A stretch of 64,000 nucleotides of DNA, taken from contig CALKXY010000002.1 in the NCBI GenBank assembly GCA_938003545.1, positions 1 through 64,000 on the forward strand. Direction: 5' to 3'. The stretch is from an uncultured Caulobacterales bacterium (lineage in GTDB: Bacteria > Pseudomonadota > Alphaproteobacteria > Caulobacterales > Maricaulaceae). Below are positions 1 to 64,000 of this stretch, piece after piece. The notes below the pieces were generated by a model that worked only from the letters and a program-made list of their open reading frames with translations, did no database searches and had not been told where the DNA came from. Every line of letters begins with the position of its first letter. Position 1 is the stretch's first letter. The translations under genes were made by a program, and so were the position numbers.

Positions 1-523
1 GTCTTCTCACAACGGGCGACCAAGCGTACGTTGGCTTGTTCGGTGAGGGGCGGCGCTTGTCATTGGATGATGCTGGGTAACGTCAGCAGAGTTGGGTGGC
101 CTATCGCGAGCTGATTGAGCCTAGACTGTTCTGTTCGGCCGATAGTGGAAAAAAGCGTCGTCGCGAGGGTCCCTATGGGGCCGAAAACCACATTGTTATT
201 CCGGTTCCGCCGGGCCCTGAAATACCCTCGCGAACATCCCGTAAAACGGAACATTTTTCCAACGAAGACAACAGAGACTAAGAGATACAGGAAACCTCTA
301 AGAAACAGAGGCTTCCGAGGAAACGCAGAAAATGGAGTAACCCATCCATGCCTCTATGCGTCATCACATGACCTGTTCTTGTGATCCATCAGTAACCTAC
401 TTGTGGATTACAAGGTCGAGCCTTGCAGTGAAGGGGTGAGTGTGGGCTAGCGTCACCCAAGTGCGGGATTACGATGGCGGCATGTGGTTCCGTCTACTTA
501 AAACAACGAATGTAAAAAATACT

Positions 524-548
524 GGGAATTATATACTTAACTAGACAG
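524..548 (+). repeat. Left terminal inverted repeat of IS1595-family element
   Basis: GGGAATTATATACTTAACTAGACAG, matches the right end inverted. Confidence 0.93.
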
Positions 549-549
549 G

Positions 550-747
550 CTAGCGAGCTGTGACCCGAATGGTCACGCATTGGATGGGGTACTCTAAGTC
601 AACCTCAACAGAACCCCTCATATAAGAGCAAGTTACAAAGCCCTCGCGCCTATCAACGACAAGCATGTCAGGGCCACCGCTGTTTAAGGCCACTTTGTCC
701 CCGATAAAGACTCGACTCAATGTCGTTTTTTTACTTACAACGCGCAT
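550..747 (-). CDS. Small DUF2158/YodC-like protein (IS cargo)
   Basis: 65 aa with the motif GDKVALNSGGPDMLVV, typical of the DUF2158 family (G-D-V-x-L-K-S-G-G-P-x-M-T-V). Confidence 0.7.
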   Translation of the reverse strand: MRVVSKKTTLSRVFIGDKVALNSGGPDMLVVDRREGFVTCSYMRGSVEVDLEYPIQCVTIRVTAR

Positions 748-773
748 AGGGTGTGTCTTTTAGGAGTTGGAAA

Positions 774-965
774 ATGGCATTTGAATTAGGTGATGTGGTG
801 CAACTCAAGAGCGGAGGGCCTGTAATGACAGTCACCGCCCTTAGCGAAGGGACAAAAAAAATGGCTCAATGTACTTGGTTCAGTAACAATAAAGAAAGTA
901 GCGGCAACTACCCTGTTGAAGCTCTCGAAGAATTTGAAGCTGGGCCTATGGGATTCATATCCTAG
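774..965 (+). CDS. Small DUF2158/YodC-like protein (IS cargo)
   Basis: MAFELGDVVQLKSGGPVMTVTAL; RBS-like TAGGAG upstream of ATG at 774, so the 753 start in the track is probably too early. Confidence 0.8.
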   Translation: MAFELGDVVQLKSGGPVMTVTALSEGTKKMAQCTWFSNNKESSGNYPVEALEEFEAGPMGFIS

Positions 966-1152
966 ATTGCCCAGGCGAGACCTGCGTAATTGGGGGCTTT
1001 GCGTCACGGTCACCATCTCGCAACGATTGCCAGATAATAAACGGTTCACCGCCAAACATATCAATCATGTTCAACGTGTTGCGCGCCGCTTCTGGCGTGT
1101 AGCCTAGCGCGGTTATGTCCTGAAACGTGGGGTAACCGTGCTTATTGGGCAT
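955..1152 (-). CDS. Small hypothetical protein (IS cargo)
   Basis: 65-aa ORF MPNKHGYPTFQDITALGYTPEAARNTLNMIDMFGG; overlaps the end of the + strand DUF2158 gene. Confidence 0.4.
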   Translation of the reverse strand: MPNKHGYPTFQDITALGYTPEAARNTLNMIDMFGGEPFIIWQSLRDGDRDAKPPITQVSPGQSRI

Positions 1153-1414
1153 GTTAGGACCTTATCTGTGAAGAACCTGCGTCATATCGTTGATAAGAGT
1201 TCTTTTTTTGTTCTCACGTTGAGACTCAGAAGAACAAATCTGAAACACTGAAGAAGCTGATTCTATTTTATGTCGAGGAATTGGTAGGGCGCGGGATGCT
1301 CGAACATCCCGCCACCCTGACACTCACCTGCCGATACAGGAGACTGCGCAGAATGGATTCGTTAGCATTATGCACGTTCAGTAGTCAACCGTCGGCTAAT
1401 ATACGAGGCCACTC

Positions 1415-1711
1415 ATGGCTACTTACGCAATAACCTTCCGCATTTCTGATAAGGGAGACCATGCCGATAGATATCAGTCTTTTCTATCATACGTGACCAC
1501 CGCAAACAAAAGCGAAACACCTTGGGTGGAAACTACCTCATTCCTTCTAATAACCAGTGGTTTGAGCGCAAAACAACTTGCTGACTACCTGATAAATTCA
1601 AAGGTGAATCAGTATAGTGGCGACAAGTTCGCCGTGATTGATGTCGCAAACAAAACGGCGGCTCATTACGGCCTTGAATACCCTTTAGTTTTCAATTCAT
1701 TTTTTGAATGA
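1415..1711 (+). CDS. Cas2-like / SinR-family-like small protein (IS cargo)
   Basis: 98 aa; MATYAITFRIS ... DRYQSFLSYV ... PWVETTSFLLITSGLSAKQLADYL ... DKFAVIDV reads as a beta-alpha-beta-beta-alpha-beta pattern like standalone Cas2-fold proteins. Confidence 0.55.
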   Translation: MATYAITFRISDKGDHADRYQSFLSYVTTANKSETPWVETTSFLLITSGLSAKQLADYLINSKVNQYSGDKFAVIDVANKTAAHYGLEYPLVFNSFFE

Positions 1712-1822
1712 AATACTCGGTGTGAATAGCGACAGGCACGCGCATTAATCGCGCAAACTTCGTAACTATTTTCATTCTGAGCTTTTTCATAAGAACTCGC
1801 CTTCTGGCGGGTTCAACCGCCG

Positions 1823-1954
1823 TTATTTTGGTTTCTGAATCTTCTTATCAGCCGCAAAAAAGATTGCCTTGGCGATCTTCTCCGCAGGTGCGGGGATGGG
1901 CTTAACCTCGTTCTTGACGGGTCGTCCGCGTGGTTTCTTTTCGTTGTCTGACAT
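1823..1954 (-). CDS. 43-aa AT-hook-like miniprotein next to the transposase gene
   Basis: Hand translation MSDNEKKPRGRPVKNEVKPIPAPAEKIAKAIFFAADKKIQKPK*; KPRGRP core; ATG lies 9 bp after the transposase stop on the same strand. Below the length cutoff of the ORF track. Confidence 0.6.
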   Translation of the reverse strand: MSDNEKKPRGRPVKNEVKPIPAPAEKIAKAIFFAADKKIQKPK

Positions 1955-1963
1955 ACGCTAACC

Positions 1964-2929
1964 CTACTTGATTAGGTCCTGATAACGCAAGTGCTTGCCC
2001 ACAAAGCCCTTAGCCAGCAATTCCATCTGAACCATCGTGTCAAAATCGCGGACGTTATGACGGCCTGCAAACTCTGTGATGTAGCGGCTCAAATGCTTGG
2101 CGCTCATCTTGTGATACGTGCCTTTGTAACCGCGCTTTAGCGTAGCCCAAAAGCTCTCAATTCCGTTCGTGTGAGCCATGCCGCGCACATACTCGCCTAT
2201 GGAGTGGTTCACGGTGTGATGGTCGTAGTCAGCGCCTAGGTGCTTATACACCACAGCCGCGTCAGTCATGAGAACAGCATCGTCTTGGCATACGTTGGCG
2301 TAGACCATTGCGGGAGCTTGGTTCTTATGGATATGAGCGACGCGGATTCCACCGTCGCGCTCTAAAATGCCAACAACCGTCTCTTTGTTATTCCATTGCT
2401 TGCGGGCCTTACGGTCTTTCGCATGCATATTCTTGGATTTACCGCCGATATAAGTCTCATCAACCTCAACAACGCCATCCAGCTTTTCACCTTCGTCTTG
2501 ACCATCTAGCCAGCCTTGACGGATTTTCTGCGCAAGCATCCAAGCCGTCTTTTGCGTAACGCCTAAATCACGGTGCAGTTTCATGCTGCTAACGCCCTTT
2601 AGTGACGTAGACATGAGATACATTGCGATAACCCACTTCTGCATCCCGACGCGGCTGGACTGCATAACAGTGCCAGTTTGAACGCTGAAATACTTGCGGC
2701 AATCGCCACAGTGATATGGCATCGGGTTTTCACTTGGGACGGTCTTAGTCTTTAGCGAGCCACAACGCGGGCAATGACGCTCACCTGTAGGCCAGCGCAT
2801 CTCTTCCAGCCATTTACGCGCAGACGCATCATCTGGGAACATTTGAAACAACTGAATAACGCTAAGACCCTCACGGTCAGCGCGTCCCGGTGCTTGGTGA
2901 CGTTGTGTTTTGTTAGTATCGTTTTTCAT
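1964..2929 (-). CDS. IS1595 family transposase (ISXO2-like)
   Basis: Zn ribbon CPRCGS-x16-YHCGDCRKYFSVQTGT and core VVEVDETYIGGKSKNMHAKDRKARK, with C-terminal GIESFWATLKRGYKGTYHK. Confidence 0.97.
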   Translation of the reverse strand: MKNDTNKTQRHQAPGRADREGLSVIQLFQMFPDDASARKWLEEMRWPTGERHCPRCGSLKTKTVPSENPMPYHCGDCRKYFSVQTGTVMQSSRVGMQKWVIAMYLMSTSLKGVSSMKLHRDLGVTQKTAWMLAQKIRQGWLDGQDEGEKLDGVVEVDETYIGGKSKNMHAKDRKARKQWNNKETVVGILERDGGIRVAHIHKNQAPAMVYANVCQDDAVLMTDAAVVYKHLGADYDHHTVNHSIGEYVRGMAHTNGIESFWATLKRGYKGTYHKMSAKHLSRYITEFAGRHNVRDFDTMVQMELLAKGFVGKHLRYQDLIK

Positions 2930-2930
2930 G

Positions 2931-2997
2931 TCTAGTTATATCCCATAAATAGGATATTAGTCAAGAAAAATCGTCTAGTTATGTCCCGAAAGTAGGG
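2931..2997 (-). promoter_or_regulatory. Transposase promoter overlapped by two TIR-like direct repeats
   Basis: Direct repeats TCTAGTTATATCCCATAAATAGGA (2931-2954) and TCTAGTTATGTCCCGAAAGTAGGG (2974-2997). Minus strand -35 TTGACT (2959-2964), 18-bp spacer, -10 TATAAC (2935-2940). Confidence 0.6.
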
Positions 2998-2999
2998 AG

Positions 3000-3662
3000 C
3001 TAACCCGCTAGATTGCTTATCAAACCGTCCAGATTCTGCCGATACCAAAGATATTCTGATACTTGGCTGGCCTTTTCATTATCTAACCCTAACTTTCCAA
3101 CCAGGTTACTGGCCAGCATCGGAATCATAGACGGACCTAAAGTGTTTGCAGCACTCTTATCGTATATTCGATACTTAATAAAATCTCTGTCTGGTCTTTC
3201 AGCTATGTCCCGCTCAATAGTGTCGAACCCGTCTTGAGCCAACGCCATAAACTCATCCGCATCGATTTCTTTGCTGCTCAACTTTTTCTCCAAGTCCTTA
3301 AAAATAACAGCGAAGGAAGCAAAATACCTTTGGAGTTCAGCCCTATCTGTGTGGGAGCGCAAGTCTTTTGACAAATCCACAATCTCTGTGGATTTTCGTT
3401 TGTCTTCCCTAGCAGGGGTCGCGATTAAGTCCAAAACCCCGTAAAACATAAAGGTCAAAACTATCGCGACTGCTAGAGCCGCCGCCTCTGTAATTCTCTC
3501 TGCTAATGGTATCTTTGCGTAAACCAAGACTAGCCAAAAAACCGCCGTCGTCAAAATCGACTTCACGATACTGGACCTATCTGGAACAAACCCGTCCGCC
3601 GTTGAGCGCAGGGAAGTACAAAGGATCTTAAAGTAGTATTTGGGAATATATAGCATGCCCAA
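3000..3662 (-). CDS. Hypothetical membrane protein (IS cargo)
   Basis: 220 aa, two hydrophobic segments (SILTTAVFWLVLVYAKI; ALAVAIVLTFMFYGVLDLI) followed by a charged helical C-terminal region. Confidence 0.65.
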   Translation of the reverse strand: MGMLYIPKYYFKILCTSLRSTADGFVPDRSSIVKSILTTAVFWLVLVYAKIPLAERITEAAALAVAIVLTFMFYGVLDLIATPAREDKRKSTEIVDLSKDLRSHTDRAELQRYFASFAVIFKDLEKKLSSKEIDADEFMALAQDGFDTIERDIAERPDRDFIKYRIYDKSAANTLGPSMIPMLASNLVGKLGLDNEKASQVSEYLWYRQNLDGLISNLAG

Positions 3663-3736
3663 ATTCTTAGCAGGACTCCACTTAGGCGCGCAATGTATTG
3701 ATTTGATAGGGGTGGGGCGAGCAGCCCCTTTAAGGA

Positions 3737-3761
3737 CTGTCTAGTCATGTATATAATTCCC
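3737..3761 (-). repeat. Right terminal inverted repeat of IS1595-family element
   Basis: CTGTCTAGTCATGTATATAATTCCC; reverse complement matches 524-548 at 23/25. Confidence 0.93.
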
Positions 3762-3768
3762 AAAATAC

Positions 3769-3813
3769 TTTACATTTCTTACGGTCTTCCCGTATGTAAA
3801 ACATATTTTACAT
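3769..3813 (+). promoter_or_regulatory. Promoter and operators of the membrane protein/XRE operon
   Basis: TTTACA (3769-3774), 18-bp spacer, TATGTA (3793-3798). Palindrome ATGTAAAA-CATA-TTTTACAT at 3794-3813. A second similar palindrome is split by the IS. Confidence 0.6.
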
Positions 3814-3825
3814 AGAGGCAATGAT

Positions 3826-4302
3826 ATGACGCGTATTGAAGACATGAGTTCCACACAACGTCAGGCTTGGTTGGTCTTATTGGCTGATGGGGCAGTGTTT
3901 GTTTGGTTTTGGCAGAAGATGACATCTGGCCTGACTGTACGTCCCATTAATTACGACATTAGTGATTTTGGTGCGATCATTGTGGGGGTCGTTATTCTTA
4001 CAATTATCTTACATGCGGCTATTGCCGCAATCTTTGATATTATGTCGAAGTCCGAAAAGACTGCACGTGATGAGCGAGATGTAGAGATTGAACGCCGAGG
4101 TTCTCATATTGGTTACCGTATCCTACAATTTGGTATCGGTGCCGTGATCGTACTCATGTTGACCGGTGCAGGCATGGATGGAGGCTTTGAGCAGCCCATC
4201 GAATTGATCATACCCGTGCAGATAATTTTCGCACTTATGGTCGTTAGCTATATCGCTGATTTAGTCAAACATGCTGTGATGATCCATGGATATGGTCGCT
4301 AA
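3826..4302 (+). CDS. Predicted membrane protein, DUF2178-like
   Basis: 158 aa with four hydrophobic segments and a charged DERDVEIERRGSHIGYR loop; overlaps/abuts an XRE regulator. Confidence 0.7.
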   Translation: MTRIEDMSSTQRQAWLVLLADGAVFVWFWQKMTSGLTVRPINYDISDFGAIIVGVVILTIILHAAIAAIFDIMSKSEKTARDERDVEIERRGSHIGYRILQFGIGAVIVLMLTGAGMDGGFEQPIELIIPVQIIFALMVVSYIADLVKHAVMIHGYGR

Positions 4303-4303
4303 A

Positions 4304-4531
4304 ATGGGTGGTAAGAAAACCACGATTACAAATCATATCAAGCGGGTTCGATTGGCTCGCACAGATTTATCGCAGGCGGCTCTAGCTGCTCGAGTTGGTG
4401 CAACGCGACAAACGATCATTGCTGTGGAGGCGCAGAAATATGCGCCATCTCTCGAGCTTGCTTTTCGTCTTGCGCATGTTCTGGATGAGCGCATAGATAT
4501 GTTATTCGTTTTTGCGCCCGAGTGGGATTAA
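4304..4531 (+). CDS. XRE-family transcriptional regulator
   Basis: MGGKKTTITNHIKRVRLARTDLSQAALAARVGATRQTIIAVEAQKYAPSLELAFRLAHVL, a typical HTH-XRE; start ATG 4304 is more likely than 4286. Confidence 0.9.
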   Translation: MGGKKTTITNHIKRVRLARTDLSQAALAARVGATRQTIIAVEAQKYAPSLELAFRLAHVLDERIDMLFVFAPEWD

Positions 4532-4540
4532 CATGTGAGC

Positions 4541-5248
4541 TTAGCGTTTAAACGTCACCAATTGCCGAGTTTGATCATATCCCGCACTCAAAAGTTCCGA
4601 CAGATTTTCCCAATGATCGCTTGGATCAGGCAACACGCTCGCGTCTTCGCCTGGGACGGCTTTGGCGCGCATGGCTGTGCGCGTACCGCCTGGGTCGTAG
4701 ATGTTAACGCGGACTTTGGTGATGGCCGTTTCCTCGGCATAGATATTCGCCATGGCTTCGAGGCCCGCTTTGGAGATGGCATAAGCCCCCCAATAGGCGC
4801 GGTGGCTCTGGGCGACTGAACTCGTGACGGCTACGACGCGGCCTGCGTCAGAAGCGCGAAGCAGCGGGTCCATCGCACGGATGAGGCGGTAATTCGCGGT
4901 GAGATTGACGGCGATGACGCTGTCCCAATCTTTGGGCGTTGTATGCGGTAGCGGCGTAATTCCGCCGAGTTGTCCTGCATTCATAAGCAGGCCATCAAGT
5001 CGACCAAAGCGTTCGTGTAGCGCCGCGCCGAGGCGGTCAATTGCGTTGCCGTCTTTGAGGTCCATTGGCACGAGGGTGCAGTGTCCGCCACCGGCTTTGA
5101 TTTCGTCGTCGAGGTCTTCGAGGCCGCCTTGGGTTCGCGCAACTGCAACAACGTGCGCGCCACTGGCGGCTAATCGTTTCGCGGCGGCATAGCCAATGCC
5201 GCGCGAGGCCCCAGTGACGAGGATGATGCGTCCTTCATGGTCAGACAT
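4541..5248 (-). CDS. SDR family NAD(P)-dependent oxidoreductase
   Basis: TGASRGIGYA, NAG, YAISKAGLE motifs. Confidence 0.93.
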   Translation of the reverse strand: MSDHEGRIILVTGASRGIGYAAAKRLAASGAHVVAVARTQGGLEDLDDEIKAGGGHCTLVPMDLKDGNAIDRLGAALHERFGRLDGLLMNAGQLGGITPLPHTTPKDWDSVIAVNLTANYRLIRAMDPLLRASDAGRVVAVTSSVAQSHRAYWGAYAISKAGLEAMANIYAEETAITKVRVNIYDPGGTRTAMRAKAVPGEDASVLPDPSDHWENLSELLSAGYDQTRQLVTFKR

Positions 5249-5253
5249 AGAGT

Positions 5254-6720
5254 TTACGCGACTTCCACGAGGAAGGAGAGTTGATTGCCGCCGAGGAGTT
5301 TACGGTCCCGATCAATGAGTGGTGTTGGATAGCAGCCCGTGAAGCAGTGATCCGTATATTGCGGCTCATCTTCTTCGCGGAATTTTTCGCCCATGGCCCA
5401 ATAGAGGCCTTCGACAGACAGGAACCCGAGACTATCGACTTCCAACATGGACGTCATTTCTTCGAGTGAGTAATTCGCGGCGATCAATTTTTCTTTGGTC
5501 GGCATATCGATACCATAATGATCTGGGAATTTGATCGGCGGTGAGGCCGAGCGGAAGTGAACTTCCTTGGCGCCAGCCGCTTTGATCATACGAACGATCT
5601 TGGTCGAGGTTGTCCCGCGTACAATGGAATCATCGACGAGGAGGACACGTTTACCTTCGATCATTGATCGATTGGCGGAATGTTTGAGTTTCACGCCCAT
5701 ATCGCGGATTTGCTGTGTGGGTTGAATGAAGGTCCGTCCGACGTAATGGTTTCGGATGATGCCAAGCTCAAAGGGAATCCCTGTGGCTTGTGAGAAACCG
5801 AGCGCGGCGGGAACACCGCTATCGGGGACGGGGATGATGACGTCGACGTCGGCCGGTGTTTCTTCGGCGAGTCGTTGGCCCATGCGCTTGCGGACTTCAT
5901 AGACGGATTTGCCGTCAACAATGCTGTCGGGGCGTGCGAAATATACGAATTCAAAGATGCACGGGCGGGATTTTGCATTGGGGTAGGCGGTGAAGCTGCG
6001 AATGCCATCTTCGTTGATGACGACGACTTCTCCGGGTTCGACTTCGCGGATAAACTCGGCTTCGATCATATCGAAGGCGCAGGTTTCGGACGCGAGGACG
6101 TAGCTGTTGCCAATACGGCCAATCAAGAGAGGGCGAATGCCGAAGCGGTCACGCACGCCAATTAGCATGTCTTCTGTCATGCCAACGAAGGCATATCCGC
6201 CGTCAACTTGGCGGATGGCAGAGACAAGGCGGTCAATAAATTCGCCTTCCTTCGCCCGCGCGATAAGATGGATGACGACTTCTGTATCTGATGTAGATTG
6301 GAAAATTGCGCCTTTTTTTACGAGTTGTTCGCGAAGCGTATAGGCGTTTGTGATGTGGCCGTTATGGGCGAGAGCGAAGCCGCCGGTATGAAGTTCAGAG
6401 AAGAGGGGTTGAACATTGCGAAGAACGGTTTGACCTGCCGTTGAATATCGGACGTGTCCGATTGAAATGTTCCCAGGAAGGCGTTCCGATGGATCATCTC
6501 CTGTAAAGCTGTCGCCTACGAGGCCAAGGTGGCGTTCTGTTCGGAATTGTTGTCCGTCATAAGCCGCAATTCCGCAGGCTTCTTGGCCGCGATGTTGGAG
6601 CGCATGAAGGCCAAGCGCCGTGAGGGAGGCGGCATTATCAAGGCCGAAAATGCCGAAGACCCCGCATTCTTCGCGGATTTTGTCATCCTGTGGGTCGAAT
6701 TCGCAGCTTGGGTTGGTCAT
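5254..6720 (-). CDS. purF: Amidophosphoribosyltransferase
   Basis: CGVFGIFG N-terminal glutaminase; VLLVDDSIVRGTTSTKIVRMIKAAGAKEVHFRSASPP PRPP motif. Confidence 0.97.
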   Translation of the reverse strand: MTNPSCEFDPQDDKIREECGVFGIFGLDNAASLTALGLHALQHRGQEACGIAAYDGQQFRTERHLGLVGDSFTGDDPSERLPGNISIGHVRYSTAGQTVLRNVQPLFSELHTGGFALAHNGHITNAYTLREQLVKKGAIFQSTSDTEVVIHLIARAKEGEFIDRLVSAIRQVDGGYAFVGMTEDMLIGVRDRFGIRPLLIGRIGNSYVLASETCAFDMIEAEFIREVEPGEVVVINEDGIRSFTAYPNAKSRPCIFEFVYFARPDSIVDGKSVYEVRKRMGQRLAEETPADVDVIIPVPDSGVPAALGFSQATGIPFELGIIRNHYVGRTFIQPTQQIRDMGVKLKHSANRSMIEGKRVLLVDDSIVRGTTSTKIVRMIKAAGAKEVHFRSASPPIKFPDHYGIDMPTKEKLIAANYSLEEMTSMLEVDSLGFLSVEGLYWAMGEKFREEDEPQYTDHCFTGCYPTPLIDRDRKLLGGNQLSFLVEVA

Positions 6721-7418
6721 TGTCCCGACTCCAATATGTCTTCTGAAAGGCCGTCTATGTCGCCGTCTTTAATACGTTCAGCATAGGTTTTAACTTTGGC
6801 AAAGGGCAGCGCACGTAGGCCTGCTCCAATTTTATTTAGCAGTGGATAAAATGTGGAATTGGCGAGCATATCTGGAACAGGTTTTGGTTCGCTTTCCATT
6901 TGGTCGCGCATGGATTTTGGCATTTTGTTGAGGACTTCATCATAGATGCCCTGTTGGATGAGGCTTTTTTTGTATTCTTGTGCTTCTGCGGAGGCGCGGT
7001 TTCCAGCGGTGAGGAGCATAACTCCAAGTGCTGCAATGATGAGGCCGCGCGCGATGCCAAAGGCTGCGCCGAGAATACGGTCTAAAAACCCGGTTTCTTT
7101 TCCGGCGATTGTCTTGCCTATCTTCGACATGATGAGGACCATGATCAGATAAGCGATAAAGAAGACGCCCGCGAGGAGCGCGCCATCGGCCAACCAAGGC
7201 GGCGAGATAAAATCTTGCGCGGCAAAGCGAAATTGCCCCCAGACGAAAAGGGTCACGATAGCGGCGACCAAGAGGGCTGCAATGGAAATGACTTCCCGTA
7301 AGAATCCGCGAGAGGCGGCGTAAAGCATGGAGATAATGAGGATGATCAGAACAACGACGTCAAAGCCGTTGAGCTCCCAAGGGCCGATTGTAACAAATTG
7401 CATCAATTGGGCCGTCAT
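6717..7418 (-). CDS. cvpA: CvpA family protein
   Basis: Multi-TM N-terminus (FDVVVLIILIISMLYAASRGFLREVISIAALLVA); 4-nt overlap upstream of purF, the usual arrangement. Confidence 0.92.
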   Translation of the reverse strand: MTAQLMQFVTIGPWELNGFDVVVLIILIISMLYAASRGFLREVISIAALLVAAIVTLFVWGQFRFAAQDFISPPWLADGALLAGVFFIAYLIMVLIMSKIGKTIAGKETGFLDRILGAAFGIARGLIIAALGVMLLTAGNRASAEAQEYKKSLIQQGIYDEVLNKMPKSMRDQMESEPKPVPDMLANSTFYPLLNKIGAGLRALPFAKVKTYAERIKDGDIDGLSEDILESGQ

Positions 7419-7437
7419 GAGTCTGTGCCTTGCTCAG

Positions 7438-8853
7438 CTAGATGGCCCAACTTGTTGAATGTTCGAGGCCGCTTTCTGTGCTGGCTTCTACACGGCGGAT
7501 TAGGTCGGGCAAAGCCTTGATTGCAATGATAGGCAGGGCGGAATGACCCGCCTTATCGCGTCCGTCTTTACGTTTTTGCGGCTTGGCGGTGATTGCGCGG
7601 TGAAAGCCGAGCTTAGCGGCTTCTTTCAATCGGGCATCTGCGCGGCCAACGGGGCGAACGTCGCCAGAGAGGCTGATTTCCCCAAAGACAACAGAATCAG
7701 ATGGCAGAGGGACATCGAAAGCGGAACTTGCAATCGCGGCGGCCACGGCGAGGTCAGCGGCGGGTTCATTGATCCGCAGGCCGCCAGCCACGTTTAGATA
7801 GACATCTTTCCCTGCGAAACTGACGCCGCAACGCGTTTCCAGAACGGCCAAGACCATGGCTAAGCGGCTGGAATCCCATCCGACAACGGAGCGACGCGGC
7901 GTGCCAAAGGCGGCAGGGGCAACCAGAGCTTGGATTTCAGTAAGAACAGGTCGCGAACCTTCCAAGCCTGCGAAGACAGCCGCGCCAGAGGAGGCTTCGC
8001 CCCGACCATCAAGGAAAAGTGCGGAAGGATTCGGGACCTCCGCGAGGCCAAATTCGCGCATCTCGAAGACGCCGATTTCATCTGTCGGACCAAAGCGGTT
8101 TTTATGTGCGCGAAGAATACGGAATTGATGGGCGCGGTCGCCTTCGAAATAGAGCACGGCATCGACCATGTGTTCGACAACGCGAGGTCCAGCGATCTGT
8201 CCGTCTTTTGTTACGTGGCCCACGAGAATGACGCAGGCTCCGCTTTTCTTGGCATAGCGGGTGAGTTCCTGAGAACAGGCGCGGACTTGCGCGACGGTTC
8301 CGGGTGCCGCACCCAATTGATCACTCCAGAGGGTTTGGATAGAGTCGATGATAACGACATCGGGTTTGGTATCCATGAGACCATCGATAATTGGCCCAAG
8401 CGACGTTTCGGACGCGAGGCTGACAGGCTGATCCGAGACGCCTAACCGTTTTGCGCGGCGGCGAACTTGGCCCGTTGATTCTTCGCCTGAGATATAAGCT
8501 GTCTTGAGCCCGCTTTTGGCGAGCTCGCCAGTGGCTTGCAGAAGTAAAGTGGATTTACCAATACCTGGGTCACCGCCAACGAGAAGGGCCGAGCCAGGGA
8601 CAAGGCCTCCGCCTGTGACGCGGTCAAGTTCATCTATTCCCGTCTTGAGACGTGGAACATCGCGGGACTCGCCGCCGAGGTCTACGAATTCTAGGCCGCG
8701 GCCTTTGCGGCGTTTATGGGCAGGCTTTGCATTTTGCGCTTTGACCTCTTCAATCAGTGTGTTCCATTCACCACAGGAATCGCAGCGGCCTGACCATTTC
8801 CCGTGGACGCTCCCGCAGGACTGACAGACGAATATTGTTGATGGCTTAGGCAT
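7438..8853 (-). CDS. radA: DNA repair protein RadA
   Basis: CQSCG-x10-CDSCGEWNT zinc finger, GGDPGIGKSTLLLQ Walker A, KNRFG motif. Confidence 0.97.
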   Translation of the reverse strand: MPKPSTIFVCQSCGSVHGKWSGRCDSCGEWNTLIEEVKAQNAKPAHKRRKGRGLEFVDLGGESRDVPRLKTGIDELDRVTGGGLVPGSALLVGGDPGIGKSTLLLQATGELAKSGLKTAYISGEESTGQVRRRAKRLGVSDQPVSLASETSLGPIIDGLMDTKPDVVIIDSIQTLWSDQLGAAPGTVAQVRACSQELTRYAKKSGACVILVGHVTKDGQIAGPRVVEHMVDAVLYFEGDRAHQFRILRAHKNRFGPTDEIGVFEMREFGLAEVPNPSALFLDGRGEASSGAAVFAGLEGSRPVLTEIQALVAPAAFGTPRRSVVGWDSSRLAMVLAVLETRCGVSFAGKDVYLNVAGGLRINEPAADLAVAAAIASSAFDVPLPSDSVVFGEISLSGDVRPVGRADARLKEAAKLGFHRAITAKPQKRKDGRDKAGHSALPIIAIKALPDLIRRVEASTESGLEHSTSWAI

Positions 8854-8976
8854 ATATCGCCTCTTTCATATTCTAAATGCTCTGTCAAAGTTTGTTTCTG
8901 CTTTGTTCTGTTTTATCGTAAGTGAATTTTAACCCTGTTTCGTTCATGATTGTTTTGAATTTTTAGGGGGCTGACC

Positions 8977-9858
8977 ATGTTTAGGACAGCAAAGTTGAGC
9001 CAGTGGGGCGGCCTAAAAACGGGATTAATGAGCTGTGTTTTTGCAGGTGCCGTGCTCTTTCAGGCGCAGGCTTCTGTTTTAGATCGACCATTTTTCAATG
9101 CGAGTTCTGTTGTCATTGTATTTTCGGGCGGGAACTTCATTGAAAATGGTGGGGTTGCACCGCTGGCGCATGATTTTGTTTTACTCGATAATGTGTCGTC
9201 GGGAAGTGCAGGGAATGACTTGATCGCTCAAGATGGCGTGCCTGTAAACTTCCCCTTTGATCCCATCAGTGACGGAACCTCAAGTGGCTGGCCGTTCCAG
9301 ATTGCGGGACAGACCTTTGGTGGAGTTTACAATAATAATCCATCCTTTCAGGTGTTGGATGCGAATGACAGTTACACCGCCTTTGGTATTGATGGGTCAA
9401 CGGATATTGATTTATTAGGTAATAATGTGCGGTTCGCATGGTTTTTTGTTACGAGCAATGCGGCTTTTGATATTTATGCCGAAGCGTCAAACCTCACCAC
9501 GAGCGGTGATTTTACGGGATTGGATTACTCAAATATCGGGTATCAGATTGTCGAACGCTCACCGGCATCGGCGTCAATAGGACAGCGATCTCAACTTGCT
9601 TCTATTGGTGGTGCTGGATTTGTTATTGGTAACAATGCGAATGGATTTACGCTTGATGATCTTTCGGGCGGACAAACGAAAGTTTATGATGGCGGGCGTA
9701 GAACGGCGAGAACGCGAGGGTCTATCGTTCAGCAAGCCACGGGCTTTGCGAGTATTTATAGATTGCGCGGATCGCCGGTCACCGGAAATAATTATGATTT
9801 CTCTCTGGGGACCGGGATATTATCAGCGGATGTGACCTATACGGTTTTTGCGCCTTAG
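8977..9858 (+). CDS. Hypothetical secreted protein
   Basis: 293 aa with N-terminal signal peptide (LKTGLMSCVFAGAVLFQAQA); beta-rich, C-term YDFSLGTGILSADVTYTVFAP. Confidence 0.75.
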   Translation: MFRTAKLSQWGGLKTGLMSCVFAGAVLFQAQASVLDRPFFNASSVVIVFSGGNFIENGGVAPLAHDFVLLDNVSSGSAGNDLIAQDGVPVNFPFDPISDGTSSGWPFQIAGQTFGGVYNNNPSFQVLDANDSYTAFGIDGSTDIDLLGNNVRFAWFFVTSNAAFDIYAEASNLTTSGDFTGLDYSNIGYQIVERSPASASIGQRSQLASIGGAGFVIGNNANGFTLDDLSGGQTKVYDGGRRTARTRGSIVQQATGFASIYRLRGSPVTGNNYDFSLGTGILSADVTYTVFAP

Positions 9859-10598
9859 CTCTTTAGCTTAGCTTCTACGACCTCTTCAAGCCGAGCAATA
9901 TCCGCGCCGGATATATACTCTCCTCCGACAATAAAGAACGGCGTTCCTGTGAGTGCGGGAATTCGGTTCGCCAATTGCAGTGTATCATTAATGTGCTGAT
10001 CAATGGACGCATCCGCAAGGTCTGCCTCATATTTACGCATATCGAGGCCAATGTCTTCGGCCGTTTGGCGAATGATATCGCCGCTTAGGCGTTTATGCTC
10101 CATGAGGGCAAAGTGCATTTTTGTGTACTTACCCTGACGTCCTGCAGCCAATGCCGCGCGAGAGGCAATGCGTGATGTTTTTGTTCGGTCGTCCAGAATA
10201 GGCAGTTCTTTAAAGACAACGCGGACATTGTTGTCGTATTTCGCGACTGCTTCTTCGACCCATGGCGTCGCGCGTTTGCAGAACCCGCAATTATAATCAA
10301 AGAATTCGACAATGGTAACTTTCGCGTCTTTAGGGCCAATGGACATATCGCGAGGATCGTTTTCTAGCGCGTCTTTGGCGGCCAGAATGGATTCGCGATT
10401 GATTTCTTGCTCTTGAACAACTTCTTTTTCTTGGAGCTTGATGATCGCGTCCCGAATGATTTCTGGGTTTTCCAGAATGTAAGCGCGGACCAACTCTTCG
10501 ATTTCGGCTTTGCTCATATCCGTCGTTGCGCCCGCTTGGGCACAGGACGATGTCATTAAGCCGACCGCAGCAATGGTCGTCATCAGGAAGGTTCTCAT
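9855..10598 (-). CDS. DsbA family thiol:disulfide protein
   Basis: VTIVEFFDYNCGFCKRATPW active site; LTGTPFFIVGG; signal/lipoprotein-like N-terminus. Confidence 0.93.
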   Translation of the reverse strand: MRTFLMTTIAAVGLMTSSCAQAGATTDMSKAEIEELVRAYILENPEIIRDAIIKLQEKEVVQEQEINRESILAAKDALENDPRDMSIGPKDAKVTIVEFFDYNCGFCKRATPWVEEAVAKYDNNVRVVFKELPILDDRTKTSRIASRAALAAGRQGKYTKMHFALMEHKRLSGDIIRQTAEDIGLDMRKYEADLADASIDQHINDTLQLANRIPALTGTPFFIVGGEYISGADIARLEEVVEAKLKS

Positions 10599-10665
10599 AT
10601 CAAAGCTCTATGTTCTCTCGTGAGTCTCGCTCACATATGGTATTTAGTCCCATATAGGGAGAACA

Positions 10666-12072
10666 TCAACGCGAGGTGAAGCTCACCAATGGTTTTGGTC
10701 CACGACGTCGGCCGCGTTTCTTGGCCAGCTGCGTATCCGAGACCACAATAATATCAGAGGCGCGTCGCCATTGCGGTAGCTCACGGGATAGTTCTTCCTG
10801 TGCGCGCTGCGCAAATGAACGGGCACTTGCAACGTCGCCAATTGCGTAGAACCGCTCTGCCGTTGCATATTTGGCGAGGGATGTATTGCCTTGGCGTTCG
10901 TAAACATCCGCGAGCAAATACCACGCATAAGAGTTTGTGGGTTCTTCCTGCAGAGCGGCTTTAAGCAAAACCTCGGCTTTACCATAATCGCCTGCATCTC
11001 GCGTTTGAAGCGTGGCTTGAGCAAGCGCGATTTCGAGAAGTGGGGAGCCAGGCTTCAGCTCTAAAGCGCGACGGGCAGGCGCTATTGCGTCAACACCCTT
11101 ACCAGATTCATACAAAATTTGAGCTTTTAACTCGTGGAAATATGGGTTTTCTGGCTCTTTCGCAATTAGGCTATCGATTTCTTTCAAGGCATTGCGGAGG
11201 TCAGCTTGTTTGAAGTTAGCGACGGCCCGCGCATATCGAGCAGGGTTCGATTCATCGGCCAGCGGAAAGCGAGAATAGACTTCTGCTGGGCCATTTAAGA
11301 AACCCCGTAGTTTTGCCTGCATCATTTTATGTTTGTGCAATTCTTCTGGTGTGTCGCTTGAGGTTGCATGTTCTGAGTCGCGGACGCGTTCGCGCAGAGC
11401 ATCAATACGGTCGGACGATAAGGGGTGACCACGGAAGTAAGGGTAACGGCGAGCTTGGCTTAGAACTTCTTGAGCGCGAAACTTTTCGAAGAATTGGATG
11501 AGCCCTGCACCGCTTTGACCTGTACGGTCCATATATTCGAATGCATATTGATCTGCTGAGGATTCATTGACGCGGGAGTAGGAGAGAGCTTCCAATGCGC
11601 CAAATTGCTGTGAGCCACCCAAAATCAGAGCGCCCGCTTCGCCTTCGCCTGCTAATATGGCGGCTAAGCCAATGCCTGCTGCAATGAGTATGGAGCCGTA
11701 AGCACTTCGGTTGCCATAATCAGAGCGCACAATATGCCCGCCGGTGATGTGGCCTGTTTCATGTGCTATCACGCCTTTGAGTTGGTTCGGTGTATCCGCT
11801 TCTAGTATGAGGCCAGAATGTAAAAAGATATTTTGGCCGCGCGTCACAAAGGCGTTTAGAGATGGATCATTGACGATGTAAATATCGACAGAAGACGGTA
11901 TCAACCCGCCAGCGCGCAAAATCGGGTCTGTGAATTCACGAAGGGTTTCTTCAATTTCCGTGTCCCGCAACAACGACTGCGCATTTGCTTGAGCGGCAGA
12001 AAATGCCAAACACAAAGCGGTAAGAACCACCGTTCGTAGCGAAAAAACCCAAGATTTAGATATCACATTCAT
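10666..12072 (-). CDS. M48 family metalloprotease with TPR repeats (BepA-like)
   Basis: HETGHITGGH zinc motif, C-terminal TPR-like region, signal peptide. Confidence 0.93.
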   Translation of the reverse strand: MNVISKSWVFSLRTVVLTALCLAFSAAQANAQSLLRDTEIEETLREFTDPILRAGGLIPSSVDIYIVNDPSLNAFVTRGQNIFLHSGLILEADTPNQLKGVIAHETGHITGGHIVRSDYGNRSAYGSILIAAGIGLAAILAGEGEAGALILGGSQQFGALEALSYSRVNESSADQYAFEYMDRTGQSGAGLIQFFEKFRAQEVLSQARRYPYFRGHPLSSDRIDALRERVRDSEHATSSDTPEELHKHKMMQAKLRGFLNGPAEVYSRFPLADESNPARYARAVANFKQADLRNALKEIDSLIAKEPENPYFHELKAQILYESGKGVDAIAPARRALELKPGSPLLEIALAQATLQTRDAGDYGKAEVLLKAALQEEPTNSYAWYLLADVYERQGNTSLAKYATAERFYAIGDVASARSFAQRAQEELSRELPQWRRASDIIVVSDTQLAKKRGRRRGPKPLVSFTSR

Positions 12073-12179
12073 GTGCAGGGTGTGGAGCCTCTCGAAAAGA
12101 CGGTCAAGTTAAGCCCGTGTTAGACAACATGACATTTACGCGAGTTATAGTGAACGCAGGCTGAGTTTCGGTCGAAAAC

Positions 12180-12205
12180 AATCGGGGCTGTCTCCAGCCC
12201 CGATT
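12180..12205 (-). terminator. Terminator hairpin downstream of rne
   Basis: AATCGGGGCTG-TCTC-CAGCCCCGATT, perfect 11-bp stem followed by a short U-rich stretch on the minus strand. Confidence 0.7.
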
Positions 12206-12211
12206 AATAAT

Positions 12212-15200
12212 TTAGTCTTTCTTGAGACGGTTCCACCATCCTTTTTTCGCCTTTTTCTCAGGTGCAGTCGGCGCAGCAGTCTTTACTGGCGCTGGCTTAG
12301 CCGGAGCCGGTTTCGCAGCGATAGGTTTTGGTTCTGCTTTTGGTTCAGGCTTTGGCTCAGGCTTAGGTTTCGCAGGAGCTTTCCGTGTTGCCGCAGGCTT
12401 CGCTGCCGTTTCAATGGCCGCCTTTTTTGCGGGAGCTTTACGTGCGGCTTTAGGCTTAGCCGCTGCTTTTGGTGCATCAGCTTCAGCCTTTTTAACAGGA
12501 GCTTTACGGGTCCGCTTTGGCTTTTCTGCAGCATCTACCGCCGGCGTCGTCGCTTTTTTAGCAGGAGCCTTACGCGTTCGTTTTGGTTTCGCATCTGGCT
12601 CAGCCTTTGCTGCTGTTTTAGCTGGGGCTTTACGGGTCCGTTTTGGCTTTGCGTCAGTCTCCGACTCGGTTTTTGAAGCCGTTTTCGTTGGCGCTTTCCG
12701 AGTGCGAGTTGGTTTGCTCGCCTCTTCTTTTACAGGCGCCTTTTTTGTAGGAGCCTTTTTAACAGGGGCCTTGCGGGTTCGCGTCGGCTTAGCCTCAGGA
12801 GCGTCAGCCTTTGCCTTTTTTGCAGGAGCTTTACGTGTCCGTGTCGGTTTGGCTTCCGTATCCTCTGCTTTTTTAGCAGGGGCTTTCCGCGTGCGCGTTG
12901 TCGCTGGGGAAGATTTAGCTGTCGTCTCCTTAGCGTCTGAAGCAGGTTTTCTAGCTGGAGCGCGGCGTTTTCTTGCTGGCTTAGCTGTTTCTGTTTCAGC
13001 CGTTTCGGAAGCCTTTTTTGCAGGGGCTTTCCGTGTCCGCTTAGGCGCGTCTGTCGTCTCTGCTGACCCTGATTTCTCACGTGTCGGCGCTTTTCGACGC
13101 GTTGTTGAGCGGCGTACAGGCTTGTCGTCTTTTGCAGTAACGGTTTCTTCAACAGCGGTTTCGGCGACGGGTGCGTCTTTCGTCTTGGACGGTGCACGAC
13201 GGCGACGTCCACGTTTTGGAGCCGTCTCTTCTGTCTTAACTTCGTCAGACTTTACATCTTCAGATGTGGATTTGTCTGATGTGGTTTCACCAGACCGTGA
13301 AGGCGCATTGCGGCGACGGCCTCGGCCACGTCTTGGCTTATCGTTTGAGTCTGTTTTCGACGTCTCTGCGTCGGATTTAGACTCAGTGTTTTCAGTTTCG
13401 TCTGTGTCTGACTCTTCTGACTTTGGCTTATCGTCACGACGACCACGTCCGCGACCACCACGGCGTCCACGGCGAGAGCGACGGCGACCGGATTTACGGC
13501 TCTCTTCGTCGCCATCCTCTTCAGATGTTGACGTATCTTCGTTATCAGATTCGTCTTCAACTGTTTCAGCTTTTGCTTTCTTTGGTCGACGCTTTGACTC
13601 TTCTTGCTCTTTCTTAAACTCGCGTTCAATTTTCAGGAGCGGGTCCGCGCGCTTATCTTCGCGTTTCTCAATAACTTCTAACTCATAATGTGGGCGTATA
13701 TATTCATCATCGCCCACGACTTCGGTGAACACGTCTGCAACCTGGTCGACTTGCGTCAGCAGATCACGTTTCTCGTTCAAGAGATAAAGTGCTACATCAG
13801 GCGATGTTTTGAGGCGGATGCGTTTCGCTTTACCGCGAACCGCAAATTCTTCGACAGCCCGAATGGCGGCAAGAGCTGAGCTTTCGACGGTCCGCTTACG
13901 TCCTACGCCGGAACAATGTGGACATGAGGTCGTTGAGCCTTCCAAGAGGGAGCGGCGACGGCGTTGGCGACTGATTTCCATCAGGCCAAATTGACTGATA
14001 CGTGAGGTTTGGATGCGTGCGCGATCTTGCGAGAGCATCTCTTTCATCTTGCGCTCAACCGCGCGGTTATTCTTGTTCTCATCCATGTCGATAAAGTCGA
14101 CGACGATCAGGCCAGCGAGGTCGCGCAAACGCATTTGGCGCGCGAGTTCTTCTGCGGCTTCCATATTGGTCCGCAAAGCTGTGCGCTCAATGTTACGTTC
14201 TTTTGTGGATCGGCCAGAGTTCACATCGACAGAGACCAAGGCCTCAGTTGGGTGGATCACGAGATAACCACCAGATTTCAGTTGAACGGTTGCATCCAGA
14301 GAGTTTTCGATCTGCTTTTCTGCGCCATAGCGAAGGAAGAGTGGAATCTCCTCGTCATAATGTTTCACATTTTCGGCGTGGCTCGGCATCAGCATATTGA
14401 TGAAGGCGCTGGCCGTGTCATAGGCGTCATTGCCCTGAACCAAAACCTCCTCGATGTCTTTATTGTAGAGGTCACGGATGGAGCGTTTGACCAAGTTACC
14501 TTCTTCATGGATGAGGGCGGGCGCAGATGACTCCATCGTGGTTTCGCGAATTTCGGACCACAGGCGTGAGAGATATTCGTAATCGCGGGTGATTTCAGTT
14601 TTGGTTTGCTTGGCTCCAGCGGTACGCACGATGACGCCCATACCTTTTGGAACTTCAAGACCGTTCATGATCGTCTTGAGGCGCTTACGGTCAGATCCAT
14701 TTGCAATCTTACGGGAGATTCCTCCGCCGCGCGGCGTGTTCGGCATCAAGACGCAGTAACGCCCAGCTAGCGACAGATATGTCGTCATGGCTGCACCTTT
14801 ATTACCGCGCTCTTCTTTGACGGCTTGCACGAGCAAGATTTGGCCGCGCTTGATGACTTCTTGAATTTTATAGCGGCGGCGAGAGATACGCTTGCGGCGT
14901 TTTACGGCGACATTGACTTGTTCGTCGGCGACTTCTGCGTCGCTTTCGTCAGTTGCGTCGTCATCATCTGGGTCGAGGTTTTCGTCACGTTCCTCTTCCT
15001 CTTCTTCGTCCTCATCTTCGAGTGCGTCCTCTTCATCCTCTTCGGATTCGTCCTCATCCTCATCGCGCTTTGTGCGTGACTTACGGCTTGAGGCGGCAGC
15101 CTTGCGGCGCTCGTCTTCTTCCTCGGCGTGACGCTGATCTTCCTCTTCTTGTTCTTTCAGCGCGAGTTTATCGGCTTCCGGAATGCGGTAATAATCAGGA

Positions 15201-15424
15201 TGAATTTCTGAAAACGCGAGGAAACCATGACGGTTTCCGCCATATTCGATAAAGGCCGCTTGCAGGCTGGGTTCAACGCGAGTGACGCGGGCGAGATAGA
15301 CATTGCCGCGCAGTTGCCGCTTATGACGGCTTTCAAAATCTAGTTCTTCAACACGGTTGGAATCGACGATTACGACCCGAGTCTCTTCCGGGTGGGCCGC
15401 ATCGATAAGCATACGTTTTGTCAT
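12212..15424 (-). CDS. rne: Ribonuclease E/G family protein
   Basis: MTKRMLIDAAHPEETRVVIVDSNRVEELDFES, GLIVVDFIDM, CPHCSGVGRKR; long K/A/P-rich C-terminal tail. Start set at 15424. Confidence 0.95.
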   Translation of the reverse strand: MTKRMLIDAAHPEETRVVIVDSNRVEELDFESRHKRQLRGNVYLARVTRVEPSLQAAFIEYGGNRHGFLAFSEIHPDYYRIPEADKLALKEQEEEDQRHAEEEDERRKAAASSRKSRTKRDEDEDESEEDEEDALEDEDEEEEEERDENLDPDDDDATDESDAEVADEQVNVAVKRRKRISRRRYKIQEVIKRGQILLVQAVKEERGNKGAAMTTYLSLAGRYCVLMPNTPRGGGISRKIANGSDRKRLKTIMNGLEVPKGMGVIVRTAGAKQTKTEITRDYEYLSRLWSEIRETTMESSAPALIHEEGNLVKRSIRDLYNKDIEEVLVQGNDAYDTASAFINMLMPSHAENVKHYDEEIPLFLRYGAEKQIENSLDATVQLKSGGYLVIHPTEALVSVDVNSGRSTKERNIERTALRTNMEAAEELARQMRLRDLAGLIVVDFIDMDENKNNRAVERKMKEMLSQDRARIQTSRISQFGLMEISRQRRRRSLLEGSTTSCPHCSGVGRKRTVESSALAAIRAVEEFAVRGKAKRIRLKTSPDVALYLLNEKRDLLTQVDQVADVFTEVVGDDEYIRPHYELEVIEKREDKRADPLLKIEREFKKEQEESKRRPKKAKAETVEDESDNEDTSTSEEDGDEESRKSGRRRSRRGRRGGRGRGRRDDKPKSEESDTDETENTESKSDAETSKTDSNDKPRRGRGRRRNAPSRSGETTSDKSTSEDVKSDEVKTEETAPKRGRRRRAPSKTKDAPVAETAVEETVTAKDDKPVRRSTTRRKAPTREKSGSAETTDAPKRTRKAPAKKASETAETETAKPARKRRAPARKPASDAKETTAKSSPATTRTRKAPAKKAEDTEAKPTRTRKAPAKKAKADAPEAKPTRTRKAPVKKAPTKKAPVKEEASKPTRTRKAPTKTASKTESETDAKPKRTRKAPAKTAAKAEPDAKPKRTRKAPAKKATTPAVDAAEKPKRTRKAPVKKAEADAPKAAAKPKAARKAPAKKAAIETAAKPAATRKAPAKPKPEPKPEPKAEPKPIAAKPAPAKPAPVKTAAPTAPEKKAKKGWWNRLKKD

Positions 15425-15823
15425 GATAGTCTCCAAGGGCTCGCGCGGATCTCCGACGTGACGTCGGTCGCTGCGAGACAAAATAGGGTGAATTAAGGTT
15501 CAGGGCCGCCAAATCCACGTGACCAACCGTGTTTACGGTCCTTTCGGTCATCAGTGTGTGGTGCGAGGCGTGCATAAAAACTTTCGTGAGGCAGTGCTGA
15601 CATTATGTCAGGCACTACGCAGAAGCGGCGAGGGGGCGTTGATTCAGCCAACCGAACTCGCGTTCTGGTACGTCGCTGTGCCTCATTTTCGCCTCAAGGG
15701 CAAAGCATTTGTCAGGTGATTTTGTTCGAAGTGCGGTGCACTGTTACATAGGTGTAACTTTAGGGGGTGATATGTGTTTTGATAAGACTTTATTCACCAT
15801 AAAATTGTCATAGCAGGTGTACT

Positions 15824-16684
15824 GTGAACCGTGTTTTTTCCATATGCTTGCTGACGGGCTTAATGACCGCAACAGCGTCTTATGCGGCTGTACCTGTGCC
15901 GAGTCTTAAACCTGGAACAGACGTGCCCCAATCAAACGTACGCGCGCCGGGTGTTCGCTATTTTGAAGGGGCTGTACCATTTCCCGCATTGAAGCCTAAC
16001 CATGATGTAAAAGTTGTTCGCAAGCCTGTGATCGTTATTGATCCGGGGCATGGTGGTCGCGATCCTGGCTCGATCGGTGTCAAAGGCACGTATGAGAAGA
16101 CGATTACGACGGCTGCGGCCAAAGAACTGGCCACAAAGCTGAATAAATCTGGCCGTTATACTGTGATCGTCACACGTTCTGATGATAGCTATGTCGATCA
16201 TGATGATAGGCTGAGGATTGCACGCACGGGTCAGGCAGACTTGTTCATCTCCATTCATGCTGACTCGACGGGAAATAAAAGCGCGCGAGGTGCGTCCGTC
16301 TATACGCTCGCAGATCGCGCCAAAGGCCGGTCCAAACGGATCGTGAATAATCAAAACTGGATTTTGGATGTCGATCTCTCTGTTCAAACTGACCCAGTTG
16401 GCGACATTCTCGTAGATTTGGCCCAACGAAAAACTGAGAGTCAATCTGATGCGTTTGCAGAAATCCTGCTTAGCGAATTAAAGGGTAAGACGGAACTTGT
16501 CGGGAATTCACATCGGCGGGCTGGATATTATGTTCTTCTTGCGCCTGATGTGCCGGCTGTTCTGTTGGAACTTGGGTTTTTGTCCAATGCTAAGGATGAG
16601 AAGCTTCTGAAAACCAAGAGTCATCGCGCAAAAATTCTCTCTGGCGTGGAGCGATCGATTGATCGTTATATGGACGAGCGTTAG
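15824..16684 (+). CDS. N-acetylmuramoyl-L-alanine amidase
   Basis: VIVIDPGHGGRDPGSIG, HADS, VLLELGFLSNAKDE motifs of Amidase_3. Confidence 0.95.
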   Translation: MNRVFSICLLTGLMTATASYAAVPVPSLKPGTDVPQSNVRAPGVRYFEGAVPFPALKPNHDVKVVRKPVIVIDPGHGGRDPGSIGVKGTYEKTITTAAAKELATKLNKSGRYTVIVTRSDDSYVDHDDRLRIARTGQADLFISIHADSTGNKSARGASVYTLADRAKGRSKRIVNNQNWILDVDLSVQTDPVGDILVDLAQRKTESQSDAFAEILLSELKGKTELVGNSHRRAGYYVLLAPDVPAVLLELGFLSNAKDEKLLKTKSHRAKILSGVERSIDRYMDER

Positions 16685-16762
16685 ATTCCTTCGCGGTGGT
16701 TATGCCTTTATTAGGTGCGAATGCCCCGCTAACATCAAATTACTGCCGCATTCGGCCCGCAA

Positions 16763-19678
16763 ATGATTCGACCTATGACCGAGACGATTTCTGCTATTCC
16801 TGAAGATACGCCCGTAAAGCGTCCTGCGAAAATTTGGCGCATTATCAGATGGCTATTTGGTATTGGTCTCGTCTTGGGACTTATCGCGGCGATTATCATT
16901 TTTGTCTTTATCGTTAAATCGACGCGCGACCTCCCTAGCGTAGAGAGCTTGTCCGAATATCAACCGCCCGTTATGTCCCGCGTTCACGCAGGCGATGGCA
17001 AACTTATTAGTGAGTTTCGGAAACAAGCGCGTGTATTCGTTCCGATTGAGACTGTGCCCGAAGCCCTGCAGCATTCCTTCGTCGCGGCGGAAGATAAGCG
17101 GTTTTACACGCATGACGGCTTTGATCCCATTGGCTTCACGCGTGCGATGAAGGCGAATATTGGTCATGTTTTGAATAAGCGCCGCATGGAAGGGGGCTCA
17201 ACCCTGACGCAACAAGTTGCGAAGAACTTCCTTGTTGGGAATGAACGTAATATCGAACGCAAAATCCGTGAGGTTGCGATTGCGCGGCGTATTGAAAAAG
17301 CGATGGATAAAGACACGATCCTCGAGCTTTACCTAAATGAGATTTACTTTGGCCGTGGCGCTTATGGCGTCGCAGCGGCGTCGCTGAACTATTTTGGCAA
17401 GCCAATGAAAGATTTAACGGTTGCTGAGATTGCCTATCTTGCCGTTTTGCCAAAAGGTCCGGCGAATTATCAAGTTGGGGACCCTGTCAAAAAAGAACGG
17501 GCGCTGCGTCGCCGCAATTATGTTCTGACGCGTATGGCGGAAGACGAATATATCACGGAAGAAGAAGCTCAGACGGCGCGAGAAACCGACATTATCGTGA
17601 CGGACCGTTTCGAAGGTGACGAATATTTGGCTGCAGAGTATTTCGTTGAAGAAGCCCGCAAGCAAATTTATCAAATGTATGGCGAAGATGAGCTATATGA
17701 AGGCGGATTGTCTATTCGCACAACGTTAGACACATCCATGCAACTAGAAGGCCGCCGCGCCCTGCGCAGAGGTTTGGAAATGATGGACCGACGTCATGGG
17801 TATCGCGGACCTCTGACGCGTCTGGACACGCTCTCAGACTGGCGCGCAAAACTGGAAGCTGTCAAACCGCCGCGTGACATTGGCGATTGGCGTATGGCTG
17901 TGGTTTTGGAAACGACTTCGAAATCTGCAGAGCTGGCATTCGCCCCTCCGGCAGATTTTCCAGAAGGGGAGGCGTTCCCTGAAAGCGATGCCAAAGGTAC
18001 GCTCGCGTTATCGGATATTCTTTGGGCTAAAAAGGCTCTCGCACGCGGCGCAGTTGGGGCAGATTTAAAGTCTGTTAAAGAGGTTGTGGCGCCGGGGGAT
18101 ATTATTCTGGTGCAGCGAAAACCTGTCAAAGCAGACGTTGATCCCTCAACTGAGTATAATCTGCGTCAAGTCCCGAAAGCAAATGGCAGTTTGATCGCAA
18201 TGGACCCGCATACAGGTCGTATCTTGGCGATGATGGGCGGCTATAGTTTTGAGCAATCCCAATTTAACCGCGCGACACAGGCAAAACGTCAGCCTGGTTC
18301 CGCATTTAAACCTTTCGTTTATGCGGCTGCATTGCAGCAAGGATTCACACCTGCAGACCAAATCCTAGACGCGCCATTTGTTATCGAGCGTAAAGATGTT
18401 GAGTGCGAAGAAAATGAGCAAGGTACATTATCATTACGCGGAGCAGTCGATGAACGCCGCGAGGATGAAGACGATGCATTCGAGGACGAATGTGAACGGT
18501 TTTATAAACCAGAAAACTACAATGCTGGTAATTTCTATGGTCTCTCGACTCTTCGTCTTGGTATTGAAAAGTCACGTAATGCGATGACAGTACGTTTGGC
18601 GAATGAAATGGGCATGGCACCCGTTATGCGTCTGTCCCGTGAGTTTGGTATCTATGACGAACCGCAGCCCGAATTGGCATGGGCTTTAGGCGCGGGCGAA
18701 ACAACATTACTGCGTTTGGCGACAGCTTACTCAACTATGATCAATGGCGGAAAGAGCGTTCAGCCTCGTATTCTGGACCGGGTTCAAGATGGAAATGGTA
18801 AAACGATTTTTAATGCTTTTGAGGCGGATTGCCCCACATGTCAGCAGGATGATTACTTTGGAGGCGAGCCGCCGAATTTGCCTGACCTTCGCCCTCAGGT
18901 CATTGACCCTGTAACAGCTTATCAGGTCACATATATAATGCAGGGCGTCGTGCAGAACGGCACAGGTGCGCGATTGAAGTCGCTGGGGCGTCCGTTAGGC
19001 GGCAAGACAGGTACGACTAATGACAGTTTGGACAACTGGTTTATGGGCTTCTCGCCTGACCTTGTTGTTGGCGTTTATGTCGGTGTCGATACGCCTGAAC
19101 AAATGGGCCGCGAGACAGGCTCAAGTTCTGCGGTTCCTATCGTTCAAGATTTTCTCGAAACGGTCTTAAAGGACCAAGCCAAAGTTCCATTCCGTATCCC
19201 TGATGGCGTAACATTGGCTCCCGTAAACCGCGTTACGGGTGAACCGTCTTATATTGGCGCGCCTGACTTTATCTTAGAAGCCTTCAAGCCAGGCACAGAA
19301 CCAAGTGTTGGCGGTTTGCGCCGTACCATTCGTGTGGGGTCTGGTACGGATTCGCTGGGTGGATTTTTTGGAGCTGATCTTCCGAAAGTTGAACCTGAAG
19401 GAACACTAAATGAGCCTGAGGAAAATGTTGAGGGCGAAACTCCGACGGAGCTAGAAAAAACGCTGGACCACCCGCAACAGGACGCCGTCGATGATGTCCG
19501 CACGCCGGGTGATAGTGTTGAGCAAGGCGAAGGTGCTGAACCTGAAGAAGGTGTTGAGGAGGGGGATACAACTGAAGCTCCTGCGCCATCGACGCCCACT
19601 TTGACCCCGCCAACTCCACCGCTTGAAGACCCTGTTGAAAAACCAGTCGAGAAAGCACTGGACGACGGTCTCTACTAA
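16763..19678 (+). CDS. Penicillin-binding protein 1A
   Basis: GT51 EDKRFYTHDGFD, GGSTLTQQVAKN; transpeptidase RQPGSAFKPFVY, KTGTT; acidic P/E-rich tail. Confidence 0.96.
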   Translation: MIRPMTETISAIPEDTPVKRPAKIWRIIRWLFGIGLVLGLIAAIIIFVFIVKSTRDLPSVESLSEYQPPVMSRVHAGDGKLISEFRKQARVFVPIETVPEALQHSFVAAEDKRFYTHDGFDPIGFTRAMKANIGHVLNKRRMEGGSTLTQQVAKNFLVGNERNIERKIREVAIARRIEKAMDKDTILELYLNEIYFGRGAYGVAAASLNYFGKPMKDLTVAEIAYLAVLPKGPANYQVGDPVKKERALRRRNYVLTRMAEDEYITEEEAQTARETDIIVTDRFEGDEYLAAEYFVEEARKQIYQMYGEDELYEGGLSIRTTLDTSMQLEGRRALRRGLEMMDRRHGYRGPLTRLDTLSDWRAKLEAVKPPRDIGDWRMAVVLETTSKSAELAFAPPADFPEGEAFPESDAKGTLALSDILWAKKALARGAVGADLKSVKEVVAPGDIILVQRKPVKADVDPSTEYNLRQVPKANGSLIAMDPHTGRILAMMGGYSFEQSQFNRATQAKRQPGSAFKPFVYAAALQQGFTPADQILDAPFVIERKDVECEENEQGTLSLRGAVDERREDEDDAFEDECERFYKPENYNAGNFYGLSTLRLGIEKSRNAMTVRLANEMGMAPVMRLSREFGIYDEPQPELAWALGAGETTLLRLATAYSTMINGGKSVQPRILDRVQDGNGKTIFNAFEADCPTCQQDDYFGGEPPNLPDLRPQVIDPVTAYQVTYIMQGVVQNGTGARLKSLGRPLGGKTGTTNDSLDNWFMGFSPDLVVGVYVGVDTPEQMGRETGSSSAVPIVQDFLETVLKDQAKVPFRIPDGVTLAPVNRVTGEPSYIGAPDFILEAFKPGTEPSVGGLRRTIRVGSGTDSLGGFFGADLPKVEPEGTLNEPEENVEGETPTELEKTLDHPQQDAVDDVRTPGDSVEQGEGAEPEEGVEEGDTTEAPAPSTPTLTPPTPPLEDPVEKPVEKALDDGLY

Positions 19679-19697
19679 CTCCATATCGGGCTCTATT

Positions 19698-20811
19698 ATG
19701 AGAGCTGATATCCTTCAAATGCAAACCGACATCGAGCAGTCTATTGAACTGCTGAGGAGGCGTCTTTGACTGGGATATTGCTGAACGCCGTCTCGCGGAA
19801 CTCAATAATCTAGCTGAAGACCCAAGCCTGTGGGACCGCCCGCAAGAGGCCCAAGCCTTGATGCAGGAACGTTCAAAGCTGGAGTCCAGTTTTGCCGCGA
19901 TCCATAAAATACAGACTGAATTGACGGAGAATGTCGAACTCGCCGAATTGGCCGAGATGGATGATGATCAAGAGTTGATTGACGCAGCAGCAGACGCTCT
20001 CGTCAAAACAAAAGCCGCGGCAGATGCGGCTGAGCTGATTGCGCTTATGAGCGGTGAAGCGGATGCGAATAATTGCTTTGTCGAAATTCATCCGGGTGCT
20101 GGTGGTACAGAGGCGCAGGATTGGGCTGAAATGGTGCTGCGGATGTATATGCGTTGGGCCAATTCACGGGGTATGAAAACGGAATTACTGGAAGCCCAAG
20201 ATGGCGACGGGGCTGGCATCAAATCGGCGACTTTGCGTATCAAAGGCGAGAACGCTTTTGGTTGGATGAAAACGGAATCTGGCGTGCATAGGCTCGTCCG
20301 TATTTCACCCTATGACAGCTCTGCGCGCCGCCATACGAGTTTCGCATCGGTTTGGGTTTTTCCTGAAATTGATGACACGATTGAAATTGATATTGATGAG
20401 AGCGATTGCCGCGTTGATACGTATCGTGCGTCGGGCGCAGGCGGTCAGCATATCAACAAAACCGACTCGGCCGTGCGGATTACGCATGAACCCTCTGGTA
20501 TTGTCGTGCAGTGCCAATCTGATCGCAGCCAACATAAAAACCGCTCTCAAGCGTGGGATATGTTGCGAGCGCGGCTCTACGAAGAAGAGCTTCGAAAGCG
20601 CGAAGAAGAAGCGCAATCTTTAGCGGATAGTAAGACGGATATTGGTTGGGGGCATCAAATCCGAAGTTATGTTTTGCAACCCTATCAAATGGTCAAAGAT
20701 CTTCGCACAGGTGTAGAGACATCTGACACATCGGGCGTACTGGACGGTAAGCTGGATGACTTTATGGCAGCTGCGTTGAGTGCCCGCGTCGGAACCGATG
20801 CAGACAAATAA
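19698..20811 (+). CDS. prfB: Peptide chain release factor 2, programmed +1 frameshift at 19764-19770
   Basis: 0-frame [23 protein letters not shown] then CTT TGA C at 19764-19770, preceded by AGGAGG; +1 frame continues [39 protein letters not shown] in the main ORF. Confidence 0.96.
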
Positions 20812-20845
20812 ACAGATCGGAACCGACGCGGATAAATAAACAGGC
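20790..20845 (+). repeat. 28-bp tandem duplication across the prfB stop codon
   Basis: CGGAACCGATGCAGACAAATAAACAGAT / CGGAACCGACGCGGATAAATAAACAGGC, 23/28 identical; all five differences are transitions. Confidence 0.9.
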
Positions 20846-20863
20846 CGAAGTCGGCGTAGTGGT

Positions 20864-21841
20864 TTAAGCCGCGTCCAGTAATGGCCGTAGACTGACGTCA
20901 ATATCAGGACATTCGGCACGAATGAAGTCGAGCAGGGCACGTTCATTCGAGTCGATCTCGCCGTCTGCCTTCAAGGCTTTGACTAACCAATCTGCTTCAT
21001 AGGCTGTGATCTGCTCGGCCATATCCGTGCCTTGAGCCTCTAATATTGCGAAGCCGCCTGTTTTGTCTTTTGATTTTGCACCTAAAACCTCTTTGAAAGC
21101 ATCGATTATATCTCTAGCGGAAAGACGGAATTTAAGACCTTCTCCATTTGTCAGCCACGCTTCGCGGCGCTGAGCTTCTGCGTAATCAATTTTTTTCGGG
21201 GCTGCGATCATCATCAGATGGTTTGCAATCGCGTTGACAAAGAAACGTTGCCATGCGGGATCATTATCCTTGCCTTTGGTGGCTTCATTCAAGGCAAAGA
21301 TGGCTTCGGCTTCCATGCGCGTAATGCCCATGCCTCCGTCGCCGCCCATGCTGTAGAATATCTGTTGTAAGAGCGCGACTTCTGCTGCGCCAATAACGCC
21401 GGGGGTCAGCATGTTTTGACCCACGCGGCCTGATCCGTCCAATACGGCTTTTTGCACTTGTTTGAGCGCATAGGCTTCTAAACGCTCACCTGGGACGTCT
21501 GCGACTTTCATAACATTCATCAAAAGACGAAGCTCTGTGTCTGTTTCAACAACGCCGTCATGGTCAATACGCGCGATCAACCATGCTGCCATGGCATCAT
21601 TGATGTAGCCCTCAGGTTGCCCTTGATGGACGAGGTAACTTGTCGTGACCAAGACGAAATAATCTGCCCAGTCATCAGGTTTCTTTGTCACGGTGTTGAG
21701 GGCGAAGAGGCTATCGGCTTCGCGGGCATCAATTTTCATATCCGCGCCAAACGCACGGCGTAGCGTTAGCAATTGCGCATCGGACATTTCGTCATGTGCC
21801 TGAATATCGGCTATTAGCTGGCTTGTATCTCTAGTTGGCAT
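20864..21841 (-). CDS. Hypothetical protein
   Basis: 325-aa ORF with good coding character; two internally similar segments (DAREADSLFALNTVTKKPDDWADYFV / TRMEAEAIFALNEATKGKDNDPAWQRFFV). Confidence 0.75.
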   Translation of the reverse strand: MPTRDTSQLIADIQAHDEMSDAQLLTLRRAFGADMKIDAREADSLFALNTVTKKPDDWADYFVLVTTSYLVHQGQPEGYINDAMAAWLIARIDHDGVVETDTELRLLMNVMKVADVPGERLEAYALKQVQKAVLDGSGRVGQNMLTPGVIGAAEVALLQQIFYSMGGDGGMGITRMEAEAIFALNEATKGKDNDPAWQRFFVNAIANHLMMIAAPKKIDYAEAQRREAWLTNGEGLKFRLSARDIIDAFKEVLGAKSKDKTGGFAILEAQGTDMAEQITAYEADWLVKALKADGEIDSNERALLDFIRAECPDIDVSLRPLLDAA

Positions 21842-21898
21842 GTTGGCCCCTCACGTCGAATTTAGTTAAGAGCCTATCTGAAATTGCTAAATATCCCG

Positions 21899-22414
21899 CT
21901 AACGCGTGTTCCACGTAAATGGGACTACGGAATTTAGCCAATTTTGTGTAGGTTTCGGACCATTCATATCAAAGCGAAGAGCCTCCGCTCCTGAGTTAAC
22001 GAGGAACCAATCCTGCAAAAGATCGGCTTGTTTTTCTGTCGGATAGTCATCGAATTTTGCGTCAGGTTTTACCGCATAATTATATCGCCAATTTCGAGGG
22101 TCGATGAGATAGCGTAGGGCCGTTAATCGTCCCGTTTCATATTGCCAAACATGACAAAGTTCGTGAACGAGTAACGACTGACTGACGAGAGTTTTACGTG
22201 TGAAGTCGAGGGGGAAGTTCTGCCAATATAGGGTCGAGCCACGACACACGATTTTATGCCTTGCGAATGGGTTATGTGCCCGATCGATGAGCTGCACAGA
22301 GGTTATATCGAATGATTTTGTGAATCCGTCGGGTAGGGCATTGATTTCATGCGAGGTGAGAGTGCGGGAACTGTTGGACATGCCTAAGAGTGCCAAGCGG
22401 TGCGGGATTGGCAA
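21899..22414 (-). CDS. Hypothetical protein with HExxH-like zinc motif
   Basis: LLVHELCHVWQYETGRL; resembles the zinc site of putative metallopeptidase/DUF4157-type proteins. Confidence 0.65.
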   Translation of the reverse strand: MPIPHRLALLGMSNSSRTLTSHEINALPDGFTKSFDITSVQLIDRAHNPFARHKIVCRGSTLYWQNFPLDFTRKTLVSQSLLVHELCHVWQYETGRLTALRYLIDPRNWRYNYAVKPDAKFDDYPTEKQADLLQDWFLVNSGAEALRFDMNGPKPTQNWLNSVVPFTWNTR

Positions 22415-22442
22415 GTAAAAATCTGATTACCTATTGCGCAAC

Positions 22443-22474
22443 AAAAAAGCCGCCTCGAATGAGACGGCCTTTTA
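22443..22474 (-). terminator. Terminator downstream of rpsU
   Basis: Minus strand GGCCGTCTCATTCGAGGCGGCTTTTTT. Confidence 0.75.
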
Positions 22475-22497
22475 TTTGGCTTTTGAGCGCGGCTCGC

Positions 22498-22734
22498 CTA
22501 GCGGCGGCGCGGCTTCTTCTTTGAAGGGATAAGGCCTTCGATTTGGGCGCGTTTGCGAGCCAATTTGCGGGAACGACGCACAGCTTCAGCTTGCTCGCGG
22601 ACGCGTTTTTCGGATGGCTTTTCGTAATGCTTGCGCGCTTTAATTTCGCGCAGGATGCCTTCGTTTTGCATCTTTTTCTTAAGAGCGCGGAGCGCCTGGT
22701 CCACATTGTTCTGACGGACGTAGATTTCAACCAT
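22498..22734 (-). CDS. rpsU: 30S ribosomal protein S21
   Basis: [57 protein letters not shown]. Confidence 0.95.
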
Positions 22735-22919
22735 ATCGAGTTTTCTCGTATTTCGTGTTCAAAAGCCAAAAAGCCCCGCATTGGTCGCAGGGCCCTTTAA
22801 GTTGGGCGTTACCTATAGGCTCCAATCGGTCTCGTAAAGGGTGGATTTGCACCCCAAGAGATAGAAAAGAGACGCAAAAGAGCGTGTCACGGCAGGTTTT
22901 CTCCTCCATATCCTATCCT

Positions 22920-23873
22920 ATGAACTTTGACGCCCCATATTTCGTTTCCAATGATTCCTTCCAGATCGCGACTTATACGGCTGGACCTGAAGATGGTCCG
23001 CCGATTATACTGGTCCATGGGTGGCCTGAAATCGCCTATAGTTGGAAGAACACGGTGCCCGCTTTGGTCGCGGCTGGGCATCGCGTTATTGCCTTTGACC
23101 TGCGCGGGTTTGGCCGCTCATCTGCGCCGCTCGATCCTGTGCACTATGCTATGCCGCAACTTGTGTCTGATATTGAAGCCGTCATGGATGGGCATGGTAT
23201 TAGTGAGGCCATTATCTGTGGTCATGACTGGGGTGGATCGATTGTGTGGCATGCTGCGCGTATGATCTCGCACCGCGTTAAGGCGGTTATCGGAATTTGC
23301 GTGCCGCACACGTCGCGCGCGCCTGCACCGCCGCTCAAAATTATTGAGAAACGCTTTGGGCCTAAACATTATTTTCTAGAGTTTCGGGATCGAGGGCCTG
23401 AAGTGGCAAAGATGTTTGCGAAAGACCCAGATGGGTTTTTCCGCCTCATGTTCCGCTCGACACCCGCTGGGGCGAAAGCGGATGAGACATTCACCTATAT
23501 TCCAACGCAGTTCGAACGCTTCCTATCCGAAGGCTCGCCGCAGCTACGCGGAGTGGTTCTGCCTGACGATGATCGAAAGCATTTTGTTGAGGCTTATATG
23601 CGGACGGGCTTTGAGACGGGGATGAACCTCTATCGAAATATCGACGTGAATTGGCACTTGGCCGAAGGTCTGAGCGACCGAATTACGCAACCTGTGTTAA
23701 TGGTGAGTCCAGAGGGGGATCTCCTCTTGCCGCCTGAACTGACAGGGCCAATGGTCAAGATGTGTCCCGACCTTGAACGCGTGAATATTCCTGATTGTGC
23801 CCATTGGGCTATGTGGGATGCTCCTGAGGCGCTGAACGGTGCAATAGTAGAGTGGTTAGGGCGGCGATTTTAG
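22920..23873 (+). CDS. Alpha/beta hydrolase (epoxide hydrolase-like)
   Basis: PPIILVHGWPEIAYSWKN, RGFGRSSAP, GHDWGGSIVW, CAHWAMWDAPE; start set at 22920. Confidence 0.92.
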   Translation: MNFDAPYFVSNDSFQIATYTAGPEDGPPIILVHGWPEIAYSWKNTVPALVAAGHRVIAFDLRGFGRSSAPLDPVHYAMPQLVSDIEAVMDGHGISEAIICGHDWGGSIVWHAARMISHRVKAVIGICVPHTSRAPAPPLKIIEKRFGPKHYFLEFRDRGPEVAKMFAKDPDGFFRLMFRSTPAGAKADETFTYIPTQFERFLSEGSPQLRGVVLPDDDRKHFVEAYMRTGFETGMNLYRNIDVNWHLAEGLSDRITQPVLMVSPEGDLLLPPELTGPMVKMCPDLERVNIPDCAHWAMWDAPEALNGAIVEWLGRRF

Positions 23874-23904
23874 TGTGTACGCTCTTCATTCGAGTTTTAA
23901 CGAA

Positions 23905-23935
23905 AAAGCCGCTCCCGTAAGAGAGCGGCTTTGTT
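23905..23935 (+). terminator. Rho-independent terminator
   Basis: AAAGCCGCTC-CCGTAAGA-GAGCGGCTTT followed by GTT; perfect 10-bp stem. Confidence 0.85.
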
Positions 23936-24014
23936 ATTTCAGAGGTTGGGTTTACCGAACCTATACAATGTGGGCACCGGCGAGCCAGGCTCGCGTCGGT
24001 GTGTCTCTCAATGG

Positions 24015-27000
24015 CTACTTTTCCCAGTAGTAAGGTAAGCGTTTCTTATCACCAGTGATGACTTCGTTCATTGTATCGGCCTCATAGAGACGTCCGCCGA
24101 TCATGACATGTTCGATCTTATCCGTGTTGCGGATATCGTCCAGCGGGTTGTCGGATAGGATAACGAGGTCAGCGAGTTTGCCGACTTCCAGCGAACCAAT
24201 GTCTTTATAAAAACCAAGATGACGCGCAGGTTCTGTTGTGGCCGTCTGTAGGGCCTGTAGATTGCTCATGCCGCCGCGCGTAAAGCTCCACATTTCCCAA
24301 TGAGCCGCAAGACCTTCGCGTTGACCATGTGCGCCGATGGAGACAGGCACGCCCGCTTCCATCAGTTTCTTGGACACAGCCGCAGCGGCCGCATCTGCAT
24401 AATCCGCATCTGGCGCAGTTTCGCGGCGAACGGATTGAGCTCTTAACATCGCTGGGGGCGTGTGGGCAGATAGGATCGGGTGTTTCCACACGTCCTCACG
24501 GGCATAATAATAGCTCTCGCCGCGAATGCCACCATAGGTCACGGCAAGTGTTGGCGTATAGGCAACATTGGTTTGGCTGAACATCTGAACCACATCATCA
24601 TAGATGAATTCCTGCGGCAGGTTATGTTCAACCGACGTATTGCCGTCTTGGACCAGCGACATATCCATATGATAGAGCGAGCCACCTTCCGCGACGACAA
24701 TCAGATTTTCGTCACGCGCCGCTTTGACGACTTGCTGGCGTTGGTCACGGCGCGGTTGATTATAGTTCTTTACGCCATGCGCGCCTTGTTCTTTCAAACG
24801 GGACACATGTTCGCGCGCGTCCTCTTCCGATTGAATATTCGCAAAGAAGCCGGGAGCTTTCGCGCCGTAAATGACTTCGCCTGTGGAATATGTTCTTGGC
24901 GCGAGCAGCATGCCTGCGCGCTGCATTTCTCCCGCAGCAAAGATTTCACTGGCGCGTGAAGATGGATCGAAAATGGTTGTGACGCCTAATGCGAGCGTCG
25001 CGACAGCTTCCCAATTTTGTTGTGGGATCAACTCATCCGTGCCTTGGGGACCGTGCGCGTGAGCGTCGATAAAGCCCGGGACGATTGTTTTGCCGTCAAG
25101 GTCAACCGTTTCCGCGCCACGCGGGGCACGCAGATCTTTGCCGATTTTGACGATCCGATCACCTTCAATCAGAATATCGGCTTCTTCCATAACGCCGCCC
25201 TCTTCATCAGACATGCTGATGATCGTGGCATTGGTCAGCAGGACAGTGGTGTTCGGCGTGTCTTTTTTGACTTTATAGGAAATTGATGTCCCGTTTGTGA
25301 CGGGTTCGAAGTCTTCATTCATCATTTCGTCTAAAGATGCTGAGAACACATCTGCGCCAAGGGACCAATGCAATGTTCCGTCGGTTGACCAGCTCGGATA
25401 TGTTGCGCCGCCTTCGCTGACTTTCACAACGGGAAGTTCTCCCGTTTTCATGCCTGTCCCAATATTTTGCGGTCCAGACAGAAGCGGCATGACGAAGAGA
25501 TTATAGTTTTCACGAAACGCGACATGTTTGCCGTCAGGCGCGACGAGGTAGGTCTGTGCCATTTTTGATGAAGCATGTGCGCGTTCGTCATCGCCGAGCA
25601 AGTTAGTTGAAACGAGTGTGCTCTTGCTGTCGATTTGTTTGGTGAAGAAGACGCGAAGGTCATCGCCGTCAAAATGCGGGTCGCTGCCAGACTTCGCAAT
25701 TCGCATAGGTTCCCCGCCGTCAAGGGCGGTGACATATATGCCGGGCGCATCCGTGTAGGTTGGCGCGGTTAAGGCAGAGCCACCACCTTTTTCAAATGTC
25801 AGATAGTCTCCCGATGGCGATAGGCGTGGACGTTTGTAATGCCCGGGTTGATCGGTATGGGTTGTGATGTCCCCAGAGGCCACATCTATGGTGTGGATTG
25901 CGCCGAGTTCTGCATCGGTCCACGTCGTGAAAGCCACGCGCTTTCCGTCGCGAGACCAGCTCGGGTACAGCTCGCGGACGTCTTTAGGCAGTTTCGTCAG
26001 GTTTTTGATACGGCCACTGGCCATGTTTCGCAGATAGAGTTTGCCCAGAGATTCAAAGACAACGGATTTTCCGTCAGGGCTAGTTTGCGCAAAGCGGGGC
26101 ATACGGATATTAAATTCATCTGGCGCGACGTCCACGTTCGGTCGCGGAGCGTCCATAACTGTGCGGGTGTCGCGTACCTTGAACGGGATTTCTTTGAACG
26201 CGCCGCTTTCGATATCCAGGTGATGAATTTTGCCTTTGGCCCAGAAATAGATGGCCGACCCATCGGGAGACCAGTCCATATTTGGGTACATGCCTTGCAC
26301 GCCCCATGTTTCCTGCATGTCCTGATCAAGGTTGTCGAAGATCATCGTTTCTTCGCCAGACTCTAAATCTTTTAAGAACAGCTTGGATCGGGCTTCGACG
26401 CGTTTAACAAAAGCGAGTGATTTTCCGTCAGGCGAGGGCGCGCCGCGCACTGCGCCGCCATATCCACCCGCCGCCGTTGAAATTTCGCCTGTTTCCATAT
26501 CGTATTCTTTGATCTGGAAAAGCTCTGTGTGGCTATTTTGGGCGTAGACGAATGTTCCGCCGGATGTTGTGTTTTGTGTGTAATAGATCGATTTCCCATC
26601 CGGCGCGAAGATAGGTTCGCCAAGTTCCTTCTGGTGCGTCTCAGATGGCTTTTTGACGAGCTGTACGCCGCTGCCACCTTTGGTGTGGTAAAGCCAGATT
26701 TCGCCAGTCCCTAAGGACCGCGACGTCGTGAAATGCTTCTTTGCTGCGATATATGTGCCGTCTGGTGACCATGTCGGGTTATTAATCAGGCGAAATTTTT
26801 CTTTCGTGATCTGGCGAGCGTTTTCGCCGTCCACATCCATGACCCAAATGTTGTCGCCGCCCGCGCGGTCAGACGTAAAAGCGATTTCCGTGCCGTCGGG
26901 AGAGAAGCGTGGTTGCATATCCCATCCCATGCCTGAGGCAATGTTTTTGGCCGTGCCGCCTTTGGCTGGCATCGTGTAAATATCGCCAAGGAGGTCAAAG

Positions 27001-27284
27001 GCAATTGTTTTTCCGTCCGGCGAAACATCAAGGCTCATCCATGTGCCTTCTTGGACATTGATTTTGATTTCGCGCTTGTCTCCCGGTGGGTTTGTCACGT
27101 CCCATTTGGCTTTGTCAGTCTCGTCAGTCTTCTGCGCATCAGCAAAAGATGAAGCTGCAAATACCACAGCTGTTGTAAGCGCGATCGTGGAGAGTAATGC
27201 TGTTTTGAGGGTCATATCAGGCCTTGGAGGATTTGGTTTTGCCGTAGTGTGGCGTGAAGGCTGAGGTAAATCATGCCTTTTCAC
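24015..27284 (-). CDS. Amidohydrolase with N-terminal TolB/PD40 beta-propeller repeats
   Basis: Repeated SPDGTEIAFTSDRAGGDNIW-type units, then FIDAHAHGPQG amidohydrolase; near the N-terminus a stretch resembling a signal peptide. Confidence 0.93.
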   Translation of the reverse strand: MKRHDLPQPSRHTTAKPNPPRPDMTLKTALLSTIALTTAVVFAASSFADAQKTDETDKAKWDVTNPPGDKREIKINVQEGTWMSLDVSPDGKTIAFDLLGDIYTMPAKGGTAKNIASGMGWDMQPRFSPDGTEIAFTSDRAGGDNIWVMDVDGENARQITKEKFRLINNPTWSPDGTYIAAKKHFTTSRSLGTGEIWLYHTKGGSGVQLVKKPSETHQKELGEPIFAPDGKSIYYTQNTTSGGTFVYAQNSHTELFQIKEYDMETGEISTAAGGYGGAVRGAPSPDGKSLAFVKRVEARSKLFLKDLESGEETMIFDNLDQDMQETWGVQGMYPNMDWSPDGSAIYFWAKGKIHHLDIESGAFKEIPFKVRDTRTVMDAPRPNVDVAPDEFNIRMPRFAQTSPDGKSVVFESLGKLYLRNMASGRIKNLTKLPKDVRELYPSWSRDGKRVAFTTWTDAELGAIHTIDVASGDITTHTDQPGHYKRPRLSPSGDYLTFEKGGGSALTAPTYTDAPGIYVTALDGGEPMRIAKSGSDPHFDGDDLRVFFTKQIDSKSTLVSTNLLGDDERAHASSKMAQTYLVAPDGKHVAFRENYNLFVMPLLSGPQNIGTGMKTGELPVVKVSEGGATYPSWSTDGTLHWSLGADVFSASLDEMMNEDFEPVTNGTSISYKVKKDTPNTTVLLTNATIISMSDEEGGVMEEADILIEGDRIVKIGKDLRAPRGAETVDLDGKTIVPGFIDAHAHGPQGTDELIPQQNWEAVATLALGVTTIFDPSSRASEIFAAGEMQRAGMLLAPRTYSTGEVIYGAKAPGFFANIQSEEDAREHVSRLKEQGAHGVKNYNQPRRDQRQQVVKAARDENLIVVAEGGSLYHMDMSLVQDGNTSVEHNLPQEFIYDDVVQMFSQTNVAYTPTLAVTYGGIRGESYYYAREDVWKHPILSAHTPPAMLRAQSVRRETAPDADYADAAAAAVSKKLMEAGVPVSIGAHGQREGLAAHWEMWSFTRGGMSNLQALQTATTEPARHLGFYKDIGSLEVGKLADLVILSDNPLDDIRNTDKIEHVMIGGRLYEADTMNEVITGDKKRLPYYWEK

Positions 27285-27364
27285 CTAAGAGGGGAAATTA
27301 AACGTTAGGACAAATTGAGCGGATCAAAGTCTTCTCACGTAAATAGGGAGAAGAGATTAATCTC

Positions 27365-28738
27365 TTAAAAACGCCCCGCTGCGCCTGGGAATACAACAGG
27401 CGTTTCGCTGCCGTCTTTGGCAACGGCGCTGACACCAAAGAAATAGTTGTCGATCACGAGGTTTTCAAATGTCCACTCGTCAACCTTTCCGACAAAACGC
27501 GAATGGGTCCATTCGGCTTCGGTTGTCAGGCGCCAATGTACGCGATAGCCTGCGAGGTTATCGGCATTCTCGGGCGTTTCCCATGTAAGTTTAGCGGAAG
27601 GCTGAACAGCGCCTGTCGCTTCGACATTCATCGGGAAGGGCGGCGCGCCCGCCATACCAGCAAGTGTGATGGCATTTAGAGCGGTGAGTTTAGCGGCATA
27701 GGCGGCGTCAACGCCGTCCATTGTGTCGCCATATTCGATACCATCTTCTGTCCGTAAGTCCTGATGTTGGCGATCATAATGCTCATGCGTTTCCATGATG
27801 CGAATGCCAGGGATGCCAACTTGGTTGAACGGGCGGTGATGTCCGCCGCGTCCGAAACGGTCGAGTCGATAGACCATCATGATGTCCAAATTGGTCATAT
27901 ATTGATCGCCTTGTGACTTAACATAGCGCGCCAAATTGCGGGATGGACTGTCCACTTCACCGCCTGTGAAACGCCGCGATCGGGCTTCGGCTTCGGTTTC
28001 ATTCGCGCGCGTACCTTCGGAGAAAACGCGGACAGTGGAATTATTTGTCACGCCATCAACGCCTGTGATGTTGGAGATCATATCGTTGTTCAAAACACCT
28101 TTAATACGCCAGTCATTTTCCAGAGCATAATCCGCAACGATCTTGCCGCCGAATAAGCCCTGTTCTTCGCCAGAAAGGCCCGCATAAATAATACTGCCCG
28201 CATATTTACGTTTCGAAAGAACACGTGCGGCTTCGATGACGCCTGCCATGCCAGATGCATTATCATTCGCGCCAGGACTGTCGGATGTCCCGTCCAGTGG
28301 ATCTGTGACGCGGCTATCAATATCGCCGCTCATCATGACATAGCGGTCAGGGTCAATCGTGCCGCGCTGAATGGCTAGGACTGAGACGACCTCTACGGGG
28401 TCGGGAATGCGGGTTTCGCCCTCAACAACATCGCTGACATAGATGACTTCAAGACAACCACCGCAGTCTTTCGAGATGTTTTCGAATTCTGCAAATATCC
28501 AGCGACGTGCAGCGCCGATTCCGCGGGTGTCGCTTTCAGTCTCGGATAATGTGTGCCGTGTTCCGAAATCGACAAGTGTTTGAATGTCAGATTGAATACG
28601 GCCCGCCGAGGGTGCCGTTGCGATTGTATAGAGGTCTTGGACTTCCGAGGGTGGCCCGTAGAACGAAGATAAGTCTTGTGCGATGGCTGTCGAGGCCGTT
28701 CCAAGCAAGAGAGCTGTAGCCAGTGCGAAAGTCTTCAT
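27365..28738 (-). CDS. M28 family metallopeptidase
   Basis: SPGANDNASGMAGVIEAARVL, GLSGEEQGLFGG; FN3-like C-terminus; signal peptide. Confidence 0.92.
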   Translation of the reverse strand: MKTFALATALLLGTASTAIAQDLSSFYGPPSEVQDLYTIATAPSAGRIQSDIQTLVDFGTRHTLSETESDTRGIGAARRWIFAEFENISKDCGGCLEVIYVSDVVEGETRIPDPVEVVSVLAIQRGTIDPDRYVMMSGDIDSRVTDPLDGTSDSPGANDNASGMAGVIEAARVLSKRKYAGSIIYAGLSGEEQGLFGGKIVADYALENDWRIKGVLNNDMISNITGVDGVTNNSTVRVFSEGTRANETEAEARSRRFTGGEVDSPSRNLARYVKSQGDQYMTNLDIMMVYRLDRFGRGGHHRPFNQVGIPGIRIMETHEHYDRQHQDLRTEDGIEYGDTMDGVDAAYAAKLTALNAITLAGMAGAPPFPMNVEATGAVQPSAKLTWETPENADNLAGYRVHWRLTTEAEWTHSRFVGKVDEWTFENLVIDNYFFGVSAVAKDGSETPVVFPGAAGRF

Positions 28739-28748
28739 CTGAAATCCT

Positions 28749-29663
28749 TTATGCAGAGGCGAGTTTTAGGACCGCCCCGTAATCTTTTTGAATATCCATA
28801 TCCGGCGCATGACCGGCCTTGACCATCGCTTTGTGTAAGACCTTCAATCGATAGCAAGGCACGAACATATAAGCGTGATGTTCAATGTGGTAATTCACCC
28901 AATAGGGCGCGAATAGGATGCGTTCGATCACATTGGCGTGTGTTGTTCGCGCATGGGTCAGCGGATTGTCATCATTGGTTGTCATACCGTGTTCGGCAAT
29001 ATTGCGCAGACGCAGGCAGGCAAAGAACCATGTCCAAAGCGGTAAGAGCCAAAGTGTTAGGAATAACCAAGGATGGCCGATCAGGACAAAGACGCAAAAA
29101 ATTATCAGATTTGCAATAATGTAAGGCGCGGAAGAGTTTTTTTGAAAGGCTTCTGTGCCCGGGATAGACTCATCGTGTTTACCCATTTTCCAACTAGCCA
29201 GTCTCAGGCGGAGAAATGTTAGGCCTGTAACATCACGCGCGAATTTGCGGCGCAGACTCGCTTTTGTCGTTGGAAATTTCGCAGATAAAGGCAGGTCAGG
29301 GTCATGCTTTGACTGAGCGTAACGATGATGTTTCAAGTGATAATGGCGATAGGCAATCATATCCCCGCCATAGGGTGCCCCAAGCAAATATTTGCCGACA
29401 TATTCGTTCAAGGCTTTCGTCTTAAATAAAACACCATGCGCGGTGTCATGTGTCAAAATTGCCATGCCGTGCTGACGGGACCCGATGATCATAAAACTGG
29501 CCGCAAAAACCCATGGATTTGGAAAAAGGATATAGGCGAGGACAGAGAGCGCAATCACACCCCAGACATGAAGGGTCAGCCAAACGCCCCAAAGGTCAGA
29601 TCGCTGCGCAAAGCGCCTAACCTTTTCCTTTGGGATATATTCAATTGCATGCTGCATCAGCAA
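28749..29663 (-). CDS. Fatty acid desaturase family protein
   Basis: His boxes HDTAH, HLKHH, HIEHH with TM segments. Confidence 0.92.
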   Translation of the reverse strand: MLMQHAIEYIPKEKVRRFAQRSDLWGVWLTLHVWGVIALSVLAYILFPNPWVFAASFMIIGSRQHGMAILTHDTAHGVLFKTKALNEYVGKYLLGAPYGGDMIAYRHYHLKHHRYAQSKHDPDLPLSAKFPTTKASLRRKFARDVTGLTFLRLRLASWKMGKHDESIPGTEAFQKNSSAPYIIANLIIFCVFVLIGHPWLFLTLWLLPLWTWFFACLRLRNIAEHGMTTNDDNPLTHARTTHANVIERILFAPYWVNYHIEHHAYMFVPCYRLKVLHKAMVKAGHAPDMDIQKDYGAVLKLASA

Positions 29664-29728
29664 TAGAATGCGCGGCAGATGCCACCATTGTCAACGATCT
29701 AAAGACGCAGATGACTTGACGTTACTGC

Positions 29729-30376
29729 ATGGACACGAAAAATAGAGGCATGGAACGACTCATCAAAGGCTATCAATCTTTTCGTGCTGGGGATTATAGC
29801 CACCAAAAAGCACTCTATGAAAAATTAGGCCGTCATGGGCAAAATCCTGATATCATGCTGATTGCCTGCGCGGATAGCCGCGTGGATCCGACGGATATTT
29901 TTGACGCCTATCCGGGGCAGATGTTTGTTGCGCGCAATGTCGCAAACCTTGTGCCGCCGCCTGATGCAAATGAAAGCTATCATGGCACGACGGCGGCCAT
30001 CGAATATGCCGTAAAAGTCATTGGCGTGGATATGATTGTCGTCATGGGCCACGAAAGCTGCGGCGGCATTCAAGGCTGCATCGCGGGATTGGGGCGAGAC
30101 CCAGGCGATAGCTATGTCAATAAATGGCTCAGCCAGATCAACCATGTGTGTGACCGCGTCGCAGAACGCGGATTATCGGACGAGGATATGCAGTTCGAGA
30201 TGGAATTGGAAACGGTACGTCAGTCTCTAGCTAATCTCATGAAATATGATTTTATACGTGAACGCGTTGAAGCCGGTTCGCTGAAACTCCAAGGCGCGTA
30301 TTTCTCAATTATTCAAGCCCGCCTCATGCTGGCAGATGAGACAGGCGAATTTAAACTGATTGAAGTCGAGGATTAA
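29729..30376 (+). CDS. Beta-class carbonic anhydrase
   Basis: ACADSRVDP, RNVANLVPP, VMGHESCGGI. Confidence 0.95.
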   Translation: MDTKNRGMERLIKGYQSFRAGDYSHQKALYEKLGRHGQNPDIMLIACADSRVDPTDIFDAYPGQMFVARNVANLVPPPDANESYHGTTAAIEYAVKVIGVDMIVVMGHESCGGIQGCIAGLGRDPGDSYVNKWLSQINHVCDRVAERGLSDEDMQFEMELETVRQSLANLMKYDFIRERVEAGSLKLQGAYFSIIQARLMLADETGEFKLIEVED

Positions 30377-31158
30377 GCGGCGGCAGCCTGTGCTCCGATA
30401 ACGGAGTACGGGTCTATCCCATTATGTCGCATTGCGGCGTGAACGGCATGGTATTGTGTCGGTAAGTCTATGCCTAAATATGCGCGAACCTCATCCAATG
30501 GACGCGGCAGAAGCGCAATCAGGTCTTCATATGTAATGTCTTTCGCGGCTTTACCAATCTGTCGCGCTTCATGAATTGATTTGAGAACAGGCGCGTTTTT
30601 CGGGGCTGTTTTCCGTATTTCCCATGCCGCGCCGTAAGCAATGAAGATCACGCCTGGTCCGCCGTGCTGTGCATAGCTGAAACCTAAAACGGAGGCTTCG
30701 CCAAGCGCGTCGCGGCCGAATCCCGTCAAGACGTGCAGCATGTCATGTGTATCGCGAAGACGATCCGCATAGATGTTCATCTCTGGGTGCCCGTAATCGC
30801 GTGAGATACCTGAAGCAGAATATTCGTCTACCAACCCCTGAGCTGTCAGCCCCTCGGTTGTCATGAAGTTTAAATAAGCGCGCCCTAAACTCTCTTCGGG
30901 TAAGGTCCGCAACCAATCATGATCATCCAACAAAGGTGGCAGATAACGCGCCTCATCCAGACGTTTACGTCCTGCTTCAGAATTTGCAAATTCCACGAAA
31001 TGCTTTTGAAAACTATCCCCATTCAGGGCATCAATCACATAAAAGACTTGCGACGTATCTTCCTTGTTTTTGATCAGCTTACGGAAGTGATGCAGCGCCT
31101 TTAGCGGACGTCGTCGACGTTTTTCGAATGATTTTACGGTGTATTGCGGTTGTGTCAT
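30373..31158 (-). CDS. Coq4 family protein
   Basis: YADRLRDTHDMLHVLTGFGRDALGEASVLGF, the Coq4 HDxxH-like motif. Confidence 0.85.
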   Translation of the reverse strand: MTQPQYTVKSFEKRRRRPLKALHHFRKLIKNKEDTSQVFYVIDALNGDSFQKHFVEFANSEAGRKRLDEARYLPPLLDDHDWLRTLPEESLGRAYLNFMTTEGLTAQGLVDEYSASGISRDYGHPEMNIYADRLRDTHDMLHVLTGFGRDALGEASVLGFSYAQHGGPGVIFIAYGAAWEIRKTAPKNAPVLKSIHEARQIGKAAKDITYEDLIALLPRPLDEVRAYLGIDLPTQYHAVHAAMRHNGIDPYSVIGAQAAAA

Positions 31159-31261
31159 GCAATTTTGTTAGCATGGAAAGCCTTTCCATACCATGACTGT
31201 GGTTGCATAGAGTTTATGCAATCAGCGTTGATCGCTGAAACGTTGCAGTGAGGGCAAAGAC

Positions 31262-32920
31262 ATGAAGAAAGCTGTTTTATGTGCGAGCCTCATCGTGCTT
31301 TCGGCGTGCATGCCTAAAGCGGCTGTTGAGTCTGATGTTACTGTGATTGTCGGCAATATCATCACCATGGATGAAACGCGGCCGCGAGCCAAAGTGATGG
31401 TCATTAAAAATGGCCGTATTGCTGCAATTGGTGATCCCGTCCTTCTGGAGAAAATGAAAACTGTGAATGTGATCGATCTATCGGGTCAAACCATCCTGCC
31501 CGGTTTTATTGATAGCCATGTTCACGTGCGTGAATTGGGTATGGATCGGATCAAGGCTAATCTTGTTGGTGTTGAGACGGTGGAAGATATTGTCGCGCGG
31601 CTGCAAGCGCATTTTCCAAATCCAGAACCAGGTATTTGGTTGATCGGGCAAGGGTGGGACGAGGGTGCATTTGCCTCGCGGGGGTATCCTGATCGGGCAA
31701 GTTTGGACGCAGCCTTTCCGAATAACCCTGTCGCGCTCGAAAGTTTGCATGGATTTGGCGGGTTTTATAATGGCCGCGCGTTAGACGTCGCTGGGATCAC
31801 GGCCCAAACGAAAGACCCCGAAGTTGGCGATATTCTACGCCGCGATAATGGCGACCCAACTGGTGTTATGCTGACGCTCGCGCAAGACTTAGTGGACCAA
31901 TATATTCCAAAACCCAATCAAGCAAAGCTCGAAGACGCGATTTTGGCAGGCTTGACGCAAATGTCCGAAGCAGGTGTCACATCTGTGCATGAAGCAGGCA
32001 TGACCCCAGCTGATGTCGCGGCGTTCCAAGCTCTAGCTGGGCGTGGCGAGCTACCTATTCGGGTCTATGGTCTGTTGGACGGGAATGACACGGCGCTGAT
32101 GGAGGCGTGGTTTGAGCAGGGACTGCAAGATGATCCAGAGGATTGGCTTGATATTCGCGGAATCAAAGTGTTTTACGATGGCTCGCTCGGCTCTCGCACC
32201 GCGCTTATGGCGGCGCCTTATTCTGATAAACCAAATGCCGCACGTCCCACAGAACGTATTTCGCCAGATGCACTACAAAGCCTCGCGGGTCGTGCCGCGA
32301 AAAATGGATTTCAAATGGCCGTTCATGCGATTGGCGACGAAGGCAACAATCGCACGCTCAATATTTACAACAAAGCGTTTGGCGCAGATGTGTCGGCGCG
32401 TTGGCGTATTGAGCATGCGCAAGTCGTGCTGCCGGATTATTATGACCGTGTTGCAGACATGGGTGTGTTGTCATCTGTGCAATCGTCCCATGCGGTCGGA
32501 GATAGTGATTGGGCTGAGGACCGTGTGGGGCCTGACCGGATCAAAAATGCCTATGCGTGGCAGACTATATTGGGCGCTGGCGGACGTTTGATGTTGAATT
32601 CTGACCTGCCGGGCGAGCCTTGGACACCAATGGAAACGCTTTACTTTGCCACTACGCGTAAAAAACTTGATCCAGCACCATTTGCTGATGGCTGGTTTTC
32701 AAATCAGGCGCTTACCGTTGAACAGGCGCTAAAGGCTATGACGCTCACAAATGCCTATGGTGCATTCCAAGAGGATGCGCTGGGGTCTTTAGAGGTAGGC
32801 AAGCGCGCAGATTTTGTTGTGTTGGATTCTGATCCGACCCAAGTCACGCCGACGTGGATCAAACACATAACTGTGCAGCAAACCTGGGTGAATGGTCAGC
32901 CTGTGTATCAGGCTGACTGA
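31262..32920 (+). CDS. Amidohydrolase family protein (YtcJ-like)
   Basis: ILPGFIDSHVHV, IWLIGQGWDEG, FYDGSLGSRTALM, HAIGDEGNNRTLN; lipoprotein-like N-terminus. Confidence 0.93.
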   Translation: MKKAVLCASLIVLSACMPKAAVESDVTVIVGNIITMDETRPRAKVMVIKNGRIAAIGDPVLLEKMKTVNVIDLSGQTILPGFIDSHVHVRELGMDRIKANLVGVETVEDIVARLQAHFPNPEPGIWLIGQGWDEGAFASRGYPDRASLDAAFPNNPVALESLHGFGGFYNGRALDVAGITAQTKDPEVGDILRRDNGDPTGVMLTLAQDLVDQYIPKPNQAKLEDAILAGLTQMSEAGVTSVHEAGMTPADVAAFQALAGRGELPIRVYGLLDGNDTALMEAWFEQGLQDDPEDWLDIRGIKVFYDGSLGSRTALMAAPYSDKPNAARPTERISPDALQSLAGRAAKNGFQMAVHAIGDEGNNRTLNIYNKAFGADVSARWRIEHAQVVLPDYYDRVADMGVLSSVQSSHAVGDSDWAEDRVGPDRIKNAYAWQTILGAGGRLMLNSDLPGEPWTPMETLYFATTRKKLDPAPFADGWFSNQALTVEQALKAMTLTNAYGAFQEDALGSLEVGKRADFVVLDSDPTQVTPTWIKHITVQQTWVNGQPVYQAD

Positions 32921-32926
32921 GTAAGT

Positions 32927-33565
32927 TTAGGCCGTGTAACTTGGGCGGGCCTTCATGCGGCCATGCCATTCTAATAGTGCGGTTTGGTCGTCTTGCGGCG
33001 TCACTTTAACCCAACGTCCGAAGTCCACAACCACTGTCGCCGTAATGTCTGCAACGGAATAAGTGTCGCCCGCGACATATGTATTGGATGAGAGTTGGCG
33101 GTCTAAGGTTTTGAAAAACCATCCAAGTTTCATGAGTCCGCGTTCGGCCAGTTCAGGGATTTGCGGGATGTTTTTTGGACCAGGCAGCGCGCGATCTTTC
33201 ATCGCGGGCGAGCTATTGCGCAAGGCTTCAGCGGCTGACATCAAGCCGCCCATCTCGCAGCGCCAATTCCATGTTGCGATCTCGGCCTTTTCCATCGGAG
33301 TCGTGCCGAGCAGCGGCGTTTCAGGATAAAGGGCCTCTAAATAGGCTGCGATACCCGCATTTTCAGTGAGGGTGTGGCCGTCATCGGTCACAAGCGCAGG
33401 CACGGTGCAGCCTGGGTTTATCTTGCGAAAGGCGTCACTCATTTGCTCGCCTTTGGTCAAATCGATTTGGATGTTTTCGTGTTCGATGCCTTTTTCAGCT
33501 AAAAACATACGAGTTCTGCGTGGACTAGGCGCGGTTGTGCAATCATAAAGTTTTAGCATCGTCAT
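32927..33565 (-). CDS. Glutathione S-transferase family protein
   Basis: N-terminal thioredoxin-like SPRRTRMFLAEKGIEHE, TLTENAGIAAYLE. Confidence 0.92.
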   Translation of the reverse strand: MTMLKLYDCTTAPSPRRTRMFLAEKGIEHENIQIDLTKGEQMSDAFRKINPGCTVPALVTDDGHTLTENAGIAAYLEALYPETPLLGTTPMEKAEIATWNWRCEMGGLMSAAEALRNSSPAMKDRALPGPKNIPQIPELAERGLMKLGWFFKTLDRQLSSNTYVAGDTYSVADITATVVVDFGRWVKVTPQDDQTALLEWHGRMKARPSYTA

Positions 33566-33591
33566 TCCCTTATTTTCGTTGGACCCACACT

Positions 33592-33818
33592 ATGTCTGAA
33601 TCGGCTGCGATCAAGTCCGTTCTGAAACCAAGGTCCAAGAATATTGGTGATTTCGACTTGTCTTGATGAGTGGTGCGTATTTCGGCCAGCGGCATATCGA
33701 TTGGAATTTCGTCTCAAGCCGTAAGGACCGTATTGAGCTAGCCAAAGCGGATTGGCGTGTTGGGCAGTTCCCAAAGGTGCCAAACGACGAAGACGAGCAT
33801 ACTGCGCTGCGTGCGTGA
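33592..33818 (+). pseudogene. Pirin pseudogene: N- and C-terminal ends with the centre deleted
   Basis: 33592-33666 [24 protein letters not shown]; 33666-33818 [50 protein letters not shown], matching the pirin C-terminus (RHIxWNFVSSxKxRIExAKxDWxxGxFxxVPxDEDE). Confidence 0.85.
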
Positions 33819-34343
33819 GGCGTGAAGGGGAGGCGTTAGATGTTCTATCCTCGTGTTAAGCAAAACATTATTACTTTGATTCAACGCCTTAGCACAAAAT
33901 CGATGAGAATGATTCATGTCCTCAAAATCTGTGTCATCTTACATAGGTTCTTTCGGACAAGGGACAGGCTCGTGATCATTGGTTGGCTGGTTCGAAAGAC
34001 GGTGTGCTTATCTATATTTGGTAATGCGAGTATAGCGGGGCCTGAGGGTGTGAGCTGAACTGTCTGGAACGACAGGATATAAATTCCGGCCGCTTTTCGC
34101 AAAACACCGCCGCAGGATTATCACTTGCGTAAAACAACTTTTCTATTTCGGTATTCCGTCGCGGGTGCCGATCCTGCGGGCTGTCCCTCTTATTGGACGC
34201 GCATCATATTTCAGCAGTCGCCCCAAAGAGGGGAAAGCGGCTGTAAACATTTCCGCATGCCTGATACTCTCTCGCCTGTGTCTTGACCCCGTCGGCCGAT
34301 CGTTTCACGACAGGGCAACGTAAAACTACAACAGGCCCGTTTC

Positions 34344-35471
34344 ATGACAACTTATCACCAAATGCTTTCGACCGTCACGACAGATGGATTGGAAATGAAA
34401 CTAGTGGCGCGCGAGATACCAACACCAAAAGACAATGAGATTGTTGTGCAAGTCGAAGCTACGCCGATTAATCCATCGGATCATGGCGTGATGTTTGGCT
34501 GGGCAGACATATCCAAAGCCACCTCAACAGGCGAAGGCGCAGATCGTGTTTTGCGCGCGCCACTCGCGCCGGGCGGCTTGTCACGTATGAAGGCTCGCCT
34601 GGGTCAAGATTTGCCCGTTGGCAATGAAGGCGCAGGTATTGTGGTCGCAGCTGGGGCAGATGATTATGCGCAGTCCCTTATGGGTAAGCGCGTCGCAGTT
34701 ATGGGCGGCGGCATGTATGGGGGCTATCGCGCTGTACCTGCCATGACGGCTTTGCCATTACCTGACACGGCGTCATCGAAAGATGGCGCGTCTTGTTTCG
34801 TCAATCCGCTCACCGCGCTCTGCTTTGTCGAAACAATGAAAAGTGAAGGCCACACGGCCATTGTCCACACAGCGGCGGCGTCTAACCTCGGCCAAATGCT
34901 AAATCGTATCTGCCAAGCCGACGGTGTTGATATTGTCAATATTGTACGCCGCAGCGAGCAAGCCGAAATCCTCAAAGACATGGGCGCGAAATATGTCGTG
35001 AACTCTAGCGACGATGATTTCCACATGCAGTTAACGGATGCGATCCATGCAACGGGTGCAACGCTTGGCTTTGATGCAATTGGCGGCGGCGATATGGCCT
35101 CGAAAATTCTGACCGCCATGGAAGCGGCTGCTGCGCGGACGCCGGGCGCATATTCCATCTATGGCTCTGTCGCCCATAAGCAGGTCTATCTCTATGGTAG
35201 CCTAGACTTCACGCCGACAACGCTCAACCGGGCCTATGGTATGGCCTGGGGCGTTGGGGGCTGGCTGCTGCCAAACTTCCTTGCGAAGGCGGGAATGGAG
35301 ACGGCTGTGCGCCTGCGCAAGCGTGTCGCAGCGGAACTGCACACAACATTCAAAAGCCATTACACAGATGAAATTTCTCTGTCGGAGGCCTTAGATGCGG
35401 ATATTGTACGCCGATATAATGCCAAGAAAACGGGCGAAAAATTCCTGATCAACCCTCAGCTTGGGCTCTAG
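34344..35471 (+). CDS. Zinc-binding/quinone oxidoreductase-like dehydrogenase
   Basis: MDR fold: GNEGAGIVVAAG, AASNLGQMLNRICQADGV, ATPINPSDHGVM. Confidence 0.88.
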   Translation: MTTYHQMLSTVTTDGLEMKLVAREIPTPKDNEIVVQVEATPINPSDHGVMFGWADISKATSTGEGADRVLRAPLAPGGLSRMKARLGQDLPVGNEGAGIVVAAGADDYAQSLMGKRVAVMGGGMYGGYRAVPAMTALPLPDTASSKDGASCFVNPLTALCFVETMKSEGHTAIVHTAAASNLGQMLNRICQADGVDIVNIVRRSEQAEILKDMGAKYVVNSSDDDFHMQLTDAIHATGATLGFDAIGGGDMASKILTAMEAAAARTPGAYSIYGSVAHKQVYLYGSLDFTPTTLNRAYGMAWGVGGWLLPNFLAKAGMETAVRLRKRVAAELHTTFKSHYTDEISLSEALDADIVRRYNAKKTGEKFLINPQLGL

Positions 35472-36162
35472 GGTGGGAATTGGGTTTTCGGCAAAAACCT
35501 TCCAGCTTTTGGAAGGCATACGCGATAATAATAATCGCGAATGGTTCCATGCCAACAAAGTGGACATCAAGGAACATTGCCAAGACCCGTTCGCGTTTCT
35601 TCTGGTCTGTGCGACGCAGGAATTATCAGATCATTCCGTCCGTCTGTCGGGCGGAAAACAAACCATGTTTCGGTTAAATCGCGATGTACGGTTTGCCAAA
35701 AACAAAGACCCTTATAATTATCACCTTAGCGGAACACTGACCCGTTCAGGTTTGAAAAACGAGCAGGGCGGTTTCGTCTATCTTCGCCTTGACCCTACGG
35801 GCGGACGGCTTGGTGCAGGTTATTTCGGTTTAACAGCAAAGCGCATGGGGCCAATCCGCGATCTTATTCTGACTGAGCCTGATCGTTTCAAGGCTCTGGT
35901 TGATCACCTCGCGGGGTATGGCCTTGAGTTTAATACTGAAAGCAGCCTGACGAATATGCCGCGCGGTTATGCAGAACACGCAGAACATGAGCTGGCTTGG
36001 GCATTGCGCATGAAGAATTTCTTCATAGGGAAGCCGATGAAACGTAATGATTGGAAAGGCGACGCCAGTGTTGAACGCGTCGTGGAATTTGCCAAAATCG
36101 CGACACCTGTATTAGACTTTGGCCTCGTCAGTGTTGATCGCCCGAAGATGTCCGCAATTTAA
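35461..36162 (+). CDS. DUF2461 family protein
   Basis: [18 protein letters not shown], [20 protein letters not shown]. Confidence 0.9.
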
Positions 36163-36578
36163 GTCGCAAAGACCTGAGACATATCCTTGAAACTCTTGAA
36201 TTCAAGTGCGTTGCCGCTGGGGTCCATGAAGAACATTGTGGCCTGTTCACCGACTTCGCCTTCGAACCGAATATAAGGCGCGATAATGAATTCTGTGTGT
36301 GCCGCGCAGAGTTTATCTGCCAATGCGTGCCAGTCAGTCCACTCAAGGATAGCGCCAAAATGACGGACGGGAACATCTTTCCCATCCACGCTATTTGTAG
36401 GTTCGGTATGATCGCCCAAATCCGCAAGATGAAAACTGAGTTGATGTCCGAAAAAATCAAAATCTATCCAACGTTCGGCTTCGCGGCCTTGCGTGCAACC
36501 AAGTAAGCCGCCGTAAAAGGCACGCGTTGTTTCTATGTCTTTGATGGGGGCGGCAAGATGAAAGATTTTCGCTTTCAT
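36159..36578 (-). CDS. VOC family protein (glyoxalase-like)
   Basis: [37 protein letters not shown]. Confidence 0.9.
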
Positions 36579-36580
36579 TT

Positions 36581-37210
36581 TTATTTTGGTCCGTAAGCGT
36601 ATTCGCCGCCTTTTTCCAAGGCACGCTGATAGGCGGGCATGGCGTGAATACGTTCAACATATTCGTTGCACGCATCATAGCCTTTCAAGCGACCGCGCGC
36701 TTTCATGGCTTCTAATGGGAAGATCATCTGAATATCTGCGCCTGTCATTCTGTCGCCAGCAAACCATTGTTTGCTTGTCAGATGGTATTCGCAATAATCC
36801 AAGATGCCTTTGATTTCAGCCATGATCATCGGCTGTAACGGCGCTGCCGCGTCGCCGAGATAGCTGGTGTATAGCGATAGAAGCATAGGCAACATCGCTG
36901 AGCCTTCGGCGAAATGCAGGAAGTGAACATAGTCCACATATTCCTGCGTGCCTTTTTCAGGACGCAGCGTCGTATCCGCATATTTATCGAGGAGGTAAAC
37001 AATGATCGCGCCCGTTTCGGCGACAATCAAACCATCATCTTCAATCAACGGGCTTTTACCCAATTGATGGACAGCTTTCAATTCTGCAGGGGCTCGGTTC
37101 GTTTCGGGGTCGCGGGCGTAATGTTTGATTTCATAGTCTACATCCAGCTCTTCGAGCAGCCATAGAATACGTTGCGAGCGAGAGTTGTTGAGATGGTGTA
37201 CAATAATCAT
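36581..37210 (-). CDS. Glutathione S-transferase
   Basis: [47 protein letters not shown]. Confidence 0.92.
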
Positions 37211-37299
37211 AACTCTTGATGCAGTTCCTATGCATGAGGCGCAAGAGTCAAATCTTAGAAATGATAAAATTATGATTGTCTTAAAGATTGTCTCGAGAG

Positions 37300-37815
37300 T
37301 TATTTCGTTGAGCTGACGACGTTCATATCACTGCCGCTAAAAACAATTGACCGAATGCCATCCTTGGTCGGAAGGTTGATGACATTATCAAATCGTGGAC
37401 TCAGGTCGCGAAGGATAGCGTTCTTTGCAGACCATGTTTTTGGGAGGGCGGCGAGTTGCCCCGTTTGATAGACATATAAATGTCCGCCACCAATATCAGC
37501 GCCGAGTATTTCAAGTGGGATAACAGCTTTATCCGCGATTAGCTCAAACCGCTCGGAAGTGTAAAGCGCGACCTGCGCGCGGGCGCGCAGACCGGAAATA
37601 TCATTAGACGCGATAACACCGTTTTTGTGCAAAAGACGCTGCGCAGCAGATAATTGCAACACATGGGTGACATCCAAGCGGCCATCAGCGTGATGTGTGA
37701 CCTCAGTCTCAACGCGGGGCGCATCATGCGCCGCCGCAGATTTAGCCGCGCCAAGACTCACGACGGCTGCGCTCATCAGAGCGAGACTGAAGAGGGCAGC
37801 ACGCCGCGTCATCAT
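37300..37815 (-). CDS. DUF6702-like secreted hypothetical protein
   Basis: 171 aa with N-terminal signal peptide, HHADGRLDVTHVLQLSAAQRLL; abuts the M1 peptidase gene. Confidence 0.65.
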   Translation of the reverse strand: MMTRRAALFSLALMSAAVVSLGAAKSAAAHDAPRVETEVTHHADGRLDVTHVLQLSAAQRLLHKNGVIASNDISGLRARAQVALYTSERFELIADKAVIPLEILGADIGGGHLYVYQTGQLAALPKTWSAKNAILRDLSPRFDNVINLPTKDGIRSIVFSGSDMNVVSSTK

Positions 37816-40503
37816 TTATTTGCGCTCCAGCATACGCTCGAGCGTTTTACGTAAGGAAGACTTTTTGTCGCCTTTCTTGTCCATTTCTTTATCTTGCTCT
37901 GGCGTTTCATATGTCCGTTTTTTTGTGCTTTCGTCCGATTTTCTACCGGCTTTGCTGTCATCCATTTTCTCAGACTTCGACATCTCTTCGTCTTTTGATG
38001 CGGCATCACCCATTGGAACGGATTTACCATCGGAGTCAGACTCTTCGTCTTTCTCTGAGTGCAATTCACGCAACATATCCGCCATCATTGAGGAGGACGA
38101 ACGGCTCGACTTATAGAGGTCAATACGGCTTTGCGAGATACGCGGAGGATAAGCGTTGTTGGAATAATCCGCATCAGCAGTTTGATGCGCAACATCCAAA
38201 TTGAAGCTAGATGCACGGTTGTCCAGAACGAATAATTTCGTGACGTTCTTCGCATTTCGGCGCCAAATTTCAGCGGGGATCATATGCTCTTCTGACGTGC
38301 CGTTCTCATATTCAATCGTGACAGGCAAAGGAGAAATTAAACCACCAAGGTTTTCAAAATCAACGAAGTAGAGATATTTCCCGTCTTCCATTGCACGGTC
38401 ATAGGCAGTGCGTTCCCAGTCTTCGAGGCCGTCATAGAATTTCTTGAACTTATTACGATCTGCGTTTGTTACCGTGAATTTGTCGTTCTCATTGTAGAAA
38501 TCTTCGAGATCAGAATAGCGTTTCAGGCGTGTTTTCAAACCTTCTTCGCGGTTGCGGCGTTGTGTAATATTTTCTGGACGATTTAAGGCGTCTTCATCGC
38601 GCTTAATATCTTTTTCAATCTCGGGATTCTTAGTCGAAATTTGATATTCACGGACAGCGTTCACGGACATATCAACATGATCTGTGCCGTAATACCACCC
38701 ACGCCAGAACCAGTCGAGATCGACTGCGGAAGCGTCTTCCATTGTACGGAAGAAATCAGCGGGTGTAGGGCGTTTGAACTTCCAGCGGTTCGCATATTCA
38801 CGGAAAGCAAAGTCAAATAGCTCACGGCCCATCACGGTTTCGCGTAAGACGATGAGGGATGCGGCAGGCTTGGAATAAGCATTTGGGCCAAACTGCAAGA
38901 CGCTATCTGATTGCGTCATAATTGGCACCTGATTGGAACTCGTCATGTAGCTTGGGATAACGTCGAGCGGATTTTGCATACCACGGCTGATCGGGAAATC
39001 TTCTTCCCATTCATATTCAGCCATATATTCGAGGAAGGAATTTAATCCTTCATCCATCCATGTGTAACGGCGCTCATCGCTGTTCACGACCATAGGGAAG
39101 TAAATGTGACCGACTTCGTGAATAATCACGCCAATGAGGCCATATTTAATATTTCGAGAATAGACAGTTTCGCCAGATTTTTCATCTTCAGACGGACGAT
39201 AGCCGTTAAAGGTGATCATTGGGTATTCCATACCGCCGCGTTCCCATGAGTTCACGGATTGTGCGGTCGGGTACGGGTAGTTGAAGGCGAATTTGTTATA
39301 GACGTCCATGGTGTGAACCACGGCTTGCGTCGAATATTTAGACCAAATTGGATCCGCTTCCTTCGGGAAGAAAGACATCGCCAAGACTTCTGGGTTGTCC
39401 GCGTCATCTTGTTCGAATTTCATCGCATCCCAGATGTACTTACGGGAAGACGACCAAGCGAAATCACGGACGTTGTCAGCCTTGAAATTCCAAGTCTTGG
39501 AACCTTTGGCTTTAGACTTTTCATTCTCTTTGGCTTCTTCGGGGGTGACGATATATGTTGGTTCTTCTGTGCCTGCGTCAGCAAGGCGTTTACGCTGCTT
39601 TGCTGTGAGGACGTCACGAGGGTTTGTTAGCTCACCCGTTGCGGACACAATGTGATCGCTTGGGACCGTGAGGTTTACATCATAATCACCAAATTCGAGC
39701 GTAAACTCGCCGCGACCCAAGAACTGTTTGTTCTGCCAACCCGTGTAATCGGTATAGGCGGCCAAACGTGGAAACCACTGCGCCATGCCGAAGATGTAAT
39801 TGTCATCTTCTTCGAAATATTCATATCCACCACGACCGCCGATAGAGACTTCGTCGAGGATGTTATGCTCCCAATCCACTTGGATTGTAATAGACTCGCC
39901 AGATTCAAGCGGTTCTTCAAGATCAATTCGCATCATGGAGTCATTGATCACATACGGTAGGGCGTCACCTTCCGCGTCCATGATAGCTTTGAACTCGAAG
40001 CCATATTGACGATCTTCAAAGGCTTGCTCTTTACGCAAAGCAGAGAAAGAGTACCTGTCTGAACCGCCTGCGCCGTCACCGCGACGAGAGCCCGCAGCAG
40101 AGGCTGTTGCAGAACGACGTTCGAGAGAGCCATCTTTAAAGCGGTTCTGGTCGAGAGCCAGCCAAATGTAATTCAGCGTATCTGGGGAGTTATTCGTGTA
40201 TTCAATATCGCTTTCAGCGAAAATACGACGCTTTTCCTCATCAAGACGCACGTCCATCTTGTGGCTTGCGCGTTGTTGCCAATATCCTGGACCAGGCGCG
40301 CCTGAAGCACTGCGGTAGATATTTGGGGAGGGTAAAACATGATCAAGCTGGCGAAACTTCGCGACGGCATCACCTGCTGATCCCGCGGGCCCGTCGGCAT
40401 TTGTCCCGTCATTTGCGAAACTCTCAGTGCCTATGGCAAGGGCTGCCATCGCGCTGAATGTCGTAATACTGGCGAATTTAAGCGCATTTTTGATGCCGGC
40501 CAT
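37816..40503 (-). CDS. M1 family metallopeptidase
   Basis: VIIHEVGHIYFPMVVNSDERRYTWMDEGLNSFLEY (HExxH-x18-E). Confidence 0.93.
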   Translation of the reverse strand: MAGIKNALKFASITTFSAMAALAIGTESFANDGTNADGPAGSAGDAVAKFRQLDHVLPSPNIYRSASGAPGPGYWQQRASHKMDVRLDEEKRRIFAESDIEYTNNSPDTLNYIWLALDQNRFKDGSLERRSATASAAGSRRGDGAGGSDRYSFSALRKEQAFEDRQYGFEFKAIMDAEGDALPYVINDSMMRIDLEEPLESGESITIQVDWEHNILDEVSIGGRGGYEYFEEDDNYIFGMAQWFPRLAAYTDYTGWQNKQFLGRGEFTLEFGDYDVNLTVPSDHIVSATGELTNPRDVLTAKQRKRLADAGTEEPTYIVTPEEAKENEKSKAKGSKTWNFKADNVRDFAWSSSRKYIWDAMKFEQDDADNPEVLAMSFFPKEADPIWSKYSTQAVVHTMDVYNKFAFNYPYPTAQSVNSWERGGMEYPMITFNGYRPSEDEKSGETVYSRNIKYGLIGVIIHEVGHIYFPMVVNSDERRYTWMDEGLNSFLEYMAEYEWEEDFPISRGMQNPLDVIPSYMTSSNQVPIMTQSDSVLQFGPNAYSKPAASLIVLRETVMGRELFDFAFREYANRWKFKRPTPADFFRTMEDASAVDLDWFWRGWYYGTDHVDMSVNAVREYQISTKNPEIEKDIKRDEDALNRPENITQRRNREEGLKTRLKRYSDLEDFYNENDKFTVTNADRNKFKKFYDGLEDWERTAYDRAMEDGKYLYFVDFENLGGLISPLPVTIEYENGTSEEHMIPAEIWRRNAKNVTKLFVLDNRASSFNLDVAHQTADADYSNNAYPPRISQSRIDLYKSSRSSSSMMADMLRELHSEKDEESDSDGKSVPMGDAASKDEEMSKSEKMDDSKAGRKSDESTKKRTYETPEQDKEMDKKGDKKSSLRKTLERMLERK

Positions 40504-40610
40504 GAGGGCTCCCGAAATCTTGTTATGGTATTTGGTTCAGCTGTATCGGTACCCTGTAAGGCATTCCTACTAAATTCCCGTAAAGAACGAAAGATTCATG
40601 CGTATTCGCG

Positions 40611-41729
40611 TCAGTCTGGTTTACGTCCCTGTATTGGTGAAGAAAAAGAATGCTTCCGCATGCGAATGTTATGAGTAACATCTCGTAGAGCCGCGACAGG
40701 ATGGTTTCGCCGAAAGGCGTGCCGTCCTTCAATGACTCCAAATGGCATAGCTCTTGGTCCGTGTTCATCCTGCAAGATCGTCAAAGCGTGTTTCTGAGCT
40801 GCAGTGACCGTATTTGTACGCTCTAAGGCAAATTGTTTTGCTTTCAAAATGTGAGGAAGTCTTTCCGCATAGGTGTTTTGAGCTATGGCCTCTCGTATAA
40901 TCCCTTCGCTGCCTGCTGGATCATATATGTTGATAGGGATCACTGCCTCTCGCGGGTAAGTCTTCGCATATTCTGGGTCACCAAAGTAGAAAGCCAAGCA
41001 TTCGGCGAGGAAACAATCTGTCAGTTTTTCCGTGTGATGGCCTGGTTGAACATGGTTTTCTATTGCAATGTGATAGCGGTAAGGAGCCATGGCGTCGGCT
41101 TTATTGCGAACAGGGTTAAACCCGCGTCCGTATAAATCCATATCTTGCCCTAACCGTGCTTTCATATCTTTGATGAAATCTAATCGCGCGCGATGGAGTG
41201 TATGCGGCATATTTTTATCGGAGGTGATGGTAGACAAGTCTGCGGTTTTGGCTGGGGACTGCTTAATTTGTGCCAATGGCCAATGATCCTGACCTTCCAT
41301 GTCACGTCCGTAAAACCATCTTAAAGGCAAGGGTAGATTGCAAATCAATGTGTTTGATTGCTGTAGGAATTTGCGTTCTCTTTGCGTGAAGTTGCGAGAC
41401 GTCCAAACACAGCCAAATTGACCTAAATAATGTAATCCTTCTTGCCGTATCGAACTGGGCTCAGGTGTTATGAGGAGTGTCCGATGTGGAGGGCATGCCA
41501 GAATTTCACGCCGCAGGATTTTCTTTTCATCCGAGCGAGGTGGTAAGTCCTCATATACGGCTAGGAAGTCATAATCACGATCATCTGGATCAAAAGTGTA
41601 GGTTACATTCTTTGTTCTATCTTTCGGTAAAAGTGCCCCCCAAAGGCTTTCAAGTTTCTGAAGAGGCGTTTTGGAAAGAAATTTAATGCGAATGCGTTCA
41701 GACATATCCGCGTTCTCCAACGCGTTCAT
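40611..41729 (-). CDS. Glycosyltransferase family 10 (fucosyltransferase)-like
   Basis: APYRYHIAIENHVQPGHHTEKLTDCFLAECLAFYFGDP resembles the GT10 motif; start may be internal (MSERIRIKF, 41705). Confidence 0.75.
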   Translation of the reverse strand: MNALENADMSERIRIKFLSKTPLQKLESLWGALLPKDRTKNVTYTFDPDDRDYDFLAVYEDLPPRSDEKKILRREILACPPHRTLLITPEPSSIRQEGLHYLGQFGCVWTSRNFTQRERKFLQQSNTLICNLPLPLRWFYGRDMEGQDHWPLAQIKQSPAKTADLSTITSDKNMPHTLHRARLDFIKDMKARLGQDMDLYGRGFNPVRNKADAMAPYRYHIAIENHVQPGHHTEKLTDCFLAECLAFYFGDPEYAKTYPREAVIPINIYDPAGSEGIIREAIAQNTYAERLPHILKAKQFALERTNTVTAAQKHALTILQDEHGPRAMPFGVIEGRHAFRRNHPVAALRDVTHNIRMRKHSFSSPIQGRKPD

Positions 41730-42513
41730 GGGTGAACAGACCTGGGCCGCAGGCGACCTTCCAGCCCGACTGCCGCCAACCTTTTGCTTTGTTTAACTCG
41801 ACTTCTAGGTTCGGCAGACGATTTGCCCCTCGCGAGGTTGAAATGTTGCGGGCTATGGGGAGTATTTGATTTAGAAATGTTTCGCGGTGAATCAAAATGG
41901 ATTGATTAGTCCACGGCATGACGGATGCGTCCACGAGATGAAAGCCGTCTCCCGCATCATGGAAATAATTTGGGTGACGCAGGGCAGGGCTATGAGAGTC
42001 GTAAAGTGCATAGCCTGTCAGCCGTTGGGCTTTATCAGGCCTTGTCAAACGTTTCAGCTTGGCTGCGAATGTGTCGCTGAAGAGTTTTTGATATTTTCCT
42101 AATCCTGGGAAGGCCTGACCAGGGTGACGAACGCTGCGTAATCGAGCCATGATAACATTGTCATTTTGTAAAAGGGCAAGTGATTTAGTTATTTGCCTCT
42201 CGGCTTCTGCTAGGCTTTCAATTATGGGACAGTCATTTTCGAGCATGAGAATATAGTCACAGGAGATGCAGGCGGCTGCGCGCGCCATGTTTTCCATGAT
42301 TCCAAGGTTTTGTGGTTCAGTCTTAACCTGAATTGGATATGCTTTAGTGATATTTAAGACGGCTGCATCTGGATCAGGTAAAAATATTTGAGTTTCATCA
42401 AATAAAGAAAAAAGGTCTGTTTCGGCGTAACTCTCTAGGCTAACCGTCAAAGCTTCTGCACCTCGCCAAGATAATATGGATAGACCGATACTCACCAGTG
42501 ATCTGCAATCCAA
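41698..42513 (-). CDS. Glycosyltransferase (GT2-like)
   Basis: VSIGLSILSWRGAEALTVSLESY, NLGIMENMARAAACISCDYILMLENDC. Confidence 0.7.
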   Translation of the reverse strand: MDCRSLVSIGLSILSWRGAEALTVSLESYAETDLFSLFDETQIFLPDPDAAVLNITKAYPIQVKTEPQNLGIMENMARAAACISCDYILMLENDCPIIESLAEAERQITKSLALLQNDNVIMARLRSVRHPGQAFPGLGKYQKLFSDTFAAKLKRLTRPDKAQRLTGYALYDSHSPALRHPNYFHDAGDGFHLVDASVMPWTNQSILIHRETFLNQILPIARNISTSRGANRLPNLEVELNKAKGWRQSGWKVACGPGLFTHERVGERGYV

Positions 42514-43220
42514 GCGGTCGGGCGTACATGCTTATATATTTTCTTCCATGGCGCTGAAACGGGCCACACACCAATTGCGGCTTCATCTTGGTCAGGTTTA
42601 CCTGTGAAAGCGACAATTTTAGTGTCTGAGGGCAGAGTTGGAGCTTTGAAGAAGTTCATAGGCCAGCGGGGCATTAATGTATGTTTGAAGCTAGCGCACC
42701 AGAGACGAGGCCAAAACACCATGTCGTCCACTTCGCGCGAAATATAGACTTGTTCGATACGATAGCTTGAGAGAATGCGGTCGCGTTCCGTCGCGATTTT
42801 ATCAAAAATATGCGTATGATCGCCGACCCGCCATCGAAAGCAGGATGTATTCCCAATATTTTTGCCGGGCTGCGTCCAATTTTCGATAACGCAGAAGCGG
42901 CCAGCTTCATAATCAAACATCTCGTCGAGGTTGCTCGTCACTACAAGATCGAGATCTAGAAAGAGGACGTCGCCAGACAAGCCGACGAGATTATCCTGCC
43001 ACAAGACTAACTTCCGCCAAGGGGTTCGTGCCAAGTCATCAGGAAGATCAATATCTGGTATAGGTTCACATCGGACATTCTCATCTATGCCAGACGGATC
43101 GTCGGTGAGGCAGACAAGTTGCGTCGGACGTGAGGTGTTTCTTTGGACCGCGGCATATAATCGATTGACGAAGTTCGCGCCGTAGCGCGTACCCCATTTC
43201 ATACAGATAACAGTTTGCAT
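42492..43220 (-). CDS. Glycosyltransferase (nucleotide-diphospho-sugar transferase fold)
   Basis: GANFVNRLYAAVQRNTSRPTQLVCLTDDPSGI, GDVLFLDLDLVVTSNLDEMFDY. Confidence 0.8.
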   Translation of the reverse strand: MQTVICMKWGTRYGANFVNRLYAAVQRNTSRPTQLVCLTDDPSGIDENVRCEPIPDIDLPDDLARTPWRKLVLWQDNLVGLSGDVLFLDLDLVVTSNLDEMFDYEAGRFCVIENWTQPGKNIGNTSCFRWRVGDHTHIFDKIATERDRILSSYRIEQVYISREVDDMVFWPRLWCASFKHTLMPRWPMNFFKAPTLPSDTKIVAFTGKPDQDEAAIGVWPVSAPWKKIYKHVRPTAWIADHW

Positions 43221-43232
43221 TGACTTGCGCGC

Positions 43233-44915
43233 CTATTTACCGGCTCGCATGTCGTCACGAAGGCCTCTAAATTCAGTGCCTTCATACCAATTTGGCCAAT
43301 CATCAGAATTGGCAAGGTCGTACCCCATATCCAACATAATATCAGTGGCTTGTGCAATGCCGCTCATGTCCCAGCTTGTGTCATACTCATCGCCAGGCTT
43401 GTGATAACGCTCAGCCGTATATTCCTTCGCAAATTTTTCGCCGTAAGTCAGACCATTTGTGACGTGGTTGTTGCCTGGGTCAGCATAGAGCATTGGCACG
43501 CCAAGTTTTGCGAGACTAATGTGGTCAGAGCGGTAAAAATATCCAGCTTCCGGTTTGTCGTCTGGCACGACATACATGCCGCGTTTGTCGAGTTGTTTCT
43601 TTAATAAATCTTCCAATTCACTGGATCCAAAGCCAATAACTTTCATGTCTTTGGTTTCGCCAACGGGCAACATAGCATCAATGTTGATGCCGCCAACGGT
43701 TTGCGCGAGCGGAACAATTGGTTTGGCACCGTAATATGCAGAGCCAAGCAGGCCTGATTCTTCTGCCGTAACGGCCACAAATAGCACAGAGCGTTTTGGA
43801 GCGCCGCGTTCAACCATAGTCTCTGCAACCTCAATTATTGCGGCTGTGCCTGTAGCATTATCAACGGCTCCGTTAAAAATTTTATCATCGCCGTCAACGT
43901 CTTCACTTGTGCCCAAATGGTCCCAATGGGCCATGTAGAGAATATATTCATCAGGGTGCTCGCTACCTTTCAGCACACCTGCAACATTTCGAGACGTCGT
44001 CTTTTTGACAGTTTGTTCGATGTCTGCATTCAGCTTTAGGTCTGTTAGGCTTACGGGCTTGAAGTCTTGAGAAGCGGCAGCGGTCATTTGCTCAGTAAGG
44101 TTCAAACCGGCGGCCTCGAAAACTTTAGTGGCAGTATCGAGATGTAACCAGCCTTCTAGAGCCGCACGTGAAGCGCCGCCATCTGGACGGACAAGATCAT
44201 ATTGTTCACCGGTCCAGCTACCTGAAACGACATCCCAACCATAGCTTGCAGGTTCTGTGTCATGAATGACGAGGACGGCAGCTGCGCCCTGACGTCCCGC
44301 TTCTTCGTATTTATAGGTCCAACGGCCATAATATGTCATAGCGTTGCCTTTGAAAAGCGCATCGTCTTTCGTGGCAAAACCAGGGTCATTGACCAGCATC
44401 ACGACTGTTTTTCCTTTGACGTCGATGCCTTCATAATCGTTCCAGTTATATTCAGGCGCGTTTACGCCATATCCGACAAAGACCATCTCGGAATCAGCAA
44501 CCGAGACTTTGGGGTCGATGCGTTTTGTCCAAAAGACGCCATTTGTTTTCTGGTCAGCATCAACCAAAACGTTATCGCCCTTGCGAATGGACATTGTGGA
44601 ACTTGGCAAGACCGCGGCGGCCGTCAACTCAACCGATTGAAAATAGGTTCCGTTCTCTCCCATCGGGGCAAGGCCTGCTTTTCCCATTTCGTCAGCAACA
44701 TATTGCGAAGCGGCCTTTCCGCCCGGGGTGGAGGGTGCGCGTCCTTCAAAATCGTCGCTCGCCAATCGTTCGATTCGGCGGCTTAGGTCAGATGCAGAAG
44801 CTGTTGCATCTGGGTTTGTCGCTGGGGTAGAGGTCGTCTCCCCAGCACATGCTGTCAATAAAGCTGTCGATGTGAGCAGCAACGCGAGACGCGCCATGTG
44901 TTTCAAATAGGACAT
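43233..44915 (-). CDS. M28 family metallopeptidase with PA domain
   Basis: YMAHWDHLG, GAVDNATGTAAIIEVA, VTAEESGLLGSAYY; lipoprotein signal LLTACAG. Confidence 0.94.
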   Translation of the reverse strand: MSYLKHMARLALLLTSTALLTACAGETTSTPATNPDATASASDLSRRIERLASDDFEGRAPSTPGGKAASQYVADEMGKAGLAPMGENGTYFQSVELTAAAVLPSSTMSIRKGDNVLVDADQKTNGVFWTKRIDPKVSVADSEMVFVGYGVNAPEYNWNDYEGIDVKGKTVVMLVNDPGFATKDDALFKGNAMTYYGRWTYKYEEAGRQGAAAVLVIHDTEPASYGWDVVSGSWTGEQYDLVRPDGGASRAALEGWLHLDTATKVFEAAGLNLTEQMTAAASQDFKPVSLTDLKLNADIEQTVKKTTSRNVAGVLKGSEHPDEYILYMAHWDHLGTSEDVDGDDKIFNGAVDNATGTAAIIEVAETMVERGAPKRSVLFVAVTAEESGLLGSAYYGAKPIVPLAQTVGGINIDAMLPVGETKDMKVIGFGSSELEDLLKKQLDKRGMYVVPDDKPEAGYFYRSDHISLAKLGVPMLYADPGNNHVTNGLTYGEKFAKEYTAERYHKPGDEYDTSWDMSGIAQATDIMLDMGYDLANSDDWPNWYEGTEFRGLRDDMRAGK

Positions 44916-45028
44916 ATAAAACTCCGCAAAGGTGAGATGTATTTGGTCTCATTCATAATTGGATATTGCAATGGTGCAATCGCTACTGTTCAACGCGCCG
45001 TATGAAAAACACTAGGACAGGGATTCAC

Positions 45029-46459
45029 ATGCGCCAAATCTTCATACTTGCTTCCGCTTTATCCATGATGGCGTGTTCAGCGCAGACGGAATCGCCATCT
45101 GACACAAAGAATACGACAGATGCGTCTCAAGAAACACGCATGGATGTACTCGACTTGAAGGCGCAACAGGCCAAGCAGTTGATTGATGCGGCTCTTAGAG
45201 GGACGCAAGGTTATGATATTACCGAGAGCCTGACGACAGAAGTCGGGCAACGTTTGGCGGGCACAGAAGCCGAGGCAAGGGCTCGCGATTGGGCTGTTGC
45301 AAAGTTTAAAGAGATCGGGCTCGAAAATGTTCGTGTCGAACCTTTTATAATTCCTGGGTGGGAGCGAGGCATTGAAACCGCAGCGATCACAGCGCCATTT
45401 CCACAGGACCTCATTATAACATCTTTGGGCTACTCTGTTGCAACGCCAGAAAATGGTATCGAAGCCGAGGTTGTTTACTTTCCTGATTTAGAGTCGCTGC
45501 AAAATACGACGGATGACCTAAGTGGTAAAATTGCCTTCATTTCTGGCCGCATGGAAAAAGCGCCTGATGGTGCGAGCTATGGCCCTGCGGGATTGAAAAG
45601 GCGAATTGGAGCGTCGGAAGCCGCCAAACATGGTGCCGCTGCCGTCCTCATTCGATCTGTAGGTACAGATAGCCATCGCTTCCCACACACTGGCAGTATG
45701 CGTTATGCACCAGATGTAACGAAAATCCCCATTGCTGCCATGTCTGGCCCTGATGCTGATCAGATGGAGCGTATTTTTGAACGAGGCGAGACGGTCAGAG
45801 TTAAAATGACGCTTACGCCCATTAATACAGGCGATCGACCGTCTGGTAATGTCATTGGCGAAATTGTTGGTACAGATGCGCCTGAGGAAATTGTTATCAT
45901 CAGTGGGCATTTAGATAGCTGGGATTTAGGAACAGGCGCGATTGATGATGGTGCCGGGATCGGTATTTCCGCTGGTGCTGCGAAGGTTATTCTTGAATCT
46001 GGCTTGAAACCGAAACGTACAATTCGCGTTATTGCTTATGGCGCAGAAGAAGTCGGGTTGTTGGGAGGATATGCCTACCGCGATCAACATAAAGACGATT
46101 TAGGCGATCATGTCATGGCTACGGAATCGGACTTTGGTGCCGTAGCGCCTTATGAGGTTCACTATAATCACGAAGAAGGACGTGAAGATATGCAAGTTTT
46201 GGCTGACCTTCTTAATCTTCCTCTCGTAAAAAAAGATACATCTGGCGGTCCAGATATAGGCCCAATTAAAGCTAAGGGTGTACCCACTATGCGCCTACAG
46301 CAAGATGGTACGGATTACTTCGACCTCCATCACACGCCTGATGATACATTCGATAAAATTGATCCTGATGAAATGGCGAAGAATACCGCTGCTTTTGCTG
46401 CAATGGCTTGGATCACGGCGAACTCAACTTCTAACTATCGCGATAATAAGGAAAACTAG
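45029..46459 (+). CDS. M28 family metallopeptidase with PA domain
   Basis: SGHLDSWDLGTGAIDDGAGIGIS, GAEEVGLLGGYAY; lipobox SMMACSA; start set at 45029. Confidence 0.92.
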   Translation: MRQIFILASALSMMACSAQTESPSDTKNTTDASQETRMDVLDLKAQQAKQLIDAALRGTQGYDITESLTTEVGQRLAGTEAEARARDWAVAKFKEIGLENVRVEPFIIPGWERGIETAAITAPFPQDLIITSLGYSVATPENGIEAEVVYFPDLESLQNTTDDLSGKIAFISGRMEKAPDGASYGPAGLKRRIGASEAAKHGAAAVLIRSVGTDSHRFPHTGSMRYAPDVTKIPIAAMSGPDADQMERIFERGETVRVKMTLTPINTGDRPSGNVIGEIVGTDAPEEIVIISGHLDSWDLGTGAIDDGAGIGISAGAAKVILESGLKPKRTIRVIAYGAEEVGLLGGYAYRDQHKDDLGDHVMATESDFGAVAPYEVHYNHEEGREDMQVLADLLNLPLVKKDTSGGPDIGPIKAKGVPTMRLQQDGTDYFDLHHTPDDTFDKIDPDEMAKNTAAFAAMAWITANSTSNYRDNKEN

Positions 46460-47428
46460 ATGTCTCTTCCTCCTATTCTTCAGGATCTTCCGCTTCCTGT
46501 AATTGGCTCGCCCATGTTTATCGTTTCTGGCCCTGAGCTTGTCATTGCGCAGTGCAAAGCGGGGATTGTTGGAACATTTCCTGCGTTGAACGCGCGCCCG
46601 TCCGGAACTTTGGAAAAGTGGATTGTGCGAATCAAGTTGGAACTCGCCGAGTATCAAAAGGCCAATCCAGATAAAAAGGTTGCTCCATTCGGCGTTAATC
46701 AAATTTGCCATCCGTCAAATAATCGTTTGCAGGAAGATATGGAAGTTTGTGTAAAGCATGAGGTGCCGATTATTATTACGTCGCTACAGGCTAACCAAAT
46801 GGTATATGATGCGACGCATTCTTATGGCGGCATTATTCTTCATGATGTGACGAATATTCGTCATTCGAAGAAAGCTCTCTCAATGGGCGCTGATGGGTTA
46901 ATTGCCGTTTGTGCAGGGGCAGGCGGGCATGCAGGACGTTTATCACCCTTCGCACTAATCCCAGAAATCCGTCAGTTTTTTGATGGTCCTCTTCTTTTAT
47001 CAGGATCAATCGCGACAGGCGGAGCAATTGCCGCGTCGCTGGCGATGGGGGCTGATATGGCATATATTGGGACGCGATTTATCGCGACCGCTGAAGCCAA
47101 TGCAGATGAGGGCTATAAGGATGAGATTGTTGAAAGCTCAGGTGAGGATATTGTCCTCTCCTCTCTCTTTACGGGCGTGCATGGTAATTATCTTCGCGGT
47201 TCAATTGAGAAGGCTGGGCTGGACCCGAACAACCTCCCAGAAGCGGATAAGTCTTCAATGAATTTTGGATCTGGCGGAAATACAGAAGCAAAGGCGTGGA
47301 AAGATATTTGGGGTGCGGGCCAAGGCGTCGGATCTGTTCATAACTCTCCGCCCGTGGGTGATGTTATTGCTGAATTAAAAGCTGAATATGATGAAGCATG
47401 TAAAACCTTGGCGTCAAAAATTTGTTGA
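46460..47428 (+). CDS. Nitronate monooxygenase / NAD(P)H-dependent flavin oxidoreductase
   Basis: PVIGSPMFIVSGPELVIAQCKAGIVGTFPALNAR, AVCAGAGGHAGRLSPFALI, GGAIAASLAMGADMAYIGTRF. Confidence 0.93.
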   Translation: MSLPPILQDLPLPVIGSPMFIVSGPELVIAQCKAGIVGTFPALNARPSGTLEKWIVRIKLELAEYQKANPDKKVAPFGVNQICHPSNNRLQEDMEVCVKHEVPIIITSLQANQMVYDATHSYGGIILHDVTNIRHSKKALSMGADGLIAVCAGAGGHAGRLSPFALIPEIRQFFDGPLLLSGSIATGGAIAASLAMGADMAYIGTRFIATAEANADEGYKDEIVESSGEDIVLSSLFTGVHGNYLRGSIEKAGLDPNNLPEADKSSMNFGSGGNTEAKAWKDIWGAGQGVGSVHNSPPVGDVIAELKAEYDEACKTLASKIC

Positions 47429-47584
47429 AAACAATCTGAATATTAGATGAATATACGCCTGTCTGGCGAGTTGTGCTTATTTAATTAGTTAACGGGCAGC
47501 GTTGCATGCTGGCCGTTCTTGCCTTATGGGGATCAAGAATCCCGAGTCACGTTGGTGGCTTAAGGGGCTAAGGGAGTATGGCTT

Positions 47585-48670
47585 ATGCTATCGAAATGGT
47601 TAGGGGCGGGTCTGTTACTCGCAATCGCAAGTCTGATATTAGCTGCGATCTTAGGTATGTTGAAAATACCTAGCATGGAAAATGATATCCGCGCTGCGCT
47701 GGACGCTAAGGGCTATCAAAACATTCAAGTGAATATGGATGGAAATGAAGCCGTCTTATCTGGGGAAGCTGCAAACGAAGCACAAAAGATTTCCGCTATT
47801 GAGATCGCTGATAATACAGAGTGCTCTTCCTGTAATGGAAAACGCAAATGGCATACCGTAAGGGATGACATGACGTTTCAGTCGCTTCCGACGCAAACGC
47901 CTTACACCTTTAACGCCGTTAAAGATGCAAATGGTAATGTAACCTTGTCGGGTTACGTACCTTCTGAAACGGCTAAAGCTGATATATTACTTACGGCTAA
48001 TCGTGTTTTTAATACGAAGCCGATTGATCGTAAAATTCAGATTGCAAATGGTGCACCTGATAATCGTTTCCTTGATGTAACCCAGAGTTATATGACGGAA
48101 TTAGCGCGATTGGATAAAGGTCGTTTTTCTCAAGAGGGATATAACGGACTAATCAGCGGCACGTCATCTGACGCAAATATTAGAACTCAGATTAACAGTG
48201 CAGGACAAAGTTTACCTGCGAAATATGCTGCGGGTTTTGCGGCGAATATTGATGTTCCACAAATGGCAGCTGTTAATGTTGGTGAAGTCAAATCAGAAAC
48301 GATTTGCCAAACACTTTTCGATGATTTGAAAAATGATACGCGAATTCTTTTCGAAACAAATGGTGCCAATATTAAAGGGGCGCAGAGTTTTGATGTTTTG
48401 AACAAGGTTGCATCTGCCGCAAATCAGTGTGCTTCATTCCGTATTCAAATCGCAGGTCATACTGATAATGTCGGTGATCAAGCTTATAACCAACGGTTAT
48501 CCGAAGCGCGTGCTGACACGGTGAAAAACTATCTCGCTGATCAGCAAGTCGAAGCTGATCGTATGACAGCCACAGGTTTCGGGGAAACTAATCCCCGTGC
48601 ATCTAATGATAATGAAGAGGGTAGAGCACAGAATCGTAGGATCAGCTTTACCGTCACACGCGCCCAATAG
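47585..48670 (+). CDS. OmpA family protein with BON-like domains
   Basis: N-terminal TM, BON-like segments, C-terminal FRIQIAGHTDNVGDQAYNQRLSEARADTVKNYL. Confidence 0.92.
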   Translation: MLSKWLGAGLLLAIASLILAAILGMLKIPSMENDIRAALDAKGYQNIQVNMDGNEAVLSGEAANEAQKISAIEIADNTECSSCNGKRKWHTVRDDMTFQSLPTQTPYTFNAVKDANGNVTLSGYVPSETAKADILLTANRVFNTKPIDRKIQIANGAPDNRFLDVTQSYMTELARLDKGRFSQEGYNGLISGTSSDANIRTQINSAGQSLPAKYAAGFAANIDVPQMAAVNVGEVKSETICQTLFDDLKNDTRILFETNGANIKGAQSFDVLNKVASAANQCASFRIQIAGHTDNVGDQAYNQRLSEARADTVKNYLADQQVEADRMTATGFGETNPRASNDNEEGRAQNRRISFTVTRAQ

Positions 48671-48682
48671 GAGTATCCAACT

Positions 48683-49933
48683 ATGTCTAACTCAATCTCA
48701 TTTCTTCTCTGTAACTGGTGGATGCTTCTCCTTGCAGGGCTTATTGGCCTACTTTTAGGGTGGCTTTTCTTCCGTGGTAAAAAAATTGACGGCGATATGT
48801 CTATTGAAGGTGAAGCCGCTTTGCGGGCTGAAGCTGATAGCCTGCGTGCACGTGTTCAAGAACTTGAAGGCAATGTATCTAGTCGCGACACTGAAATTTC
48901 TGGCCTTAAGGGTAAGTTAGCAGCTGGCGCTGCTGGTGCAGCCGCCGCAACGGCACTTGCGGCAACAGCTGCTGCATCGAAATCTGATGACAGTGCAGCT
49001 GACGATACATACGCTCTAGAGTGGAGAAATCGTTATCTTGCCGCTCGAGTAAAGTATCTTGAAAGCCAAGTCGCTGAAGCTCCAAAAGCTAAGAAAGCTG
49101 CTCCGAAGAAGGCGGCATCGAGCAAAGCAGCTAAGGCTGCTGGCGCGGCGGCCCTAGTGGGTGCTGCTGTAGCGACAAAACCGAAAGCGAAAGCTAAGCC
49201 TAAAGCAGCTGCAAAGCCAAAGGCAAAAACTGCGGCGAAGCCTAAAGTTCTCTACACGGATGGCCCGACGGACGGTACGCCGGATGATCTGAAGTTGATC
49301 AAAGGTATTGGGCCAAAGTTCGAGAAAGACCTTAACTCAAAAGGTATCTATTACTTCCGCCAGATTGGGGCTTGGAAGAAAAAAGATGTCACAATGGTTG
49401 AAGGTGTTATCGACTCAATCCCGGGCCGCATAGAAAGAGACGAGTGGGTTAAGCAAGCCAAAGGCTTTGCTAAGTCAACGTCAACAAAATCACGTGGTAA
49501 GCCTGGTCCTAAACCTGGCACGAAACGTGGTGCATTAACTGCAGCAGGTAAGCCTCGCCAAAAGCCTGGCCCTAAGTCGGGTTCGACACGCACGAATGCT
49601 AAGGCCAGTGCGCAAGAAGCTGCTTTTGAGAAATACTTCACCAACGTACAGAAGTACCATCCAAAGGCTCGCAAGCCAGTTGTTCAAGGCATCGTTAAGC
49701 ATTGCGGCATCGCATTGAGTACGCGTGATGGATCACTTGTAGCATGTTCTGATGAATCCGAATTGCAAACTGTTGCAGACGGCTTTGTAACCAAGAAGTT
49801 AGGGAAGACGGAAGGTCAAATGGATCTTGTCAAAGAAGTTTGCCAAGACATGAAGGGCGAGCGTTTCAAATCTCGCGTCACATTCTATTACTTGGCGGCT
49901 AAAAAAGCGCGTAAGCTGGGTCAATTCACATAG
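48683..49933 (+). CDS. TM-anchored K/A-rich protein with helix-hairpin-helix-like and DUF2853-like domains
   Basis: N-terminal TM; DDLKLIKGIGPKFEKDLNSKGIYYFRQIGAW; GKPGPKPGTKRG linker; GIALSTRDGSLVACSDESELQTVADGFVTKKLG...VTFYYLAAK. Confidence 0.75.
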   Translation: MSNSISFLLCNWWMLLLAGLIGLLLGWLFFRGKKIDGDMSIEGEAALRAEADSLRARVQELEGNVSSRDTEISGLKGKLAAGAAGAAAATALAATAAASKSDDSAADDTYALEWRNRYLAARVKYLESQVAEAPKAKKAAPKKAASSKAAKAAGAAALVGAAVATKPKAKAKPKAAAKPKAKTAAKPKVLYTDGPTDGTPDDLKLIKGIGPKFEKDLNSKGIYYFRQIGAWKKKDVTMVEGVIDSIPGRIERDEWVKQAKGFAKSTSTKSRGKPGPKPGTKRGALTAAGKPRQKPGPKSGSTRTNAKASAQEAAFEKYFTNVQKYHPKARKPVVQGIVKHCGIALSTRDGSLVACSDESELQTVADGFVTKKLGKTEGQMDLVKEVCQDMKGERFKSRVTFYYLAAKKARKLGQFT

Positions 49934-49957
49934 AATGATCCGCATATAAATTACTTG

Positions 49958-49987
49958 AAAAACCCGTCTTTATGGCGGGTTTTTTTA
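49958..49987 (+). terminator. Rho-independent terminator
   Basis: AAAAACCCGTCTTTATGGCGGGTTTTTTT. Confidence 0.9.
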
Positions 49988-50002
49988 TTGCATCCATGAG
50001 CT

Positions 50003-50443
50003 TTGCCTCTGATGTACGTTCTAATCATGGAAATTATCCGTGATATACATTTTGCCAAACTCAATCCATCGTTATGGCGATGGAATAGTTTTCATCCGAC
50101 AGAACTTGCCTGCCGTCATTGCGGCGAAATATACATCTGGCCAGATTTTTTGGACCGCCTTCAAAAGGCTAGAACTCAAATAAATCGACCTTTCCATATT
50201 CTATCCGGACATCGCTGTCCTTTGCATAACGCTAAAGTTGGCGGCGCGCCTTTTTCTCAACATTTGAAACTGGCTGTAGATATTTCTCTGCAAGGGCATG
50301 ATCGTTTTGACTTACTCGATGCCTGCCGAGCAGCGGGCTTCACGGGATTTGGATTTTACCAAACCTTCCTACACATCGATTTAGGCCGCCCAAGACAGTG
50401 GTGGTCGACCCCAACAGTGAGAGATTTATGGCAGATATTATGA
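50003..50443 (+). CDS. Peptidase M15-like endolysin
   Basis: FHPTELACRHCGEIYIWPDFLDRLQKAR, SGHRCPLHNAKVGGAPFSQHLKLAVDI, TFLHIDLG. Confidence 0.85.
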   Translation: MPLMYVLIMEIIRDIHFAKLNPSLWRWNSFHPTELACRHCGEIYIWPDFLDRLQKARTQINRPFHILSGHRCPLHNAKVGGAPFSQHLKLAVDISLQGHDRFDLLDACRAAGFTGFGFYQTFLHIDLGRPRQWWSTPTVRDLWQIL

Positions 50444-50895
50444 CGCTTGGCTTTGAGGCCGCGACAGGCGGTCTTTTCGGCATTTTTGGTACGGCGTTAG
50501 GGCGGGTCGCTGGTTTCTTCGAAAGGCGGCAGACGCATTCCCAAGAACAAGCCCGATGGGGCCATGAGGTTAAATTACATGAGTTGAACATGCGAGCACG
50601 GTTTCAAGAGACAGAAATGGAACTGGCCTTGGCGGCGCAGTCTGGATCATGGACGGGTCTAGAGGCCTCGATCAGAGCTGACGCTTCCGTGGGTGTAGCA
50701 AGTCAATGGGTTGTAAATATATTGAGGCTTGTTCGTCCCGCTTTGACCTTTTCTCTATGGTTGATTACGGCTTGGATATTCTTCCGAACGCAAAACCAAG
50801 CAATCGCGGAAGCGGCTGTATTCGCGGCGACTGCATCTACGTTGTGGTGGTTTGGTGATCGTGCACCCAAGCCATGGGGAAGCCCTGTTACCTAG
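50398..50895 (+). CDS. 3TM holin-like protein (GTA/phage release type)
   Basis: 165 aa: FGIFGTALGRVAGFFE, charged coiled segment, VNILRLVRPALTFSLWLITAWIFF, AEAAVFAATASTLWWFGDRAPK; overlaps an endolysin gene. Confidence 0.7.
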   Translation: MVVDPNSERFMADIMTLGFEAATGGLFGIFGTALGRVAGFFERRQTHSQEQARWGHEVKLHELNMRARFQETEMELALAAQSGSWTGLEASIRADASVGVASQWVVNILRLVRPALTFSLWLITAWIFFRTQNQAIAEAAVFAATASTLWWFGDRAPKPWGSPVT

Positions 50896-52451
50896 AGCTG
50901 CCCCATTTCAACAGCCTGTTTCACAGATGTTGCTGTCAGTATTGTTACCACAATCAGCATTACCAGAGCATATATCGTAGCAATGCCGTAGCTGGCAATA
51001 ATCGTCTTAAACCACCCGCGTTGAAACATCCGTTTTGCGCTCAGGGGAAGATAGATCATCATTCCTATGAGGAATATGTTGAAGGATGCGGGAATGGGCG
51101 TCCACTGCGCAAGTAGAATCAAAACAACAAGAAACCCGAAAGTGACAGCATGTATATAGGCTGCGTGAACAAGGTGGTCATAAAGTAGGGCGTTACGTCG
51201 CCCTCTAATGAAACCAATGCCGATGAAGGCGGCTAGAGGCATCATCAAAAACATAATGCGAGGAAGGTAGCGTGATATACCTTCATTCAAGAGTGCGGGA
51301 TTACGTAAAACTTGAACAGATATACGTTGAATGTCTACTTGTGACAGGTTCAAATCACCTATTTGACCTTCGCCTAAATTGATTGAAAGCCCTTGCTCTA
51401 TATTTGTCGGGAGTATGTTGAATGAGGCTCGCGTTAATCCGAGATTGCTTAGTCGTTGATCAAGAATTTCTAAGGAATCTCTGGTTGCTGCCTTTCCATT
51501 TTCATTCACGGATGGATGAAGTTCGTTAAAAAGATCTAGCTGTTTTCCTTGTTCATGGGCTTTGATAATTCGGTCGCCGATGGTCTCTGGGTTACGTGTT
51601 AAACTCAGGATGTCATTATAGACACTAAGGGCATTTTCTACATTGTCGCTATAGCTTGACAGAGCTCGATTTCGTTTAGACGTTATTTCTGTGTCTGCGT
51701 CAGGTTGGTCTTTTTCTTCCTTTGGCCAAACGCCATAGGTTTTGAGGTTTTCGTCATTGAGGGAAGCGTTTAGCTGTGTTGGGTCTCCATTATAGACAAA
51801 GACCTGCTTTGGTGTGCCTTTCATAAGTCTCGACACGCGATCAAAATCCGTATTGGCGTTTAAGGTATCTATTTCTGCCTGCCGCCGAAAGAAGCCAAAT
51901 TTAGGTGCAAGTTTAACAGATTGATCGTCCATGTATTGGACGTTCCCTGTCATTGAATCCCTCGCGACAATGTCGGTTCTTACGCTGAAAATGTGGGTTT
52001 CAGTAAGGCTCATATATCCGAACAATATAATCGACATGGCGAGGTATATTCGCACTGGTGAAGTCCAGATAGTCCGCCTCCCGTCTGCAAATTCACGCGA
52101 GACTTTTCCTGGGCGTATTATCAAGGACATCCATGTGCGCCAAATTCGGTTCTCAAGTGAGAAAACAGAGGCAAAAGTCTCAAGGCCTAATGCGAATATG
52201 GAGCGACGATAATTATCATTCCTTTGCCCGCAGGCGTGACAATAAACGTCAACCAAAACTTGCTCGCAGGAAAAACATGTCGCGCGTTGGTTTTCATCTG
52301 GGATAGAGTCTTTGCTGAGAAGCTCTTCTCCTGCGATAAAGGCGGCTGCCTCGCCATCCCCGAAACTTGCGCTTATGCCTGATGGTGTTGTCGACACGTC
52401 AATCCCCTTTTTCCTAGATTGCCACATCGTCATGGATAATAGAACATTCAA
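50892..52451 (-). CDS. DUF3667 domain-containing membrane protein
   Basis: CFSCEQVLVDVYCHACGQRNDNYRRS, RPGKVSREFADGRRTIWTSPVRIYLAMSIILF. Confidence 0.88.
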   Translation of the reverse strand: MNVLLSMTMWQSRKKGIDVSTTPSGISASFGDGEAAAFIAGEELLSKDSIPDENQRATCFSCEQVLVDVYCHACGQRNDNYRRSIFALGLETFASVFSLENRIWRTWMSLIIRPGKVSREFADGRRTIWTSPVRIYLAMSIILFGYMSLTETHIFSVRTDIVARDSMTGNVQYMDDQSVKLAPKFGFFRRQAEIDTLNANTDFDRVSRLMKGTPKQVFVYNGDPTQLNASLNDENLKTYGVWPKEEKDQPDADTEITSKRNRALSSYSDNVENALSVYNDILSLTRNPETIGDRIIKAHEQGKQLDLFNELHPSVNENGKAATRDSLEILDQRLSNLGLTRASFNILPTNIEQGLSINLGEGQIGDLNLSQVDIQRISVQVLRNPALLNEGISRYLPRIMFLMMPLAAFIGIGFIRGRRNALLYDHLVHAAYIHAVTFGFLVVLILLAQWTPIPASFNIFLIGMMIYLPLSAKRMFQRGWFKTIIASYGIATIYALVMLIVVTILTATSVKQAVEMGQL

Positions 52452-52488
52452 ATTTGTTTCTTGAACCTCTCGATGATGCGGCTACACC

Positions 52489-53274
52489 TTGAGTATGTTT
52501 AAAAATCAAGTTGTTGTAATTACTGGCGCGTCCGGAGGCATTGGCCGAGGTCTCGCTGAAATGTTTGTAGCAGAGGGGGCTAAGGTCGCGATAAGCGATC
52601 TGTCCAAGCCAGAAATGGTCGCATCTGAAATCGGCGCCGCAGCATTTAAATGTGATGTATCAGACGAAGCATCCGTTAAGGCCTTCATTTCAGACGTTGA
52701 GTCTGATTTGGGCCCAATTGACATATATGTCTCAAATGCGGGTGTCGGGTCAGGAAATGGGAAATATGTTGCTGGTGGGAGCAATGAAAGTTGGGAGCTG
52801 GCGTGGCAGGTAAATGTGATGGGCTCTGTCTATGCTGCGCGTGAACTTATGCCGCGTTGGGTCGAGCGTAAGTCTGGCCGTTTCGTTATCACTGCATCTG
52901 CAGCAGGATTATTAAATCAAATTGGCAGTGCATCTTATTCCTGCACGAAACATGCGGCGGTCAGTTTGGCAGAGAGCATTGCAATTGAGCATGCGGATGA
53001 CGGGATCAAATCCCATTGCATATGCCCGCAATATGTTCGGTCCAACATGACCAAAGGGATGCCTATGGCAGAAGGATCACAAGACGGTCTTCTTGAGCCA
53101 AAAGATGTTGCGAATGCCCTGAAAGCTGCGATCGAAGCAGATGAATTTTTTGTCTTTCCGCACCCAGTCGTCAAAAGTTACTTCATCAATAGAGCCATGC
53201 ATCCAGACGCATATTTGTCAGGCATGCGAAAGTTAAAAGCCAAGGTCGGACAGGCCTTTGGTAAAAAAGGATAA
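52489..53274 (+). CDS. SDR family oxidoreductase
   Basis: VVITGASGGIGRGLAE, YVSNAGVGSG, YSCTKHAAVSL. Confidence 0.93.
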   Translation: MSMFKNQVVVITGASGGIGRGLAEMFVAEGAKVAISDLSKPEMVASEIGAAAFKCDVSDEASVKAFISDVESDLGPIDIYVSNAGVGSGNGKYVAGGSNESWELAWQVNVMGSVYAARELMPRWVERKSGRFVITASAAGLLNQIGSASYSCTKHAAVSLAESIAIEHADDGIKSHCICPQYVRSNMTKGMPMAEGSQDGLLEPKDVANALKAAIEADEFFVFPHPVVKSYFINRAMHPDAYLSGMRKLKAKVGQAFGKKG

Positions 53275-53279
53275 TGTTA

Positions 53280-54040
53280 TGAGCCAAAGATTTGATTTAT
53301 CGGGCCGTGTAGCTCTCGTTGCAGGCGCATCTCGTGGTATTGGCGAGGCCATTGCTCACGGCTTAGCTCAGCACGGAGCCACTGTTGTGTGTTCCAGCCG
53401 TAAACAAGGTGATTGCGAAAAAGTTGCCGAAGCCATCCGAGCGGCAGGCGGCAATGCCATCAGCGCAGAACTCCATTTAGGTGAGCTGTCTGATCACGGT
53501 AAAGTTGTCGATATGATTGGCGAAAAATATGGTCGTCTGGATATTCTAATCAATAATGGCGCAACGAACCCTTACATGGGACCGTCACACGAAGCGCCGG
53601 ACTCCGCCTATGACAAAACCTTCGATGTGAACGTCAAAGGTCCATATTATCTTTCATCCACGGCGATCCCGTTAATGTTAAAAAATGGGAAAGGCGCGAT
53701 TGTGAATGTTGCGTCGATTGACGGTATTCAGCCTGCGCAAGGTCGCGTTATTTATGGTATGACGAAAGCCGCCGTTATCGCCATGACAAAGGGTATGGCC
53801 AAGGAATATGGCAATCACGGAATTCGTGTAAATGCATTGCTGCCTGGGTTTACGGATACAAAGCTAGCTTCTGCACTCAAGAAAGCTCCTGGTATTCAGA
53901 AGTTTATGGATGAGAACCTTGCGATTTCACGTATGGCACAACCTGAAGAGATGGTTGGCGCCGTGCTCTATATGGTAAGCGACGAAAGCAGTTACTTTAC
54001 AGGTCAAGGCATGGTGGTCGACGCTGGAGCCATTATCTAA
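53280..54040 (+). CDS. SDR family oxidoreductase
   Basis: VALVAGASRGIGEAIA, INNGATN, YGMTKAAVIAMTKGMA. Confidence 0.95.
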
Positions 54041-54042
54041 CC

Positions 54043-55107
54043 ATGGCGGATAATAATCCAACCATTGAGGTGAGAGACGGTGAAGCCTTAGACATGGCTG
54101 TCATTGACCCGCTTTTAAAAGACTCAATCCCAGGTTTGTCGGGCGAGGCTAACGTTACGCAATACCCTAGCGGCGCGTCAAATCTTACATATGCGCTCGA
54201 TTATCCAGAACGACGCCTCGTTTTACGCCGCCCTCCTTTTGGGACAATTCCGAAAGGTGGCCATGATATGTTCCGAGAATATCGGATCATGCGTGATTTA
54301 ATGCCTGTGTTCTCGGCTGTTCCGCCTGTGCTTTATTACACTGCTGATGAAAGTCATATTGGCAAAGAATTCTATGTGATGGAGCGGGTGGACGGCCACA
54401 TTTTACATCGCATCCCCAAAGATTGGGGCTGGACAGAACGCGAAAACCGCCAGCTTTGCGAAAACTTCTTTTCTAAATTATGTGATCTGCATACCTTGGA
54501 TGTCGAGGCAGCAGGCCTTGCAGATTTTGGTAAGCCAGAAGGCTATGTTGAGCGGCAAATCATGGGCTGGAACCGTCGTTGGAATCGGGTCCTCACAGAT
54601 GATGTTCCGCATTATGAAGATATACAGCAGTGGTTAGAAGATAAAATGCCGGCTGATTCTGGTAAGGTTGGCGTCCTTCACGGCGATTACCGCATTGATA
54701 ATTGTATTCTTGACCCAAAAGACCCCACGCAAATCTCAGCGATTATAGATTGGGAAATTTCTGCACTTGGCGACCCTCTTATGGATTTGGGTAATACGCT
54801 GGCTTACTGGGTTCAAGCCGATGATCCGCCGCATATGAGGCTAACGGTACGTCAACCTTGTATGAATCCGGGTATGATGACGCGTAAAGAGGTTTTGGAG
54901 TTTTACGCTGAGCGGACAGGTTTTGATGTGTCCGATATGACCTATTATTATGTCTATGGGATTTGGCGTCTTAGCGTCATTATTCAGCAAATTTATTTCC
55001 GTTATGTCAGCGGAGCGACGCAAGATCCGCGTTTTAAAGACTATGGTCAAATGGTCATGGCATTGGCAGAGACGGCAAGAGAAAAAATAAAAACAGGAGA
55101 AATTTAA
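54043..55107 (+). CDS. Phosphotransferase family protein (ACAD10-type kinase-like)
   Basis: VLHGDYRIDNCILDPKDPTQISAIIDWEISALGDPLMDLG. Confidence 0.93.
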   Translation: MADNNPTIEVRDGEALDMAVIDPLLKDSIPGLSGEANVTQYPSGASNLTYALDYPERRLVLRRPPFGTIPKGGHDMFREYRIMRDLMPVFSAVPPVLYYTADESHIGKEFYVMERVDGHILHRIPKDWGWTERENRQLCENFFSKLCDLHTLDVEAAGLADFGKPEGYVERQIMGWNRRWNRVLTDDVPHYEDIQQWLEDKMPADSGKVGVLHGDYRIDNCILDPKDPTQISAIIDWEISALGDPLMDLGNTLAYWVQADDPPHMRLTVRQPCMNPGMMTRKEVLEFYAERTGFDVSDMTYYYVYGIWRLSVIIQQIYFRYVSGATQDPRFKDYGQMVMALAETAREKIKTGEI

Positions 55108-56369
55108 TGGGAAATATGAGTTTAGGTCGGACAGACCGTGTCGAAAAACTATGTGATTCAGTTCGCGAGATTGTTCGCAATGATGTCATTCCTCTAGAAA
55201 ATGAATGGCACGCAGAAACTGAAAATGCGGATGACCGTTGGAAACACACGCCACGCCAGATGGAAATTTTAAACGGGTGGAAAACAAAGGCACGCGAACA
55301 GGGGCTTTGGAACTTTTGGCTCACTAAAACAGGTCTTACTGCGTCCGACAAAGGGTATGGTCTATCGACTGTGGAATATGCTTATCTGGCCGAAGAAATG
55401 GGCTGGTCCCATCTTGCCCCCGAAGTCTTCAATTGCTCTGCACCTGATACAGGTAACATGGAAGTCTTTGAAAAATACGGGACTGATGAGCACAAAGACC
55501 GTTGGTTGAAGCCAATGCTTGAGGGTGAAGTACGCTCCGCATATTTGATGACTGAACCTGATGTCGCGTCATCAGATGCCACAAATCTTGATTTCTCAGC
55601 TGTAAAAGATGGTGATGAATGGGTTTTTAATGGCGAGAAATATTGGTCCTCGGGGGCGGGGGATAGCCGTACTAAAGTTTACATTCTCATGGCACGAACA
55701 GCGCCGCGCGACGGCGATGCGGGACGTCATCAGCAGCATTCAATGTTTGTGGTGCCTGCTGATACGCCGGGTATCACGAAACTTCGGGCTATGAAGGTGT
55801 TTGGTAATGATGATGCGCCTCATGGTCATTTGCATCTTCGCTTTGAAAATGTCCGTGTGCCTGCAGATGCGCTTTTGATCGGTGAAGGTCGAGGTTTTGA
55901 GGTTAGCCAAGGTCGTCTTGGGCCTGGCCGTATTCACCATTGTATGCGCGCCGTTGGGCAAGCTGAACGTGCGATGGAGCTAATGTGCAAACGCGCCGTA
56001 TCGCGGACGGCCTTTGGCCGCCCATTGGCAAAACTGGGTGCAAATTACGATATAATTGCCGATTGTCGTATTCAGATTGAGCAGACGCGCTTGCTCTGTT
56101 TGAAAGCGGCTTGGATGATGGACCAAGGTGACCCACGTGCAGCTGCACCTTTGATTTCACAAATTAAAGTCTCTGCCCCGAATATGGCACTAAAAGTCAT
56201 AGATGAAGCCATGCAAATGTTTGGCGGCACGGGTATCAGTCAGGATACACCTCTTGCTGGTATGTATACTCAGATGCGGACCCTGCGGTTTGCGGATGGT
56301 CCGGATGCTGTGCATCGTATGCAGGTCGCGCGTAAAGAACTGCGCGCTTATACAAATCAGAAAGTCTAA
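55107..56369 (+). CDS. Acyl-CoA dehydrogenase
   Basis: AYLMTEPDVASSDATN, GEKYWSSGAGD, MQMFGGTGISQDTPL. Confidence 0.95.
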   Translation: MGNMSLGRTDRVEKLCDSVREIVRNDVIPLENEWHAETENADDRWKHTPRQMEILNGWKTKAREQGLWNFWLTKTGLTASDKGYGLSTVEYAYLAEEMGWSHLAPEVFNCSAPDTGNMEVFEKYGTDEHKDRWLKPMLEGEVRSAYLMTEPDVASSDATNLDFSAVKDGDEWVFNGEKYWSSGAGDSRTKVYILMARTAPRDGDAGRHQQHSMFVVPADTPGITKLRAMKVFGNDDAPHGHLHLRFENVRVPADALLIGEGRGFEVSQGRLGPGRIHHCMRAVGQAERAMELMCKRAVSRTAFGRPLAKLGANYDIIADCRIQIEQTRLLCLKAAWMMDQGDPRAAAPLISQIKVSAPNMALKVIDEAMQMFGGTGISQDTPLAGMYTQMRTLRFADGPDAVHRMQVARKELRAYTNQKV

Positions 56370-56433
56370 CTTAACCTGATTTTCAGCCTAACACTGTAAC
56401 GGGGGTCTACGATTGCGAGCGTGGGACCCCGTT

Positions 56434-58767
56434 ATGACATTTGCCGACACTGATACGACGACTGAAACTGTTGATACGCCAACCAAACGGGTTTTGGGCC
56501 TTGCCGCTATATTCACGGCGACAATTTTCCTTTCTGCGACATTGCTGTTCTCTGTACAGCCTATGTTTACTAAACTCATTCTTCCGCTTTTGGGTGGGGC
56601 GTCGAACGTCTGGAATACGGCGATGGTCTTCTTTCAGGCCATGTTATTAGGCGGATATATTTACGCGCATTTAGTATCCAAATATTTGCCATTAAAAGCA
56701 CAAATTGGTGTCCATGCCGCCGTAACGGCAGCGGGCCTCTTGTTTCTGCCCTTAGCTGTTTCCTCCAACATTGTCCTACCTGAAAGTGGAATGCCGACAT
56801 TTTGGTTGCTTGGATTGTTTGGTGCGACTGTAGGGCTTCCGTTCTTTGCGCTCTCGGCGAATGCACCACTGTTGCAACGCTGGTTTAGTCTTACTGATCA
56901 TAAAGATGCACAAGACCCATATTTTCTTTACTCAGCGAGTAATGCCGCGAGCCTCATTATCCTCTGTGCTTATCCGTTCTTAATCGAACCCAATTTTAGG
57001 TTAGGCGGACAAACATTCACCTGGGCTTTAGGGTATGCGGCTTTACTGGTGATGATTATTTTGACAGCCATTATTTTACTGCGACGTTTACGACCCACTG
57101 ATAGATCATCTAAAAAAACACCAAAACAGGCAACGTTAAGTAACTGGAAGGATAAGGCCTTCTGGGTCTTTTTAGCGTTTTTACCATCCAGCCTCATGTT
57201 GGGTGTTACGTCCTATATGACGAATAATATCGCATCGGCACCGTTTCTCTGGATAATGCCGCTCGCTTTATATCTGCTTACATTCGTGATTGTCTTTGCT
57301 CGCAAACCACTCGTTAGCGGTAAAGGGCTGGGAAGGTTTTTTCCTTGGGTTGTGATTCTTGGGTTCGCCTTAATCGCCCCAAATCAGAGCTTTAATATTG
57401 CAGGTATGACCCTGAATACGTCGCCTCCGCCTATGATAAAAATTCCGCTCCTATTGGGTGTGTATTTTCTAATTTCTTTATATTGCCACGCATTGCTGGT
57501 TGAGCGACGTCCAGATGTTTCTGGTCTCACGGGATTTTATATCCTCATGTCGGTTGGCGGCGTTTTAGGTGGCATCTTTAATGCTCTGCTTGCGCCAGTG
57601 ATTTTTACGGGCATTTATGAATTTGCGTTAGTTCTCGCGCTCGTTTTGTTTCTGAGGCCGGAAGGTATTGTTTTGCCTCAATCTGCCGAAAAGCCTTGGT
57701 CGCTTTTAATCATTGGGACGATAGCGGCTGGCGTGAATGCGCTTTTGTTGATGGCGACCGGTGTTGAAACAAAATTCATTCTATTCATGACGATTGCTAT
57801 TTTGGCCTTATCAACGATCCGTTTTGACATGGGACGATTAATAAAATTCGCTATGTTCTTGGGCCTTCTTGTCGCGGCCTTTGGTTTAAATATATTCGGG
57901 TCAGGCTCTATCTTTAAAGACCGCTCTTTTTATTCTCTGCTGGCGGTAAAGGTTGACGATAGTCCGCATGGTAAAGTTCATAAATTTGTCCACGGCGACA
58001 CGTTCCATAACTACCAACTTCGTGCGCCTGACTTACAGCATGTACCCACGTCCTATTACATTGAAGGTGGATCGATCCACAGCGCAGTCGAATCTGTCAG
58101 AGCCAATGTGGAAGATGGGTTTGATATTGCCGTTGTCGGCTTGGGCGCAGGCGCAATGGTTTGTTATGAAAAACCAGGTGAGAATTGGACCTATTTCGAA
58201 ATTGATCCTGCCGTCGTCGACTTGGCCCGGAACTCTGAATATTTCAGTTATATCGAAACCTGTTCGCCAAATGCAGATATCCGGATTGGGGATGCTCGTC
58301 AGAAGTTAAAGGCGGTTGCAGAGCGTAGCTTGGATATGATTGTTATTGATGCCTTTAGTTCTGACTCTATTCCAGCTCATCTGGTCACGCGCGAAGCCTT
58401 GGCTCTATATCAATCGCGTTTGAAAGTTGACGGAGTTGTTTTCTTTCACACATCTAACAAACTTTTGGATGTGACGTCAGTTGTAAGCCGACTAGCTGAA
58501 GATGCTAATCTAACCGCGCGGTATATTGATATCGATAAAGATGGGTTCCTAGGAAATCCATATGCAGATATGGGGGCGCGTTCGACGGGTATTCTTATGG
58601 GGCCTGATACGATTATGCAGCGTGCAACAGCTGGAAATCCAAAGTTTCAGACATGGAAGGCTAGCCGTCATGTCAAGGTTTGGACGGACGACTATAGTTC
58701 AATTCTGGGCACATTGGTAGCTCAGAGCTTGAAAGACGGCCGTGCGGAGGCCATACCGCAGCCGTAA
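56434..58767 (+). CDS. Fused membrane/spermidine synthase-like protein
   Basis: Multiple TM helices, then VVGLGAGAMVCYEKPGENWTYFEIDPAVVDLAR and IVIDAFSSDSIPAHLVTREAL. Confidence 0.9.
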   Translation: MTFADTDTTTETVDTPTKRVLGLAAIFTATIFLSATLLFSVQPMFTKLILPLLGGASNVWNTAMVFFQAMLLGGYIYAHLVSKYLPLKAQIGVHAAVTAAGLLFLPLAVSSNIVLPESGMPTFWLLGLFGATVGLPFFALSANAPLLQRWFSLTDHKDAQDPYFLYSASNAASLIILCAYPFLIEPNFRLGGQTFTWALGYAALLVMIILTAIILLRRLRPTDRSSKKTPKQATLSNWKDKAFWVFLAFLPSSLMLGVTSYMTNNIASAPFLWIMPLALYLLTFVIVFARKPLVSGKGLGRFFPWVVILGFALIAPNQSFNIAGMTLNTSPPPMIKIPLLLGVYFLISLYCHALLVERRPDVSGLTGFYILMSVGGVLGGIFNALLAPVIFTGIYEFALVLALVLFLRPEGIVLPQSAEKPWSLLIIGTIAAGVNALLLMATGVETKFILFMTIAILALSTIRFDMGRLIKFAMFLGLLVAAFGLNIFGSGSIFKDRSFYSLLAVKVDDSPHGKVHKFVHGDTFHNYQLRAPDLQHVPTSYYIEGGSIHSAVESVRANVEDGFDIAVVGLGAGAMVCYEKPGENWTYFEIDPAVVDLARNSEYFSYIETCSPNADIRIGDARQKLKAVAERSLDMIVIDAFSSDSIPAHLVTREALALYQSRLKVDGVVFFHTSNKLLDVTSVVSRLAEDANLTARYIDIDKDGFLGNPYADMGARSTGILMGPDTIMQRATAGNPKFQTWKASRHVKVWTDDYSSILGTLVAQSLKDGRAEAIPQP

Positions 58768-58790
58768 ATTGACAATTGCGGAGCTTAACA

Positions 58791-59276
58791 ATGCCTTCAT
58801 TTGATATCGTGTCTGAGGTCGATATGGCCGAAGTCGACAACGCTGTTCAGAATGTTACGCGCGAGATTTCGACGCGCTATGACTTCAAGGGCTCAAATTC
58901 GACCGTTGAAGTGAAAGAGGGTGGGTTAGCCGTATTGGCTGACGACGAACTCAAATTGAAACAGGTGCAAGAAATTCTGAGAGGTAATCTTTCTAAGCGC
59001 GGTATTGAGCCGGGTCAGTTGGATTATGGCAAGGAAGAAAAAGCATCAGGTATGGCGGTGCGCCAAAAAATCACTGTCAAAGAAGGCATCGATAAAGAGA
59101 CCGCTAAGAAGGTAGTTAAAGCCATAAAAGGCGAAAAGCTGAAGGTTCAAGTGTCAATTCAAGGCGAAGAGCTGCGCGTGACCGGAAAGAAACGTGATGA
59201 CCTTCAGGCCACGATGCAGTTTGTAAAAGATATGGGCCTTGATCAACCTGTGCAATTTAAGAACTTTCGCGACTAG
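58791..59276 (+). CDS. YajQ family cyclic di-GMP-binding protein
   Basis: MPSFDIVSEVDMAEVDNAVQNVTREISTRYDFKGS. Confidence 0.96.
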   Translation: MPSFDIVSEVDMAEVDNAVQNVTREISTRYDFKGSNSTVEVKEGGLAVLADDELKLKQVQEILRGNLSKRGIEPGQLDYGKEEKASGMAVRQKITVKEGIDKETAKKVVKAIKGEKLKVQVSIQGEELRVTGKKRDDLQATMQFVKDMGLDQPVQFKNFRD

Positions 59277-61000
59277 CGACCGTCAAATGCAAGACGGCCA
59301 TCAACCATAGTGAGGATAGGTTTGGCCGCCAAGATGTCTTGACCGTTAGCCGTCATAATATCCGTATCGAAAATTGTGATATCGGCTTTTTTTCCGACTT
59401 CAATTGATCCCGTGACAGACTCTTGAAATGCAGCATGGGCAGGCCAGATAGAAAACATTTTCAGGGCTTCCTCGGGCGTTACCTTTTGCGCGGGGTTCCA
59501 ATCTTCGTTACTGAACCCTTTTAGGTCTTTGCGCTGCGTTGCGGCGTAAAACTCTATGCGGGGATCACCAACTTCGACGGGCGCGTCAGAGCCACCTGCT
59601 ATTTTTGCGCCACTGTCAATAAGGGCGCGCCAAGCATAGGCGCCTTCTAAACGATCTGTGCCGAGGCGGTCTGGTGCAAAATGTAGGTCCCCGATAGCGT
59701 GGCTGGGTTGCATGGAAGGGATAACGCCCATTTCGACAAATCGTGGAATGTCATCAGGTTCAATAATTTGCGAATGTTCTATCCGCCAGCGCGGTTCTTT
59801 CTCCGTCCACTGGTTACGCGGGACACGGTTGAATGCGGCTTCGTACCAATTTAAAACCATGCGATTGGCGCGATCACCAATGGCGTGCGTGTTGATCTGT
59901 GTGCCGTTGCGTAAAGCTGCGTCAAAGATAGCCTGCGCTTGATCTTCCTTCAATAACATGAGGCCGGAGTTTTTTTCGTCATCAGAATAGGGGGCAAGAA
60001 GAGCGGCACCGCGGGACCCGAGCGCGCCATCAGCATAGAGCTTAATTGCGCGTGTCGTCACGAGCGGGTTGTCGATGTCTTGCATCTTACTAAGGTGAGA
60101 CAAGGTTTGTGTCGTTTTCGTGGGGAAAAGGTCAATCGAGTTGTAGACCCGTATCTTTAATTTCCCATTTCTTGCCAATGCATTCAGCATCGTGACATCT
60201 GCGGGATCAACAGACATGGAATGAATGTTGGTCCAACCGCGTGAGGCGTAGAGTTGCGCCCCTTTAATATAGGCTTCTTGTTTTCGTTTTTTTGTTAACT
60301 CTGGCATGAGGGGTTGTATCAGACCCGCTGCATTATCTATGAGCATCCCCGTCGCTGCGCCGTTAGCATCACGATTAATAGAGCCGCCAAATGGGTTTTC
60401 TGTTTTGTCGGTGATACTCGTCATTTCCAACGCTAGGCTGTTTACGACACTTGCGTGACCGTCGGCTCGTTCAAGAATAACAGGGTGTGTGGTTGTGATG
60501 GCGTCTAAGTCTTGTCGCGTTGGAAACCGTTTTTCAGGCCAATGTGTCTCTATCCAGCCTCGACCGTAAATTGTTTGACCTTCGGGCGTTTCAGCCACGA
60601 CTTTAGCTAGTTTGGATTGCAAATCCTTGACAGATATTGTGCCTTCGAGGTTGAGCGTCATTTCGCGTAGACCTATGCCAAGCAAATGACCATGCGCATC
60701 CGTAAACCCAGGGAACGCTGCTGCGTCTTTTAGGTCAATATTTTGCGAATTTGTTCCAGCGGAGTTGGCGCACCAATCTCCCGAATCAGGGCCCGCATAG
60801 GTAATGATGCCTTTGCGTATTGCGACGGCTTGAACTGTGGGGGAGGCGTCATTGGCTGTATAAATCGGGCCCCCTGAAATACACCAGGCTCTCGCAAAGT
60901 TGTTTGAGGCCTCACTGGGCTGTTTCGAGCCTTCAGGCTGGCAGCTTATCAATGCCGCGCTCGAAACAAGCGAGAGTAGGGCTAGTTTATAAGAGTTCAT
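59273..61000 (-). CDS. Amidohydrolase family protein (YtcJ-like)
   Basis: FPGFTDAHGHLLGIG, IYGRGWIETHWP, YADGALGSRGAALLAPY, HAIGDRANRMVLN. Confidence 0.93.
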   Translation of the reverse strand: MNSYKLALLSLVSSAALISCQPEGSKQPSEASNNFARAWCISGGPIYTANDASPTVQAVAIRKGIITYAGPDSGDWCANSAGTNSQNIDLKDAAAFPGFTDAHGHLLGIGLREMTLNLEGTISVKDLQSKLAKVVAETPEGQTIYGRGWIETHWPEKRFPTRQDLDAITTTHPVILERADGHASVVNSLALEMTSITDKTENPFGGSINRDANGAATGMLIDNAAGLIQPLMPELTKKRKQEAYIKGAQLYASRGWTNIHSMSVDPADVTMLNALARNGKLKIRVYNSIDLFPTKTTQTLSHLSKMQDIDNPLVTTRAIKLYADGALGSRGAALLAPYSDDEKNSGLMLLKEDQAQAIFDAALRNGTQINTHAIGDRANRMVLNWYEAAFNRVPRNQWTEKEPRWRIEHSQIIEPDDIPRFVEMGVIPSMQPSHAIGDLHFAPDRLGTDRLEGAYAWRALIDSGAKIAGGSDAPVEVGDPRIEFYAATQRKDLKGFSNEDWNPAQKVTPEEALKMFSIWPAHAAFQESVTGSIEVGKKADITIFDTDIMTANGQDILAAKPILTMVDGRLAFDGR

Positions 61001-61041
61001 GGCAACCTTCTTTCTAGAAGGTCATATGCAGTGGTTAGGGT

Positions 61042-63084
61042 CTAGGCTGCAAGTACAGAACTGTCCTGTTTAGCAAAAACTCGATCCAAAGCGCCTAAAA
61101 CCTCTATCAGCTTAACTGGCTTCGCCAGAGCGTCATCCATGCCGATATTCTTGCATAGACGGCGTTGCTGATATTGAGGGTCCGCTGTGAGGGCGATAAT
61201 TGGTATATCAGTGTAAGCCTGTTGAGATCCCCGTATGGCTAAGGTGGCTTCGATCCCGTCCATCAGGGGCATATGGATATCCATTAGAACGACATCGAAT
61301 TGTGCATTTGCGGCTTCTGCGCGCTCAATCGCCTGAATCGCCTCTACGCCATTCTCTGCAATGTCGATATTGGCGACCATTGACTCGAGCAGGGACGTTA
61401 CAACCATATGGTTGGTGGCATTATCGTCAACAACGAGAATATTGAGTTTCGCGTAATCTGATGCAGGTGGTGCGGCCCCCTCTAGCATTTGCTCAACTAG
61501 CCCACTGCTGGTCTCGCGGCGGCGATCATCTTCTCGTCGATCTTCTTGAATCGGTAAGGTGAGGGCAATTACAGTTCCTGTTCCAAGTTCCGATTTAGCC
61601 GTTATTTTGCCGCCCATTAACTCAATGACTTGTTTCGTAATGTTCATGCCGAGGCCTGTGCCTCCAAATCGACCGGAGATCGTTTCGTCCGCTTGGGTGT
61701 AGGCTTCAAACAGATTGTTCAACTGCACGTCGTTCATGCCGATACCGCTGTCTTTAACAACCGCGACGAGATTGTTCGTTCCGCCTTTTTGCAAAGTCGT
61801 GAGAAAGACTTGAATTTTTCCTGCGGGCGAAAATTTCACAGCATTTGAGATCAGGTTATTGAGGCATTGTTCGTAACGATGGCTATCGAAGACAATGCTT
61901 TGCGGGACGCTATCGTCAATCCGACAATTTAAATCGATATTATTTTCGACAGCCTTTTGTTCCCATAGAGCACAAACCGATTCAATGGCTTCGCGTGGTG
62001 AAGCGGCTTCTGGTGCTAATTGTATTTTTGCTTCAGCGAGTTTCGTATGTTCGAGGCTTTCGTCAACAATACGTATGATTTTCTCTGCGGAGGATTGGAT
62101 AAGCTCTAACTTAGGAAGTATCTGAGGATTCCCATTATGATGAATCAGGGCGTCAGCTATGCCAACAACAGCATTCATAGGCGTCCGAATTTCATGTGAT
62201 AGGCGCCCTAAAAAGGCATTCTTAGCACTTAAGGCTTTTTCAGACTGTTCTATCGCTTTGCGCAAATCATCTTGGATTCGTAATTGCGCAGTCACTTCTG
62301 TGTAAAAGAAGATGTAACCTGTTACACGACCTGATTCAGATATCTGTGGTGTTGCTTGGGTCTTGACCCAAACCGTTTCGGCTTTCTCGTTCATCATTCG
62401 AAACGTGCCGTCCCAAGGCTTTCTGTTCTTGTGAGCAAGACGCCAGACATTCTTGAGTTTCTTGTAGTCGTCAGGATGCATTAAATCCTTCATCTCTTGA
62501 TTTATAAAACGGCTTGCGATTGCGTCACGTTGAATCCGTTGACCCATATCGCCATGCACGCCGAATTTTTTTGTCTCCAAGTCGTAGATTACATAGCCAG
62601 AATTACTGCTATCGAGGGCAACCCTAAGTGCGTGTTTTTCTATGTAGCTTTGCGTGACGTCTTTACAGCTCAGCATAAAGAAACCGTCCATTTCGAGATC
62701 TTGCCTGAACTGCACCCGTCTTCCCGACGGGGTCAGAAAATTCATTGATCTCGGTTCATGTTCTTCAGCTCGAACAGGTTTCATGAATTCTGACCTGAGG
62801 ATTTTAATGAAAACGTCTGGATCACCTGGTCCAAAGTCGCCGCGCTTTGCCATCTCTGATACGACGTCTAAAACGCACACACCTCTGAGGTCTTCAGATA
62901 CATTTAGCTCTAAAGTGTCTATGATCGCCTTGTCATAAAAAACGATATTCAAACTTGAATCTATGACGAGTGTTCCCATCCCGCTCATACGGCTTAGGCG
63001 AGATAACCATTCGAATTGGAGGCTTTGCAAACTCGACAATGGAATGTGATCCGCAGGTTTCATGTCTGATGTAATAGATGTCAC
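61042..63084 (-). CDS. Hybrid sensor histidine kinase/response regulator with PAS domains
   Basis: FLGRLSHEIRTPMNAVVG, GGTGLGMNITKQVIELMGG, receiver VVDDNATNHMV...VLMDIHMPLMDGIEAT. Confidence 0.95.
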   Translation of the reverse strand: MTSITSDMKPADHIPLSSLQSLQFEWLSRLSRMSGMGTLVIDSSLNIVFYDKAIIDTLELNVSEDLRGVCVLDVVSEMAKRGDFGPGDPDVFIKILRSEFMKPVRAEEHEPRSMNFLTPSGRRVQFRQDLEMDGFFMLSCKDVTQSYIEKHALRVALDSSNSGYVIYDLETKKFGVHGDMGQRIQRDAIASRFINQEMKDLMHPDDYKKLKNVWRLAHKNRKPWDGTFRMMNEKAETVWVKTQATPQISESGRVTGYIFFYTEVTAQLRIQDDLRKAIEQSEKALSAKNAFLGRLSHEIRTPMNAVVGIADALIHHNGNPQILPKLELIQSSAEKIIRIVDESLEHTKLAEAKIQLAPEAASPREAIESVCALWEQKAVENNIDLNCRIDDSVPQSIVFDSHRYEQCLNNLISNAVKFSPAGKIQVFLTTLQKGGTNNLVAVVKDSGIGMNDVQLNNLFEAYTQADETISGRFGGTGLGMNITKQVIELMGGKITAKSELGTGTVIALTLPIQEDRREDDRRRETSSGLVEQMLEGAAPPASDYAKLNILVVDDNATNHMVVTSLLESMVANIDIAENGVEAIQAIERAEAANAQFDVVLMDIHMPLMDGIEATLAIRGSQQAYTDIPIIALTADPQYQQRRLCKNIGMDDALAKPVKLIEVLGALDRVFAKQDSSVLAA

Positions 63085-63496
63085 GTTGAGGTGGCCTCGA
63101 TACTGGTTTCAGTTTCGAGCTAATCAGAGAAAAGCGAAAATCTGGTTAAGTAAACGGAGGCTTCACAAGAAAAGCTCATTATCCGATTTTGCTAAATTTC
63201 AGAGTTCAGCTGCTAGGAGGAACGCTGGCACCCTAGCTTTGGCTCATCAAGGCTCAGCAGGTCGTGATGGGTATTCCGGTAGCCATAGACGCCGCCTCTT
63301 TCTCCCTGTCGCTTCAATACAAATTTCGCGCTAAAAACACGCGCCCACGCTTTTTAGGCTTAGAGGTAACAGGTTTGTTAGAAATCAGCCAAATTCTGAA
63401 ACATATCTGGAACGTAATCTTAGACACACTTATTTGCCTCGGCGTCCATACGGTGACTTGTGAAATCTGGGCATTTTTCATCCTGCCCATCTGATG

Positions 63497-64000
63497 TCAG
63501 GCAGTGTGTTCGAAGTATCGGCGGTATAGCTTTCGCAAGAACCCAAGGTCTTTATTGCCACTGCTACCGCTCATAGGCTTGCTACCGTCGGTCGGATGGA
63601 TACGGTCTGCCCAAAACTTTCTGAGAGCTTGCGCATGGTCGCGTGTTATCTCTCGCATCGCAATATCGCCGTTGATTTTGACGAAGTTTGCGACGGCTCG
63701 GCGCTTAACCTTAATGTAGGCGTCCAGCTGTTCTGGGGATTTGCCTGATTGTTCATCAAGCGCGATTTCCGATAGATATATGTTGAGTGCTTGCGTTATC
63801 GGGACTGGCGAAGCGTCCACGAGGCCGAGAAGTGCATCCGCATCTCTCCCCATTTTGGGCGTTTTGGTCAACGGACTCATCGCATCAATGCGCTCAATTA
63901 CGTCCTCCAGAGTGGCGCGTTGGGCCAAGTCTTTCGCAGGGACGTATGCGTAACCGAATGACTGCGCGTGTTGATGGAGGTCCTTAAAAATAACGTTGGG
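63497..64000 (-). pseudogene. Tyrosine recombinase/integrase fragment, open to the right window edge
   Basis: Frame reads PNVIFKDLHQHAQSFGYAYVPAKDLAQRATLEDVIERIDAM...AVANFVKINGDIAMREITRDHAQALRKFWADRI...NKDLGFLRKLYRRYFEHTA*; resembles an integrase core-binding domain, no catalytic domain before the stop. Confidence 0.65.

Follow-up and report, generated by a model that had tools for sequence, protein, structure and literature searches.

A passenger-carrying IS1595-family element at the centre of a putative operator and the recurrent insertion of its relatives into the same operator class

Why does an insertion sequence lie at the exact centre of a short palindrome upstream of a regulator-containing operon, and do its relatives do the same? 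The question arises from the left part of the 64,000-nt stretch analysed here (the window), which comes from an uncultured Caulobacterales bacterium. Positions 524-3761 form a complete IS1595-family element of 3238 bp, with one transposase gene and roughly 2.2 kb of non-transposase sequence. Its terminal inverted repeats (TIRs; left, 524-548, + strand, GGGAATTATATACTTAACTAGACAG; right, 3737-3761, - strand, identical to the left at 23/25 positions) and the perfect 8-bp duplication AAAATACT (516-523 and 3762-3769) are exactly as described in the first-pass annotation. The TIRs start with GG (GGGAATTATATAC), the duplications of relatives are also 8 bp long, and the transposase domains agree with these features in supporting the IS1595 assignment proposed there. 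The element is single-copy in its own genome (a 76%-complete draft). What had been overlooked is the nature of the target. When the flanks are rejoined they read ATGTAA-AAAATACT-TTACAT, a 20-bp palindrome of the form ATGTAA-N8-TTACAT whose centre is the duplicated octamer; the left half-site ATGTAA lies at 510-515 and the right half-site TTACAT at 3770-3775. Because the target is itself a palindrome, the inverted repeat extends beyond the TIRs into the flanks (509-548 / 3737-3776, 40 nt, 85%).

The split palindrome is the distal of two tandem copies, the proximal one being intact (3794-3813, ATGTAAAACATATTTTACAT). They precede two genes on the + strand, of which the first, a host gene outside the element, encodes a DUF2178 membrane protein (3826-4302, Pfam PF09946, 1e-6) and the second an XRE-type HTH regulator (4286-4531, Pfam HTH_3, 6e-10). 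The palindrome is termed an operator on account of where it lies and of its tandem arrangement, ahead of an operon that includes a regulator, and it would be that of the XRE regulator. The empty-site operator sequence is given by ATGTAAAAAATACTTTACAT. In the same-genus genome G029 an uninterrupted copy, ATGTAAAAAATACTTTACAC, one base off the rejoined window flanks, lies upstream of the DUF2178-XRE operon and provides an empty site in a close relative. Most of the approximately 30 DUF2178 upstream regions compared retain two or three intact operators. The DUF2178 gene of the window has no second copy in its genome (G000) at E<=1e-5, and the operon is likewise the sole one in G163, G203 and G315. 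In relatives, a gene is assigned to DUF2178 by its similarity to the window protein; for those of G315, G203 and G198 the Pfam model gives no match at E 0.01.

The transposase (321 aa, 1964-2929, - strand) matches Pfam DDE_Tnp_IS1595 (8.3e-35, profile search) and NCBIfam NF033547 (5.6e-50) and carries an N-terminal zinc ribbon (Zn_ribbon_IS1595, 1.4e-9). D157, D223 and E258 are likely its catalytic residues, as judged by inspection of the alignment. The nearest transposases (81-83%) come from metagenome-assembled genomes labelled Robiginitomaculum and Hellea; no relatives were found in viral contigs. Directly downstream lies a 43-aa AT-hook-like ORF (1823-1954, - strand, KPRGRPVKNE). Each close relative whose element was mapped has this ORF too, as a rule immediately behind the transposase gene, and in the six closest mapped elements it lies just 3' of that gene. 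The basic-flanked GRP core is present as RGRP in 6/6 aligned close relatives, and in the G561, G650 and G342 elements similar RGRP ORFs lie close to the far end. The first-pass annotation counted this miniprotein as cargo, a view opposed by its recurrence and by constraint at the protein level (pN 0.07-0.34 vs pS 0.54-1.0). On these grounds it is classed as a conserved accessory core gene rather than variable cargo.

Genes other than these two differ among relatives and are therefore regarded as passengers. All the passenger ORFs announced for the window are present in its sequence. Two of them had been described as DUF2158-like: the 63-aa protein at 774-965 (+) clearly is (Pfam PF09926, 3e-14, 52.8 bits vs a gathering score of 22.3; PHROG_3261, 7e-16), while the 65-aa protein at 550-747 (-) stays under the gathering score (0.0057, 16.8 vs 22.3 bits). 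A second 65-aa ORF (955-1152, -) is the only window passenger found within another element (on contig C7 of G321, 59% identity). The 98-aa ORF at 1415-1711 (+) resembles PHROG_18921, of unknown function (9e-7), and has no match in Pfam, NCBIfam or PADLOC, so that family searches lend no support to its earlier Cas2/SinR-like label; an AlphaFold2 model made without an alignment is of low confidence (pLDDT 55). The 220-aa protein (3000-3662, -, TTG start; 218 aa from the first ATG) belongs to no convincing family and has a hydrophobic N-terminal part, as seen by eye; no homologues were found on plasmids. None of the window passengers matches a PADLOC defence family.

Elsewhere, DUF2158 occurs near the transposase of one relative (L150) where the element ends are unmapped, and the G163, G203, G330 and G319 elements carry passengers of 266-309 aa in which a hydrophobic segment can be seen by eye. 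The 300-aa passenger of G315 (L043 4774-5676) resembles PDC-S42 (1e-7), a candidate defence family in PADLOC. Judged by sequence similarity, the cargo set is specific to the window copy, apart from the AT-hook-like and the shared 65-aa ORFs. Some two dozen related elements flanked by perfect 8-bp duplications were mapped. They are 1.7-4.3 kb long, and non-transposase DNA is therefore common in this part of the IS1595 family. That the transposase recurs between TIRs with other duplications and other passengers leaves the initial description of a passenger-carrying mobile element standing.

Insertion into this type of operator is not confined to the window; it has happened repeatedly with relatives of the element in further marine bacteria. 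Beyond the window copy, eight genomes hold ten IS1595-type insertions in operators of this class (one each in G163, G203, G315, G198, G358, G367 and G218, three in G357). Both orientations occur and the phase is always the same. The insertions occupy different operator copies. That of G198 is a 422-bp remnant. In G357 all three tandem operators hold an insertion or a remnant; the proximal one contains a distant IS1595 element (transposase 34% identity) with the perfect duplication AACAAGTT. In G218, which belongs to another family, an element with a transposase of approximately 40% identity lies in the distal operator. These last two events come from distantly related IS1595 lineages. The G203 copy occupies a contig that corresponds exactly to the element, TIR to TIR; two more contigs end 141 bp inside it and their flanks share the duplication AACAAATT, a pattern to be expected of an element that is repeated in the sample or that differs from strain to strain. 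Comparison with relatives suggests that the left and right halves of the G163 copy derive from different operators, which would explain its mismatched duplication.

Four of the operator events are visible on one side only, three have imperfect duplications, the G367 case is degenerate and the genomes compared are mostly draft assemblies. The elements of G163, G203, G357, G358 and G367 point one way and those of G000, G315 and G198 the opposite way; orientation is shared within genera, which makes the independence of the events uncertain. At least three are independent by lineage, and probably more. When the events are counted by hand and three target positions are assumed per 2.8 Mb, a rough estimate of their chance occurrence is 1e-51, or 1e-15 with just three independent events, to be read as orders of magnitude only. 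Elements with the same TIR type also lie outside these operators, in G330, G319, G561, G346, G266, G317, G352, G356 and others, and as a second copy in G358 (duplication CAATGATC).

Several other loci show related arrangements. The G319 relative (L047 1324-1698, 3892-5340) splits what appears to be a single gene, of which the downstream piece matches RVT_1 (3e-11) and the upstream piece has no Pfam match. In G735 (L148 2586-6123), the duplication CATGTTTC is followed by ACGTGAAACATT, and together they resemble a parS palindrome. In the same-genus genome G291 (L218 ~2536-3283), a TIR lies near a site matching window position ~390 and is followed by the C-terminus of the HTH gene; a deletion has apparently removed DUF2178 and the greater part of the HTH gene. 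In G300 (L229 1884-3309) an element with no detectable transposase contains a passenger resembling those of G330/G163 and, at 82% identity, a match spanning the whole AT-hook ORF. After this element comes a stretch that matches the C-terminus of the XRE regulator; the left flank reads ATGTA then AAAAATCT.

Taken together, we consider it probable, at about three chances in four, that the window element is an IS1595 variant with passengers and a conserved accessory gene, and that its targeting of one operator class is strong and non-exclusive. Such an element consists of the TIRs, the zinc-ribbon/DDE transposase, the small co-oriented AT-hook-like protein and an exchangeable passenger set. The transposase, perhaps aided by the AT-hook protein, would prefer the operator as target, which would make the 8-bp-duplicating insertion at the exact centre of the distal operator targeted rather than random; the relatives' insertions, in other genomes, orientations and operator copies, are consistent with this. 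Sequence-precise targeting is the simplest reading of the fixed phase. The least certain part of this proposal is the mode of recognition, which may involve the naked operator DNA or the XRE regulator bound to it.

Recruitment through the regulator is the most serious competitor, although it appears distinctly less probable: the operator-bound XRE protein would attract IS1595 transposases or bend the DNA into a good target. The presence of three divergent IS1595 lineages in one operator class suggests that something about the target itself matters, and these genomes contain further loose palindromes (ATGTAA-N8-TTACAT with one mismatch) that hold no element. However, the contact is only putative, and most of the loose matches differ from the true operators in the AAA/TTT core, so that sequence alone may suffice. 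A more elaborate version, in which the host repressor-operator complex serves as landing pad, the AT-hook-like protein acts as targeting factor and half-site-like element tips partly rebuild the operator beside the operon, is doubtful. The tips beside the operon read ATGTCC in G163, G315, G357 and G358 and ATGTAA in the G198 remnant, and those of the window and G203 elements do not resemble a half-site; partial restoration of the half-site by ATGTCC tips after insertion may be taken as a lead, not a rule.

It is less likely still that IS1595 elements simply favour palindromes or AT-rich DNA, the operators being the best local example. Many duplications in relatives are AT-rich and two sites (L023 and L145) are central in palindromes; nevertheless, AT-richness alone predicts no fixed phase at one operon, and over 29 non-operator sites of IS1595 relatives pairing outside the duplication shows no excess (2.93 vs 2.72 +/- 0.26, p=0.23), for which reason a general palindrome preference was rejected. 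Vertical inheritance of one or two ancestral insertions, with later exchange of cargo, would account for the orientation common within groups and seems improbable: different operator copies are occupied in both orientations, the genera differ, most related genomes keep intact operators, and the events in G357 and G218, from distant IS1595 lineages, contradict it. Random insertion followed by selection, the disrupted operator benefiting the host through a possible deregulation of the operon, is very improbable, since insertion at many positions would disrupt the operator, whereas the events observed are all in a single phase.

Where could target preference reside? The transposase appears mosaic when compared with those of G330, G319 and G561: residues ~160-240 diverge sharply and most of both flanks are 75-97% identical. 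Among the four close operator insertions this segment shows 70-85% identity; in three close relatives inserted elsewhere it shows 25-55%, and the flanking regions are conserved. Outside these elements it was found just as a broken fragment in G291 and as a 43% plasmid match in Methylocystis. The segment is a lead as targeting determinant. A swap of this segment as sole determinant was rejected, as the operator insertions of G218 and G357 do not share it.

The transposase promoter region (2930-2996, -) contains two copies of the inner-TIR motif TAACTAGAC, 43 bp apart; across six elements the spacing is 43-44 bp. They are likely the relic of an older end and/or predicted transposase binding sites, and the arrangement would fit both the relic and autoregulation. 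In G561, where the transposase adjoins the TIR, the TIR stands at the position of the upstream motif. Passengers lying between the transposase and its nearer end may have been gained through a new outer TIR, the inner half of the old one being left behind as the promoter motif. The set of elements offers a readable record of passenger-gene gain by an insertion sequence.

Members of the IS1595 family, which comprises the ISPna2, IS1016, IS1595, ISSod11, ISNwi1, ISNha5 and ISH4 groups, usually have a single transposase gene and are flanked by 8-bp duplications (PMC8101967). The window element resembles them in its DDE_Tnp_IS1595 domain and zinc ribbon, GG-starting TIRs and duplication length, and differs in having passengers and a conserved AT-hook-like gene and in the recurrent use of operators as targets. 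It would represent a small natural case of strong, sequence-precise target preference by a DDE transposon in a family that usually carries a lone transposase gene and, if confirmed, would provide a direct test of how such a transposase locates an operator and of the host regulator as targeting factor. Literature searches on DUF2178, IS1595 palindromic target sites and operator targeting by insertion sequences, which covered mainly papers outside subscription journals, returned nothing relevant and are weak evidence of novelty. Preferred insertion sites are known for insertion sequences in REP/BIME palindromes and for Tn7 at attTn7. The present elements share with them repeated insertion into one short sequence class in a fixed phase. 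No TnsABC/TnsD-type genes were detected among the element ORFs with Pfam and NCBIfam. In contrast to both systems, the target here is the putative operator of a regulator operon and the targeting is non-exclusive.

Follow-up and report, generated by a model that had tools for sequence, protein, structure and literature searches.

Gene organization of the window locus

The window was the whole 64,000-nt stretch analysed (positions 1 to 64,000 of contig CALKXY010000002.1, from an uncultured Caulobacterales bacterium). It carried an IS1595-family element inserted just ahead of a two-gene operon, which encoded a DUF2178 membrane protein and a small XRE regulator and had a short-chain dehydrogenase and PurF as neighbours (Table 1). 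The transposase matched the profiles Pfam DDE_Tnp_IS1595 (8e-35) and Zn_ribbon_IS1595 (1e-9) and NCBIfam transpos_IS1595 (6e-50), and the element displayed the features of the IS1595 family: a transposase with a zinc ribbon, terminal inverted repeats, and an 8-bp target duplication. No further copy of its terminal repeats was found anywhere in the window, and no close transposase was found in the plasmids searched. Three passenger genes accompanied the transposase, of which only the DUF2158 gene could be assigned to a family; related elements had wholly different cargo.

Table 1. Coordinates of the IS1595-family element, the split and intact operators, and the downstream operon in the window
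Feature	Position	Strand	Remark
Site 1 left arm ATGTAA (split operator)	510..515	+	Intact orthologous sites as support
Target duplication, left copy, 8 bp AAAATACT, site 1 centre	516..523	+	
IS1595-family element with passenger genes, 3238 bp	524..3761		Single copy in assembly (76% complete)
Left terminal repeat GGGAATTATATACTTAACTAGACAG	524..548	+	
Passenger, DUF2158 small protein	774..965	+	
Passenger, 98-aa ORF, no family	1415..1711	+	
IS1595 transposase, 321 aa	1964..2929	-	
Passenger, 220-aa probable membrane protein, no family	3000..3662	-	
Right terminal repeat, terminating ATTCCC	3737..3761	+	Outward TATAAT at 3752-3757
Target duplication, right copy AAAATACT	3762..3769	+	
Predicted -35 TTTACA inside surviving half of site 1	3769..3774	+	TTTACA or TTGACA within site 1 in 25/30 orthologs
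Site 1 right arm TTACAT (split operator)	3770..3775	+	
Predicted -10 TATGTA overlapping site 2	3793..3798	+	TATGTA within site 2 in 26/30 orthologs
Site 2, intact operator ATGTAAAACATATTTTACAT	3794..3813	+	
DUF2178 membrane protein, 158 aa, four predicted helices	3826..4302	+	
Small XRE regulator, 75 aa, CylR2-like	4304..4531	+	

The element interrupted the palindrome ATGTAA-AAAATACT-TTACAT (site 1), leaving ATGTAA plus AAAATACT on its left and AAAATACT plus TTACAT on its right, and the IS ends and these flanks together formed a 40-nt inverted repeat. With one duplication removed, the rejoined site 1 read ATGTAAAA-AATA-CTTTACAT, one mismatch short of a perfect 8+8 palindrome, and the intact site 2 read ATGTAAAA-CATA-TTTTACAT. 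An earlier note on this DNA had proposed that the IS split one of two matching operators, and the flanks, the duplication, the rejoined palindrome, and the intact twin bore this out. It had further proposed that the insertion kept the -35 of the operon and removed half of the upstream site: both promoter hexamers were correctly placed, TTTACA lay in the surviving half of site 1, and the operon-side IS end (ATTCCC) supplied no second arm, so that site 1, reduced to one arm and the core, was really halved. Neither hexamer passed a sigma-70 scan of the window with a simple consensus, and the promoter call was thus based on conservation of the hexamers in related operons. The window contained one operator match at up to three mismatches, with 0.34 expected by chance; the intact site alone was therefore only mildly unusual, and the weight was carried by the orthologs.

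Weaker repression from the loss of one of two operators, and hence derepression in the window as the earlier note had suggested, is plausible. The net effect is unpredictable from sequence because the IS end contributes an outward TATAAT and site 2 over the -10 is intact, as is the -35; expression of the window operon after the insertion could go either way.

The XRE regulator and its membrane partner

The best solved-structure match of the 75-aa XRE protein was CylR2, over nearly the whole length; this small single-domain HTH_3 protein aligned with CylR2 end to end. Its PADLOC matches were set aside as generic HTH matches. The DUF2178 protein was modelled as four long helices; a fold search with this model against the PDB gave no match, and a full-text literature search for DUF2178 gave no papers. 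The XRE gene sat beside the small membrane-protein gene, and the operon was kept in relatives, its carriers among named ones being Hellea, Robiginitomaculum, and unclassified alphaproteobacterial MAGs.

CylR2 of Enterococcus faecalis, a small HTH repressor with a small membrane protein as its partner, binds the promoter (PMC3709268). The window operon shared with CylR2/CylR1 the combination of a small XRE repressor and a small membrane protein, but differed in four respects: (i) four predicted helices in the DUF2178 partner versus three predicted in CylR1; (ii) two operators, over the -35 and the -10; (iii) a gene order of membrane protein and then XRE; and (iv) absence of the cytolysin genes, with no divergent cytolysin operon and no toxin or cytolysin (lantibiotic) gene found beside the window operon. 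By analogy with CylR1/CylR2 (PMC3709268), we infer that the XRE protein may be a membrane-sensed repressor.

A second small XRE gene, 47% identical, was present in the same genome (L039, G000:C24:72340-72531), where it was accompanied by another membrane protein and, downstream, by a hydrolase-like gene; the window-type operator was not found in that locus. Some operons had two tandem DUF2178-like genes ahead of XRE (L004/L020/L025; G010 and G009).

Conservation of paired operators in related operons

The earlier note had called for a search of orthologous operons for paired palindromes, and such pairs, standing 30-44 bp apart, were present upstream of 30 of the 36 XRE operons (0.01 expected in first-order Markov shuffles), which rules out a chance palindrome and ties the paired operators to the membrane-protein/XRE operon as the note had claimed. 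Four of these 30 pairs had an IS end inside site 1 (G085, G141, G018, and G308). The six operons without a pair were those of the window, G137, and G140, all IS-broken, plus G009, G007, and G133. The consensus was ATGTAAAAAATACTTTACAT for site 1 and ATGTAAAACATATTTTACAT for site 2, and the start-to-start spacing was mostly 36-38, giving a promoter spacing of 16-18 bp between hexamers that were themselves conserved (Table 1). Genus-wide operator matches at up to one mismatch all fell in the sites of these operons except one, in G003 (C2:736219). Paired sites over the -35 and -10 point to a dedicated autoregulatory promoter for a CylR2-like XRE protein, which would itself bind the palindromes.

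The palindrome resembles TGTAAA-N6-TTTACA, the TyrR consensus; a TyrR-type box was set aside, as strong genus-wide matches were almost confined to XRE operons.

Repeated insertion of IS1595-family elements into the operator

The searches covered 1,836 genomes, and an unbiased scan for IS ends was applied to 137 family genomes; most genomes were drafts, and some junctions lay at contig ends. The family search with transposase and XRE identified two near relatives (82-83% identity) that shared contigs with XRE operons, and their junctions, once read, were insertions in the same operator. The reconstructed empty site of G085 was ACGTAA-AAGATACT-TTACAT; G137 had its left junction in site 1 and its right junction in site 2, an arrangement that either two insertions with a subsequent recombination or an insertion plus a deletion would produce. 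A junction pattern scan and the unbiased end scan added G018 (a 421-bp element lacking a transposase), G141, G139 (duplication AACAAATT, read on two contig ends joined together), G140, and G150, and an order-wide scan added two cases in another family, G308 and G059, with transposases only 35-40% identical.

These cases differed in completeness: (i) a target duplication at the palindrome centre in the window genome (G000), G085, G139, G018, and G059; (ii) a single junction at the palindrome centre in G137, G141, and G308; and (iii) one clear IS end only in G140 and G150. The junction register was ATGTAA^N8^TTACAT or a local variant of it in well-resolved cases, and nearly every readable junction was at the same point; in G062 the arm was off by one base. 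The duplicated core of G059 (AGGCTACT) was half G/C, so A/T richness alone fails to explain the target choice. In G034, C3 carried GGTATGTT-TAACAT, with one end only found and no convincing XRE match.

Of the 28 elements found in the unbiased end scan, eight lay at the operator, and a further two adjoined XRE stubs that deletions had left. Even for a 60-bp target, uniform insertion gave a vanishing probability (computed for 9 of 28). The other 18 elements lay away from the operator, among them a truncated transposase in G091 (88% identical), which makes this a preference rather than a strict target specificity; duplications of elements outside the operator were mostly A/T-rich and had no complementary arms.

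The elements had in common their ends and, if present, the transposase, and varied in length, cargo, and orientation. A tree of 30 operons required nine changes to account for the nine interrupted operons, at least seven of these changes being forced by supported branches, and showed no clustering of the interrupted operons (9 changes versus 7.9 in shuffles). By the junctions and this tree, at least seven lineages independently received a related element at the same base of such a site, and the repressor operator thus appears to act as a docking site for IS1595-family elements. This repeated targeting is a larger finding than the derepression proposed for the window.

In L193 (G008:C4:235000-243000) and L202 (G062:C250), an IS end or element adjoined a 3' stub of the XRE gene and the rest of the operon was gone, a pattern suggestive of IS-linked deletions that began at the operator or ran across it.

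Possible half-site mimicry and repair at the IS ends

The operon-side IS end was ATGTCC in G085, G137, G141, and G059, where together with the core and right arm it rebuilt most of the operator. In two eroded copies this end read ATGTAA (G018) and TTGTAA (G150, where the end was identified by eye from its position and a partial terminal-repeat match), and both restored site 1. TGT-type ends were found in 6 of 10 cases at operators versus 1 of 26 elsewhere (p=0.0007, from a partly hand-collected table that ignored kinship and left out the ATGTCC end of G034), and a non-operator copy in G141 also ended in ATGTCC. Because of these features of the table and the G141 copy, mimicry of an operator half-site by the ends is only suggestive. 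The repaired ends of G018 and G150 are a firmer hint of selection on site 1, and in our reading the elements prefer the operator as a target, and its loss would then have been repaired.

A bolder reading, which we hold only tentatively and consider rather doubtful, is that this IS1595 group uses the repressor operator as a quasi attachment site: the terminal ATGTCC would mimic a half-site, and insertion would regenerate a repressor site at one or both ends. If so, the host promoter would stay repressible and transposition would possibly come under control of the host repressor.

Proposed mechanism and rival explanations

We consider it quite probable that the DUF2178-XRE operon is autoregulated and that IS1595-family elements have a preference for its operator, with some ends replacing the lost half-site. 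A CylR2-like XRE dimer would bind the two palindromes, one over the -35 and the other over the -10, and thereby autoregulate the operon, and the four-helix membrane protein probably passes on a signal by which repression is lifted. This operator would be a preferred target for IS1595-family elements with ends ...GTATATAA-N3-CC, which would insert six bases inside either edge of the 20-bp palindrome (ATGTAA^N8^TTACAT), so that the central 8 bp would be duplicated; the promoter would usually be spared because the operon side keeps the core, the right arm, the -35, and the whole of site 2. In place of the lost left arm would stand an IS end that is similar to it (ATGTCC) in some copies and has turned into it (ATGTAA or TTGTAA) in two old ones.

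Within this explanation, target recognition would fall to the transposase or to the bound repressor. We give an even chance to a transposase that alone reads the palindromic arms, through their sequence or their tendency to form a cruciform, with the repressor uninvolved. The junctions keep an exact register that is symmetric about the palindrome, ATGT is common to IS ends and arms, and REP-targeting elements show that transposases are capable of such targeting (PMC1525189); however, transposases only 35-40% identical pick the same class of operator although core and inner arm bases differ, and the non-operator targets lack a palindrome. An XRE-type operator is what stays the same between divergent transposases and between two bacterial families, and this argues for the other version, in which the bound XRE repressor guides the transposase or exposes the target, e.g., through a bend in the operator or contact with the transposase. 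There is precedent for DNA-binding proteins that alter IS target use, as with IS5 and GlpR (PMC4117983), but in that case the bound repressor inhibits insertion, and a bound dimer would cover the cut points; we regard repressor guidance as possible but the less probable of the two.

Operator preference, in either version, was weighed against two further explanations. Random insertion followed by selection, in which operator hits are kept because derepression benefits the host, is improbable: insertion could alter operon expression, and G008 and G062 did lose most of the operon beside the element, but loss of repression would not require one exact base register in a promoter of about 60 bp, G018 and G150 regained the half-site, and random insertions survive, since most elements are kept elsewhere. 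A single ancestral insertion with vertical inheritance and many precise excisions, which would account for the same site everywhere and for the shared orientation of G000 and G085 and of G137 and G141 (the latter also with related ends), is very improbable and was rejected for most cases, given the opposite orientations across genera, the unrelated cargo, lengths from 421 bp to >3 kb, transposases down to 35% identity, the lack of clustering on the operon tree, and the clean intact operators in near relatives, though it could apply within a pair such as G139 and G140.

Comparison with known insertion-sequence systems

Operator-targeting IS1595 elements are, to our knowledge, undescribed, and no description was found in a limited full-text literature search. 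Preference for a palindromic extragenic target is known from the REP-targeting elements ISPsy8, ISPa11, ISPpu9/10, and ISRm19/22 (PMC1525189), which the present elements resembled in that independent copies had entered one target in one register; REPs are many-copy repeats, whereas the target here was a repressor operator at one or two copies per genome, and the elements here belonged to the IS1595 family. ISEc69/Tn7052 and other IS1595-family elements had the same transposase family and 8-bp duplications, but the 23 Tn7052 insertions in E. coli were in different genes at AT-rich sites with no one shared target (PMC7835479), unlike the shared operator target here; ISEc69 in E. coli (PMC7835479) resembled the non-operator elements with their A/T-rich duplications. 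At the E. coli glpFK promoter, the insertion point of IS5 is a CTAA that lies upstream of the operators, and insertion is inhibited by bound GlpR (PMC4117983); that system likewise has an IS hot spot within a promoter region under repressor control, but the target here was the operator centre itself.

Independent same-register insertions into the operator of one repressor amount to a strong and directly testable target preference, in contrast to Tn7052, whose mapped insertions lie at AT-rich sites with no shared target. The natural series of broken, half-mimicked, and repaired operators makes the value of each site to the host readable, and the related operons show that an uncharacterised control by double operators is widespread among small XRE/membrane-protein operons.

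Variant operator layouts in other operons

A similar double-site layout, with altered half-sites, was seen in more distant small-XRE operons whose membrane proteins were of other kinds (L029, L031, and L040). A tandem triple operator, in which a third palindrome overlapped site 1 via a shared ACGT in a 16-bp register, was present in L110 (3952-3981) and in the operons of G070, G134, and G135. In L012/L019 (G009:C79:21500-21972), the DUF2178 gene was split into two overlapping frames and site 1 was absent, with XRE intact. Hydrolase genes in another family (L212-L215, relatives of G059) had paired variant palindromes TGTAAGG-N4-CCTGACA about 36-37 bp apart, one of which contained a perfect TTGACA.
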